From: a bacterium
GTDB taxonomy: Bacteria > Patescibacteriota > Minisyncoccia > Moranbacterales > GWC2-37-73
Assembly: GCA_003251635.1 (NCBI GenBank)
Contig: QKEW01000012.1
Span: 1-53,332, forward strand
Length of the DNA: 53,332 nt
Reading direction: 5' to 3'
In this document: positions 1 to 53,332 of the stretch, piece by piece
How the letters are laid out: every line of letters starts with the position of its first letter
Numbering within the stretch: position 1 is the stretch's first letter
Position numbers and translations under genes: made by a program
The notes under the pieces: generated by a model
Told to the model about the DNA's origin: nothing
Seen by the model: only the letters and a program-made list of their open reading frames with translations
Database searches by the model: none

Positions 1-2058
1 TGGTGGGGTAGTGAGAATGGTCCGGAAAAAACCAGCGATTCAAACGGTAACACGGTTTATCCAAAAATTGTGGGTCAAGCAGATTTTTCCGATTGGCGAG
101 AGAAGGAAGAATTTCATGACCCGGTAATTATTGTGCCGGGGATTTTGGGGTCTCAAAAGGTTGACGGAAAATGGCAGATGGATTTAATTTTTCACGTTTA
201 TGACAATCTTTATAAGGAATTTACCGCTAATGGATATACAGTTGAAGATGATTTATATAAATTTCCCTACGAATGGCGCGACAGCAATATTGATAACGCC
301 AAACTTTTGAAAGAAAAAATTGAAGAAATCAAAGAAGAAAAAAACTGGCCGAAAGTTGATATCGTAGCTCACTCAATGGGTGGGCTTTTGGCAAGAGAAT
401 ATATTGAATCGGATTATTATGGAGACGACGTTGATCAGCTTATAACTTTAGGCACCCCACACCTTGGAGCGCCTGAGTCTTATTTAAAGTGGGACGGCGA
501 TAAATGGTTTTGGTCTTTGGGGGATATTTATACAAAAAATATCATCAAACAAGAAGCTGAGGAGATGGGATATGATGACATTTTTGACTATGTTCATGAA
601 AGACCCGTTGAATCTCTGAAAGAGCTACTGCCGACCTATGAATATTTGCAAGAAGTTGATAATGATTACAAATACAAGATTTATCCTCAAGACTATCCGC
701 GTAATGAATTTTTGGAAAATCTCAACAGTCAAGAGAATATTAAAAAATTGGAAAACATTGAATTTGATAAAATAGTGGGCAAATTGAATAATGAAAATAT
801 TACAATAGCAGGTTTTAATGTTATTGACGCGGATATGGGGAAATATTGGGAGCACGGTTATCCTCTTGGACTAGAAATTCCAATTATTGGAAAATCATCA
901 ATGTTTTATAGTGATGGAGACAAAACAGTTCCAATATTTTCAGCCAAGAGTCAAGAAATTCCCGAGGATGACCTTGTTGAAGTTGTCTCCGATCATCGTT
1001 CACTGCCAACTGAGGCTCAAAAGGATGTGTTGGAACTTTTGACTGGAGTAAGGCCGGAAAATGAAAAAAGAGATTCTCTAATTAAAGATATGTTAATAAT
1101 CTCAGTTTTCTCTCCAATTGACATCAATCTTACTTACCAAGACCAATCCGGCCAAACTCAAACCATCGGAGCCAATCAACCCAATCCAACCGAAGACGGA
1201 GCTTTCTACGCCAAATATTATCTTCAAGACGAAAACAAGCAAAACCTTGGGCAAGAAATCGAATTCATAACTGTACCTAATCCAACTGAAAGTGATTACC
1301 AACTCCAAACTATTGGCACCAGCCAAGGAAATTACAAAATTGAAGTTGTCAGAATATTGGAAGACCAAGATGGTCAAACTCAAGAACAGACAATTGAATT
1401 TACTGGCACTACTGAACCCAATCAAACCCAAGATTTAAATTTTCAAATTCAAAACAATCAACTTATCAATCAACAAGACCAACAAGCTCCTCAGATTGAA
1501 ATTCAAAGTCCCCAAAATCAAACTTATCTCAACAGTGGGCAATTAAAATTCGAATTCCAAGCAAATGACAACATCTCTGAAATTCAAAACATCCAAATTC
1601 AAAAATATCTTGACGCAAAAGAAACTCAAGAAGAAGTAATCCTGGACCTCTCCCTTCAAAAACTTGGTAAGCATCAATTCAAAATCATAGCTCAAGATGA
1701 AGCTCAAAACCAGAGTGAAAAAACGGTTGAGTTTGAAATTGGCACTGATCTGCCAACTTTCACTTCAAATCTGGACCACTACGAAGATTTGAAACTCCTG
1801 CGTTCCCAAGAAACCAGATTTATCCAACAAATCTTGAAAAAGATCCAAAGGCTTCAAGCTATTAAAAAAATGATCCAAGATTCTTCCAAACTAAAAAAGA
1901 AAGACAAAGAACATTTAGAAAAACTGGTAGATAAATTAATTCAAAAGACTTTGGATGGTTTGGAAAAAAACATCCAAGCCAAAACCGAAAAGAAAATTTC
2001 TCCCAATGCCAAGGAACTTTTATTGGACCAGCTTGATTGGTTGGGGAAAAATCTCTAA
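1..2058 (+). CDS. Surface/secreted alpha/beta-hydrolase (LCAT/PGAP1-like lipase) with C-terminal Ig-like region; 5' truncated by window edge
   Basis: The listed ORF starts at 70, but frame 1 is open to base 1 (WWGSENGPEKTSDSNGN...). PGILGS and AHSMGG nucleophile-elbow motifs; Ig-like segment SPQNQTYLNSGQLKFEFQANDN. Confidence 0.8.
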   Translation, partial: WWGSENGPEKTSDSNGNTVYPKIVGQADFSDWREKEEFHDPVIIVPGILGSQKVDGKWQMDLIFHVYDNLYKEFTANGYTVEDDLYKFPYEWRDSNIDNAKLLKEKIEEIKEEKNWPKVDIVAHSMGGLLAREYIESDYYGDDVDQLITLGTPHLGAPESYLKWDGDKWFWSLGDIYTKNIIKQEAEEMGYDDIFDYVHERPVESLKELLPTYEYLQEVDNDYKYKIYPQDYPRNEFLENLNSQENIKKLENIEFDKIVGKLNNENITIAGFNVIDADMGKYWEHGYPLGLEIPIIGKSSMFYSDGDKTVPIFSAKSQEIPEDDLVEVVSDHRSLPTEAQKDVLELLTGVRPENEKRDSLIKDMLIISVFSPIDINLTYQDQSGQTQTIGANQPNPTEDGAFYAKYYLQDENKQNLGQEIEFITVPNPTESDYQLQTIGTSQGNYKIEVVRILEDQDGQTQEQTIEFTGTTEPNQTQDLNFQIQNNQLINQQDQQAPQIEIQSPQNQTYLNSGQLKFEFQANDNISEIQNIQIQKYLDAKETQEEVILDLSLQKLGKHQFKIIAQDEAQNQSEKTVEFEIGTDLPTFTSNLDHYEDLKLLRSQETRFIQQILKKIQRLQAIKKMIQDSSKLKKKDKEHLEKLVDKLIQKTLDGLEKNIQAKTEKKISPNAKELLLDQLDWLGKNL

Positions 2059-2092
2059 AATTAAAACAAATAACAAACAAAAACAAATTTTG

Positions 2093-2548
2093 ATGAAAAT
2101 TGGCAAACTGGTTTCTTTTGAAAAAACAATTGGGGCGGTAATCTTTCGACGGGAAGTAGATCGAACTTTTTTTCTGTTGGTCTATTCTGGATATTGGGGT
2201 CTGCCTAAGGGTCATCCAGAAGAAGATGAGAATGAAAAGCAAACTCTCAAAAGGGAAGTTCAGGAAGAAACTGGGATTGATGATTTGAAAATCTTGGAGG
2301 GCTTTCGAGAGAGTTTTTGGTTCAGCTATAAGCCGGGAGCTCAAGAACGTCAAAAAAGAAACTTTCGTTGGATCGTGAAAAAGTTTGTGCACTATCTGGC
2401 TCAAACCCAAAGTGAAGAAGTTTTGCTGTCCGAAGAGCATTCGGATCATGTTTGGCTGGAATTTGATGAGGCTTTGAAAAAAATCACACATACCAGCGCC
2501 CGTCGAGTTTTGCAAAAAGCCGGAAAATTTTTGAAAGATTTTGACTAG
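2093..2548 (+). CDS. NUDIX hydrolase
   Basis: Nudix box GHPEEDENEKQTLKREVQEETGI. ATG at 2093 chosen over the longer ORF start, which overlaps the upstream gene. Confidence 0.85.
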   Translation: MKIGKLVSFEKTIGAVIFRREVDRTFFLLVYSGYWGLPKGHPEEDENEKQTLKREVQEETGIDDLKILEGFRESFWFSYKPGAQERQKRNFRWIVKKFVHYLAQTQSEEVLLSEEHSDHVWLEFDEALKKITHTSARRVLQKAGKFLKDFD

Positions 2549-2597
2549 AAGTTTTTATTATAAATGAAGGACTTTTTATAATTCAACTTTTAGACAA

Positions 2598-2924
2598 ATG
2601 AGAAAATATCATCAAATCGGCAAAAGGCCAGGCCGACCGGCCTATCGAACCGCCGCTTCTTTTCGTGAAAAGGTCTTGAGGATAGTTGGAAAAATTCCGG
2701 CCGGAAAAACGCTGACCTACAAACAGGTAGCTCGAAAGGCTGGCAGTCCGCAAGCCGCTCGGGCAGTCGGCAATGTTTTGCATACCAATCAGGACCCGCA
2801 GATTCCTTGTCATCGAGTGATTCGCTCTGACGGAAAAATTGGCGGATACAATCGCGGATCAGCGCGCAAGCGAATTTTGTTGAAAGAGGAGGGAATTGAT
2901 ATGACAAATTTTGGAAGAAAATAG
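2598..2924 (+). CDS. MGMT-family protein (methylated-DNA--protein-cysteine methyltransferase, C-terminal domain only)
   Basis: Active-site motif IPCHRVI retained, plus TLTYKQVARKAG...ARAVGNVLHTNQDP. Confidence 0.85.
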   Translation: MRKYHQIGKRPGRPAYRTAASFREKVLRIVGKIPAGKTLTYKQVARKAGSPQAARAVGNVLHTNQDPQIPCHRVIRSDGKIGGYNRGSARKRILLKEEGIDMTNFGRK

Positions 2925-2967
2925 ATTTTCTAGGCTTCTAGTTTTTTTATTGGAATGGAATTTAGTC

Positions 2968-2996
2968 TTGCTTTGGTGGCTTTTTTGGGTTAAGAT
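2968..2996 (+). promoter_or_regulatory. Sigma70-like promoter for secDF (TTGCTT-N17-TAAGAT)
   Basis: -35 at 2968-2973, -10 at 2991-2996, spacing 17, upstream of the secD ATG at 3030. Confidence 0.5.
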
Positions 2997-3029
2997 TCGA
3001 AAAGAACAACTTGCTTAATAAAATCAGAA

Positions 3030-4727
3030 ATGAAAGGAAATAAAAAAATTAGAAATAGGTTTTGGGCAATAATGCTCTTGTTTGTTGTAACGGTAGTTAT
3101 TGCTTTTCCCCGAACGGTGGGATTTTGGCCGGCTCTCAAAGAGCGATTGGAAAAATTCGAGATCAGTTTGGGTCTGGATTTGCAAGGCGGGATTCATTTG
3201 GAATATTTGGCCAATACCTCCGAGATTGAGGATTCAAAAAAGGCCGAAGCTTTGCAGGCAGTGCAAGATGTGGTTGAAAGGCGAGTGAATGCTTTTGGGG
3301 TGGGTGAGCCTTTGGTCCAAACTTCCAAAAGTGGCAATGAGGATCGTTTGATTGTCGAATTGCCTGGTGTGGCTGACGTTGAAGAGGCTAAAAGTCGGAT
3401 CAAAGACACGCCGATTTTGGAGTTTCGTCAGGAAGCCGGACCGGAAAGTGAGGGTCAAAAAACTATAGATAATTTGAATTCACAATCTCAAGCCAAAGCT
3501 CAGGAAGTTTTGGATCGGGCTAAGAGTGGTGAAAATTTTGAAGATCTAGCCAAAGAATTCAGTCAGGATCCGGGAAGCCGTGATGAAGGCGGGGATTTGG
3601 GTTTTGTGAAAAAAGGAACTTTCGTGGCTCCTTTTGATGAGGTTTTGTTTGGAAAAAACTTGGCGGACGGAGAAATTTATGGCGAATTGGTGGAGAGTGA
3701 TTATGGTTGGCACATCATTCAAAAAGTTGAGCAACGGGGCGAAGGAGATAATTTGGAAATTCATGCCCGGCATATTTTGTTTCAAAAATGGAATTTGGAC
3801 ATGATTCCGCAGCTAGCCTATGAAGCTACTGGGCTAACTGGAAAAAATTTGAAAAATGCTCAAGTAGTTTTTAGCGGACAGGGAGTCAGTGAACCTCAGG
3901 TAGCTATTAAGTTTGATGATGAAGGTACCAAGCTTTTTGCTGAAATTACTAAAAATAATCTGGGTAAAAGTCTGGCCATCTTTTTAGATGGACAATTGCA
4001 AAGTGCGCCGACTGTGCAAAGTGAAATCACTGACGGAGAAGCGGTGATTACTGGAAATTTCACAGTGGATGACGCTAAGGATTTGGTGCGTCGACTCAAT
4101 GAGGGAGCTTTGCCTGTTTCTTTGGAATTGATTTCTCAACAAAGCGTGGAGGCCTCTTTGGGCGCTCAGTCTTTGACTAAAAGTTTGAAAGCCGGAATGA
4201 TTGGCTTGGCGGCTATTGTGATTTTCATGATTGTCTATTACCGATTTTTGGGTTTGGTGGCTTCTTTGGGCTTGTTGATCTACACCACCTTGATGATTTG
4301 CATCTTCAAGCTTTCCGGTGTTTTGAGTCCGTGGCCAATCACCTTGTCGCTTTCGGGTATTGCCGGATTTATTTTGACCATGGGAATGGCGGTGGATGCC
4401 AATGTTTTGATTTTTGAAAGAATTAAGGAAGAGATTCGCGAAGGTAAAAGCATCAGAAGAGCCTTGGAAGAAGGTTTCAGACGAGCTTGGCCAAGTATTC
4501 GCGATGGTAATCTTTCTACCATCCTAACTTCAGTGATTTTGATTTGGTTTGGAACCAGTTTTGTGAAAGGTTTTGCTTTGATTTTGGTAATCGGAGTTCT
4601 GGTTTCAATGTTCACAGCCATTGTTTTGGTTCAAAACATTTTGCGATTTTTGATTGGCCAATGGGCTGAAAAAAGACCTTGGCTTTTGGTGCGAATAGGT
4701 AAGAATAAGAATTTAAACGAGCAATAA
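3030..4727 (+). CDS. secD: Protein translocase subunit SecD with parvulin-like insertion
   Basis: SLGLDLQGGIHLEY, RLIVELPGV, LTGKNLKNAQV, GMAVDANVLIFERIKEEIREG; inserted EDLAKEFSQDPGSRDEGGDLGFVKKGTFVAPFDEVLF...YGWHIIQKV. Confidence 0.95.
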   Translation: MKGNKKIRNRFWAIMLLFVVTVVIAFPRTVGFWPALKERLEKFEISLGLDLQGGIHLEYLANTSEIEDSKKAEALQAVQDVVERRVNAFGVGEPLVQTSKSGNEDRLIVELPGVADVEEAKSRIKDTPILEFRQEAGPESEGQKTIDNLNSQSQAKAQEVLDRAKSGENFEDLAKEFSQDPGSRDEGGDLGFVKKGTFVAPFDEVLFGKNLADGEIYGELVESDYGWHIIQKVEQRGEGDNLEIHARHILFQKWNLDMIPQLAYEATGLTGKNLKNAQVVFSGQGVSEPQVAIKFDDEGTKLFAEITKNNLGKSLAIFLDGQLQSAPTVQSEITDGEAVITGNFTVDDAKDLVRRLNEGALPVSLELISQQSVEASLGAQSLTKSLKAGMIGLAAIVIFMIVYYRFLGLVASLGLLIYTTLMICIFKLSGVLSPWPITLSLSGIAGFILTMGMAVDANVLIFERIKEEIREGKSIRRALEEGFRRAWPSIRDGNLSTILTSVILIWFGTSFVKGFALILVIGVLVSMFTAIVLVQNILRFLIGQWAEKRPWLLVRIGKNKNLNEQ

Positions 4728-4729
4728 AA

Positions 4730-5641
4730 ATGTTTAATATTATTGGAAGAAGAAAATACGCCTATATTTTTTCCAGCTTTTTGGTGGCAGCTAGTTTGGT
4801 TTTTTTGGCAGCTTGGGGCCTGCGTCTGGGCATTGATTTTAAAGGCGGAACTTTGATGGAGATCAAGTTTTCAGCTGATAAAGAAATTTCCAAAGATCAA
4901 TTGCAAGAAGTTTTGGAGCCGGTGGTATTAGGCAGTTTGCAAATTCAGGCTAGTGAAAATGGAGCCTACATTTTGCGCTATGGAAATTCCGACGAGAATT
5001 CCAACAATGCGGCTTTTGAAAAAATCAAAGGCTTGGATGAAAATGTGGAGCAACTGCGGGTTGATTTCATCGGGGCTTCAATTTCTTCCCAGATTAAAAA
5101 AAGTGCCGGAGTGGCTTTATTTTTGGCAGTAGTTGGCATTGCGCTCTATGTGGCCTGGGCTTTTCGCAAAGTTTCCTATCCGGTTCCATCTTGGCAATAT
5201 GGCTTGGGAGCCATCATCGCTTTGGCTCATGACATCATCATAACCCTGGGAGTTTTTGCGGTCTTGGGACATTTTTGGCAAGTGGAAGTTGGAATTCCAT
5301 TTGTGGCGGCTCTGCTAACCATTTTGGGTTATTCAGTCAACGATACCATCGTGGTTTATGATCGTACTCGAGAAAATTTGCTCCGTTCTTCACGCAAAGA
5401 AGATTTTGAAAAGATCGTGAACAAATCAATCAATGAAACTTTAGCTCGCTCGATCAATTCTTCTTTGACGGTATTGGTAGTGTTGGTGGCAATAATTTTC
5501 TTTGGAGGTGAAACGTTGAAATATTTTTCTCTGGCACTTTTGGTGGGAATCGGATTCGGAACCTATTCGTCTGTCTATGTAGCCAGCGCTTTGTTGGTGA
5601 CCAGCTGGAAAAGAGGTTTGAAAAATAAGAGTAATAATTAA
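4730..5641 (+). CDS. secF: Protein translocase subunit SecF
   Basis: GIDFKGGTLMEIKF, GYSVNDTIVVYDRTREN; directly downstream of secD. Confidence 0.95.
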   Translation: MFNIIGRRKYAYIFSSFLVAASLVFLAAWGLRLGIDFKGGTLMEIKFSADKEISKDQLQEVLEPVVLGSLQIQASENGAYILRYGNSDENSNNAAFEKIKGLDENVEQLRVDFIGASISSQIKKSAGVALFLAVVGIALYVAWAFRKVSYPVPSWQYGLGAIIALAHDIIITLGVFAVLGHFWQVEVGIPFVAALLTILGYSVNDTIVVYDRTRENLLRSSRKEDFEKIVNKSINETLARSINSSLTVLVVLVAIIFFGGETLKYFSLALLVGIGFGTYSSVYVASALLVTSWKRGLKNKSNN

Positions 5642-5650
5642 AATAAATCC

Positions 5651-5968
5651 ATGTTGAACATTTTTAAGAAAAAAACTAATAGTGTTTCCGATGACAATCA
5701 AAAAGCGCAACAAAAAAAGGCTGAGCAGGAAATGATGGAAAAAATTCCCGGAGCCGAAAACATGGGCATGCTGCAGAAAATGGCCATGAAAAAGGTGATG
5801 AAGATGAGCCCGGAGGAACGCAATAAATTGATGCAGAAAATGTTGGAGCCAAAAAATATCCAAAAGAATAAAAAGCAGATTTTGGAAATGCTGGAGCAGA
5901 TGGAAAAATCCGGTCAAATGAATAAGCACCAGGTTTTTGAGGCTAAAAAGAGACTGGGTCTTTTGTAG
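5651..5968 (+). CDS. Small Met/Lys-rich hypothetical protein
   Basis: 105-aa ORF in the secDF operon context, Met-rich helical sequence. Confidence 0.7.
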   Translation: MLNIFKKKTNSVSDDNQKAQQKKAEQEMMEKIPGAENMGMLQKMAMKKVMKMSPEERNKLMQKMLEPKNIQKNKKQILEMLEQMEKSGQMNKHQVFEAKKRLGLL

Positions 5969-6031
5969 AATTTTATCTTGTTAAATTTTTGTTTGGCGAT
6001 TTATATTCGTCGACATTATAAATATAAAAAA

Positions 6032-7240
6032 ATGACAAAAGAATTGGAACAAAAAATTGATCAAATTTTGGAAAGAGGCGTGATTGCCGAAATTTTGCCA
6101 ACCAAAGAGCAGTTCAAGCAAAAATTGCTCAGTGGTGAAAAACTGCGTTTCTATATTGGCGCTGATCCGACTGCGCCGGCTTTGCATTTGGGTCACGCTC
6201 AAAATCTGATGCTTTTGGAAGATTTTCGAAAGCTTGGACACGAAGTGATTTTTCTAATCGGAGATTTCACGGCCATGATTGGTGATCCGACTGACAAATC
6301 AGCCGCCAGAATCAAGCAAAATAGCGAGCAAGTGGAGAAAAATTTTGCCAATTGGAAAAAACAGGTTCAAAATATTTTGGATTTCGAAGATTCAAAAAAT
6401 CCGGTGCAAATTAAATTTAACTCCGAATGGTTGGGTAAATTGGATTTTGGCCAGGTTTTGGAATTGGCCAGTAATTTCACGGTTCAGCAAATGTTGGAAC
6501 GGGATATGTTTGAAAAAAGAATGCAAGATGGCGCTCCAATTTTTTTGCATGAATTTTTCTATCCGCTGATGCAGGGTTATGATAGCGTGGTGATGGATGT
6601 GGATGTGGAGCTTTGTGGCACGGATCAGATTTTCAATGCTTTGGCTGGACGGACTTTGCAAAAGAAAATTAACAACAAAGAAAAATTTGTAGTGGCGGCC
6701 AAGTTGGTGGCGGATGAAAAAACCGGCGCTTTGATGTCCAAGTCGAATGGCACTGGCATATTTTTGGATTTGGACGCCCAAAACTTGTTTGGAGCAGTGA
6801 TGGCCCAGCCGGACGGAATGATTAAGCCACTTTTGATCGGTTGCACTCGAATTTCTTTGGCGGAGATTGAAAAGTTGCTACAATTGGAAAATCCGCGCGA
6901 CGCCAAATTGGAACTGGCCGCCGAAATCGTGAAGATTTATCACGGAGAAAAAGCCGCTGGGCAAGCGCGGGAAAATTTCATCCAGACTTTTTCCAAAAAA
7001 GAAACTCCCGAAGAAGTGATTGAAGTCGGAGTTGATCAAGATCAGATCAAATTGACGGAATTTTTGGTGCGAGCCGGTCAGGCCAAGAGCTTGGGAGAGG
7101 CCAGACGAAAGGTTGAGCAGGGAGGTGTTAGCGTGGAAGGGGAAAAAATTACCGATTGGCAAGCAATTTTGGATAAAACTTTTGAAGACAAAACTTTCAA
7201 AGTCGGCAAGTTTGGATTTGTGAAAATTAAGTTTAACTAG
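6032..7240 (+). CDS. tyrS: Tyrosyl-tRNA synthetase
   Basis: GADPTAPALHLGHAQNLMLLEDFRKLGH; class I HIGH-like motif; C-terminal S4 domain. ATG at 6032 preferred over 5978. Confidence 0.93.
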   Translation: MTKELEQKIDQILERGVIAEILPTKEQFKQKLLSGEKLRFYIGADPTAPALHLGHAQNLMLLEDFRKLGHEVIFLIGDFTAMIGDPTDKSAARIKQNSEQVEKNFANWKKQVQNILDFEDSKNPVQIKFNSEWLGKLDFGQVLELASNFTVQQMLERDMFEKRMQDGAPIFLHEFFYPLMQGYDSVVMDVDVELCGTDQIFNALAGRTLQKKINNKEKFVVAAKLVADEKTGALMSKSNGTGIFLDLDAQNLFGAVMAQPDGMIKPLLIGCTRISLAEIEKLLQLENPRDAKLELAAEIVKIYHGEKAAGQARENFIQTFSKKETPEEVIEVGVDQDQIKLTEFLVRAGQAKSLGEARRKVEQGGVSVEGEKITDWQAILDKTFEDKTFKVGKFGFVKIKFN

Positions 7241-7272
7241 GACACCCACTTTTTATAAGAGAAAATAAAAAT

Positions 7273-7296
7273 CCGACCAAGTGGGTCGGTTTTTTT
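7273..7296 (+). terminator. Rho-independent terminator of tyrS
   Basis: ccgacc-aagtg-ggtcgg followed by a T tract. Confidence 0.8.
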
Positions 7297-7305
7297 GCCC
7301 AAGAA

Positions 7306-7341
7306 AAACCCGGCAGTTCGCAAGCGTGCGATGCCGGGTTT
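7306..7341 (-). terminator. Terminator-like hairpin converging on the tyrS terminator
   Basis: aaacccggca/tgccgggttt 10-bp stem with inner tcgca/tgcga stem; minus-strand product ends in GGGTTTTTC. Confidence 0.65.
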
Positions 7342-7418
7342 AATTTGTGAAACTTTTTTAGATTAATCATAACCGCAGATTGACCAGTGGAAGGATTTTG
7401 CGGTTAAGATAACTAAGG

Positions 7419-8321
7419 TTAAAGAAATAATTTACTGATTTCCCTGCCTAGCATGGCAGAATCTTTCCCCAAGGTTACGTTGTGTAACCCGGGAATTTTT
7501 ACGAATCTGAAGCTATCGAACCCTAGCCACTCGGTGAATATTTCCAGGTTTGATTTTTCCCAGGGCCAGTGAATTTGAGCCCAGTCCCAGCGACTCTGAA
7601 AAATAGTTATTCTTGGTAGATACTGAGCATCTTGCCTTAATATCTCTGGAATCAAAGCCTGGGAACTTCTGCGGACCTCCCAAAGAAGTTTTTGTAAATC
7701 GAAACTCCTTTTAGGGGCATGATAAAAATTTTTCAGGATATCCACCGGACTCTCTTGGAATAGGGAGCTGACCCTGGTCAATAACCCTGAAATTGAGAAA
7801 GCTAGTGCAACCCAAACTTGGAAAGATCTCCTGAGGCTCAGTGGGTTGACAAGTATCACTTCTTTTATCTTTACTTTGGATTTATTTCTGCTGGCTAATG
7901 ACGCCATTTCCAGTATATTGCTGGCAGCGTTGGAATGGCCGAAAAGAATTACTTCTCCTACTCCTCTTAGTTTTTCCAGGAGTTGAAGAGCGGCGCTGGC
8001 TCCATGCAAGGGTTTGTCTTTGAAAACATCCCATGGTAATTCATCGGATTTTCCGTAACCAAACGGTGAAATCACGATGGTTTTTCGACCATAGTAGATG
8101 GCCGGTTCAAAGCATGGCAGAAGATCTGTTCCGCCACCGGGAAAAATGAATATGGGGGTTTTATTTTCTGACCCTGATTCTTCTGGAACAACCAGATATT
8201 CCAGATTATACGTTTTACCGTCATCCAGTGTAATGTAGGTAGTTTCGGTTTCTTGCAATGACCCTGCTATTGCAAGAGTTCTCTTGGCCGCAGTAGAATC
8301 CATTGGTTTTTTAAAGAACAT
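7419..8321 (-). CDS. Alpha/beta hydrolase
   Basis: FIFPGGGTD, GHSNAAS nucleophile elbow, GLHN near the C-terminus; strong SD (aaggaggc) upstream of the ATG. Confidence 0.8.
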   Translation of the reverse strand: MFFKKPMDSTAAKRTLAIAGSLQETETTYITLDDGKTYNLEYLVVPEESGSENKTPIFIFPGGGTDLLPCFEPAIYYGRKTIVISPFGYGKSDELPWDVFKDKPLHGASAALQLLEKLRGVGEVILFGHSNAASNILEMASLASRNKSKVKIKEVILVNPLSLRRSFQVWVALAFSISGLLTRVSSLFQESPVDILKNFYHAPKRSFDLQKLLWEVRRSSQALIPEILRQDAQYLPRITIFQSRWDWAQIHWPWEKSNLEIFTEWLGFDSFRFVKIPGLHNVTLGKDSAMLGREISKLFL

Positions 8322-8489
8322 AGTTTGCCTCCTTTTGGATTTGGGAATTATTATCTGATTTACGGAAATATTTTTTAGGCAACGGTGGATTATAACTGAA
8401 AATCAATGAAAAGTCAAGGTTTTTTAGATTTTTTTCCAAGACTTTCGAGTTTAGTACTTTTCTTTAGTGCTTATTATTACAATTTGATT

Positions 8490-8518
8490 TTGACTTTTTT
8501 GGTCTTTGTCTTTAAAAT
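8490..8518 (+). promoter_or_regulatory. Sigma70-like promoter for pheST (TTGACT-N17-TAAAAT)
   Basis: Spacing 17; about 38 bp upstream of the pheS ATG. Confidence 0.6.
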
Positions 8519-8556
8519 AAACTTATTGGAAAAACTAATCTTTTGGCGGAAAAATC

Positions 8557-9585
8557 ATGGAAGAGAAAATTCGCAAAATCAAACAAGAAGCTTTCGAAGA
8601 AGTTGGAAAAGCCAAAAATTTGGACGAGCTTTCGCAGTTGAAAATCAAATACCTAGGACGCAAAAGCGCTTTTAATGAAATTCTCAAAAGTCTTAAGGAT
8701 CTTTCAAATGAAGAGAAGAAAATAATCGGGCCACTGGCCAATTCAGTCAAAAGTGAAATTGCTGGATTTTTGGAAGAAACCGAAAGACTTTTGGAGATCA
8801 AAAGTTTTGATTGGGCAGCTGAGAAAATTGATGTGACCATTCCGGGTCAGAAAATTCGGCGCGGTCATTTGCATCCGCTTTCGATGGTGCGCAATGAAAT
8901 CGAGGATATTTTCACAGCCATGGGTTTTGAAATCGCTGACGGTCCGGAAATTGAAACTGAGCACTATAATTTTGATGCTTTGAACATTCCTAAGGATCAT
9001 CCGGCTCGCGACAAGTGGGATACTTTCTGGGTGAAAAATGATTCCGGCAAAGAACGTACGCTACTACGCACGCACACTTCACCGGTTCAAGTGCGTTTTA
9101 TGGAAAAGAATAAACCACCGTTTAGAATCATTTCGCCTGGCAAGTGTTTTCGCAATGAAGCGACTGACGCTCGGCATGAGCATACTTTCTATCAGTTCGA
9201 AGCCTTGGTGGTGGGCGATGACATCAACGTGGGCCATTTCAAATTTATCGCTCAGCAATTTTTTTCCAGCTTTTTCAAGAAAGAAATTGATGTGAGAGTG
9301 CGACCAAGCTATTTTCCGTTTACGGAACCAAGTTTCGAATTTGATATTAGCTGCAGTGTTTGTCAGCAAAAAGGTTGCAGTGTTTGCTCCGGAACTGGTT
9401 GGTTGGAAGTGGGTGGAGCTGGAATGGTGAATCAAGAAGTTTTTGTAGCCAGCGGTTATCCGCGCGGTCGTTATCAGGGGTTTGCTTGGGGATTTGGCTT
9501 GGAAAGACTTTTGATTTTGCGTCATCGCATTGATGATATCCGTTTGTTTCATAGCGGCGATTTGCGTTTTATCAACCAATTTTAA
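8557..9585 (+). CDS. pheS: Phenylalanyl-tRNA synthetase alpha subunit
   Basis: HPLSMVRNEIEDIFTAMGFEIADGPEIE, LLRTHTSPVQVRFM, GWLEVGGAGMV. Confidence 0.97.
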   Translation: MEEKIRKIKQEAFEEVGKAKNLDELSQLKIKYLGRKSAFNEILKSLKDLSNEEKKIIGPLANSVKSEIAGFLEETERLLEIKSFDWAAEKIDVTIPGQKIRRGHLHPLSMVRNEIEDIFTAMGFEIADGPEIETEHYNFDALNIPKDHPARDKWDTFWVKNDSGKERTLLRTHTSPVQVRFMEKNKPPFRIISPGKCFRNEATDARHEHTFYQFEALVVGDDINVGHFKFIAQQFFSSFFKKEIDVRVRPSYFPFTEPSFEFDISCSVCQQKGCSVCSGTGWLEVGGAGMVNQEVFVASGYPRGRYQGFAWGFGLERLLILRHRIDDIRLFHSGDLRFINQF

Positions 9586-9602
9586 TTTACGCCATAAAAA
9601 AT

Positions 9603-11996
9603 ATGAAATATAGTTACAGTTGGCTCAAGGAATTGTCCGGCTCAAAAAAAACAGTTGAAGAAATTGCCGAGCTTTTGACCTTTCATGCTTTTGAAATTGA
9701 AGGAATTGAAAAAAATGAAAAAATTTCCGATCAGGTAGTGGTTGGAGAAATTTTGGAAATCCAGCCGCATCCAAATGCGGACAAATTGCAGTTGACTCGG
9801 GTCAACGTTGGCAAAAAAGAACTCTCTATTGTTTGTGGGGCTCGCAATATTCAAGTTGGTAACAAAGTTCCGGTGGCTTTGGTTGGAGCGAAATTGCCGG
9901 GAAATTTTGAAATCAAAGAGGCTGAAATTCGGGGCGTTAAATCATTTGGCATGCTTTGCGCCGAAGACGAGCTGGGTCTGGGCGATGATCACGGTGGCAT
10001 TTTGATTTTGGATCAGGATTTGGAAGTCGGGACGTTTTTGTCCAAGGTTTTGGAATTGGATGACTCTGTGATTGAAATTGATGTTTTGGCCAATCGAGCT
10101 CATGACGCGCTTTCACACGTGGGCATGGCGCGAGAAATTGCCGCTTTGGAGGGCCGAGAAATTGACTATGACTATGATGGCTTAGTTTTGAATTGGAAAA
10201 AAACGCCCAAAATGAAAGTTTCGATCAAAGTTGAGGACGGCGAGATTTGTTCGCGCTACGGGACAGCTTATTTGGAAAAATTAGAAGTTGGTCCGTCGCC
10301 ACAGTGGCTACAAAATCGTTTGAAGACCTGCGGTTTGCGCCCGATTAATAACGTGGTGGACGCAACCAACTATGTGATGTTGGAATTGGGTCAGCCGCTG
10401 CACGCTTTTGATGCTGACAAAATTGATTCCAAGATTCAAATTCGTCGCGCCAAAAAAGGCGAGCAATTGAAAATTTTGGATGGCAGCGTTAAAAAACTTT
10501 CCAGCCAAGACATTGTGATTGCTGAGGCTGAAAAAGTGTTGGCTTTAGCTGGTGTGATGGGCGGATTCGACAGTGGGGTAAATGAAAAGACGAAAAATAT
10601 TATTTTGGAAGCCGCTAATTTTAATCCAGCCATGATTCGTCGGACTCGAACCGGTTTGGGAATTTCTTCTGATGCGGCGCTACGTTTTGAAAAAGGATTG
10701 GACCCAAATTTAACGGAAAAAGCTTTGGTGCGAGTTGTTGAAATTTTGGAGCATATTGCCGGGGCTGAACTCGTTGGAGCCGGGGATCAATATTCGCAAA
10801 AGCCTAAGAAAAAAATAGTTGAACTGAAACTGGATTATGTCGAGAGTCTTTTGGGCATAAAAATTAGTGAAAATGAAATAAGAAAAATTTTGGAAAATTT
10901 GGGCTTGGTGATTGAGAAAAAAGCTAAGAATTGGAAAGTTGAGGTTCCGACTTTTCGTTTGGATTTGGAAACCCAAGAAGATTTGATCGAGGAAATCGGA
11001 CGTGTCTATGGATATGAAAAAATTCCAGCCATTGCGCCAAGTGCACCGCTGCAAATACCAAAAATCAATCCTGAGCGTAATTTTGAACGGAAGCTAAAAA
11101 ATATTTTAGTAGCCGAAGGATTTAGCGAAGTCTATAATTATGCTTTTTATGAAGAGAAAGACACTGAGATTGCTCAAATTCATGGTCAAAAGCACGTTGA
11201 GCTGGCAAACTCGCTCAATAGTTGGCAAAACTTGATGAGAATCAGTTTGTTTCCGGGACTTTTGAAAAATGTCAGAGAAAATTTGAAAAATTTTAAGGAA
11301 TTTTCGATTTTTGAAATTGGACGAATCTATTGTTCAAGCGAGGATATCTTACCCTTGGAAAAGAAGCGATTGAGTGGAATTTTTGTTTTTGATTTTGGAA
11401 AAAAAGAGACCAAGAAGGGTGGAGAATTTTTTCAAGCCAAGGGTTATTTGGATAATGTTTTAAAAAATATCGGCTTGGAGTCGCATTATTATCACCAACT
11501 GGAAATTGAAGCGGATCAGAAATATCCAAATCTTTGGCATCCGGGCCGGACCAGTGAGATTAAGCTGGAAAATTCTGGTCAGAAAATTGGAGTTTTAGGT
11601 GAAATTAATCCAGCACTTCTTAAGAAGTTGGATATTGAGAAAAAAGTAATTGGATTTGATTTTGATTTGAAGGAATTGAGCCAGATTTCACAAGGTGAAA
11701 TGGAATATCAACCGCTGAGAAAATACCCAACTGTAATGAGGGATCTTTCTTTAGTTTCTCCGCAAGCAGTCAAAGTGGACGACATCTTGAGCTCCATTCA
11801 AGCTCTGGGTGGAAGTCTGGTTTTGGATGTGGATTTATTTGACATTTTTGATTTTGAAGATGGTTCGACCAGTTTTGGTTTTCATGTTGTTTTGGGAGCC
11901 GACGATCATACTTTGAAGGGTTCAGAAATTGAAGATATTTTGAAAAAAATAGTTGAGGGATTAGAAAAAGAATATCAAATGACAATTAGAAGTTAA
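9603..11996 (+). CDS. pheT: Phenylalanyl-tRNA synthetase beta subunit
   Basis: N-terminal tRNA-binding domain (EILEIQPHPNADKLQLTRV), B3/B4 and B5 domains, C-terminal anticodon-binding domain; adjacent to pheS. Confidence 0.97.
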   Translation: MKYSYSWLKELSGSKKTVEEIAELLTFHAFEIEGIEKNEKISDQVVVGEILEIQPHPNADKLQLTRVNVGKKELSIVCGARNIQVGNKVPVALVGAKLPGNFEIKEAEIRGVKSFGMLCAEDELGLGDDHGGILILDQDLEVGTFLSKVLELDDSVIEIDVLANRAHDALSHVGMAREIAALEGREIDYDYDGLVLNWKKTPKMKVSIKVEDGEICSRYGTAYLEKLEVGPSPQWLQNRLKTCGLRPINNVVDATNYVMLELGQPLHAFDADKIDSKIQIRRAKKGEQLKILDGSVKKLSSQDIVIAEAEKVLALAGVMGGFDSGVNEKTKNIILEAANFNPAMIRRTRTGLGISSDAALRFEKGLDPNLTEKALVRVVEILEHIAGAELVGAGDQYSQKPKKKIVELKLDYVESLLGIKISENEIRKILENLGLVIEKKAKNWKVEVPTFRLDLETQEDLIEEIGRVYGYEKIPAIAPSAPLQIPKINPERNFERKLKNILVAEGFSEVYNYAFYEEKDTEIAQIHGQKHVELANSLNSWQNLMRISLFPGLLKNVRENLKNFKEFSIFEIGRIYCSSEDILPLEKKRLSGIFVFDFGKKETKKGGEFFQAKGYLDNVLKNIGLESHYYHQLEIEADQKYPNLWHPGRTSEIKLENSGQKIGVLGEINPALLKKLDIEKKVIGFDFDLKELSQISQGEMEYQPLRKYPTVMRDLSLVSPQAVKVDDILSSIQALGGSLVLDVDLFDIFDFEDGSTSFGFHVVLGADDHTLKGSEIEDILKKIVEGLEKEYQMTIRS

Positions 11997-12030
11997 AAAT
12001 TTCAGAAAAAGAAAATAGCCCCGAATTAAG

Positions 12031-12065
12031 ATCGGAAAGACTAAAAAGATAGCTTTCCGATTTTA
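12031..12065 (+). terminator. Terminator after pheST
   Basis: atcggaaag/ctttccgat stem followed by ttttaattta. Confidence 0.6.
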
Positions 12066-12079
12066 ATTTATTGGAATCC

Positions 12080-12110
12080 TTGACAAAAAAAATATATGTG
12101 GTAGTATAGT
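12080..12110 (+). promoter_or_regulatory. Promoter of the sigma-region-4/HARE-HTH gene
   Basis: TTGACA at 12080-12085; TAGTAT (N16) or TATAGT (N19) as -10. Confidence 0.55.
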
Positions 12111-12144
12111 CAGAATACTTAATTTTGTTAAGCAAATATTTTTT

Positions 12145-13194
12145 ATGAAAAAGGAATTAGACAGCGCTCAAAAAGGTGATTCAAGCCTTTTTTTAGAGGC
12201 CCTAGAGACTATTATGGCCGATTTTTCGCCACGTTCTAGGGAAATTGTCTGGCAAAGATATGGGATCGGTAGCCAAAAAATAGCCACTTTGGAAGAAATT
12301 GGCGGCCGATTTGGAATTACTCGAGAACGAGTGCGTCAGATTATTCGAGAAATTTATCGAAAAGTTGAAAAAAACGCTAAAAGTGATTTGACTCAAAAAG
12401 TTTGGGAACAAATCATGTTGGCTTTGGAGGCTAATAGTGGTATAATGGGAGAGTCAGCACTAGTTGAATTGCTTGGCCAATCCACTTGGGACCACAAAGG
12501 CGCCATAAGATTTTTTCTGGATTCTTCCGGGAAGATAAATCGTTTTGAGATTAAGGATCTAACTGAAAAATCTTTTGCTATTAAGAGTTTTCGTTCGGAC
12601 AAGTGGAAAGAAATCAAAAAAGAAATAATTGATATTTTGAAAAATGAAGGGTTGCCAATTAGTGGGGAAAAACTTTTTAGTAAGTTTTCTCAAATAGGTA
12701 AATTCCCAGAGGTTAGCAAAAAGCAATTATTCGACTATTTGAAAGTTTCAACTGAAGTTCTTCAAAATGCTTTTGGAAAATGGGGCTTGTCCATTTGGAA
12801 AGAAGTTAATCCCAAGGGAACTCGTGATAAGGCTTTTTTGGTTCTTAAAGAAAGCGGGCAGCCGATGCATTTCCGTTTGATTGCCCAGGAAATTGATCAA
12901 AAAGGTTTAAGCAAAAAACCGACTCACCCACAGACTGTTCACAACGAATTGATTAAGGATAAGAAATTCGTTTTAGTTGGCCGAGGAATTTATGCTTTAG
13001 TAGAATGGGGCTATGAAAGAGGGACTGTCAAAGATGTTTTGACTGGAATTTTACAGAAGAATCAAAATGAAATGACCAAGGAAGACATCATCGACGAGGT
13101 TTTGAAAGTTCGACAGGTCAAGAAATCTACTATTGTGATAAATTTGAACAATCATTTCAAGAAAAACAAGCAAGGTAAATATAGCTGGCAATAA
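12145..13194 (+). CDS. Sigma-70 region 4-like HTH protein fused to a HARE-HTH-like domain
   Basis: FSPRSREIVWQRYGIGSQKIATLEEIGGRFGITRERVRQI (sigma region 4); AFLVLKESGQPMHFRLIAQEIDQ...NELIKDKKFVLVGRGIYAL (HARE-HTH). Confidence 0.85.
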   Translation: MKKELDSAQKGDSSLFLEALETIMADFSPRSREIVWQRYGIGSQKIATLEEIGGRFGITRERVRQIIREIYRKVEKNAKSDLTQKVWEQIMLALEANSGIMGESALVELLGQSTWDHKGAIRFFLDSSGKINRFEIKDLTEKSFAIKSFRSDKWKEIKKEIIDILKNEGLPISGEKLFSKFSQIGKFPEVSKKQLFDYLKVSTEVLQNAFGKWGLSIWKEVNPKGTRDKAFLVLKESGQPMHFRLIAQEIDQKGLSKKPTHPQTVHNELIKDKKFVLVGRGIYALVEWGYERGTVKDVLTGILQKNQNEMTKEDIIDEVLKVRQVKKSTIVINLNNHFKKNKQGKYSWQ

Positions 13195-13283
13195 AAACTT
13201 AGCAGCATTGTTTTTGAATCTTGTGAGTGCAAAATATTGGATATTTGATTGAAAATTGAATATCAATTTATAATAAAAATAAA

Positions 13284-14558
13284 ATGGAGTTAATTTGGCA
13301 GACTTTTCAAGACGTATTTGTTTCGCTGAAAACAGCGGGACAAGTTTTTCAAAATACCTGGTATTGGATTTTACCAGGGCCTTTGTATGTTTTTTTTAAG
13401 CTTTTCTGGATGGATCATGTGCAAAATGCCTATGCGGCAGCACTTGATTGGGTTTTGTTGGAAATTATTCCACCCAAAGACATTGAAAAAAGTCCTAAAC
13501 TTATGGAAGCCTTGTATGCAGGTATGCAAGGAACCGAAAAAAGCTTTGATGTGTTGGAAGAACACCTTGATGGAATGTTTCCGGTCAGTTTTTCTTTGGA
13601 ATTGGTAAGTGATGGCGGCGAAGTTCATTTTTATATAAGATCTCAAAGAACATTCCGAAATTTGGTAGAATCTCATCTCTATGCCCAATACCCAGATTGT
13701 GTCATTAAGGAAGTGCCTGATTATGTGAATGATGTGCCTAAGGTTATTCCTAACGAAAAATGGAATTTGTGGGGAACTGATTTTGAATTTTTCAGACATG
13801 ATGCTTATCCCATCAGGGTGTATAGGGATTTCGAAGAAAGTATAACCGGAAAAATGATTGATCCACTTTCCGGTTTGATTGAAGTTATGGGAAAATTGCC
13901 ACCGGATCAGAAGATCTGGTATCAGATAATTGCTTCTCCTTTGGAGCCAAGTTGGGGAGCAAAAGAAGGAAAGAAATTAGTTGATAAATTAAAAGGTAAA
14001 GAGGAAAAACAGGAAAATATTTTTGATCGGGTTAAGCAGGATTTTGTTGACGTGGTCACCAATTTAGTTCCAGCCCTGACTCATCCGATTGAATTTGCCA
14101 AAAAAGAATCCAAGGATGAGCAGCCTTTGGAATTTCGTTTGACTCCGGGAGAAAAAGATGTGTTGAAAGCGGTGGAAGCGAATTTGGGGAAACTACACTT
14201 TAAAATTAAATTGCGTTTCGTTTTGGTTGGCCGTCGGGAGAATTTTAGTAAAGCCCATGTCTCATCTTTTACGGGTGCTATCAAGCAATTTAATGACAAC
14301 AATCTCAATAGTCTTAAACCTCAAAGCATTTCCAAAACAACTTCATTTCTTATTTTCAAAAAATCGCGTTTGCGCCATCGACAACGTAAAATTCTTAGAC
14401 GTTATCGCTCTCGCAGCAATGACGGGGTACGGGTCACAATGAGCAGTGAAGAATTGGCAACTATCTATCACTTGCCAGACATGTCAGTATTGTCTCCAAG
14501 TTTGACTAGAATTGATTCAAAGCGTGGTGGAGCACCTACGAATTTGCCAATTGAATAA
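13284..14558 (+). CDS. Conserved membrane-associated partner of the TraD-like ATPase
   Basis: N-terminal hydrophobic segment (TWYWILPGPLYVFFKLFW); 25 bp upstream of the ATPase gene. Confidence 0.65.
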   Translation: MELIWQTFQDVFVSLKTAGQVFQNTWYWILPGPLYVFFKLFWMDHVQNAYAAALDWVLLEIIPPKDIEKSPKLMEALYAGMQGTEKSFDVLEEHLDGMFPVSFSLELVSDGGEVHFYIRSQRTFRNLVESHLYAQYPDCVIKEVPDYVNDVPKVIPNEKWNLWGTDFEFFRHDAYPIRVYRDFEESITGKMIDPLSGLIEVMGKLPPDQKIWYQIIASPLEPSWGAKEGKKLVDKLKGKEEKQENIFDRVKQDFVDVVTNLVPALTHPIEFAKKESKDEQPLEFRLTPGEKDVLKAVEANLGKLHFKIKLRFVLVGRRENFSKAHVSSFTGAIKQFNDNNLNSLKPQSISKTTSFLIFKKSRLRHRQRKILRRYRSRSNDGVRVTMSSEELATIYHLPDMSVLSPSLTRIDSKRGGAPTNLPIE

Positions 14559-14582
14559 CAAAAATAAATTTTAGTTCTAACT

Positions 14583-16589
14583 ATGAATAATCAGGAAATA
14601 ACATTTTTCGCCAAAACTAACTTTCGAAATCAAGAAAGGGTTTTTGGTATTAAAAAAGATGACCGGCGTCGTCACATGTATATTATCGGAAAGACTGGTA
14701 TGGGAAAAACCAATCTTTTGGAAAATATGGCGGTCCAGGATATTCGCAATGGTCACGGGATTTGTTATATTGATCCGCATGGAGATACGGCGGAAAAATT
14801 GATCCAGGCTATTCCTAAGGAGCGAATTAAAGACGTGATCTATTTCAATCCGGCTGATTTGAATTTCCCGATTTCTTTTAATGTGATGGAAAAGGTTGAT
14901 TCGGAATATCGTCATTTGGTGGCTTCAGGTTTGGTGGGAGTTTTCAAAAAAATCTGGGCTGATTCCTGGGGACCACGTTTGGAATATATGCTTAGAAACG
15001 CAATTTTGGCCCTTTTGGAATATCCGGGCAGTACATTGTTGGGGGTTAATCGCATTTTAGTGGATAAAAAATATCGATTGCAGGTGGTAGAAAAGGTAAC
15101 TGATCCGGTGGTGAAAATGTTTTGGGTAGAGGAGTTTTCTAAATGGAATGAAAGGGTTTTACAGGAAGTGGTGTCGCCGATCCAAAACAAAGTTGGTCAG
15201 TTTCTTTCAACTTCTTTGATTCGCAACATTGTCGGACAACCGGAATCGACTTTTGATGTGCGTAAATTGATGGATGAGCGAAAGATTTTGATTTTGAATC
15301 TATCCAAAGGACGAATTGGAGAAGATGCCAGTGCACTATTGGGAGCTATGATGATTACTAAAATTCAATTGGCCGCCATGGCTCGGGTGGATATGCCTGA
15401 AGATGATCGAAATGATTTCTATTTGTATGTGGATGAGTTTCAAAACTTTGCCACTTTGTCATTTGCCAATATCTTGTCAGAAGCGCGTAAATATCATCTG
15501 AATTTGATTTTAGCCAATCAGTATGTCAATCAAATTGAAGAGGAGGTTCGCGACGCTATTTTTGGTAACGCTGGGACAATCATCTCTTTCAGGGTTGGGG
15601 CAACCGATGCTGAATTTTTAGAAAAAGAATTCGAACCGGTTTTCTTGCAAAACGATATTGTTAATCTGCCCAAATATAACATTTATCTGAAACTGATGAT
15701 TGATGGAATTGCCGGCGATGCTTTTTCAGCCACAACCTTACCGCCAATTTTCTTGGGCGAAACTGTAGAGAATCAAAATGAAGTCATTGAATATTCCCGG
15801 AAAAAGTATAGTCAGCCAAGAAATGAGGTGGAGGAACGGATAATGCTTTGGAGCGGCATGGCGGTTCCAAAAAAAGTTGAAGAACCGGTCATTGTTAATG
15901 AAGTTCGAAGCATGTCAGTGGCAGAGCAAAATATTCCTGCCAATGAAAAAAAGCAAACAGCAGCAGTTTCAAGTCCTTCCATTCAACCTCAACAATCACC
16001 CAGCACCAAGCCGGAACAAAAATCAGGGGAAAAAACGGAGAAGAGAGTTGTGTATAAGCAGATCCAAGCTGATGGCAGTGAAGTTGAGAAAGTTCTGTAT
16101 GACGCTAAGTGTGCTTCTTGCGGGGTTGATATTAAAATCCCATTCAAACCGGATGGAAAGCGACCAACTTTTTGCAAGGAATGTCTGAAAAATTATCAAA
16201 GATCTTTGGCGCGCAATCGAGAGATGGAAAAAGAGAAAGAGCTATTGCGTCAGGAGGAATTAAAAAGCAAAGAAAAAGAAAATTTAGCCAAAAGAGCTTT
16301 CACGATCAAGCCTTTTTCTCAAAAATCTCGCGAGCAATCAGATGTAAGTTTGGAAAACAGTTTCAAAACAGATAGGCCGGAACAGAAAATTTTTCAAGCG
16401 AAAAATCAAATAGGAGAAAAGCCGACCAAGACTATCAGTCCGAATGCCTATGTATCTCAGGATAAACCTCTGTCGCTTTCTCAGATGCAACACATTGCGC
16501 CCAAAAAATTTCGTTCCAAGCCCAATCGGTCGCAAGTTGATTTGAATGATTTGCGACAAGCTCTCGATAACGCTCAGGAAAAAAAGTAA
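14583..16589 (+). CDS. TraD/VirD4/HerA-like conjugation-type ATPase with C-terminal zinc ribbon
   Basis: Walker A IIGKTGMGKTN, IDPHGDTAEKL, Walker B FYLYVDEFQNFA; C-terminal CASC...CKEC. Confidence 0.88.
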   Translation: MNNQEITFFAKTNFRNQERVFGIKKDDRRRHMYIIGKTGMGKTNLLENMAVQDIRNGHGICYIDPHGDTAEKLIQAIPKERIKDVIYFNPADLNFPISFNVMEKVDSEYRHLVASGLVGVFKKIWADSWGPRLEYMLRNAILALLEYPGSTLLGVNRILVDKKYRLQVVEKVTDPVVKMFWVEEFSKWNERVLQEVVSPIQNKVGQFLSTSLIRNIVGQPESTFDVRKLMDERKILILNLSKGRIGEDASALLGAMMITKIQLAAMARVDMPEDDRNDFYLYVDEFQNFATLSFANILSEARKYHLNLILANQYVNQIEEEVRDAIFGNAGTIISFRVGATDAEFLEKEFEPVFLQNDIVNLPKYNIYLKLMIDGIAGDAFSATTLPPIFLGETVENQNEVIEYSRKKYSQPRNEVEERIMLWSGMAVPKKVEEPVIVNEVRSMSVAEQNIPANEKKQTAAVSSPSIQPQQSPSTKPEQKSGEKTEKRVVYKQIQADGSEVEKVLYDAKCASCGVDIKIPFKPDGKRPTFCKECLKNYQRSLARNREMEKEKELLRQEELKSKEKENLAKRAFTIKPFSQKSREQSDVSLENSFKTDRPEQKIFQAKNQIGEKPTKTISPNAYVSQDKPLSLSQMQHIAPKKFRSKPNRSQVDLNDLRQALDNAQEKK

Positions 16590-16597
16590 TTTTAGCT

Positions 16598-17689
16598 ATG
16601 ACTGAAAAGAAAAGAAAAAAAAGAGTTATTTTGGGCATGTCCTCAGGAGTCGATTCCTCAGTGGCAGCTGCTCTTTTGCAAAAAGAAGGCTATGAAGTGA
16701 TTGGCCTTTTTATGCATTTTTGGAAGGAGCCGGATCCGAATGAAAAGATAGAAAATAAGTGTTGTTCACTGGAGTCCCATCAGGATGCTCGGCGGGTAGC
16801 GCAAAAATTGAAGATTCCTCTCTATACTTTGAACGCCGCTACAGATTTTAAGAAGTCGGTAGTAGACTTTTTTTTGAGTGAAACTTGCGCTGGCAGAACT
16901 CCTAATCCTTGTGTGGAATGTAATCGTCAAATCAAGTTTACTTTCATGTTTCAGAAAATGTTGGAAATGGAGGCCGATTTCGTTGCTAGCGGACACTATG
17001 CTGATATCAAGAAAATTGATGGAAAGTATCATCTTTTTACTTCCTATGACGACGAAAAAGATCAAACCTATTTTTTGTACAATTTTAAACAAGCAGATCT
17101 TGGAAAAATAATTTTTCCTTTGGCTGGCTACAAAAAAACCCAAGTGCGTCAGATGGCCAAGGAGATGGGTTTGCCGGTTTTTGACAAGGATGATTCTCAA
17201 GGACTGTGTTTTACTCGGGAAAAATATCCAACCAATTTTTTGAAACGAAATTTGAAGTTAAAATCAGGGAACATTGTGGACGGGCAGGGTCGGGTAATCG
17301 GTCAGCATGAAGGACTGGAACTCTATACAATCGGGCAGAGGCGGGGCATTAATATTGGAGGGACTGGACCTTATTATGTAGTGGCTCGGGATTTTGCCAA
17401 AAATGAATTGATAGTAACCAATCAAGAAGATGATCCTGGAATTTTTTATACCAAAATGAAAGTGGAGGACGTCAATTGGATTGCCGAAAAACCGAAATTT
17501 CCCTTGGAAACTAACGTGAAAATTCGCTATCGTCATCCATTGGTCCGTGCTATAATCAAGAAGGAAAACGAGGGAGTTTTGGAGGTTGAATTTTTCGAGC
17601 CCCAAAAAGTTGTGACCCCTGGTCAATCAGCTGTATTTTATTCAGATCAAGGAGAAGTCTTGGGCGGAGGGATAATTAATTTAAAATAA
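16598..17689 (+). CDS. mnmA: tRNA-specific 2-thiouridylase
   Basis: GMSSGVDSSVAAALLQKEGYEVIGLFM, TPNPCVECNRQIKF, DDSQGLCF. Confidence 0.97.
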   Translation: MTEKKRKKRVILGMSSGVDSSVAAALLQKEGYEVIGLFMHFWKEPDPNEKIENKCCSLESHQDARRVAQKLKIPLYTLNAATDFKKSVVDFFLSETCAGRTPNPCVECNRQIKFTFMFQKMLEMEADFVASGHYADIKKIDGKYHLFTSYDDEKDQTYFLYNFKQADLGKIIFPLAGYKKTQVRQMAKEMGLPVFDKDDSQGLCFTREKYPTNFLKRNLKLKSGNIVDGQGRVIGQHEGLELYTIGQRRGINIGGTGPYYVVARDFAKNELIVTNQEDDPGIFYTKMKVEDVNWIAEKPKFPLETNVKIRYRHPLVRAIIKKENEGVLEVEFFEPQKVVTPGQSAVFYSDQGEVLGGGIINLK

Positions 17690-17693
17690 AAAT

Positions 17694-17969
17694 ATGTCTG
17701 GTCAAGATGAAAGACAGGAATTGTTGACTCACAAACGTCGTTTGCAAATGGATATGGCAATTAAATCCAGCGAGTTGAAAAAATTTGATCAGGAAAAGAT
17801 TCAGCTGGAAATTGAGATTCGTCAAAATCAACGAAAAAGCGATTTATTGCAAATGCAGATAAATCAAGCTAGATTACAAGTTTCCAAGCTGGACAATTCC
17901 AAGGTTCTTTTGGAAAAGGAGATTAAAAAACTCAAAAGAGAAATTTCCGACACTAGAATTGAAAGTTAA
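17694..17969 (+). CDS. Hypothetical coiled-coil protein
   Basis: 91-aa ORF, Lys/Glu/Gln-rich helical sequence, close spacing in operon. Confidence 0.6.
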   Translation: MSGQDERQELLTHKRRLQMDMAIKSSELKKFDQEKIQLEIEIRQNQRKSDLLQMQINQARLQVSKLDNSKVLLEKEIKKLKREISDTRIES

Positions 17970-17986
17970 TCATTATTTTTAAAATT

Positions 17987-18220
17987 ATGTCTTTGGTCAA
18001 TTTGGAAAAAATCGTGAAAGATTATGTAAGCGCGAACAATAAAAAAGTGACTCTCAACAGTTTTATTGAAAATCGCATCCGGGCAATCCAGCGCAAAATC
18101 AACACCATGAGCGTGGAAGAAATTATTCAAGCCCTATCCTTAGAAACGGAATTTCGTCTGCATTTTGATAAATATGATTGGAAAAAATTGGAAGAAATTA
18201 TTAAAAGGTCGCATCGTTAG
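17987..18220 (+). CDS. Hypothetical small protein
   Basis: 77-aa ORF between mnmA and alaS. Confidence 0.55.
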   Translation: MSLVNLEKIVKDYVSANNKKVTLNSFIENRIRAIQRKINTMSVEEIIQALSLETEFRLHFDKYDWKKLEEIIKRSHR

Positions 18221-18265
18221 GCAGTGTGGCTTTACTAATTGGCAATTTTTGCTAAGATGGCGCAT

Positions 18266-20128
18266 ATGGAAAAAATAACCGCAAACGAACTCAGACAAAA
18301 ATATTTGGATTTTTTTCAATCCAAAAAACACATCATTATTCCTTCGGCCCCCTTGGTTCCGGAGAATGATCCGACTGTGCTTTTCACGACCGCCGGGATG
18401 CATCCCTTGGTGCCTTTTTTGATGGGCGAAAAACATCCTCAAGGGGATATGTTGGCCAATAGCCAAAAATGTGTTCGAACCGGAGATATAGACGAAGTGG
18501 GGGATAATCGTCATCTGACTTTTTTTGAGATGTTGGGCAACTGGTCTTTGGGCAGTTATTTTAAAAAAGAGGCGATCGAATGGAGTTGGGAATTTCTGAC
18601 TGACGCAGAATGGTTGGGTCTCGATCCAAGTCGGCTTTTTGTTACCGTTTTTGCTGGAGATGAAAATGCGCCACGGGATGATGAATCAATCAAGATTTGG
18701 CAACAACAATTTGAAAAAGTTGGAATTGAGTCCGGAATTTGTGAAAGTGGCTGCGAAGCTCAAGAGGATTCTCGGATATTTTTATTGGGAGCGGAGGATA
18801 ATTGGTGGGGACCAGCTGGAGAGACCGGGCCTTGTGGTCCTTGCACGGAAATGTTTTGGGATACGCGTCCGGAAGAAGGAAAGCTTTCAGGCAGTCATGA
18901 AAAAATGGTGGAAAGTTTTCGCTTGATGGAAATTTGGAACGATGTATTCATGGAGTTTGAAAAAAAATCGGACGGAAGTTTTGAAAAGATGTCTCATCAC
19001 AATGTGGATACTGGCATGGGGCTGGAAAGAACTTTGACCGTTTTATCTGGCAAGGCTAATGTTTTTGAAACCGAACTTTTTGAACCGATCATTGCAAAAA
19101 TTGAAGAAATTTCCGGAGTTAAATATGAGGATCAAAAAAATTCGATGCGAATTGTGGCCGATCATTTGAAAGCGTCCGTTTTCTTGTTGGCCGACGGAAT
19201 CGAGCCGTCCAACACTGAACGGGGCTATGTTTTGCGTCGTTTGATTCGTCGCGCCATTCGCCAAGGTCATCTTTTGGGAATTGATCAGAATTTTATAGCT
19301 GAAGTGGCCAAGATTGTGCAAGAAATGTATGGAGGAATTTATCCGGAAGTTTTAGATCCGAAAATTTCAATCAATTTGACTCAGGAAGAGGAGAAATTTA
19401 GGAAGACACTTGAAAGAGGATTAAAAAGAATGGAAGCTATATTTTTTCAAGATTCTAATGAAGTAAAAAGCTCTCAGGATTCATCAAGACTTCTTGATTA
19501 TTCTCATGCTTTTGATTTGTATCAAAATTATGGATTTCCATTAGAAATGTTTTTGGAAGAACTAAAAAAGACAGGATTAGAATATTCCGAGAAAGATTTG
19601 ATTAGAGAATTCAACGAAGAATTAAAAAAACACCAGGACCTCTCTCGCACAGCTTCGGCCGGCATGTTCAAGGGTGGATTGGCCGACAACAAGGAAGAAA
19701 CTACTCAATTGCATACTGTGGCTCATTTGATGTTGGCAGGGCTCAGAAAAACTTTAGGTGGAGATGTCCACCAAAAAGGTTCCAACATCAATGGTGAAAG
19801 ACTGCGTTTCGATTTTTCTTATGGTGAAAAAATGACCGAGCAACAAAAAAAGGCAGTTGAGGATTTTGTTAATCAGGCGATCAGTGCTAAAGTCCCAGTT
19901 GAAATGAATGAGATGACTTTGGAGGAGGCCAGGGAAAGTGGAGCAGAAGGAGTTTTTGACAATAAATATGGCGAAAAGGTCAAAGTCTATGAAATTCCCG
20001 GATTTTCCAAGGAAATCTGCGGGGGTCCGCACGTGAAAAATACCGGCGAAATTGCAAAGGTCTTCAAAATCAAGAAAGAAGAGTCTTCTGGGGCTGGGGT
20101 GCGAAGAATCAAGGCTGTTTTGGAATAA
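18266..20128 (+). CDS. alaS: Alanyl-tRNA synthetase lacking the C-Ala domain
   Basis: TTAGMHPLVPFLMGEKHP, GPCGPCTEMFWD, editing-domain HTVAHLM and CGGPHV; protein ends after the SAD domain. ATG 18257 or 18239 also possible. Confidence 0.93.
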   Translation: MEKITANELRQKYLDFFQSKKHIIIPSAPLVPENDPTVLFTTAGMHPLVPFLMGEKHPQGDMLANSQKCVRTGDIDEVGDNRHLTFFEMLGNWSLGSYFKKEAIEWSWEFLTDAEWLGLDPSRLFVTVFAGDENAPRDDESIKIWQQQFEKVGIESGICESGCEAQEDSRIFLLGAEDNWWGPAGETGPCGPCTEMFWDTRPEEGKLSGSHEKMVESFRLMEIWNDVFMEFEKKSDGSFEKMSHHNVDTGMGLERTLTVLSGKANVFETELFEPIIAKIEEISGVKYEDQKNSMRIVADHLKASVFLLADGIEPSNTERGYVLRRLIRRAIRQGHLLGIDQNFIAEVAKIVQEMYGGIYPEVLDPKISINLTQEEEKFRKTLERGLKRMEAIFFQDSNEVKSSQDSSRLLDYSHAFDLYQNYGFPLEMFLEELKKTGLEYSEKDLIREFNEELKKHQDLSRTASAGMFKGGLADNKEETTQLHTVAHLMLAGLRKTLGGDVHQKGSNINGERLRFDFSYGEKMTEQQKKAVEDFVNQAISAKVPVEMNEMTLEEARESGAEGVFDNKYGEKVKVYEIPGFSKEICGGPHVKNTGEIAKVFKIKKEESSGAGVRRIKAVLE

Positions 20129-20142
20129 AATCAGTTCATGGA

Positions 20143-20171
20143 TTGACAAAGTCGGGCCTTTTGGGTATATT
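20143..20171 (+). promoter_or_regulatory. Strong promoter of rplU (TTGACA-N17-TATATT)
   Basis: Consensus -35, near-consensus -10, spacing 17. Confidence 0.7.
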
Positions 20172-20209
20172 GGACAAGTGAATAAATTATTAGCTTTAAG
20201 ATAAAAATC

Positions 20210-20518
20210 ATGTTAGCGATTATTAAAACCGGCGGCAAGCAATACAAGGTCAGCGAAGGGGATAAGATAAAAATTGAAAAGATTGAGGGTGAAAAAGGCA
20301 CCAAGGTGACTTTTGATGAAGTGCTGTTTGTTGGAGATGAAAAAGAGGTAAAAATTGGCGAACCGCTTCTTAAGGGTGCTAAAGTTGAAGCAACTATTGT
20401 GGAACAAGGACGTCACAAAAAAGTTTGGGGAATTAAGCACAAAGCTAAGAAGCGCTACAAAGTTAAATTTGGTCACAAACAACTTTTCACTCAAGTGGAA
20501 ATCAATAAAATTGCCTAA
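20210..20518 (+). CDS. rplU: 50S ribosomal protein L21
   Basis: MLAIIKTGGKQYKVSEGDKIKIEKI...GIKHKAKKRYKVKFGHKQ. Confidence 0.96.
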   Translation: MLAIIKTGGKQYKVSEGDKIKIEKIEGEKGTKVTFDEVLFVGDEKEVKIGEPLLKGAKVEATIVEQGRHKKVWGIKHKAKKRYKVKFGHKQLFTQVEINKIA

Positions 20519-20541
20519 GTTAAAAAATACTTTTGATAAAT

Positions 20542-20570
20542 AAAAATACCAGCCTCGAGCTGGTATTTTT
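20542..20570 (+). terminator. Terminator of rplU (potentially bidirectional)
   Basis: aaaaataccag-cctcgag-ctggtattttt. Confidence 0.85.
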
Positions 20571-20591
20571 ATTTCTTTCAGGAAGTGTTGG

Positions 20592-20900
20592 CTAATTTGA
20601 TTCTTTCCGTTTTCTTATTATTTCTAGAGCAATTTCCAGAATTGTAGCTGTATCATAATCATCACATAAAGGCTTTAATTGTTCTTCGCTAACATTAGTA
20701 ATATCTATCTCTGGGTGTTTGTCTACAATTTCTCTTGCAACATCAACCATGGGAGCATCCTCAACTATTTTCTTGGCTTGTTCTTTGGCGATAGCTCTTC
20801 TTTCTGGAAAAGAAAGATTTTTTTCTGGAAAAGCTTGATTTTCAATGGCATCTTTTCTTGCAAAATTTCCACTTATAAACTCATTTCTACCTTTGTACAT
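20592..20900 (-). CDS. Hypothetical protein
   Basis: 102-aa charged ORF between rplU and recR. Confidence 0.55.
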   Translation of the reverse strand: MYKGRNEFISGNFARKDAIENQAFPEKNLSFPERRAIAKEQAKKIVEDAPMVDVAREIVDKHPEIDITNVSEEQLKPLCDDYDTATILEIALEIIRKRKESN

Positions 20901-20929
20901 ATTTATATTAATAAATGATTATATTTCAA

Positions 20930-21517
20930 TTATACCAACTCTTTGCGATTTGTTAAAGCTTCGCTAAGAGTCAATTCGTCAGCGTATTCCAAATCGGCGC
21001 CAGTAGAAAGACCGCGACCAAGGCGAGTTATTTTCACGCCTAGCGGATGTATCTTTCTTTTGAGATAGAGGGCAGTCATGTCGCCTTCGGTAGTTGGATT
21101 GGTGGCTAAGATGACCTCAGTAATTTTTTCTTCGCCGATTCTTTTTAATAAATCTGGAATTTTAAGGGTCGCATCTTTTTCGCTAGCCGTGATTACTCCA
21201 CCCAAAACATGATAGAGTCCCTGATAGACATGGGTTCTTTCGATGGAAATAATGTCCAGTGGATCCTCAACTACGCAGATGGTTTTGTGATCACGGCGGG
21301 AATTGGCACAAATTTGGCACAATTCATTTTCAGCAATGTTGTGACATTGGCGGCAAAAGCGCAAATTTTTAATGGCCAGCAAATTATCAGCAAATTCTTG
21401 AATTTCATCCAAGTTTTTTTTAAACAAAAATAAAACTAATCGTTCGGCGTGCTTGGGGCCAATAGAAGGGAGATCGGAAAAATTTTTGATCAGCTTTTGA
21501 AAAGATTTTGGATACAT
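20930..21517 (-). CDS. recR: Recombination protein RecR
   Basis: LPSIGPKHAERL, Cys4 zinc finger CRQCHNIAENELCQIC, Toprim VVEDPLDI, ATNPTTEGDMTALYL. Confidence 0.96.
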   Translation of the reverse strand: MYPKSFQKLIKNFSDLPSIGPKHAERLVLFLFKKNLDEIQEFADNLLAIKNLRFCRQCHNIAENELCQICANSRRDHKTICVVEDPLDIISIERTHVYQGLYHVLGGVITASEKDATLKIPDLLKRIGEEKITEVILATNPTTEGDMTALYLKRKIHPLGVKITRLGRGLSTGADLEYADELTLSEALTNRKELV

Positions 21518-21531
21518 GAAGTTTTTTTAAT

Positions 21532-22947
21532 TTATTCAATTTCGGTGTGAATTTTCTCCAAATTGCGAAAACTGGCGCTGGCTTGATCGAAAAAGCAGCT
21601 GACTTCACCGACTGGACCGTTACGGTGCTTGGCCACGATGACTTTGACGATTCCTTTATTAGGAGTGTCGGGCTTTTCCCGATCTTCTCGATAGAGGAAA
21701 AGAACCACGTCAGCGTCCTGCTCGATCGAACCGGATTCACGTAAGTCGGAAAGTTTTGGAATTTGGGGTGAACGTGATTCAACGGCACGAGAAAGCTGGG
21801 AGAGGGCGATTACCGGAACATCAAGTTCGCGAGCCAGTTGCTTGAGGGCACGGGAAATTTCGGAAATTTCCTGAACACGGTTGTCACCGCCGCGACCTTC
21901 CATCAACTGCAAGTAGTCGATGATGATTAAGCCGATTTTGTGTTCGGCTTGCAATCTTCGAGCCATGGTGCGCATTTCCATGATGTTGGCTGAAGCGGTG
22001 TCGTCGATGAAAATCGGGGCTTCGCTCATGATACCCATGGCATCGCCGATTTTTTGAAAATCGTTGTCGTCCCCGTCGCTTTTGAGCCGTCCGGTTCTAA
22101 GTCTCCACAAATCAACCTTGGCTTCAGCGGCCAGCATACGATCCACCAACTGATCGGAGGACATTTCCAGGGAAAACATGGCTACGGCGACTTTCTCGCG
22201 AACAGCGGCGTGACGGGCGATGTCCAAGGCAAAAGAGGTCTTACCGACCGAAGGCCGAGCAGCCAAAATTACCAGGTCAGATTTTTGGAGGCCCGCCAAG
22301 ATTCCATCCAAATCATAGAAACCGGTTGGGATTCCTCGAAATTTATCGCCGTTTTTGTGAAGTTCGTCAATTCGATTGAAAGCGGCTTCCAAAATTGAGC
22401 GGATCGGAACAAAATCCTGTTTGATATATTTTTGGGAAACTTGAAAGATTTTCTGTTCGGCTTCGTCCAAGATTTTTTCAATATCTTCACCTTCTTGGAA
22501 GCCCAATTCCAAAACTTCCGAAGCGGCATTGATCAGACGGCGGAGCAGGGCTTTTTTCTGAACGACTTTGGCATAGTGAACCACATGGGAGGCAGAGGGG
22601 ACACTGCTAACAATCGAAGCCAAATAACTGGAGCCGCCAATTGAATCAAGCAAGTTTTTTTCCTCCAATCTGTTGGAGATGCTCAAAACATCCAAAGGCT
22701 CACGGTCTTCATAGAGTCCCAAGATCGCTTCATAAATTTCATTGTGAGCGTCTTTGTAGAAATCGCCGACTTTCAAAAGGTCGGCTACTTTGATGATGGC
22801 ATCTTTGTCGAGCATCAAAGAACCCAAAACTGATTGCTCGGCTTCCAAATTGTGGGGTGGCACGCGCAGATCGGTCGAAGTCGGTTTGGGTTCCTCGGTC
22901 TTTTTTTCGGTTTTGAAATTTTTATTTTTCTTGGAAAAAGTTGCCAT
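21532..22947 (-). CDS. dnaB: Replicative DNA helicase
   Basis: PPHNLEAEQSVLGSLM, Walker A ARPSVGKTSFALDIA, IIIDYLQLM, ALSQLSRAVESR; no intein. Confidence 0.97.
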   Translation of the reverse strand: MATFSKKNKNFKTEKKTEEPKPTSTDLRVPPHNLEAEQSVLGSLMLDKDAIIKVADLLKVGDFYKDAHNEIYEAILGLYEDREPLDVLSISNRLEEKNLLDSIGGSSYLASIVSSVPSASHVVHYAKVVQKKALLRRLINAASEVLELGFQEGEDIEKILDEAEQKIFQVSQKYIKQDFVPIRSILEAAFNRIDELHKNGDKFRGIPTGFYDLDGILAGLQKSDLVILAARPSVGKTSFALDIARHAAVREKVAVAMFSLEMSSDQLVDRMLAAEAKVDLWRLRTGRLKSDGDDNDFQKIGDAMGIMSEAPIFIDDTASANIMEMRTMARRLQAEHKIGLIIIDYLQLMEGRGGDNRVQEISEISRALKQLARELDVPVIALSQLSRAVESRSPQIPKLSDLRESGSIEQDADVVLFLYREDREKPDTPNKGIVKVIVAKHRNGPVGEVSCFFDQASASFRNLEKIHTEIE

Positions 22948-23093
22948 AAATCTGAAAAAATGAGAATGTTTTTAAAGTCTGGTTAATTATAGCAATATCT
23001 TAAGGTCCAATCAACTGCCAGTTTTGCACCGATTTTTAACAAATTATCCAAGGAATCGAAAATTTCGAGGCTCATTCGAGCCATTTTTCGACC

Positions 23094-23122
23094 TTGACAA
23101 ATTTTTTATTTTAGGCTAAAAT
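23094..23122 (+). promoter_or_regulatory. Promoter of the LPATG surface protein (TTGACA-N17-TAAAAT)
   Basis: TTGACAAATTTTTTATTTTAGGCTAAAAT, spacing 17. Confidence 0.7.
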
Positions 23123-23159
23123 ATGGAGTCAATTTTTAATTAATTATTTTTTCAATTTT

Positions 23160-23855
23160 ATGAAAAAAAGAGATGTAATTTATGTGGCTATGGCCTTGGT
23201 GATGGTCTTCTGGACTGTTTCCGGAGTGCGATCAGCCAAGAAGGTTTTGGCGGATGTTAGTGTTGATATTGACGTGGAAAATGAAAACACAAACGTTAAT
23301 ACAAACACTAATGTAAATAAAGTTTCTGCTACAGCAGATGCAAGTGCTACTGCTAAAGCAGACGCTGAAGCTGAAGCTGAGGCTAATCCAGGAACTGCAA
23401 AAGCCAGTACTGGAACTGAGACTGGAACAACCGCTGGAACTTCAACTAGTGTTTCTTCTAGTTCAACTTCTAATGGAGAGAAATCAAGTGTTTCTATCTC
23501 ACAAACTGATTTTGAAAGTGAATATAGTTCAGACAGTGATAGCTCTTCCAGTGAATCTGATTCTAGTTCAAGTTCCGAATCTTCATCTTCTTCTAGTTCT
23601 AGTTCAGAATCAACCTCATCTTCTTCCAGCTCATCTAGTTCTTCTAGTGAGGTAAGTGTTGAAGTGGATGTTGACGAAGACGATGAAGACGACGATGATG
23701 ACGATGACGACGACGATGATCACCACCACAAAGATAAAAAAGACAAAAAAGAAACCAAGAAATTGCCAGCGACTGGTAGCGGAGCTGCAGCTATGGCAGG
23801 TTTCTCAATCTTTTCTTCAATTGCTGCCTATTTCGGAACCAAGCGTTATTTCTAA
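23160..23855 (+). CDS. Secreted Ser/Asp-rich low-complexity protein with LPATG sortase signal
   Basis: N-terminal hydrophobic segment; poly-Ser then D/E tract and HHH; C-terminal LPATGSGAAAMAGFSIFSSIAAYFGTKRYF (motif, hydrophobic stretch, basic tail). Confidence 0.85.
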   Translation: MKKRDVIYVAMALVMVFWTVSGVRSAKKVLADVSVDIDVENENTNVNTNTNVNKVSATADASATAKADAEAEAEANPGTAKASTGTETGTTAGTSTSVSSSSTSNGEKSSVSISQTDFESEYSSDSDSSSSESDSSSSSESSSSSSSSSESTSSSSSSSSSSSEVSVEVDVDEDDEDDDDDDDDDDDHHHKDKKDKKETKKLPATGSGAAAMAGFSIFSSIAAYFGTKRYF

Positions 23856-23901
23856 CAGCGCGGGGCAGTTAGAGAAAACTAAGATTTTATAAACAATCAA
23901 A

Positions 23902-24759
23902 ATGGAAATCTTATTGAAAAATAAAAATAAAGCAAAAAAGGCCGCAGTTTTCTTCGGCCTTTTTTTGGCAACCCTGGGAGCAATCTTTTTGTTAGTTAAT
24001 TGGAATTTGGACTATGATCAAAAAGAGACTACTCAGGAAAGCATCTTGGAAAGTCTCAATAGTCAGGAAAAAATTTGGGATAATTTGAGTCTAACCCAAG
24101 AGCAAATTGATGATTTTTCCAAATGGGCCGAAGGCTATGAATTGACGGAAAAAACTGAGACTGCTTTGAAAAATGGAGACGTTGATCAGGACGGACTTTC
24201 CAACTATTTGGAATTTGTCCACCTGACTAATCCTCGAAATCCTGATACGGATGGAGATGGCTATAGTGATCAGCAGGAGATTATCAATGGCTATGATCCG
24301 GATGCGCCAGGAGACACCAAACCTCAAGTCGAAATTGAGATTGCCAAAATCGCTGTGACAGCCCCGATGGTTTGGTCGCAAAGTACCGAAGAAAAAGCCA
24401 TGTTGGCGGATCTGGAGAATGGCCTGAGTCACTATCCAAAAACCGCTTCACCCGGCCAAATCGGTAATGCGGTAATTTCCGGACATTCCAGTAACTATAT
24501 TTGGGCCAAGGGGGAGTATAATCACATCTTCAGTCGCTTGAATGATTTGGCAGTTGGCGATGAAATCAAGGTAAAATTCACCCAAAACAACGGCCGAGTT
24601 TTCAGCTATAAATTTCAAGTTAGCGAAAAGTTTGTTTCCACGGCGGATGACGAGCGGATTTTTGCCGAAACTGACAGTCCAACCTTGACTCTGACGACTT
24701 GTTGGCCAATCGGAACGAATTTGAAAAGAGCTATCATAAAAGCCCAATTGGTGAAATAG
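23902..24759 (+). CDS. Sortase with TSP3-like Ca-binding segment
   Basis: N-terminal TM; DVDQDGLSNYLEFVHLTNPRNPDTDGDGYSDQQEIINGYDPDAPGD; catalytic His in VISGHSS, Cys in TLTTCWP, Arg in LKRAII. Confidence 0.88.
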   Translation: MEILLKNKNKAKKAAVFFGLFLATLGAIFLLVNWNLDYDQKETTQESILESLNSQEKIWDNLSLTQEQIDDFSKWAEGYELTEKTETALKNGDVDQDGLSNYLEFVHLTNPRNPDTDGDGYSDQQEIINGYDPDAPGDTKPQVEIEIAKIAVTAPMVWSQSTEEKAMLADLENGLSHYPKTASPGQIGNAVISGHSSNYIWAKGEYNHIFSRLNDLAVGDEIKVKFTQNNGRVFSYKFQVSEKFVSTADDERIFAETDSPTLTLTTCWPIGTNLKRAIIKAQLVK

Positions 24760-24783
24760 CGCCTTTTTTAGGCGCTATTTTAG
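24754..24783 (+). terminator. Terminator overlapping the sortase stop codon
   Basis: aaatagcgcc/ggcgctattt stem followed by ta; weak T tract. Confidence 0.5.
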
Positions 24784-24809
24784 CCAAAAATGGACACACG
24801 TCAAAAGCC

Positions 24810-24838
24810 TTGACAAAATGTTTATTTTATGCTAAGAT
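24810..24838 (+). promoter_or_regulatory. Promoter of the secreted-protein pair (TTGACA-N17-TAAGAT)
   Basis: TTGACAAAATGTTTATTTTATGCTAAGAT, spacing 17. Confidence 0.7.
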
Positions 24839-25026
24839 GTTAAGTTATTTGAGATAAGCTATGTTCGAGTCGAAGCTTTTCCCTCAAAAGAAAAACTTCG
24901 TTAAAATATAGGTTTCAAATTCTTTGAAAAACAATCTCGTTTGAAAAACTTGTTTTTCGTACGCGATTTATATATAAAACGTCTTTATTATCCAATAACA
25001 CAAAACAGGACGAAGGGAGATCAATC

Positions 25027-26394
25027 ATGAAAAAGTTTCTAGTTTATCTGTTGGTTGTTGTGTTAGTTCTGCCCAGCTTTGCTTGGGCGGGGAACGTAGA
25101 AGTTGAAGGCGATGGAAACGCCCTTGGCGTTAACATTGCCAGCGATAATAACAACCGTAACGAAAACAACCTAACGGGAATCAACACCCTTACGGGTACT
25201 GCTACGGGTACGGGTACTGCTACTGCTGGCTCCGATGCCCAAGCGGCTTCAGCCTCAGGTGCCAGTTCAACCTTAGTGAACGAAAACTTGCGCCCCTTTA
25301 CAGAGCTTCAGTATGGGACAAATTTTGTTAACCAAGGCAAGGTAACCAAACATGAAAATCTCTGGGAAATTTATATTCCAGAGCTGTATCGCCAGGGGAT
25401 TTCTTTCGAGGAAGCAAGGAATATGCGGAGCAGATTTAAGTTCTGGCATATATTTACTCCCTGGAAGTGGTTTGAGACTAAGGTCAATATAACCAAGCAT
25501 ATGGATGATGGGTTCGATAGAGAAGTTAGCGCGGCCTATCCAATGACTTATGATCCTGAAAAACATGCTATGCGTGGGGATAAAACAATTATTTCTGGGT
25601 TTGTTCCTGGAAAAGAAAAGTGGCATAACGACAGTTTCTTTGGGGAAGTTTCCTATCAGTGCATGAAAAAAGGTTCTCAGCGGTTCGTTGTCTTAAAAGA
25701 GGAAAGGGAGAACACTATTTCGGATGGTTTTTCTATTAGTCCTGGTGGTTCATCTAGCGCTGTCAATAGCGCTGGGGACAGGGCAGTGGCAGTTGCTGCT
25801 GGTGGTCAAGTTGGAAAAATAGTTACCAGCAGCGAAGAATATACGAATATGAAGTTTCGTTGCATGAACGACGGACCTTTGAATTATTCCGAGCAGGTAG
25901 TGGTCCGGCAGAAAGCCACTCCTCCGGTTGTTCAGCAACCCGAGGCGAAATGTGGTACCGAAAAGGACCTGGCTGATTTAGCTAAGGTCCAAGCTAAGAT
26001 AGACACGTGTTATCCTTATTGTGAAAACAATATGGAAAAACGCTTGGAGGCAGGGAAACTTGCTCTTCAAATCTCTCTCTGCACCGGTAACCTGGCCTAT
26101 TTGGAAGATGCAATTCAGCACTTTCAGATGGCGGAATTGAATTATCACCATGGTGTCAACACCAGAAGTGATAAATCTATCGCCCTCATCGGCGAGGTTG
26201 AATATTGGTTGGCTAGTGCCTTTTTCGAAAGGGACAAGTCAATCTCGGCGTTTTGGATCGCTCCGGAAAAGGTGAGACATGAGAACAAAAAAACCAAGGC
26301 GCATGAGTGGACAAAGACCACTCTGGAGGAGCGCAATGCCATAGAGCAGATGCGCCTAAAACTGGAAAAGTATTCCCAAAGTCTGAAGCCTTAG
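25027..26394 (+). CDS. Secreted hypothetical protein with N/T/G/A-rich N-terminal linker
   Basis: Signal peptide MKKFLVYLLVVVLVLPSFAWA; SD gaagggag upstream of ATG; several Cys. Confidence 0.75.
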   Translation: MKKFLVYLLVVVLVLPSFAWAGNVEVEGDGNALGVNIASDNNNRNENNLTGINTLTGTATGTGTATAGSDAQAASASGASSTLVNENLRPFTELQYGTNFVNQGKVTKHENLWEIYIPELYRQGISFEEARNMRSRFKFWHIFTPWKWFETKVNITKHMDDGFDREVSAAYPMTYDPEKHAMRGDKTIISGFVPGKEKWHNDSFFGEVSYQCMKKGSQRFVVLKEERENTISDGFSISPGGSSSAVNSAGDRAVAVAAGGQVGKIVTSSEEYTNMKFRCMNDGPLNYSEQVVVRQKATPPVVQQPEAKCGTEKDLADLAKVQAKIDTCYPYCENNMEKRLEAGKLALQISLCTGNLAYLEDAIQHFQMAELNYHHGVNTRSDKSIALIGEVEYWLASAFFERDKSISAFWIAPEKVRHENKKTKAHEWTKTTLEERNAIEQMRLKLEKYSQSLKP

Positions 26395-26406
26395 GAGGTT
26401 TACATC

Positions 26407-27252
26407 ATGAAAAAAATATTACTTTTAACGGCAATTTTTTTTCTTGGGCTAAGCGTGGAAGTATTGGCGCTTAGCTCGGAAGAGGATGTGACGCTTCATG
26501 GCAATGGATCCGATGAAGCTATCATTGCGCAAGCCCAAAGTCGTCAGGTTACCATTGACAATTTTGACGAAGCAATAAGGCGGTCGACCGAGCGATCTTT
26601 GCAGATTGCTCAGGAGGCTGTCAGTGCTTCAAAAAAAGCTGCTGCTGCTGCCAATATGGCAAACAAAGCAGCTAACAAAAATGCAGCACTGGTAACTGAG
26701 TACAGGACCGACAGAGGAAAATTGGTGACAAACATTGAAGCCAATACCAATGCTATGGATGGCCTCAAAACCTCCATCAGCACCCTGGAAACCTCCATCG
26801 GTGGTCTCGAAAACTCCACTTTTCGGTGGGGTATCGGCATCGTTTGCGTTCTTGCTTTTATTTCTGCCGGATTGGCTTTTCTTTACCGAAAAGCCAATCA
26901 CATTGAGGCGAAAATCGATGCGATGCCAGGCGAAATAATCACTGACGTTGCTGCCATAATGGGAACGAACTCTGTTCCTATTAAAGTTGGCAATTTAGGT
27001 GTTTTTGATTATTATTTTGAAAGAAGGGAAGAGGGTGATGGTGACATTTTCGTCACCCTAAAGGTGGATGAAAAAAATCCTTCACAAGGGGTTTACCTGA
27101 CCAGGGATATGAAAACCTTGATCAGGGATGCCAAAACCGTACTACGGCGCCATTTCCTTAGCCATCAATACGATGGCGAGGGAGAATTCAATGCCGCTCA
27201 GCGAGCGGTTATCGAGGGAGCCATTTCAAATGGTACTCTCAAAGAAAGATGA
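26407..27252 (+). CDS. Hypothetical membrane protein: signal peptide, Ala-rich coiled coil, TM, C-terminal domain
   Basis: Signal MKKILLLTAIFFLGLSVEVLA; coiled coil; TM WGIGIVCVLAFISAGLAFLYRK; SD ggaggtttacatc; follows 25027 gene by 12 bp. Confidence 0.75.
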   Translation: MKKILLLTAIFFLGLSVEVLALSSEEDVTLHGNGSDEAIIAQAQSRQVTIDNFDEAIRRSTERSLQIAQEAVSASKKAAAAANMANKAANKNAALVTEYRTDRGKLVTNIEANTNAMDGLKTSISTLETSIGGLENSTFRWGIGIVCVLAFISAGLAFLYRKANHIEAKIDAMPGEIITDVAAIMGTNSVPIKVGNLGVFDYYFERREEGDGDIFVTLKVDEKNPSQGVYLTRDMKTLIRDAKTVLRRHFLSHQYDGEGEFNAAQRAVIEGAISNGTLKER

Positions 27253-27268
27253 TGCTAACCTTTTTCCT

Positions 27269-27300
27269 GGGAGCCCGTATTCTAAAGGGTGCGGGCTCCC
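27269..27300 (+). terminator. GC-rich hairpin after the secreted-protein pair
   Basis: gggagcccg/cgggctccc 9-bp perfect stem; no T tract. Confidence 0.5.
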
Positions 27301-27610
27301 ACCCAGTAGCTCGAAACAGAGATTATCTGAGTGAGATCTCTGGGCTCAACCACTTTGCTGTTTGCGGGTGGTGATGATTTTCCTGATTGGGAATCATCAA
27401 TTGCGATATATCTTATTCATGAATTGGTAAGATATATCCGAGTGTAGTACTCAAGGCGTTTTATCCGAATTTGAAAAAAAGCTTCCAGGCTTGAGAGTCT
27501 CAATTGACACTCGCCGGAAGTGAACCTATATAAAAGACCTGATCCAAATGGAGAGGGTCTTTTAAAATTGTTTGAAAATTGAACTTTTAATCTTATTTTA
27601 TTCAATTTTA

Positions 27611-27647
27611 TCCTCACCTTAGCCCTTTCCCTGCTAGGGAGAGGGGG
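27611..27647. repeat. REP-like palindromic element
   Basis: tcctcaccttagccctttccctgctagggagaggg imperfect palindrome resembling dispersed intergenic palindromes. Confidence 0.4.
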
Positions 27648-27718
27648 AATCAGAATTTTTTTGCAAATCCATCGTACTAAAAAACTAAAAACCTATGAGC
27701 TAAAACCTGCCAGACTGC

Positions 27719-27747
27719 TTGACAACTGGCTGATTTTTTGCTACAAT
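27719..27747 (+). promoter_or_regulatory. Promoter TTGACA-N17-TACAAT
   Basis: TTGACA 27719-27724, TACAAT 27742-27747; implies the ORF start is downstream of 27661. Confidence 0.65.
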
Positions 27748-27792
27748 AGAATGTTAAAAAACATTGATTCTAAGCGTTATTTCTTGAATTTA

Positions 27793-28986
27793 ATGAGCGA
27801 AAAAAATCGAAAAAAATTACTCAATTTTCAAAGCCGTTTGCAAAAGCGGATTTTGGTGGTGGGTATAATTTTTACTTTGACTGCCGGCTTTATTTTCCGT
27901 GATGCTTTTAATGAATATGAAGCTCGCATTCAAATGGTAGCTGCCAGCAAGAATGCAGAACTTTCGGATCAGATGGAAGCAGTGTCTGAAAATTTGATTG
28001 AATTTCCCAAGACCTTGGCTTTCTATGAAAGGCTTTTGAAAAATAACCCAAACATTCAAGATGGTTTTGAAGATTTGAGTGCGCGTGAACGCAAAAAACT
28101 TTGGAACGATCAAATTGAAACTTCTGGACGGATTGTTAACAATCGAGCCTGGCTTAGCTTGTCAGTTTTCAGTCGGAAAGCTGCTAACGCCGATGCTTTG
28201 TCTGAAAAAGTGGCTGATAGCTTGATTGAAGTGATGGGAAATTTTTATGACACTGATAAAGATTTGGCTTTGGCGGTTGTAGAAGGCCCGATTGTTTATT
28301 CAGTAAATCGTCATTGGATCAAAGTCGGTTTGCTTTCAATTTTGATCGGATTTTTAGCCTCATTGATTTTGAATTTAATTTTAGAGGGTTGGGAAAAACA
28401 AAATAGAGAATCAAAAAGTTTTTTTCAAAAATCACTTTTGAATTTGCAAGAAAAAATCATTGCCAAAAATTCTTTATCTCAAAATATGGTAGCAACAACC
28501 GACGTACCCTATAGTTTTGATGATCGACAAAAAGCTGAAGAAAAAAACATCCAAACGGATGAGAATTATTTTGCTGACAAAAAAATTGCCGATCAAGGTA
28601 AAAGTGCTGCAGCTCCGGATAATCTGCCAATTTTTGAAGAGATTCCTGGTTTGACCTTTCAAACTGAGCCGATTGTTGAGAAACAAGAAAATATTGAAAT
28701 TGAAAAAGAGGAAAATATCACACCGATCAAAGAAGAATCGGAAATTGAAAAATTGGAAACAAAAGAAGATGTGATGGAGATGCCTAATTTCCAATCCGAA
28801 GAAACTTTTGGTTTGCCGGACAATTTGCCAACGGCACCGGACAGCTTGCTGGGAAATTTGCCGGTGGCAGAGGTCGAAGAAAAAGAGGAGAAGGAACCTG
28901 ATTTTATTGAAATGAAAGACAATGAACCGACAGCTCAGGAAATGAAAGATCGATTGAACAAACTTTTGCGAGGAGATCTGCCCTAG
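27793..28986 (+). CDS. Hypothetical two-TM membrane protein with acidic C-terminal tail
   Basis: ATG at 27793 (MSEKNRKKLLNFQ) preferred because the promoter lies inside the longer ORF; TM segments ILVVGIIFTLTAGFIF and VGLLSILIGFLASLILNLIL. Confidence 0.7.
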   Translation: MSEKNRKKLLNFQSRLQKRILVVGIIFTLTAGFIFRDAFNEYEARIQMVAASKNAELSDQMEAVSENLIEFPKTLAFYERLLKNNPNIQDGFEDLSARERKKLWNDQIETSGRIVNNRAWLSLSVFSRKAANADALSEKVADSLIEVMGNFYDTDKDLALAVVEGPIVYSVNRHWIKVGLLSILIGFLASLILNLILEGWEKQNRESKSFFQKSLLNLQEKIIAKNSLSQNMVATTDVPYSFDDRQKAEEKNIQTDENYFADKKIADQGKSAAAPDNLPIFEEIPGLTFQTEPIVEKQENIEIEKEENITPIKEESEIEKLETKEDVMEMPNFQSEETFGLPDNLPTAPDSLLGNLPVAEVEEKEEKEPDFIEMKDNEPTAQEMKDRLNKLLRGDLP

Positions 28987-29019
28987 GGATTAGTATTTTT
29001 AATTTTTCTGTTAAAACAG

Positions 29020-30381
29020 ATGGCAAAGAAATATAGTAAAAAATTCTGGTTTATTTTTTGGACCCTTTCAATAATTTTCTTGATTAGTTGGCATTTTTTT
29101 TGGCAATTTCAAAGTCGTGGAATTGGGGCATTGGCTCCAGCTTTGGATTTCGTACCTTTTCTAGGTGAGGAAGGGGAAAAATATCAACAAGCTGCCAAGA
29201 TCGCTGATTATTTTTTGCAAAAAGATGATCAGGAGCGAAATTATTTAATTCTTTTTGAAAACAATCTTGAATTGAGACCAGGCGGTGGTTTTTTGGGCGC
29301 GTTTGCTTTGGTGAAAATAAAAAATGGTCAAATTGTTTCTTTGCAAGTTTTGGACAGTGGCAATTTTGATTGTCAAATTCCAGAAGGAATCGATCCGCCT
29401 TACCCGATGATCAGCAAATTAGGAATTGATTCTTGGAATTTTTCCAATTCCAATTATTCGCCTGACTTTGCTGTTGATGCTCAAAAGGCTATAGAATTTT
29501 ATCACCTAGGCGGTGGCCAAGAAAATTTCGATGGAGTGATTGGAATAACAGCTGATGTTTTGAAATCAGTCCTGAAAATTACCGGGCCGATTCAGTTGGA
29601 AGATTACCCGGGAATTTATGATAGCGAGAATGCGGTGATTACCTTGGAATATCAAGTGGAGCAAGCTTTTGAAAATCAGGGAATTGAACGGAGTGACCGC
29701 AAATCAGTGATTGGGGAATTGGCTAAGGAGTTAAGAGGGGAAGTGGCCAATCTTTCTTTGAGCGGAAAAATGAAATTGGCCAAGATATTGTTGGAAGATT
29801 TGGAGGAAAAAAATATTCAACTTTATTTTTCTCAGGACGAAATGCAAGAAGTGGTGGTTGAGTCAGCTTGGGGTGGTCAAGTCGATCAGAATTGGCAAAA
29901 TGATTTCTTGATGATGGTAGATGCCAATCTGGGGTCTTTCAAAAGCGATTACTACATTGATCGCCAAGGTGAATATTTTGTTGATTTTTCCGGAGAGACT
30001 CCGAAGGCTCGCTTGTTGATTCGCTATCGTCACAATGCTAAGCAAAAAGATTGGATGACTCGGGATTATTATTCTTATTTGCGAGTCTATGTGCCTGAAG
30101 GTGCTTGGCTGGAAAAGTGGTATAATCTAGAAAACATTCGCTTTGGTCAAGAACTGGGCAAAAAATTTTTTGCCGGTGACGTGAATGTGCCAATTGGAGA
30201 AGAAAAGGTTGTCTTGTTGGAATATTCTTTGCCGGAAAACATTTCGGCTGAGAATTACGTTTTAAAGATCCAAAAACAACTGGGAATTTCTCAGCTGCCA
30301 ATTTTGATTCATATCATTGATCAAGATGGCAGTCAGTCAGATGAGGAGGTTTGGGTTAAGGGCGATAGGGTCGTTGAATAG
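29020..30381 (+). CDS. DUF4012-type membrane-anchored protein
   Basis: N-terminal TM; NYLILFENNLELRPGGGFLGAFALVKIKNGQI; GVIGITADVLKSVLKITGPI. Confidence 0.8.
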   Translation: MAKKYSKKFWFIFWTLSIIFLISWHFFWQFQSRGIGALAPALDFVPFLGEEGEKYQQAAKIADYFLQKDDQERNYLILFENNLELRPGGGFLGAFALVKIKNGQIVSLQVLDSGNFDCQIPEGIDPPYPMISKLGIDSWNFSNSNYSPDFAVDAQKAIEFYHLGGGQENFDGVIGITADVLKSVLKITGPIQLEDYPGIYDSENAVITLEYQVEQAFENQGIERSDRKSVIGELAKELRGEVANLSLSGKMKLAKILLEDLEEKNIQLYFSQDEMQEVVVESAWGGQVDQNWQNDFLMMVDANLGSFKSDYYIDRQGEYFVDFSGETPKARLLIRYRHNAKQKDWMTRDYYSYLRVYVPEGAWLEKWYNLENIRFGQELGKKFFAGDVNVPIGEEKVVLLEYSLPENISAENYVLKIQKQLGISQLPILIHIIDQDGSQSDEEVWVKGDRVVE

Positions 30382-30426
30382 TTTTTTTGTAAACTCATAA
30401 CTTTAGCGGGAGGAGAGGGTAGGACC

Positions 30427-30726
30427 ATGAACAATACCCTAAAAGTCATATTTTATTTTGATAGCCTAAAGCCATCTCTGGCCAAGGATCTGAGAATTTC
30501 CTTGGGTGCCAAAATCTTTAAAGAAGGTATTTTAAACAGAGACGAGACTTTATTTAGAGCAACATGTGTTCATGTTGATCCTCCTAGTGCTTTCATTGAT
30601 GGGGCTGGTGAAGCACGCAATCTTGCAAAGATGAAGCTGTTGAATGACTTTGTCTTTGGAGATGAACTTGGGTGTGAAATAACCAAAATATTCGATGAGA
30701 AGGGTGTTCTACTAATAGTTGAGTGA
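30427..30726 (+). CDS. Hypothetical protein (99 aa)
   Basis: SD gggaggagaggg upstream; own terminator. Confidence 0.65.
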   Translation: MNNTLKVIFYFDSLKPSLAKDLRISLGAKIFKEGILNRDETLFRATCVHVDPPSAFIDGAGEARNLAKMKLLNDFVFGDELGCEITKIFDEKGVLLIVE

Positions 30727-30740
30727 GCGCCAATTTCTTT

Positions 30741-30776
30741 AAACCGCCGTATTGCAGTTGCAGTGCGGCGGTTTTT
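30741..30776 (+). terminator. Rho-independent terminator
   Basis: aaaccgccg/cggcggttt followed by tt. Confidence 0.8.
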
Positions 30777-30803
30777 GCTTTTTATAGGGGCCTGTAGTAA
30801 AAT
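30775..30803 (+). promoter_or_regulatory. Promoter of the rhamnose cluster (TTGCTT-N17-TAAAAT)
   Basis: Spacing 17; begins in the terminator T tract. Confidence 0.5.
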
Positions 30804-30832
30804 TAAGTACGATTTATTATCAACTCACAAGT

Positions 30833-31378
30833 ATGGAATTTCAAAAAACTACACTGAAAGATGCTTTTTTAGTTAAGTCACAAGTTTTTCAGGATGAGCG
30901 AGGATTTTTTCTGGAAAACTATTCCAAACAAAAATTTCAAGCAGCCGGAATCGAGGTGGATTTTGTGCAAGACAATCATTCTTTGTCGGTCAAAAAAGGA
31001 GTTCTCCGTGGATTGCATTTTCAAAAAGGCAGCGATGCTCAAGCTAAATTGGTACGCGTGACCAAAGGTGCAGTCTATGATGTGATTGTTGATTTACGCA
31101 AGGATTCCCCAACTTTTGGAAAATGGGAAGGGTTCACTTTGACAGCTGAGAATTTTTTGATGCTTTTTGTGCCGCGCGGCTTTGCTCATGGCTTTTGCAC
31201 CCTGGAAGAAAACAGTGAATTTCAATATAAGTGTGATAATTTTTATGTGCCGCAAAGTGAAGGCGGAGTCATTTGGAATGATCCGACTCTAAAAATCGAT
31301 TGGCCAGTTGAAAACCCGATTTTATCAGAAAAAGATCAAAAAAATCCGACCTGGAAAGAATTTGTGCAAAACGTATAG
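30833..31378 (+). CDS. rfbC: dTDP-4-dehydrorhamnose 3,5-epimerase
   Basis: FQDERGFFLENYSKQKF, QDNHSLSVKKGVLRGLHFQ, FVPRGFAHGF. Confidence 0.95.
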   Translation: MEFQKTTLKDAFLVKSQVFQDERGFFLENYSKQKFQAAGIEVDFVQDNHSLSVKKGVLRGLHFQKGSDAQAKLVRVTKGAVYDVIVDLRKDSPTFGKWEGFTLTAENFLMLFVPRGFAHGFCTLEENSEFQYKCDNFYVPQSEGGVIWNDPTLKIDWPVENPILSEKDQKNPTWKEFVQNV

Positions 31379-31523
31379 CGCATAACCCATAGCGTAAAAC
31401 GCATAGCGCGTAGCTTATAATGTGGAATATGGAGCGTTTCGTGCTAAATGTCTAGTGCTTTATGATTTATAATCTAACTAAAAGTTGACAACCTAAATAA
31501 TCTAACAACTAAGAGCTACTTCT

Positions 31524-32528
31524 ATGAAATTATTAGTCACTGGTGGAGCCGGTTTTATTGGTTCCAATTTTATCCACTACATTTTGAAAAAGCATGAAAA
31601 TTGGGAGGTGATCAATTTGGACGCATTAACTTATGCTGGAAATTTGGAGAACCTGAAAAGCTTGGAAAATGATTCACGCCATCAATTTATTAGAGGCGAC
31701 ATTTGTGACGCTAAGCTTGTTAATGGGCTGGTAAAAGAGTGCGATGCCATTGTTCATTTTGCAGCCGAATCGCACGTTGATCGCTCCATTTTGGATCCAG
31801 CTGCTTTCATCAAAACCAATATTGTCGGAACCTACACCTTACTGGAGGCGGCTCGTCAAAATGGTGGAAAAAGATTTCATCATATTTCAACCGATGAAGT
31901 TTTTGGATCTTTGAATTCGGATGAGCCGGCTTTCAGTGAAGAAACAGCTTATGACCCACAAAGTCCTTATAGTGCCGCCAAGGCCTCTTCAGATCATTTG
32001 GTGCGAGCCTATTTTCACACTTTCAATTTGCCGATCACTATTTCTAATTGCTCTAATAATTACGGACCTTTTCATTTTCCGGAAAAATTAATACCTTTGG
32101 CCATTACCAATTTAATGGAGGATAAAAAAATTCCGGTTTATGGTGATGGACTACAGATTCGCGATTGGCTTTTTGTGGAAGATCATTGTGAGGCAATTGA
32201 TTTGATTTTGGAAAAAGGTGAACTGGGTGAAACCTATTGTATTGGAGGCAATTCGGAAAAAACCAACCTTGAGGTTGTTAAGGAGATTCTAGCTATTTTG
32301 AAAAAAGACGAAGATTTGATTGAGTTTGTTAAAGATCGAGCAGGTCATGATCGCCGTTACGCTATTGATGCAACCAAAATCAAAAAGCAGTTGGGTTGGC
32401 AACCCCGAGTTTCTTTTGAGGAAGGTTTGGCGCAAACAATTAAGTGGTTTGAGCAAAACCAAAACTGGTGGCAGAAAATAAAAAGTGGTGAATATCAAAA
32501 ATATTACGAAAAACAGTATAAAAATTAA
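31524..32528 (+). CDS. rfbB: dTDP-glucose 4,6-dehydratase
   Basis: VTGGAGFIGSNFIHYIL, HFAAESHVDRSI, STDEVFGSL, YSAAKASSDHLVRAY. Confidence 0.96.
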   Translation: MKLLVTGGAGFIGSNFIHYILKKHENWEVINLDALTYAGNLENLKSLENDSRHQFIRGDICDAKLVNGLVKECDAIVHFAAESHVDRSILDPAAFIKTNIVGTYTLLEAARQNGGKRFHHISTDEVFGSLNSDEPAFSEETAYDPQSPYSAAKASSDHLVRAYFHTFNLPITISNCSNNYGPFHFPEKLIPLAITNLMEDKKIPVYGDGLQIRDWLFVEDHCEAIDLILEKGELGETYCIGGNSEKTNLEVVKEILAILKKDEDLIEFVKDRAGHDRRYAIDATKIKKQLGWQPRVSFEEGLAQTIKWFEQNQNWWQKIKSGEYQKYYEKQYKN

Positions 32529-32650
32529 GCCAATTAAAGCAAATTGGGGAGCTAATTTTGGATGAATGGCTTATTGAGGTGATTTTGGCAAAAAATTGGT
32601 TACATGTTAATATCGGAGTGACTGATTAAAATAATTTTTTACTTAAATTA

Positions 32651-33604
32651 ATGAAAGAAAAAGTCTTGATTATTGGATCAAAGGGTATGTTGGGGCAGGA
32701 ACTGGTAAAAACTTTGGAAAAAGATGGCAAGTATATTGTGACAGCTTGGGATCAAGAAGATATTGATGTAACTGATTTTAAAAAATTTAATCAAAAAGTT
32801 CGAGAGTTAAGCCCGGAAATTATTTTCAATGCAGCCGCCTACAATGCAGTTGATCTTTGCGAGGAGGATCCTAAAGAATATGAAAAAGCTCAAATTTTGA
32901 ATTCTGAGACGCCGGGTAATTTAGCCAAAATTGCCAAGGAAATTGGCGCTGTTTTGATTCATTACTCATCGGACTATGTTTTTTCCGGAATGCCGGAAAT
33001 TGTTGAGCCCAGTGGTTGTACTGGAATGTGCGCCTCTTGTACCTTGCATCAGGGCTTGGAATCCCAAATTGGTTTTCGGGAAGATGATCAACCTGACCCG
33101 GTTCAAAAATATGGTCAGACAAAATTGGAGGGAGAAAAAAATGTTCAAAAATTTGGAGAAAAATTTTACATCATCCGATTGTCTAAACTTTTCGGTCAAC
33201 CAGCTCAAAGCAGCAAAGCTAAAAAGAGTTTTTTTCAGACTATGTTGGAGATCGGACAAAAAGCTCAAAAGGATGGAACGCCTGTTAGGGCAGTGGATGA
33301 AGAAGCATCTTGCTTTACTTATGCGCCGGATTTAGCTCAAAAAAGCTTGGAGATCCTACAAAAACAAAAACCATTTGGAATTTATCATGTGACCAATAGT
33401 GATTATTGCACTTGGTATGAAGCCGTATTAGAATTGTATAAACAGGCTGGATTAGAAAAAGTTGAAGTTATCCCGGTTTCCGGCATTGAATTTTCTCGTT
33501 CGGCGGCTCGTCCCTACATTTCAATCTTGATTAATACCAAACTGGAGCCCTTGCGAAGTTTCAAAGAAGCTTTGAAAGATTTTTTAAACGAAATAGAAAA
33601 ATGA
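32651..33604 (+). CDS. rfbD: dTDP-4-dehydrorhamnose reductase
   Basis: IIGSKGMLGQEL, NAAAYNAVDLCEED, SSDYVFSG, YGQTKLEGE. Confidence 0.92.
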   Translation: MKEKVLIIGSKGMLGQELVKTLEKDGKYIVTAWDQEDIDVTDFKKFNQKVRELSPEIIFNAAAYNAVDLCEEDPKEYEKAQILNSETPGNLAKIAKEIGAVLIHYSSDYVFSGMPEIVEPSGCTGMCASCTLHQGLESQIGFREDDQPDPVQKYGQTKLEGEKNVQKFGEKFYIIRLSKLFGQPAQSSKAKKSFFQTMLEIGQKAQKDGTPVRAVDEEASCFTYAPDLAQKSLEILQKQKPFGIYHVTNSDYCTWYEAVLELYKQAGLEKVEVIPVSGIEFSRSAARPYISILINTKLEPLRSFKEALKDFLNEIEK

Positions 33605-33691
33605 TATAACAAGAAAAAATGAATTTTGAAAAATTGTGATAAATTCTAAGCCCATATTTGTCAATGTCATTTTATCTATTAATTTAAAAAT

Positions 33692-34972
33692 ATGATTTTA
33701 AATAACTTAAAGAAACAAGACCCTAAGATCTACCGAGCGGTTATTGGTGAAATTAGAAGGCAGCAAGAAGAACTTGTTTTGATTGCTTCGGAAAATTATT
33801 CCTCCCAAAATTCTTTAGAAGTCATGGGAACGCCTTTAAGTAATAAATATTCTGAAGGATATCCAGGTAAGAGATATTATGCTGGCAATAAATTTATTGA
33901 TCAAGTCGAGCAGGAAGCCATTGATCGAGCTAAAAAATTGTTTGGAGCTGAGCATGCAAACGTTCAGCCGCACAGCGGATCACAAGCTAACCAGGCGGTT
34001 TATTTAGCCTTGCTAAAACCGGGCGATAAAGTTTTGGGCCTCGATTTGGGCAGTGGCGGTCATTTAACGCATGGATCCAAAGTGAATGCTTCTGGCAAGA
34101 TATACGAATTTCATTCTTACGGGGTTGATCCTAAAACTGAAAAATTAGATTACGATCAAATTGAAAAAATTGCGCTGGAGATTAAGCCTAAATTAATTGT
34201 TTGCGGTGCGACTGCCTATCCATTCAAAATTAATTTTAAGAAATTTCGTCAAATTGCCGATAAAGCCGGATCTTACTTGATGGCTGACATTGCACATATT
34301 GCCGGATTAGTGGTGGCTGGATTGCATCCGCATCCTTTTCCTCATGCTGATGTGGTAACAACCACAACCCACAAAACTTTACGTGGTCCACGCAGCGGTC
34401 TGATTTTATGCAAAAAAAATGATCGTTTTGACTTGGAAGGCAGGGCTGATTTGGCAACGAAAATAGACAGAGCGGTTTTTCCTGGTTTGCAAGGAGGACC
34501 TTTAGATCATGTTATTGCCGCTAAAGCCATCATTTTTAAAGAAGCTATGCGAGCAGATTTTCGCAAATACCAACAGCGGATTTTGAAAAACACCCAAGCT
34601 ATGGTAAATGAATTTAAAAAAGAAAATGTTCGTTTGGTTGGAGGGGGCAGTGAAAATCATTTAATTTTGATGGATTTGTCAGATTTGCAAGTTGGTTCAA
34701 CTAAAATTCAAAATGCCTTGGAAGAAGCCGGGATTCATCTTAATAGAAATTCAATTCCTTTTGACAAGAGGTCGCCTTTTGATCCATCCGGATTGCGCTT
34801 GGGAACTGCGGCCATTACAACTCGTGGGTTTCGGGAAAAAGAAAGCGCTTTGGTGGCTCAAATGATAATAGAGGCAATAAAAAACTGGGAAAATAAGAGC
34901 AAACTTTTGGAAATTAAAAAAAGGGTTAAAGAACTTTGTAAAAAATTTCCAATTTATTCGAATTTAAAATAA
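33692..34972 (+). CDS. glyA: Serine hydroxymethyltransferase
   Basis: LIASENYSS, NKYSEGYPGKRYYAGN, TTTTHKTLRGPRSG, FPGLQGGPLDHVIAAKA. Confidence 0.96.
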   Translation: MILNNLKKQDPKIYRAVIGEIRRQQEELVLIASENYSSQNSLEVMGTPLSNKYSEGYPGKRYYAGNKFIDQVEQEAIDRAKKLFGAEHANVQPHSGSQANQAVYLALLKPGDKVLGLDLGSGGHLTHGSKVNASGKIYEFHSYGVDPKTEKLDYDQIEKIALEIKPKLIVCGATAYPFKINFKKFRQIADKAGSYLMADIAHIAGLVVAGLHPHPFPHADVVTTTTHKTLRGPRSGLILCKKNDRFDLEGRADLATKIDRAVFPGLQGGPLDHVIAAKAIIFKEAMRADFRKYQQRILKNTQAMVNEFKKENVRLVGGGSENHLILMDLSDLQVGSTKIQNALEEAGIHLNRNSIPFDKRSPFDPSGLRLGTAAITTRGFREKESALVAQMIIEAIKNWENKSKLLEIKKRVKELCKKFPIYSNLK

Positions 34973-35001
34973 CAACTATGTCAAAAATTACAGAGAGAAA
35001 A

Positions 35002-35838
35002 ATGAAAGGAATTATTCTAGCTGGAGGTTCTGCCAGTCGCTTGCTTCCTTTAACCATCACTACTTCCAAACAACTTTTGCCGGTATATGATTATCAGATG
35101 ATTTTTTACCCGTTGAACACTTTGATAAAAGCCGGGATAAAGGACATATTCATAATAGTGGCGCCTAACCATAGTGGGCAATTTTTGAATTTGCTGGGCT
35201 CAATTTTTAAGGAATTTGGCATAAATATTTATTTTGAAGTTCAAAAGGTTCCACGGGGATTGGCCGACGCATTTGTTATGGCTGAGACTTTTCTGGGTGA
35301 TGACAATGCTACCTTGATTTTGGGGGATAATATATTTGAAGATGAATTTTCGGAACAAATAAAAAACTTCAAGTCTGGTGGGCACGTTTTTGCAAAAAAG
35401 GTTTCTGATCCGGAAAGATTTGGCGTTGTAAAATTTGACGAAAACGGTAAGGCTGTGGAGGTTTTGGAAAAACCCACAGAATGGATAAGTGATTTTGCTT
35501 TGACTGGTTTATATGTTTTTGATAAGAATGTTTCAAAGATGGCAAATAATTTGAAACCCTCGAGCAGAGGGGAAATTGAGATAATAGATATTATTAAACG
35601 CTATCTAGAAAATGGAGAATTGTCGGTATCCGTATTGGAGGGAGCCTGGTTGGACGCGGGAACTTTTGATTCTTTATTGGATGCCAGCAACGTGGTGAAG
35701 GAGAGGGGAATTTCAAGAAAATTTCATCCAATAGTAAAAGAAGCCGTGGAGATGTTTAATAAGGAATTAAAGTATAGATTAAAAAAGGATTTGGAAGCAC
35801 ATAATCTATATTTGCGTGGAGAATTAAATGAGGATTAA
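35002..35838 (+). CDS. rfbA: Glucose-1-phosphate thymidylyltransferase
   Basis: MKGIILAGGSASRLLPLTITTSKQLLPVYDYQMIFYPL, ILGDNIFED, GAWLDAGTFDSLLDAS. ORF start at 34978 also possible. Confidence 0.88.
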   Translation: MKGIILAGGSASRLLPLTITTSKQLLPVYDYQMIFYPLNTLIKAGIKDIFIIVAPNHSGQFLNLLGSIFKEFGINIYFEVQKVPRGLADAFVMAETFLGDDNATLILGDNIFEDEFSEQIKNFKSGGHVFAKKVSDPERFGVVKFDENGKAVEVLEKPTEWISDFALTGLYVFDKNVSKMANNLKPSSRGEIEIIDIIKRYLENGELSVSVLEGAWLDAGTFDSLLDASNVVKERGISRKFHPIVKEAVEMFNKELKYRLKKDLEAHNLYLRGELNED

Positions 35839-35894
35839 TAAAAATTGTTTTTTTGTTTTATAATTTTAACAAAGCAAAATCTTTCTAGTGCGAT

Positions 35895-36722
35895 ATGGAA
35901 AAAAAACTAACTATTGCCATTCTAGATTACAAAAAGGCTAATCGAGTGATTGAAAATGTAAGTTTTTTATTAAATCAAAAAACAAGTTTTGGTTTTGATG
36001 TTATTGTAGTGGATAATTCTTGCGATGAAAAAAATGCCCAAATTTTGAAAAACAATATTGATAGAAATAAAATTAAACTAGTAATAAATTCAAAAAATAC
36101 CGGCTATACAAAAGCTTATAATGATATTGCCGAAAAAATATCCGGGGATTATTTTCTTATTCTTAATCCCGATATTTTATTAAAGCAATCTGATGCTTTG
36201 CAGAAAATGGTTGAGTATATGGATGCCAATGCGGATGTGGGGGTTTTGGGTCCAAAACAGGAGAACGATTCCGGTGAATTAGCTATGACTGTCAGAGCTT
36301 TTCCAAGATTTTACGTGCAAGTTGCCAGAAGAACGTTCTTGCGTCATTTGTTCTGGTTTAAGGAAAAAGTGGCCTACGACGAAATGCATCATTTCAATTA
36401 CAATAAAATTCAAGAAGTTGACTGGTTGCAGTCTTCCTGTTTCATAACTAGAACCAGTTTGTGGAATTTATTGGGAGGTTTCAATGAGGATTATTTTCTT
36501 TTCATGGCTGATGCCGAATTTTGTTTGGAATCTTGGAAAAAAGGTTTTAAAGTTGTTTATTATCCCGAGGTATCCGTACTGGCTGACGGAAGAAGATTAA
36601 GCGCGGGAGGTCTTAAAACTTTCTTTCAAAGTTGGATTCTCCGACAGCATGTAAAGGATTCTTTGCGATATAGTTGGAATCACTTGGGAAAAGTTAATCC
36701 CAGAAAAAATCTCGGAAACTAG
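35895..36722 (+). CDS. Family 2 glycosyltransferase (rhamnosyltransferase-like)
   Basis: VIVVDNSCDEKN, NTGYTKAYN, LNPDILL, GGFNEDYFLFMADAEF. Confidence 0.85.
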   Translation: MEKKLTIAILDYKKANRVIENVSFLLNQKTSFGFDVIVVDNSCDEKNAQILKNNIDRNKIKLVINSKNTGYTKAYNDIAEKISGDYFLILNPDILLKQSDALQKMVEYMDANADVGVLGPKQENDSGELAMTVRAFPRFYVQVARRTFLRHLFWFKEKVAYDEMHHFNYNKIQEVDWLQSSCFITRTSLWNLLGGFNEDYFLFMADAEFCLESWKKGFKVVYYPEVSVLADGRRLSAGGLKTFFQSWILRQHVKDSLRYSWNHLGKVNPRKNLGN

Positions 36723-36753
36723 GAGCTTTTAGAAAAAATTTAATTTAAGAAAA

Positions 36754-37935
36754 TTGATGAAGTCTTTGTTGGTTAAAATAGAAAAAACCAAGCTTCTTTG
36801 GAAAAGAAGCGGTTTTTTTGGAGGGATAAAAATTCTTTTTTCATATGGGCTAACTTTTCTTAAGGCTTTTTTTGTTTCCTCGGGTGATGTGCTTTTTATT
36901 TCTGGCGGAGTTGGAGACAGTGCCTTTTATCGTGCATATAATCCAGCCGAGGAGTTAAGAATGCATGGATTTAAAACTTCTACAACCATCTCAGATAATC
37001 CCTTTCTGCATAAGTTAGCAAATAAATTTAGCGTATTTGTTTTTCACAGAGTTTCCTATAACGGAAAAATAGAAAAAATGATAGCTGAGATAAAAAGACA
37101 GGGTAAAGAGATTATTTTTGATGCGGATGATTTAATCCATGATCCGACTTATCTTGTGCACATGGATTATTTTCAAAAAATGAATAGGACCCAGCAGGAA
37201 CAGTACAAAAATGGCATTGGCGCGGAAATTATCAATGATCCCTATGTGAAAACCTGCACAACGACAGTTTCTTATCTCGCCAATAAATTGAAGGAAAAAA
37301 ATAAAAAGGTAATAATAGTTCCAAATAAGTTTTCAGAAAAAGAATTTGAATTGACAAATAGTTTATTGCAGACACAAAAGAAAGATGATGGAAAAATAAG
37401 GATAATTTATTGCAGTGGAACTCTTTCTCATAATAAAGATTTTGCAACTATAAAAGAGGCTTTATTGAAAATATTAGACAAGTACGGTCAGACTAGGCTC
37501 GTGCTTATGGGACCGCTGGATGTTTCTGAAGATTTGTTACACAAAAAGGAGCAAATAGAAATTACCCCAAGAGCTTCTCGAAACAAATTTTTTGTTGGTT
37601 TATATGGCGCTGATATAAATCTCGCTCCTCTTGAGTTGAATAATCCATTTTGCGAATCTAAATCAGCTTTGAAGTTTACTGAAGCGGGCGCTCTAAAAAT
37701 TCCCACGGTGGCTGTAAGAAATCAGACATTTTCAGAGGCTATAGACGACGGAGAGGATGGATTTTTGGCGGACAATGCCAAAGAGTGGGTTGAGAAAATA
37801 GAAAAACTGATAAATAGCAAAGAATTAAGGGAAAAAATGGGAGAAAAAGCCAGGCAGAAAGTTGAAAAAAAATATACCAACAAAAATAGTGATAATATCG
37901 AGTATTACGAATACATTAGGAGTAGAATAAATTAA
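36754..37935 (+). CDS. Glycosyltransferase (GT4-like)
   Basis: FDADDLIHDP, IPTVAVRNQTFSEAIDDGEDGFLADN. Confidence 0.8.
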   Translation: MMKSLLVKIEKTKLLWKRSGFFGGIKILFSYGLTFLKAFFVSSGDVLFISGGVGDSAFYRAYNPAEELRMHGFKTSTTISDNPFLHKLANKFSVFVFHRVSYNGKIEKMIAEIKRQGKEIIFDADDLIHDPTYLVHMDYFQKMNRTQQEQYKNGIGAEIINDPYVKTCTTTVSYLANKLKEKNKKVIIVPNKFSEKEFELTNSLLQTQKKDDGKIRIIYCSGTLSHNKDFATIKEALLKILDKYGQTRLVLMGPLDVSEDLLHKKEQIEITPRASRNKFFVGLYGADINLAPLELNNPFCESKSALKFTEAGALKIPTVAVRNQTFSEAIDDGEDGFLADNAKEWVEKIEKLINSKELREKMGEKARQKVEKKYTNKNSDNIEYYEYIRSRIN

Positions 37936-37937
37936 AA

Positions 37938-38732
37938 ATGAGTAGTAAAAAATTATCCGTCTTAATTGTGACTTATGGGGGTGTGGTATGTTTAAAAAAA
38001 TGTACCGATTCGCTCTATGAAAAATTCAAAGACTTATTCGAATGGGAAATTGTCATAATTAATAATGACGAAAATCAAAATATTTCCAGACTTTCTTTGA
38101 ATTTTTCCAAAATAAATGTTTTGAATAATGGAAAAAATGTTGGCTTTGGAGCTGGAATGAATCTTGGGGCCAAGCAGGCAGTGGGAGAGTATCTTTTGAT
38201 TTTGAATCCAGATACTGAAATTTTAACCGATAATGTTCAGGAAGTTTTTTCCGAATTTGAAAAAAACGAAAATATCGGAGTTATTGGCGCGGGAATTTTT
38301 GAAAATAACCAACAAAAACAACCCTGGAGTGCCGGTTTTGAAATGTCTCTTTATAATCTTTTGAGAAACAATCTGGGTTGGAGCCGGAGTCGCCGGATTT
38401 GGGAAAGCGAAAGAGAAATTAAATGTGATTGGGTAGCCGGTACCGGCATGTTTGTTAAAAGAAATTTTTTCAAAAAAATTGGAGGATTTGATGAGAACTT
38501 TTTCATGTATTTTGAAGATATGGATTTTTGCAAAAGAACAAGAAATGACGGCAAGGAGGTTGTTTTTTTTCCTGATTTTCAAGTAAGTCATAGTGGTGGC
38601 AAGAGCTATAATAATAACAAGAAGCTGCAAAAAAAACATTATTACGATTCATTGGAGCTTTATTTTAAAAAAAACAGGAATTATTTTGAATACCACGCAA
38701 TAAAGATAGCCAGAAGGCTTTTTCATGGCTAA
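37938..38732 (+). CDS. Family 2 glycosyltransferase
   Basis: NNGKNVGFGAGMNLGAKQA, LILNPDTEIL, GGFDENFFMYFEDMDFCKR. Confidence 0.88.
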   Translation: MSSKKLSVLIVTYGGVVCLKKCTDSLYEKFKDLFEWEIVIINNDENQNISRLSLNFSKINVLNNGKNVGFGAGMNLGAKQAVGEYLLILNPDTEILTDNVQEVFSEFEKNENIGVIGAGIFENNQQKQPWSAGFEMSLYNLLRNNLGWSRSRRIWESEREIKCDWVAGTGMFVKRNFFKKIGGFDENFFMYFEDMDFCKRTRNDGKEVVFFPDFQVSHSGGKSYNNNKKLQKKHYYDSLELYFKKNRNYFEYHAIKIARRLFHG

Positions 38733-38813
38733 TTCCTTGTTTGTTTATTCGTTTATTGGGTGTTATAATTATAAAGTTGGTTTTAATAATAATTTTAATT
38801 TTTGACAAGAAAA

Positions 38814-39680
38814 ATGAAAAAGATCAAGAAGGCTGTGATTGCGGTTGCCGGGTCTGGAACTAGATTATTGCCAGCTACAAAAGCCATGCCCAAGGAAATG
38901 CTTCCGATTGTTGATAAACCGATTATCCAGTTGGTAGTGGAAGAATTGGTGGAGGCCGGGATTGAAGATATTATTTTCGTAACTCGTTGGGATAAAAAAC
39001 CGTTGGAGGACCATTTTGACAGATCTTCTGCTCTGGAGGCTGATTTGCGAAAAAATGGAAAGGATAAATATGCCGATGAAATTGTTAGAATTTCGGAAAT
39101 GGCCAATTTTGTTTATGTTCGTCAAAAAGGCCCATATGGTAATGGAACTCCAGTTCTTTCAGCAGCCAGTTTGGTGGATGATGAACCGTTCGTTTTTGTC
39201 TATGGAGATGATCTGGTAAAATCAAAAGTTTCTTTCACTAAGCAGATGGTGGAGGATTACAATAAAAATGGCCACCCGATTTTCGCTGTACAGGAGGTTC
39301 CGCGTGAGGTTGTCAATCGTTATGGAGTGGTAAAACTTAAGGAAGGCACAGATATTTTGGAGGATGTTGTGGAAAAACCATCAATTGAAGAAGCTCCTTC
39401 TTGTCTGGCTTCTTTCGGAAGAATGATTCTGAATCAAGAAATCATCAATATTCTCAAAAAGACCCCGCTAGGAAAGGGCAATGAATTGTGGATGGTAGAT
39501 GCAATCAGAACCTATGTGAAAAATGGTGGGATAGTAAAGATTAAAGAGCCGAAGGACGGTTATTGGCTGACAACCGGAGACCCCTTGAATTATATGAAAT
39601 CAATTTTAGCCTACGCACTGGAAAGGGAAGATATTAAAGATGAAATAAAAGAGTATATCAATCAACTCTATTGTCAATAA
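38814..39680 (+). CDS. galU: UTP--glucose-1-phosphate uridylyltransferase
   Basis: KAVIAVAGSGTRLLPATKAMPKEMLPIVDKPIIQLVVEE. ATG 38814 preferred over TTG 38802. Confidence 0.93.
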   Translation: MKKIKKAVIAVAGSGTRLLPATKAMPKEMLPIVDKPIIQLVVEELVEAGIEDIIFVTRWDKKPLEDHFDRSSALEADLRKNGKDKYADEIVRISEMANFVYVRQKGPYGNGTPVLSAASLVDDEPFVFVYGDDLVKSKVSFTKQMVEDYNKNGHPIFAVQEVPREVVNRYGVVKLKEGTDILEDVVEKPSIEEAPSCLASFGRMILNQEIINILKKTPLGKGNELWMVDAIRTYVKNGGIVKIKEPKDGYWLTTGDPLNYMKSILAYALEREDIKDEIKEYINQLYCQ

Positions 39681-39710
39681 CTAATATTTAAGGTATAAAA
39701 ATAAAACAAA

Positions 39711-40088
39711 ATGATTCCGGAAAAATTAACTTTAGGTCAAAAAGCGGCCGATTGGATCGCTAGTATTGTGGGAAGTTGGAAATTCGTCATATTTCAATCA
39801 ATAATTCTGATTATTTGGATTATATTGAATGTAATAGCCTTTGTTCAACACTGGGATCCCTATCCGTTCATTTTGTTAAACTTAACCCTAAGCTTTCAGG
39901 CTGCCTATACTGCTCCGATAATTTTGATGAGTCAAAACCGAACCGCCGAAAAAGATCGTCGCAAAGCCAGCGCTGATCTTTATACTGATAAAAAGGCTGA
40001 ACAAGGAATCGAAGAAATTCAATTGCAGATCAAGCACCTCAGTTCTATGCTGGGAGAAATTGCCAGGAATAATAATCAAAAAAAATAG
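39711..40088 (+). CDS. DUF1003-type membrane protein
   Basis: IVGSWKFVIFQSIILIIWIILNVIAF...DPYPFILLNLTLSFQAAYTAPIILMSQNR. Confidence 0.8.
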   Translation: MIPEKLTLGQKAADWIASIVGSWKFVIFQSIILIIWIILNVIAFVQHWDPYPFILLNLTLSFQAAYTAPIILMSQNRTAEKDRRKASADLYTDKKAEQGIEEIQLQIKHLSSMLGEIARNNNQKK

Positions 40089-40154
40089 ATATTGCCCATA
40101 GGGTGAAAACTAATAAAAACAAAATAGCTAGTTATTTGATTAAAGAGAGGATGT

Positions 40155-40844
40155 ATGTACTGGATTTATTTAGTTATATTTGTTTTCTTAGTCTTTGTCC
40201 CGGAGATCATCCGGGGTAATTTGGGCGTTTTTGGAGAAGAAACAGTTGAAGAAATCGTTCTTTTGTTTTTAGGAGGAACGATTTTTATTTTTTATTTGAT
40301 AAGAGATAGTCAAATTCAGAAAATTCAAAAAGAACTGGATGAAAAAAGACGTGAAAACAATCGAATGCTCAAAGATTTAACTCAATCCTATTCTTTTATT
40401 GGCGAGATAAATCGTAAATTGGAAATTGCCAAAAATATATTTTTGGGTTTGCCGGAGTGGTCTAAAAAGGGGAGCGGTAACAAGAAAGAATCTTTTGAAT
40501 ATATCATGGCCTCCATAAAAGCCCTTACAAAATCGCAGGACCATTGCTTATTATTTGTCTTTGAAAATCATTTTGAAAAAATCTGGGAACTGAAAAGCAA
40601 TAAGGATTTTGCTTGTAACCCTTTTGAAAAAAAATTATTTGATAAGAATAGACGCTATTATGAAGATGATCAATTTATGACGGTAATCTCGCCGGAAAAT
40701 ATTGAAGGAATCGTTTCTATTATAAAAATTCGCAAAAAAACCCCTCATCAAACATTGGAAGATCCGGATATTCTGAAAGCCTTAGCGACACAGGCCTTAT
40801 TTTTGTTTGTTTTTCTCCAAAAAAACAAAAGATTGAAAAAATAA
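40155..40844 (+). CDS. Hypothetical membrane protein with coiled coil and GAF-like C-terminal domain
   Basis: Two N-terminal hydrophobic segments, coiled coil, globular C-terminal region. Confidence 0.55.
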   Translation: MYWIYLVIFVFLVFVPEIIRGNLGVFGEETVEEIVLLFLGGTIFIFYLIRDSQIQKIQKELDEKRRENNRMLKDLTQSYSFIGEINRKLEIAKNIFLGLPEWSKKGSGNKKESFEYIMASIKALTKSQDHCLLFVFENHFEKIWELKSNKDFACNPFEKKLFDKNRRYYEDDQFMTVISPENIEGIVSIIKIRKKTPHQTLEDPDILKALATQALFLFVFLQKNKRLKK

Positions 40845-40887
40845 TTAAATATATATATAATCTAAGAGATAATTAATTGCCAACACT

Positions 40888-41322
40888 ATGAAAATTATTT
40901 TATTGCAAGATGTGAAGAAAATTGGGAAAAAGGGGGAAGTGAAAGAGGTTGCCGACGGATATGCGCGAAATTTTCTTTTAGCCAAGAATTTGGCTCAAGT
41001 GGCAACTTCTAGTGCGGTGACTAAGGTTCAAAAGGATCAGCAAAAGAGAACAGATAAAATGAACAAGGAGAAAGCCTTGTATCAAGAAATTGCCGATCAA
41101 TTGCAAGATAAAAGTTTTTTCATTAAGACTAAGTCCAGAAACGGAAAACTTTTTGGATCGGTCACATCCAAAGAGGTTTTAAAGGTTTTAAATGAAAAAG
41201 GTGTAAAAATTAATCAAAATCAAATCCAATTTGATTCAGTCAAGCAATTGGGAAAGAAAAAAGCCAAGGCTATTTTTCCCTTTGGAGTTCAATCTGATTT
41301 TTGGATTGAAATTGGGGAATAG
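40888..41322 (+). CDS. rplI: 50S ribosomal protein L9
   Basis: [37 protein letters not shown]-terminal domain FGSVTSKEV. Confidence 0.96.
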
Positions 41323-41406
41323 AAAACGGGATTTTCAATGTAAATAAATTTAATATAAAAATACCGAATTTTCAAAACATTTTAGTTGGAATTTGGTGAA
41401 AAAACT

Positions 41407-43047
41407 ATGGATAACCGGAAATACATTTTTGTCATGGGAGGAGTGATGAGCGGAGTTGGCAAGGGAATTACAACTTCTTCAATCGGTGCGATCTTGAAGG
41501 CTCGTGGCTATAATGTCACCGCTCTAAAGATTGATCCCTATATCAATGTTGATGCCGGTACCATGAATCCAACTGAACATGGAGAAGTTTTTGTTCTGGA
41601 TGATGGCTATGAATGTGATCAGGATATGGGAAATTATGAACGTTTCATGGAAATCAGTCTGCCTAGTCTTAACTATATGACGACCGGCAGTGTTTATCAG
41701 TCGGTTATCAATAAGGAGCGTAATTTGAAATATAAAGGTAAATGCGTAGAAGTAGTTCCTCACATCCCCTTGGAGGTAATCGAAAGAATAAAAAAAGCCA
41801 GTGAAAAAGCCAAATCAGACATTACTTTGATTGAAATTGGCGGTACAGTCGGTGAATATCAAAACATTCTATTTTTAGAAGCTGCCAGAATGCTAAAGAT
41901 AAAAAATCCGGAAGATGTTTTGTCTGTTTTGGTTAGTTATTTGCCGATTCCGAGCAAGGTTGGGGAAATGAAAACTAAGCCAACCCAATATGCTGTCAGG
42001 ACGCTCAATGGCGCCGGAATTCAGCCGGATTTTATTATCGCTCGCAGCGAAACTTTCCTAGACCAAAAACGCAAAGAAAAACTTTCCATGTTTTGTAACA
42101 TTCCGGAAGAATATGTAATTTCCGCGCCAGATATTGATAGCGTCTATCAAGTGCCGATTAACTATGAACGAGACGATTTGAGTAAGTTGATTTTAAAAAA
42201 ACTGGGATTAAAACAGAAAAAATCCAACCTAAAGCCTTGGCAAGATTTGGTCGATAAGATTAAAAGTGTTAAGGAAAAAATTCGAATCGGAGTGGTTGGA
42301 AAATATTTTGGAACCGGCGATTTTGTTTTGAGTGATGCTTACATTAGTGTTATTGAAGCAATCAAGCATGCTGGGTTCAAGAACGATGTAAAAGTGCAAA
42401 TCGATTGGATCAATAGTGAGCTTTTTGAAAAAGAACCTCATAAAATTGAAATATTGAAAGATTGCGATGGAATTTTGGTGCCAGGCGGATTTGGTGAGCG
42501 GGGAATTGAAGGGAAAATCAAAGCCATTCAATATTGTCGCGAGAATCGGATTCCTTTTTTCGGCCTTTGTTACGGAATGCAATTGGCAGTTATCGAATAT
42601 GCGCGCAACGTCTTAGGCTTGGAAAAAGCCAACACGACCGAAATTGACAAAAAAACTCCTCACCCGGTCATCGACATCATGCCGGAACAAAAAAAGAATT
42701 TGGAGGATAGCAATTTTGGTGCCACCATGCGATTGGGAAGCTACGAAGCCGTTTTGAAAAAAGGTAGCTTGGCTCAGCGTGCTTATGGAAAAGAAAGAAT
42801 TGATGAGCGCCATCGGCATCGTTGGGAGGTTAATCCGCAATATATCAAAGATATTGAAAAAGCGGGATTGGTTTTTTCCGGCAAATCGCCCAATAAAAAA
42901 TTAATGGAAATTATCGAATTGCCAAGTGAAAAACATCCATTTTTCTTGGCAACTCAGTTTCATCCCGAATTTAAATCCGCTCCACTCAAAGCTCATCCGC
43001 TTTTTGTGGAATTCATCAAAGCGGCTAAAGGGAGGCGTAAAGAATAA
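41407..43047 (+). CDS. pyrG: CTP synthase
   Basis: YIFVMGGVMSGVGKGITTSSIGAILKARGYNVTALKIDPYINVDAGTMNP; glutaminase motifs GVLVPGGFGERG-like and PFFGLCYGMQLAVIE. Confidence 0.97.
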   Translation: MDNRKYIFVMGGVMSGVGKGITTSSIGAILKARGYNVTALKIDPYINVDAGTMNPTEHGEVFVLDDGYECDQDMGNYERFMEISLPSLNYMTTGSVYQSVINKERNLKYKGKCVEVVPHIPLEVIERIKKASEKAKSDITLIEIGGTVGEYQNILFLEAARMLKIKNPEDVLSVLVSYLPIPSKVGEMKTKPTQYAVRTLNGAGIQPDFIIARSETFLDQKRKEKLSMFCNIPEEYVISAPDIDSVYQVPINYERDDLSKLILKKLGLKQKKSNLKPWQDLVDKIKSVKEKIRIGVVGKYFGTGDFVLSDAYISVIEAIKHAGFKNDVKVQIDWINSELFEKEPHKIEILKDCDGILVPGGFGERGIEGKIKAIQYCRENRIPFFGLCYGMQLAVIEYARNVLGLEKANTTEIDKKTPHPVIDIMPEQKKNLEDSNFGATMRLGSYEAVLKKGSLAQRAYGKERIDERHRHRWEVNPQYIKDIEKAGLVFSGKSPNKKLMEIIELPSEKHPFFLATQFHPEFKSAPLKAHPLFVEFIKAAKGRRKE

Positions 43048-43070
43048 TTAAAAAAACTGCCCTGTAAAAC

Positions 43071-43100
43071 AAAAAGCGATCTATGATTTGATCGCTTTTT
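43071..43100. terminator. Bidirectional terminator between pyrG and rpmA
   Basis: aaaaagcgatc/gatcgcttttt perfect 11-bp inverted repeat. Confidence 0.85.
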
Positions 43101-43125
43101 GAAATAGTCTTTGTGAAGTTTGGAA

Positions 43126-43509
43126 TTATTTTTTCTTGGTAGTTTTCTTGGTGGCTACAGGTTTTGATTTGCTAGCAACTTTTTTTGTTGCAGTTTTCGT
43201 AACGGTTTTAATAGCAGAGCTTTTCTTGATGATCCCAGCAGTTATATCAACAAATCGACGCTTGACCAGTTTGCCGGTAAAATCTCGTACCATTTTTTTG
43301 GAAAACTGCACGTAACCGTCTGCCAAAGCGAAAAGAGTGTCATCACCGCCACGAGCTACATTTTTTCCAGGGTGGAATTTTGTGCCGCGTTGACGTATAA
43401 TGATATTGCCTTTCTGAACTTTTTGATTGCCGAAAATTTTTACTCCGAGACGTTTGGAGATGGAATCGCGTCCCAGTTGGGTAGATCCGCCGGCTTTACG
43501 ATGGGCCAT
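43126..43509 (-). CDS. rpmA: 50S ribosomal protein L27 with Lys-rich C-terminal extension
   Basis: [62 protein letters not shown]; tail [23 protein letters not shown]. Confidence 0.95.
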
Positions 43510-43679
43510 ATTTTTCAAATAAAAACGCCAAACTGAGAAACAGTTTTTCGTTTGTTTGCTAATTTATTTATAATTTCAAAGCCTTTAAATTTTCGGGTTA
43601 AATCGCGTCCATAACCGCAAGATAACCTTGGCTTAAGCGAAAATTCAACGACTTAGAGATTATAACAAATAATCGGTTT

Positions 43680-44111
43680 ATGTCAACCAAGTTTCGCCAA
43701 TTTTGGCAAAAAAATGAGACAAAAATTGTACTTTTGATTGGCTTTTCGTTGATTTCAGTCATATCCTTTGAATTCGGGGTACTGAAAGGCTCAAAATGGC
43801 AGTCTAAGCCCCTGGTTATTGAAAGCCTGGCTTCGGAGGCTGCGCAAGCCAAAACTGCTTCTAGTGAGCCCTCTAAGATTCCAGGAGTCAATTCGGCCAC
43901 TCCAAACTTGCCTACGGAAGTAAAAAATGTTAAAAATAACGATTCAAGGCCGAATTCGAATCAATGTCCCTATGTTGGCAGTAAAAATTCAACCAAATTT
44001 TATCTGGCCAATTGTTCTTGGGCTAAACAAATTAAATCGGAAAATTTAGTTTGTTTTCAAACCGCCGAAGAAGCCTTGGCTCAGGGCCGAACCGAAAGTA
44101 AATGTAACTAA
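43680..44111 (+). CDS. Membrane-anchored protein with Ada-like zinc-binding C-terminal domain
   Basis: N-terminal TM IVLLIGFSLISVISFEFGVL; C-terminal YVGSKNSTKFYLANCSWAKQIKSENLVCFQTAEEALAQGRTESKC. Confidence 0.7.
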   Translation: MSTKFRQFWQKNETKIVLLIGFSLISVISFEFGVLKGSKWQSKPLVIESLASEAAQAKTASSEPSKIPGVNSATPNLPTEVKNVKNNDSRPNSNQCPYVGSKNSTKFYLANCSWAKQIKSENLVCFQTAEEALAQGRTESKCN

Positions 44112-44125
44112 CTTTAAAAGCAACC

Positions 44126-44572
44126 ATGAAGAATAAATTTGTAATAGCTGCTAAGGCCATTATCAAAAAAGAAAATAAATTTTTGATTTTACATCGTAGC
44201 GAAACACATGAATATAAGCCGGGCGAAGCTGATTTTCCAGGCGGAAAATTGGAATTTGGAGAAACTATGGAAATCGGACTACTGCGCGAAATCAAGGAAG
44301 AATCCAATCTGGAAGTTAAAATTATCCGACCAGTGCGTTCCTGGAGTTTTTTGCTGGACGAATTTACTCAAATTGTCGGCATAACCTATCTGACTCACTA
44401 TCACTCCGGTCAAATTGAGCTTAGCTATGAACATAACCAGTTTAAATGGCTGACCTTGGAAGAAATTCTGGATGCTCAAGATTTTCCTGAATGGATTAGG
44501 AAAGATTTTCAAGCTATGAATAGCGGGGTTTGCCTCAACCAAAGTCCAGTGTTAGATTTAAGAAGGTATTAA
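44126..44572 (+). CDS. NUDIX hydrolase
   Basis: Nudix box GGKLEFGETMEIGLLREIKEESNL. Confidence 0.88.
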   Translation: MKNKFVIAAKAIIKKENKFLILHRSETHEYKPGEADFPGGKLEFGETMEIGLLREIKEESNLEVKIIRPVRSWSFLLDEFTQIVGITYLTHYHSGQIELSYEHNQFKWLTLEEILDAQDFPEWIRKDFQAMNSGVCLNQSPVLDLRRY

Positions 44573-44590
44573 AAAATTAAAATTAGAAAA

Positions 44591-45286
44591 ATGGGAAAAG
44601 AAAAAATTTTTGTGATTTCTTTGGGCGGTTCCTTGATTGTGCCTGAAGAAGTCGATTGTGAATTTATGCGTCGATTTAAAAAATTAATTGAAAAGCAAAT
44701 CGAACAAGGAAAGAGATTTATTATTGTGACGGGCGGAGGGAAGTTGGCACGCAAATACATTGAAGCTGGGAGCAAAATTGACGATATGAACAACGATGAC
44801 AAAGATTGGCTGGGTATCCATGCAACTCGGATGAACGCTCATTTTGTTCGCACAATCTTTCGAAAACACGCCTATCCTATTATCAACAAAAACCCCTATG
44901 ACTTGGAAGGTTTTTTGAAGGCTAAAGAATCAATCTTGGTAGCTTCCGGCTATCGACCGGGCAATTCAACTGACTATATCGCTGTCTTGATTGGAAAACA
45001 GTTCGGAGCCAAAAAAGTAGTCAATCTTTCCAATATTGATTATGTTTGTGACAGCGATCCGCGCCAAAATCCCGAAGCTAAAAAAATCGAGCATATTTCT
45101 TGGAAAGATTTTCGAAAAATGATCGGGGACCATTGGGATCCGGGTGCTAATGTGCCATTTGATCCGGTAGCTTCCAAGTTGGCCGAGCAGGAAAAAATGG
45201 AAGTGGCCATCATGAATGGTCAAAAATTAGAAAATTTGGAAAAATATTTGGAAGGTAAAGAATTTCAGGGAACTACTATTAACTAA
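44591..45286 (+). CDS. pyrH: UMP kinase, archaeal-type
   Basis: SLGGSLIVPEEVD, TGGGKLARKYIEAG, DPVASKLAEQ, C-terminal GTTI. Confidence 0.82.
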   Translation: MGKEKIFVISLGGSLIVPEEVDCEFMRRFKKLIEKQIEQGKRFIIVTGGGKLARKYIEAGSKIDDMNNDDKDWLGIHATRMNAHFVRTIFRKHAYPIINKNPYDLEGFLKAKESILVASGYRPGNSTDYIAVLIGKQFGAKKVVNLSNIDYVCDSDPRQNPEAKKIEHISWKDFRKMIGDHWDPGANVPFDPVASKLAEQEKMEVAIMNGQKLENLEKYLEGKEFQGTTIN

Positions 45287-45310
45287 GTTTTGGAAAAAAT
45301 TGGACAAAGA

Positions 45311-45350
45311 AAAAACAGCGCCAAGTCGTTAACCCGAACGCTGTTTTTTT
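45311..45350. terminator. Bidirectional terminator
   Basis: aaaaacagcg ... cgctgttttttt. Confidence 0.75.
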
Positions 45351-45499
45351 ACGTTGACTAGCATGAAAAAATTGCTAGCTAGCCAAATGAAGGCCAAAGC
45401 CCGGAACCAGTTGCTGAGTACATCTATTCCCAACAGCTGATGGCCAAAATAAAGAATAATTATCATGGTCAGCATTATAAAATACAGAAAAGTTTTCAT
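45329..45499 (-). CDS. Small membrane protein (56 aa), absent from the ORF track
   Basis: Minus-strand translation MKTFLYFIMLTMIIILYFGHQLLGIDVLSNWFRALAFIWLASNFFMLVNVKKQRSG; begins 11 bp after the stop of the 45511-45720 gene. Confidence 0.55.
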   Translation of the reverse strand: MKTFLYFIMLTMIIILYFGHQLLGIDVLSNWFRALAFIWLASNFFMLVNVKKQRSG

Positions 45500-45510
45500 C
45501 CTGCTATCCT

Positions 45511-45720
45511 TTAGCCATTTTTTATTTTTTTCAACATTTCTCCCAAAATTAAAACCAAAGTCGGAATTGCTAAAAATAAAAATATTATAGATCCTATTCC
45601 CATATGTGCACTCCCGCTAGTAGATAAAAATGGCAAAAGACCCAATGTGCCAGCCAGAATAACTAGCATAATAGGTTCTATGTTATTATACTCAAAAGTT
45701 TTATCTTCAATTTCTTTCAT
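45511..45720 (-). CDS. Small membrane protein (69 aa)
   Basis: Two hydrophobic segments; SD gagagg upstream of ATG. Confidence 0.6.
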   Translation of the reverse strand: MKEIEDKTFEYNNIEPIMLVILAGTLGLLPFLSTSGSAHMGIGSIIFLFLAIPTLVLILGEMLKKIKNG

Positions 45721-45849
45721 AAAACCTCTCTTTCTGGCTTTTCGCCAATTAATTTATGAGTTGTTAAAGAAAAATGTCACCCCAAACGCAATAGAGAATT
45801 TCAAAGTTCCATATTCCGCTTGAGATAACAAATAACTTGCTAGTATAAC

Positions 45850-46962
45850 CTATTTTTTCTTAACTGTCAAGGTCTCAGACTCTTTGTCCAAAACCCGGGC
45901 ATTTTCCACATCTTTGCGCGCAGCTGGCGAAAGGGAAGCAGAAACTTTCTTTAGGGCCATGGCATCAATTTTCAAAATTTCTTGCCATTTATCTAAGGGC
46001 TCCAAAATATCCCTGATTTGTTGCTGGTCATATTTATAGGTCTTTCGCAATGTTCTGGCGATGATACCTTTTTCGCCAAAAACTCTCTCCACGCCTTCTT
46101 GCTGCATATATTGTTGAATTTTTTCTTGCAGTTTGGCCATTTTCAGTTTCTCTCCGGAAATTTGATTTTTGGTTTCAATGTATTCATCAATAGCCTGGTT
46201 AATTTCCTGACTGTCAATTTTGCGCTCCTGCCGAAATTTGTGACGCCAAGCCGGACAGATTTTCTGGTAGCCGCACCAATCGCAAAGGGGATTAACATTG
46301 GGTGGGAAATTGCCTTTTTCAATTTCAGCGATCACTTCCAAAAAGAGGCTGCGTACTTTTTCCAATTGCTCTTGAGTGCGAGTGGAACTTAATTTCACTC
46401 CGTGTTTTAGATAATATAAACTAACTTTTATCTTATCGATATTTTCAATTTCTTTCGGATAACGCTTCAAAAAAGCTTGGAGATAAACTGAAAGCTGCAA
46501 ATCGTTGTCGACTTTTTCCTGTGAAGGCATTTTTTTGGTAGTTTTGTAGTCGATGATTTCATACCCATCTTCGGTTTTGTCGATCCGATCGATGATACCG
46601 GAAATTACGTGGTCACCAATTTCAATTTGAAAAGGACTTTCCAAGTCAACAATGATGAAATCAGCCGGATTGTTTTTTTGATAATATTTTTGAACCATGG
46701 AAACGCCCAATGAAAAGGCGGCGCGCTCTTCCAATTCGTCCTCAAAAATTTCACTATTCCAATTTTTAGAAAAATAATCCAAGGCTTGTTCGAGATTAGG
46801 CGCCACCAAAGCTGGGGTGTGAATAAAATTCAAAGTTGAGTGCAACAAAGTTCCAAAAATAGCCTCTTTGCTTTTAGGTTCTTTAACTTTATCAATATTT
46901 GAATATTTATATTTTAGCGGACAATTTTCAAAAGTCTGCAATGCTGAATAGGAAATTCTCAT
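45850..46962 (-). CDS. RecB-family PD-(D/E)XK nuclease with putative Fe-S cysteines
   Basis: ISYSALQTFENCPLKYKY, FGTLLHSTLNF, GIIDRIDKTEDGYEIIDYKTTK, CDWCGYQKICPAW. Confidence 0.88.
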   Translation of the reverse strand: MRISYSALQTFENCPLKYKYSNIDKVKEPKSKEAIFGTLLHSTLNFIHTPALVAPNLEQALDYFSKNWNSEIFEDELEERAAFSLGVSMVQKYYQKNNPADFIIVDLESPFQIEIGDHVISGIIDRIDKTEDGYEIIDYKTTKKMPSQEKVDNDLQLSVYLQAFLKRYPKEIENIDKIKVSLYYLKHGVKLSSTRTQEQLEKVRSLFLEVIAEIEKGNFPPNVNPLCDWCGYQKICPAWRHKFRQERKIDSQEINQAIDEYIETKNQISGEKLKMAKLQEKIQQYMQQEGVERVFGEKGIIARTLRKTYKYDQQQIRDILEPLDKWQEILKIDAMALKKVSASLSPAARKDVENARVLDKESETLTVKKK

Positions 46963-47037
46963 CTTATTTTATCGAATTGAAAAATTAAGCCTTTTTATTA
47001 TTTTAAATAATTTTGCACAAAAAGCCAAGTTTGGCTC

Positions 47038-47066
47038 TTGACTTGTTTGAATGGAAAAGTTAGAAT
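47038..47066 (+). promoter_or_regulatory. Promoter of the Rrf2-iscSU operon (TTGACT-N17-TAGAAT)
   Basis: Spacing 17. Confidence 0.65.
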
Positions 47067-47067
47067 T

Positions 47068-47092
47068 AATTCAGACTAATTTAGTAGGATTT
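47068..47092 (+). promoter_or_regulatory. Putative IscR/Rrf2-type operator overlapping the predicted TSS
   Basis: aattcaGACTaatttAGTaggattt resembles the IscR type 1 half-site arrangement GACT-N5-AGT. Confidence 0.5.
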
Positions 47093-47100
47093 AGATTTTT

Positions 47101-47520
47101 ATGAAATTTTCCACCAAAGCAGGGTATGGTCTAAAAGCCATGATGAATTTGGCTGCTGATTTTCCCACCAAAAAAAATATTAAGGAAATTTCTCAAGAAG
47201 AACATATTTCCTCTAAATATTTAGAAAAATTAATGGGTATTTTAAAAAAGAATCAGTTGGTTCGCAGTGTTCAAGGACAGGGAGGCGGCTATTTTTTAGC
47301 CAAAAAGCCTGGACAAATAACCGCTGGGGAAATAGTGGAAATTCTAGATGGACCAATTGCGCCAATGAAATGCTCCAGTGCTAAATGCAAAATGGCTGAG
47401 CATTGCAGTGCAAGCTCTGTTTGGAGTGAATTAGAAAAAGAGATGAAAAAATTTCTCTATAAACAAACTTTGGAAAAACTAATTAAAAACAATCAAACAA
47501 AAAAATATGTCAGAAAATAA
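47101..47520 (+). CDS. iscR: Rrf2/IscR-family transcriptional regulator
   Basis: STKAGYGLKAMMNLA, EISQEEHISSKYLEKLM, GQGGGYFLAK; C-x5-C-x5-C cysteines. Confidence 0.85.
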   Translation: MKFSTKAGYGLKAMMNLAADFPTKKNIKEISQEEHISSKYLEKLMGILKKNQLVRSVQGQGGGYFLAKKPGQITAGEIVEILDGPIAPMKCSSAKCKMAEHCSASSVWSELEKEMKKFLYKQTLEKLIKNNQTKKYVRK

Positions 47521-48733
47521 GAAAATATATTTAGATAATGCCGCTACTACCGCGACAGACCAAGAAGTTTTGCAAGAAATGCTACCTTATTTCAACGAGA
47601 AATTTGGAAATCCTATGTCAGTTCATAGTTTTGGTCAAGAAGCCATGGCCGCTGTCGATGAAGCGCGTGAAAAAGTGGCCAATTTTTTCCAGTGTTCACC
47701 TTTGGAGATCATTTTTACTTCTGGTGCCAGTGAGTCAAACAATTTATCCATCAAGGGTAGCGTCAGATCTTTTCAACTTAGTCACAAAGATAAGGATCAA
47801 AAACCTCATGTCATCACCAGTTCAATTGAGCATCACTGTGTTTTGGATACTTGCAAATCGTTGGAAAAAGATGATTTAGCTGAAGTTACTTTTTTGCCAG
47901 TCACTGAAAAAGGATTTATTAACTTGGGAAAACTAAAAGAAGCTATCCAGCCCAATACGATATTAATTTCAATTATGTATGTCAACAACGAAGTTGGCAC
48001 CATTCAGCCTATTGTTGAAATTGGAGAATTTTTGCAAAAACTTAATCAAGAAAGATTAGAGCAAAAACTACCAAAAATATTTTTTCACACTGATGCTACT
48101 CAAGCCCTTAATCATTTAGATTGCAACATTGATAAATTAGGAGTTGATCTTTTGTCTTTTTCTGGACACAAAATTTATGGACCAAAGGGAATTGGGGGAC
48201 TCTTTATTAGAAAAGGAACAGCTATTCGACGTATTCAAAGTGGTGGCGATCAAGAATTTAAATTGCGTGGAGGCACTCACAATGTTCCTGGAATTGTTGG
48301 GGTGGGCGCAGCTATTGAAAAGCTCTCGCAAGATCAAAATAAATCTGAAAAAATAATTGATTTGCAAAATTATTTAATCGAAAGGGTTTTAAAAGAAATT
48401 CCAAAAAGTAACCTAAATGGCTCCAGGGAAAATTTAGCCCCACACATTGTGAACTTTCGTTTTGATGGCGTGGAAGGCGAAAGTCTTCTGCTAGCTTTAG
48501 ACTTGGAAGGTATTGCAGTTTCAACTGGTTCAGCTTGTGCGGCCGGTGCCTTGGATCCATCTCATGTTTTATTGGCTATGGGACTTAAGCATGAACAGGC
48601 TCACAGCAGTCTCAGAGTTTCTTTGGGGAAAAATAATACTAAAGAAGAATTAGACGTGTTTGTCGAAAAACTTAAAAAAATCATCGAGAGACTTCGCCGG
48701 ATTTCTGGTGATGTTTTGAAGGATTTCCAATAA
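47507..48733 (+). CDS. iscS: Cysteine desulfurase
   Basis: YLDNAATTATDQEV, FTSGASESNN, DLLSFSGHKIYGPKGIGGL, STGSACAAGALDPSHVL. Confidence 0.95.
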   Translation: MSENKKIYLDNAATTATDQEVLQEMLPYFNEKFGNPMSVHSFGQEAMAAVDEAREKVANFFQCSPLEIIFTSGASESNNLSIKGSVRSFQLSHKDKDQKPHVITSSIEHHCVLDTCKSLEKDDLAEVTFLPVTEKGFINLGKLKEAIQPNTILISIMYVNNEVGTIQPIVEIGEFLQKLNQERLEQKLPKIFFHTDATQALNHLDCNIDKLGVDLLSFSGHKIYGPKGIGGLFIRKGTAIRRIQSGGDQEFKLRGGTHNVPGIVGVGAAIEKLSQDQNKSEKIIDLQNYLIERVLKEIPKSNLNGSRENLAPHIVNFRFDGVEGESLLLALDLEGIAVSTGSACAAGALDPSHVLLAMGLKHEQAHSSLRVSLGKNNTKEELDVFVEKLKKIIERLRRISGDVLKDFQ

Positions 48734-48751
48734 ATATTTATCCAAAGTTTT

Positions 48752-49141
48752 ATGAAATATTCTAAAAAAGTTATTGAGCATTTCACTCGGCCGCACAATC
48801 AAGGCGCAATCGAGCAGGCTGATGGAATCGGCACGGTTGGCAATCCAAAATGTGGTGATATAATGAGAATATATTTAAAAATTAATCAAAATTCAAAAGG
48901 GCAGGAGGTGATTGAAGATATCAAGTTTGAAACTCTGGGGTGCGGCGCAGCTATTTCAACTTCATCAATGATGACTGACTTAGCCAAGGGCAAGACCCTG
49001 GAGGAAGCTTTGAAAATTACCAATGAAAAAGTGGCGGAAGAACTGGGAGGACTTCCAACACTGAAAATGCACTGTTCCAACCTCGCCGCCGATGCGCTCA
49101 AAAAGGCGATCGAAGATTACCAATTGAAAAATAAAAAATAG
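48752..49141 (+). CDS. iscU: Fe-S cluster assembly scaffold IscU/NifU-like
   Basis: IEHFTRPHNQGAI, GNPKCGDIM, LGCGAAISTSSM, MHCSNLAADAL. Confidence 0.94.
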   Translation: MKYSKKVIEHFTRPHNQGAIEQADGIGTVGNPKCGDIMRIYLKINQNSKGQEVIEDIKFETLGCGAAISTSSMMTDLAKGKTLEEALKITNEKVAEELGGLPTLKMHCSNLAADALKKAIEDYQLKNKK

Positions 49142-49439
49142 TTTTTTTCAGTTCCTTTTTAAATAAAACAAGAGGGGATATTTTTTGCAAACATTAAACA
49201 TTAAACATTTTACAAAGGGGATTCATATTTTGAAGATAACCATATCCAATCATCGTGTTTGGTGGAAGTTTTTCAGAATCCATCCAATAACTGTCAATAA
49301 AGAATTGTCATCTTTAATTGATTATGTTTGCAATAATCCTAGGTGTCCTAGGATAAAGCATCATTGGGTTATTAGCGCTAGTAGTGATCCCAGAAGAAAA
49401 TGCAAGCTATTGTTCAGAAGCAGGTAAGCAAAAAAGAAA

Positions 49440-49472
49440 ATAAGCCGGATAACCTAAAGAGGTGCCGGCTTA
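49440..49472 (+). terminator. Terminator-like hairpin
   Basis: taagccgg ... acct-aaag-aggt ... ccggctta. Confidence 0.6.
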
Positions 49473-49571
49473 TTTCTATTAACAGGAATGTGGTTTTGGT
49501 ATATTTGCAACGTCGCACAATATATCTTTTGCGAACCAAAAAGGTTTGATTTCTAATGAATGAAAATAAAC

Positions 49572-49600
49572 ATCCCGTAGGAACCATGTTCCTACGGGAT
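49572..49600 (-). terminator. Terminator-like hairpin, 13-bp perfect stem
   Basis: atcccgtaggaac-cat-gttcctacgggat; minus-strand product continues GTTTATTTTC. Confidence 0.65.
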
Positions 49601-49623
49601 TTAGAAAACATAAAGGAAGATTT

Positions 49624-49722
49624 TTATTTGTGTAGAACCTGAAATATTCTACACCGTTGAAACTTTATTAAATCCATTACTACTTCTCCTTTAAAGGATT
49701 CTGAATCAAAAATGTTAGCCAT
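49624..49722 (-). CDS. Micro-ORF (32 aa) with strong SD, absent from the ORF track
   Basis: Minus strand aaggaaggaaggttttttATG; MANIFDSESFKGEVVMDLIKFQRCRIFQVLHK*; followed by the 49572-49600 hairpin. Confidence 0.4.
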   Translation of the reverse strand: MANIFDSESFKGEVVMDLIKFQRCRIFQVLHK

Positions 49723-49970
49723 AAAAAACCTTCCTTCCTTTTTGTATGGTTTTAAAATTGCTAATTTACTAACAAAATATAACTAAAAAGTAACTTTAAT
49801 TTGTAACATTTAACCATAAAAAAGTCAACCTTTAGGCAGGTATTATTTAATATTTATCCCTTATTTAAGCCAAAAAACAAGGCTAAAAATTGCGTTCTAA
49901 GCGATTTGAAATCTCTTTTGATACACCTATACCACTGAGATTTGGCAAAATTACTTTTCTAGAGAAAACT

Positions 49971-50006
49971 AAAATTCCGCCCGACAATTTTGTCAGGCGG
50001 AATTTT
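49971..50006 (-). terminator. Terminator for the 50016 gene (bidirectional potential)
   Basis: aaaattccgcc-c-gaca-attt-tgtc-a-ggcggaatttt. Confidence 0.75.
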
Positions 50007-50015
50007 ATTAAACAG

Positions 50016-50852
50016 CTATGTTTTTTTGTTTTTTTTTAACCACTTCTGTATTTCGGTGCAGAGCGTTGCTAAACCCACTAGTAACATTAATTGTTGGCTT
50101 GGACTATCAACATTGTCAGAATTAAATTCCCAGAAGTTACGTGTGGGATCTTGAATATCCGAATCCAGAAATGATGGTGCCACTCCAACCGAACAGCCAG
50201 ATTGGCTGTATATTGAAAATCTTCTATCCAAATTGACTCTAATGTCAAAAGGAAATTTTCTCCCAAAAACACAACTCTGCACATACATCATTGATTTAAT
50301 TGTTTTTTGTCTAATTTCTGACTTTTTTCTACTTAAGCTTTTATCTTTATTATCTTCATTTAAAAAATGTAGGAATTGGACAAAAGGAGAAAAACAAAAA
50401 CCAGAAACACCAAATCCCTTGAGTCCGTTTTCAATTAAAGTATTAAAGGTCAGTATTTGACAATCTTTATTTTTATTTAGGACTTCATTGTCGCTAGAAA
50501 GCATTAAATAAAAGAACTTATCAAAAAGTACATGAAAAGTAGCTGAAATCGCAAAAATCTTACCCAAATCAACTTGACTGGGAATTTCAATTTCATATTC
50601 CCAATAAAGTTTTGTCTCTTTTGTTAAAATAAAAACTCCGTTGAATCCCAACTCCTTTTCTCCAAAACTGCCTTGAAAAAATTCAAATTCGTATTCCCTC
50701 ATTAGATAACTACATAAATCATCATAGTCAATTTTAAAAAGCAGAACATTTTTTCTGATTTTTAGTTTTAGATATTTATTCCTAGAGTTCCAGGTTAATA
50801 GATAAAACCAAGAAGTCAATCCTGTTTCCAAAAATTGATAGCGCTCTGCCAT
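50016..50852 (-). CDS. Hypothetical protein (278 aa)
   Basis: Long ORF, SD gaaaggtg upstream of ATG, dedicated terminator. Confidence 0.65.
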   Translation of the reverse strand: MAERYQFLETGLTSWFYLLTWNSRNKYLKLKIRKNVLLFKIDYDDLCSYLMREYEFEFFQGSFGEKELGFNGVFILTKETKLYWEYEIEIPSQVDLGKIFAISATFHVLFDKFFYLMLSSDNEVLNKNKDCQILTFNTLIENGLKGFGVSGFCFSPFVQFLHFLNEDNKDKSLSRKKSEIRQKTIKSMMYVQSCVFGRKFPFDIRVNLDRRFSIYSQSGCSVGVAPSFLDSDIQDPTRNFWEFNSDNVDSPSQQLMLLVGLATLCTEIQKWLKKNKKT

Positions 50853-50972
50853 GTGTCGTCACCTTTCTTCTCTTATAGAAAATTTTTTGTTAAATAACTA
50901 GGGTACTAATTTATTTCACTTCCCTTTATGAAAGTAAAGAATTTTTGTGTCGCACAATCTAGTAATGCTCAC

Positions 50973-51359
50973 TTAATTATAGTCATTGTCCAATCTTTTG
51001 GCAAATAGCCTTGTTGCAATATTTTTGTCATAATAGTCACCTTGAATAGCTTTTTGCTTAAATCCAGCTTTTTCATACAATCTGAAACTTTCTTCAAGCT
51101 CAGATTGTCTTCCAGTCCAGAGTGTAATCCAGACAAGTCCCTGTTTTTTAGCTATTTGAATGATTTCTGAGATTAATTTTGAAGCTATACCGCTTCTTCT
51201 AAATTTTTTATTTACGTAAACATAGTCAATAATTATATTTCTAGGTTTACTATTTAAAGTCGAGGCATCCCTAGGAAAACTATACTTCAAATAACCAATC
51301 TGTTTTTTGTCCAGATGAGCAAGAATTTTCTTTGTTTTTTTATTATGTGAAATTTTCAT
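50973..51359 (-). CDS. GNAT-family N-acetyltransferase
   Basis: IIDYVYVNKKFRRSGIASKLISEIIQIAKKQG, EESFRLYEKAGFKQK. Confidence 0.88.
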   Translation of the reverse strand: MKISHNKKTKKILAHLDKKQIGYLKYSFPRDASTLNSKPRNIIIDYVYVNKKFRRSGIASKLISEIIQIAKKQGLVWITLWTGRQSELEESFRLYEKAGFKQKAIQGDYYDKNIATRLFAKRLDNDYN

Positions 51360-52606
51360 AAATATCTTTCTGGATCGACTGAAGCACCGGTTGGGATATA
51401 AAGTCCACTGACAATTTTAGACTGGGCAATTTCAAAACTATCAGCGTCAAACACAGTGAAATGTAAATGAGTCCCAGTTGAATAGCCAGTGCTACCCATT
51501 TTACCAATTTTTTCACCCTCATCTACTTTATCCCCTTTTCCAACATATTTTTCGCTCAAGTGCCCATAAAGAGTTACGAGACCATCTCCATGATCAACAG
51601 CCAGCCATTGACCATAAGCATAATTTCCACTGTTGCCGGAAGCAATGACCTTACCCTTTCGAACGCTAAAAATTTTGCTGCCGCTGTCTTTGCCAAAATC
51701 CATACCGTTGTGAAAGCCGCCAGCCCCATTGTCGCAAGACGGATAGGAGCGTCGAGCGAAATAATCGTGCAAACAACCATAATCTTGAGTAATTACCGAA
51801 CTTTCAACTGGATCTTTGAAATAATTTTTTTTGGCAGATGGCAAGTTGGCATAGTTAGCCACCTTGTCAGATTCCAACTCATAAATTTCATTTTCAATGC
51901 TATCCAAAAGCTTCTGATATTTATTTTCTTCGCCTTGAGCTTGACCAAGCAGAACCGTTTTTTGGTTTTTAGTTTTAGCCAGATAAGCGTTTTTTTCACC
52001 TAGTTGTAATTGTTCTTCGGCTAATTTATTTTTATCGTTTTCCAACTCAACCTTATCATCTTCCAGCTTCTTTTTCAGATCCCTAACTGAAGTTAGGACT
52101 TCGCGCATTTTTCCTCCGGTTTGAGCCAAGCGATCCTTTTCTGAAAGAAATGGTTCGAATTGTTCGTTGGAAACCAATTCAGCCAGGATGTTTTGTTGCT
52201 GATAGTTATAGAAATTTTTGAGTAAATCGCCCAAAATCTTTTTTTGGAATGAAATCGTTTCTTCCTTGTCACGTATTTCAGTTTGCTTGCGATTAATTTG
52301 ACCATTGAAGTCTTCGATTTTTTTTTTGCCGATTTCAATTTCAGTTTCGACTTTATCAATACTGACATTCATTATTGAAATCTGACCATTCAATGACTCC
52401 TGCTCCTTTTGCAGACCTTCGATTTTCTCCCGATATTTGTCAGCTTTCTCTTGTAATTCCTCAAGTTGTTTTTGAGCTTCTTCATCATCCTCGGAACTTG
52501 AAATATCCTCGATTGATTCGGCTTGGGAAATCGAATAAAAAACGCTAAAAAACAAAATCGCCGCCAATCCGATAAGCCAAATTCTTTTTTTATTGTTTTT
52601 AATCAT
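51356..52606 (-). CDS. M23-family peptidase with N-terminal coiled coil (EnvC/NlpD-like)
   Basis: FHNGMDFGKDSGSKIFSVRKGKVIASG, HGDGLVTLYGHLSE, STGTHLHF; N-terminal coiled coil. Confidence 0.92.
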   Translation of the reverse strand: MIKNNKKRIWLIGLAAILFFSVFYSISQAESIEDISSSEDDEEAQKQLEELQEKADKYREKIEGLQKEQESLNGQISIMNVSIDKVETEIEIGKKKIEDFNGQINRKQTEIRDKEETISFQKKILGDLLKNFYNYQQQNILAELVSNEQFEPFLSEKDRLAQTGGKMREVLTSVRDLKKKLEDDKVELENDKNKLAEEQLQLGEKNAYLAKTKNQKTVLLGQAQGEENKYQKLLDSIENEIYELESDKVANYANLPSAKKNYFKDPVESSVITQDYGCLHDYFARRSYPSCDNGAGGFHNGMDFGKDSGSKIFSVRKGKVIASGNSGNYAYGQWLAVDHGDGLVTLYGHLSEKYVGKGDKVDEGEKIGKMGSTGYSTGTHLHFTVFDADSFEIAQSKIVSGLYIPTGASVDPERYL

Positions 52607-52634
52607 TTTGTTTTTTATTTCTAAGCTTCACTTT

Positions 52635-53332
52635 TTATTTTTCCAGAGCTGATTCGATTCTCTGGATTGATTCTTTCTGACCTAAGACCCAAGCGACATC
52701 TGAAGGTGAAGGCGATTTTTGCTCACCAGTCAAAGCGACTCGCAGCGGCCAAAGAAATTCTCCGCGATTTTCACCAGCTGCGGCCAATAATTTTTCGGCC
52801 AAAATGTCTCGCCGCCAACCATCTGGTACAATTTCTTTCAAAACATCCAGGGCTTGTCTCAGATTGGTTTTGACGCTCCCAAAATCCATTTCCTTCCAAA
52901 CCAACAATTCTTTTTCATAGGACAATTTATCTTTGAAGAAAAACTTATTTTCCTCTCCAACTTCGCTAAGCTTGCTCAATCTTTCCTGTTCGATAGTTAA
53001 AATTTTCTCAAGATAATCTTTTTGTTGAAATTCAGTCGGTGCCTCTTGAAAGAAATCCTTTTCCCTCAAAAATGGTTGGGCTTTTTCAAGTAAATCAGAA
53101 ATTGATAATTTTTTAATGTATTGGCTATTGATCCAATCCAACTTTTTCAGATCAAAAACCGCGCCAGCTTTGTGAACTTTTTCCAAGCGGAAATTTTTTA
53201 CCAATTCGTCCAAGGAAAAAATTTCTTGAGTTTGGCCGCCGCCTGGATTCCAACCCAAAAGCGCAATGAAATTAATCAGAGCCTCTTTTAGGTAACCCTT
53301 TTTCAAATAATCTTCCACGGCCACGTCGCCTT
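52635..53332 (-). CDS. gltX: Glutamyl-tRNA synthetase, C-terminal part (5' end beyond window)
   Basis: YLKKGYLKEALINFIALLGWNPG, DLKKLDWINSQYIK, PLRVALTGEQKSPSPSDV; frame open through the window end. Confidence 0.9.
   Translation of the reverse strand, partial: GDVAVEDYLKKGYLKEALINFIALLGWNPGGGQTQEIFSLDELVKNFRLEKVHKAGAVFDLKKLDWINSQYIKKLSISDLLEKAQPFLREKDFFQEAPTEFQQKDYLEKILTIEQERLSKLSEVGEENKFFFKDKLSYEKELLVWKEMDFGSVKTNLRQALDVLKEIVPDGWRRDILAEKLLAAAGENRGEFLWPLRVALTGEQKSPSPSDVAWVLGQKESIQRIESALEK

Follow-up and report, generated by a model that had tools for sequence, protein, structure and literature searches.

The window analyzed herein, a stretch of 53,332 nucleotides from a member of the Patescibacteria, contains a secD gene (3030..4727) encoding a protein of 565 aa; features of the window are given with their coordinates on the plus strand. 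In the extracytoplasmic P1 region of this protein, at the junction of the P1 base and the P1 head, an insert was found that is very probably a complete, circularly permuted parvulin of the PpiC/SurA type. We infer for this domain an origin from a tandem parvulin and a tethered role at the translocon. No description of a circularly permuted parvulin or of a SecD-parvulin fusion was found in the open-access literature searched, although a Rotamase domain may well be listed here by the automatic annotation of public databases. As far as this literature shows, no natural parvulin with a circularly permuted fold had been noted before.

SecD and the boundaries of the insert

The identity of SecD follows from the TIGR01129 secD profile (383.9 bits vs. 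the curated cut-off of 244.4) and from matches to the Pfam domains SecD_1st, SecDF_P1_head, and SecD_SecF_C. The protein includes the N-terminal part of the P1 base (residues 77-135, 3258..3434; PF21760), ending with the strand ILEFRQ (residues 130-135) in the full-length model, the P1 head (residues 262-363, 3813..4118; PF22599, E = 2.5e-31), and the RND-type membrane domain (residues 364-541, 4119..4652; PF02355, E = 3e-14), which forms long helices in the model. The adjoining secF gene (4730..5641) encodes a protein of 303 aa (TIGR00966, 283.2 bits) without an insert. In a Foldseek comparison of the full-length model with known structures, SecDF crystal structures were the top matches.

The whole insert of 131 aa (residues 135-265, 3432..3824) was delimited by the flanking SecD profiles, and the full-length model places it between SecD strands 130-135 and 264-270. 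An earlier note on this DNA had assigned the domain to 3457-3795, an interval that lies inside the insert but is narrower than the profile boundaries. The in-frame PpiC-like core described in that note was confirmed: in a Pfam search with the full protein, Rotamase_3 matched residues 151-235 (E = 2.3e-21; 77 bits vs. a cut-off of 22.5), and Rotamase scored 69.6 bits vs. 21.7. PDB entries were matched by the SecD part as well as by the parvulin part. These matches, together with the secondary structure predicted by AF2, define a parvulin core from α1 to β4 (residues 141-236, 3450..3737). The core contains the DPGS motif (D180-S183, 3567..3578), in which D180 takes the position of the parvulin active-site Asp, and the active-site strand β4 with the YGWHII motif (residues 226-236, 3705..3737), a strand in the AF2 model that carries His228 (3711-3713).

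The Rotamase match begins at profile position 15 of 97, the first strand being absent ahead of the core. The canonical order β1-α1-α2-α3-β2-α4-β3-β4 is thus changed, with β1 coming after β4. In the alignments, a tight turn, RGEGDN (residues 237-242, 3738..3755), links β4 to the moved first strand EIHARHILFQ, herein referred to as β1' (residues 243-252, 3756..3785), which carries His248 (3771-3773). The earlier note had correctly placed this strand after the core but had given it as ARHILFQ, shorter than it is. A β1 profile was built only from the canonical strands of tandem SecDs (see below). In the 565-aa protein its best match was at residues 243-252 (21.9 bits, next best 10.6), and no β1-like match was found ahead of the core in the window SecD. 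In 110 of the 114 inserts from the order, the best match to this profile falls within the final 30%. The profile scan and the conservation of the strand rule out a chance HIL motif. A canonical β1 contributed from upstream was also ruled out, since the domain model has coil and then helix ahead of the core and no β1-like match precedes it. When the strand was shifted to the front in silico, the Rotamase_3 match reached profile position 15, with a modest gain of 5 bits.

Predicted fold, couplings, and conserved residues

The AF2 domain model of the insert, based on an alignment of 7 sequences, has a pLDDT of 90.2 and a pTM of 0.83. Its elements (H8-32, H37-44, H48-53, E56-61, H67-75, E93-103, and E110-119; +133 for SecD numbering) follow in the order α1-α2-α3-β2-α4-β3/β4-β1', and the β1' strand (110-119 in domain numbering) has a pLDDT of about 97. 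In the full-length model (pLDDT 81.7, pTM only 0.55), the strands 226-236 and 243-252 are retained. Convincing Foldseek matches of the insert model in the PDB were parvulins only, and the canonical PrsA 6xd8 was aligned to it over 80 columns at 1.5 Å. A model lacking the parvulin fold, which the earlier note had named as evidence against its claim, was not obtained.

Mean-field direct coupling analysis (DCA) was applied to 134 single-core inserts (effective number 103), a small alignment in which kinship inflates couplings. Pairs between β4 and β1' make up 11 of the top 40 couplings, vs. 1.6 expected; they are antiparallel, include H228-H248, and mostly have residue sums of 473-480, which fits an antiparallel hairpin. 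Pairs between β2 and β1' are also antiparallel (sums 434-436), and no pair between β2 and β4 was found among the top 40 couplings in the 134 inserts. This pattern indicates that β1' sits between β4 and β2, which supports its predicted location in the canonical central place of β1. The pairing of β1' with β4 was assigned from DSSP, sequence spacing, and couplings.

In canonical parvulins, two conserved His residues occupy the two central strands (PMC5353683) and can form a hydrogen bond with each other (PMC2678132). Among the 114 inserts from the order, the per-column counts include F207 (114), A157 and F170 (113 each), L161 and G226 (111 each), I249 (110), D180, H228, and E243 (108 each), L250 (107), H248 (105), and K253 (102). 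Both His228 and His248 are present in 104 of the 114 inserts, and 5 of the 10 exceptions lack both; for this joint loss, a Fisher test that ignores phylogeny gave p = 5e-6. In some order members of family f4 (L276, L277, L280, L284, and L288-L290), the insert is retained and the active-site His and/or Asp are gone. Such losses in some lineages (L276/L277/L280/L284) indicate that catalysis is not needed everywhere.

Thus, a four-stranded sheet with helices and a His pair in its two central strands, as in the parvulin fold, was recovered from the predicted structure, the couplings, and the conservation; the support for this assignment is predictive and coevolutionary rather than experimental. 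The same three lines of evidence support a circular permutation with both termini fitting a SecD loop, as the earlier note had proposed.

Three other readings were weighed against this one. The parvulin may have lost its first strand, so that the strand after the core is unrelated or a relic of a second copy and the domain a non-catalytic leftover or spacer. The colinearity with SurA described below, which equates this strand with the β1 of a subsequent parvulin, and the family f4 members without active-site residues are in line with such a loss. However, more than 90% of the 114 order members retain His248 and the H-I-L pattern, the strand couples with β4 and β2, and the model makes it integral at high confidence, and we consider a leftover or spacer improbable. 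More probable, but still rather doubtful, is a permuted and folded domain that serves purely as a chaperone or recruitment platform, binding chains or a partner, with prolyl isomerization irrelevant. The dual-His double mutant of Pin1 is still active (PMC2678132), so the conservation of His may be structural, whereas the joint conservation of D180, H228, H248, F207, and S/T223 fits a working site.

An assembly or frameshift artefact fusing a parvulin gene to secD has a negligible probability. A break between contigs interrupts the gene near this site in one relative (L001/G010), but more than 100 species genomes carry it as one and the same open frame, which refutes an artefact. In that close relative, SecD is divided over G010:C5 and G010:C30 near the β4-β1' turn (L001 about 2998-3010); just upstream on L001 comes a kinase-like frame in the opposite orientation, which is probably an assembly join.

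Distribution in relatives and origin of the permutation

In the family, represented by 19 genomes, all 17 genomes that match this stretch strongly carry the insert. The order yielded 114 distinct inserts, all with the same element order. Within the class, the insert was found not only in this order but also in families f39, f52, and f88, and further single-core as well as tandem forms were found across Patescibacteria. The insert was absent from all SecDs read outside Patescibacteria, a small and non-systematic sample. Three loci of the class (L174, L175, and L176) have long SecD frames of 580-602 aa, yet without a parvulin. Three order members (G023, G024, and G111/L002) lack the insert; in a SecD tree computed without the insert, they are placed inside insert-bearing clades and therefore look like losses, and an insert-less original state in the order was rejected on this ground. 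Across the phylum, the tree has 12 state changes and is compatible with one or several gains.

Two parvulin cores were found in 17 tandem SecDs (L003, L198, L201-L209, L212-L215, L218, and L296), which have the order core 1, ASHIL, core 2, final strand, and no strand in front of the first core. According to the earlier note, homologs with an intact ASHIL strand before the core would speak against a permutation; only the tandem SecDs have one, and there it belongs to the second core. In these 17 forms, His is kept in core 2 and the strand ahead of it and is mostly missing from core 1 and the final strand; in L214 both pairs have it. In the alignments, the RGEGDN turn is longer in some relatives and is the site of the canonical parvulin in the tandem SecDs. 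The His pattern suggests that core 1 and the final strand together make up a permuted parvulin that has decayed, and that the intact canonical one is nested in its β4-β1' turn.

Insert residues 12-119 were aligned by phmmer in one stretch to SurA 168-273, which spans α1 to β4 of parvulin 1, the RGE linker, and β1 of parvulin 2. Because of this colinearity, the insert looks like a piece cut out of a tandem parvulin, and the alignment suggests that the moved strand came from the second, downstream parvulin. The most likely source is a SurA-like tandem parvulin cut before α1 of copy 1 and after β1 of copy 2. Cutting from a tandem repeat is a classical route to circular permutation. The alternative raised in the earlier note, a second parvulin copy of which a single strand is left, thus holds as the likely origin but not as a description of the present fold; the two readings are compatible, since a permutation can arise via a tandem repeat. 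The insert itself does not qualify as a SurA, having one core and one strand without SurA_N.

The only other parvulin in the genome is a standalone foldase (L110/L082; G000:C11:19477-19968, minus strand), a membrane-anchored, SurA_N-like protein of 364 aa. It has no strand ahead of the core and a β1-like strand, VRLRQIFVRK, after it, as do its relatives (L318-L330). Judged by this order of elements, the standalone foldase possibly shares the permutation. The chances are about even that Patescibacteria evolved a natural permuted parvulin and used it in SecD and in a standalone membrane foldase, and that a canonical parvulin was later nested in it in part of the phylum, giving a SecD whose two-layer foldase moves with the proton-driven P1 head.

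Proposed function and comparison with known systems

In the proposed arrangement, the chain would leave the P1 base at ILEFRQ, run through α1-α2-α3-β2-α4-β3-β4, turn via RGEGDN, and return as β1' into the central place between β4 and β2. This return would put His248 beside His228, after which the chain would enter the P1 head. Since the permutation shifts both termini to the β1/α1 junction, the domain could plug into the SecD loop. Its function is most likely that of a tethered PPIase/holdase at the translocon exit, which we infer would bind chains as they exit SecY and follow the P1 head in its proton-driven swing. As proposed for SurA, but in cis, the fused domain would hold emerging chains; it would also isomerize prolines where the site is intact. 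Additional PPIase candidates in the genome are one cyclophilin-family match, one FKBP-type match, and the other parvulin; thus, the SecD parvulin is not the sole PPIase.

A SecD-parvulin would physically join export to folding, and it bears on how reduced, host-dependent bacteria couple the two. The one-chain fusion offers direct evolutionary evidence for parvulins at the SecDF P1 head, for which the E. coli counterpart has so far been a low-resolution and predicted SurA contact. Additionally, a natural permutant may be useful for locating folding and catalysis within the domain.

Known SecD and SecDF structures (3aqp, 5xan, and 5mg3) share with the window SecD the P1 base, the P1 head, the RND membrane domain, and the neighboring SecF, but the window SecD has an enzyme domain between base and head. 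The PrsA/PpiC-type parvulins (PF00639/PF13616; 6xd8 and 2jzv) share with the insert the core fold, the dual His, the Asp of DPGS, and the conserved F and S/T positions; in the insert, however, β1 is last rather than first and the termini lie between β1 and α1. SurA of E. coli (PDB 1m5y) is alike in the sequence of elements, its P2 first strand EVHARHILLK corresponding to EIHARHILFQ, and in its proposed docking: its P1 and P2 parvulins were modelled by AlphaFold on the SecDF P1 head, and EM supports a position of SurA near SecDF (PMC9987972). In contrast to the insert, which comprises a single core and strand inside SecD, SurA is a periplasmic protein in its own right, with a β1 ahead of P1 and a P2 strand that forms part of a complete second domain. 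PpiD-YfgM at SecYEG (PMC9643414) likewise locates a parvulin at the translocon exit, but through association of separate membrane proteins rather than through fusion.
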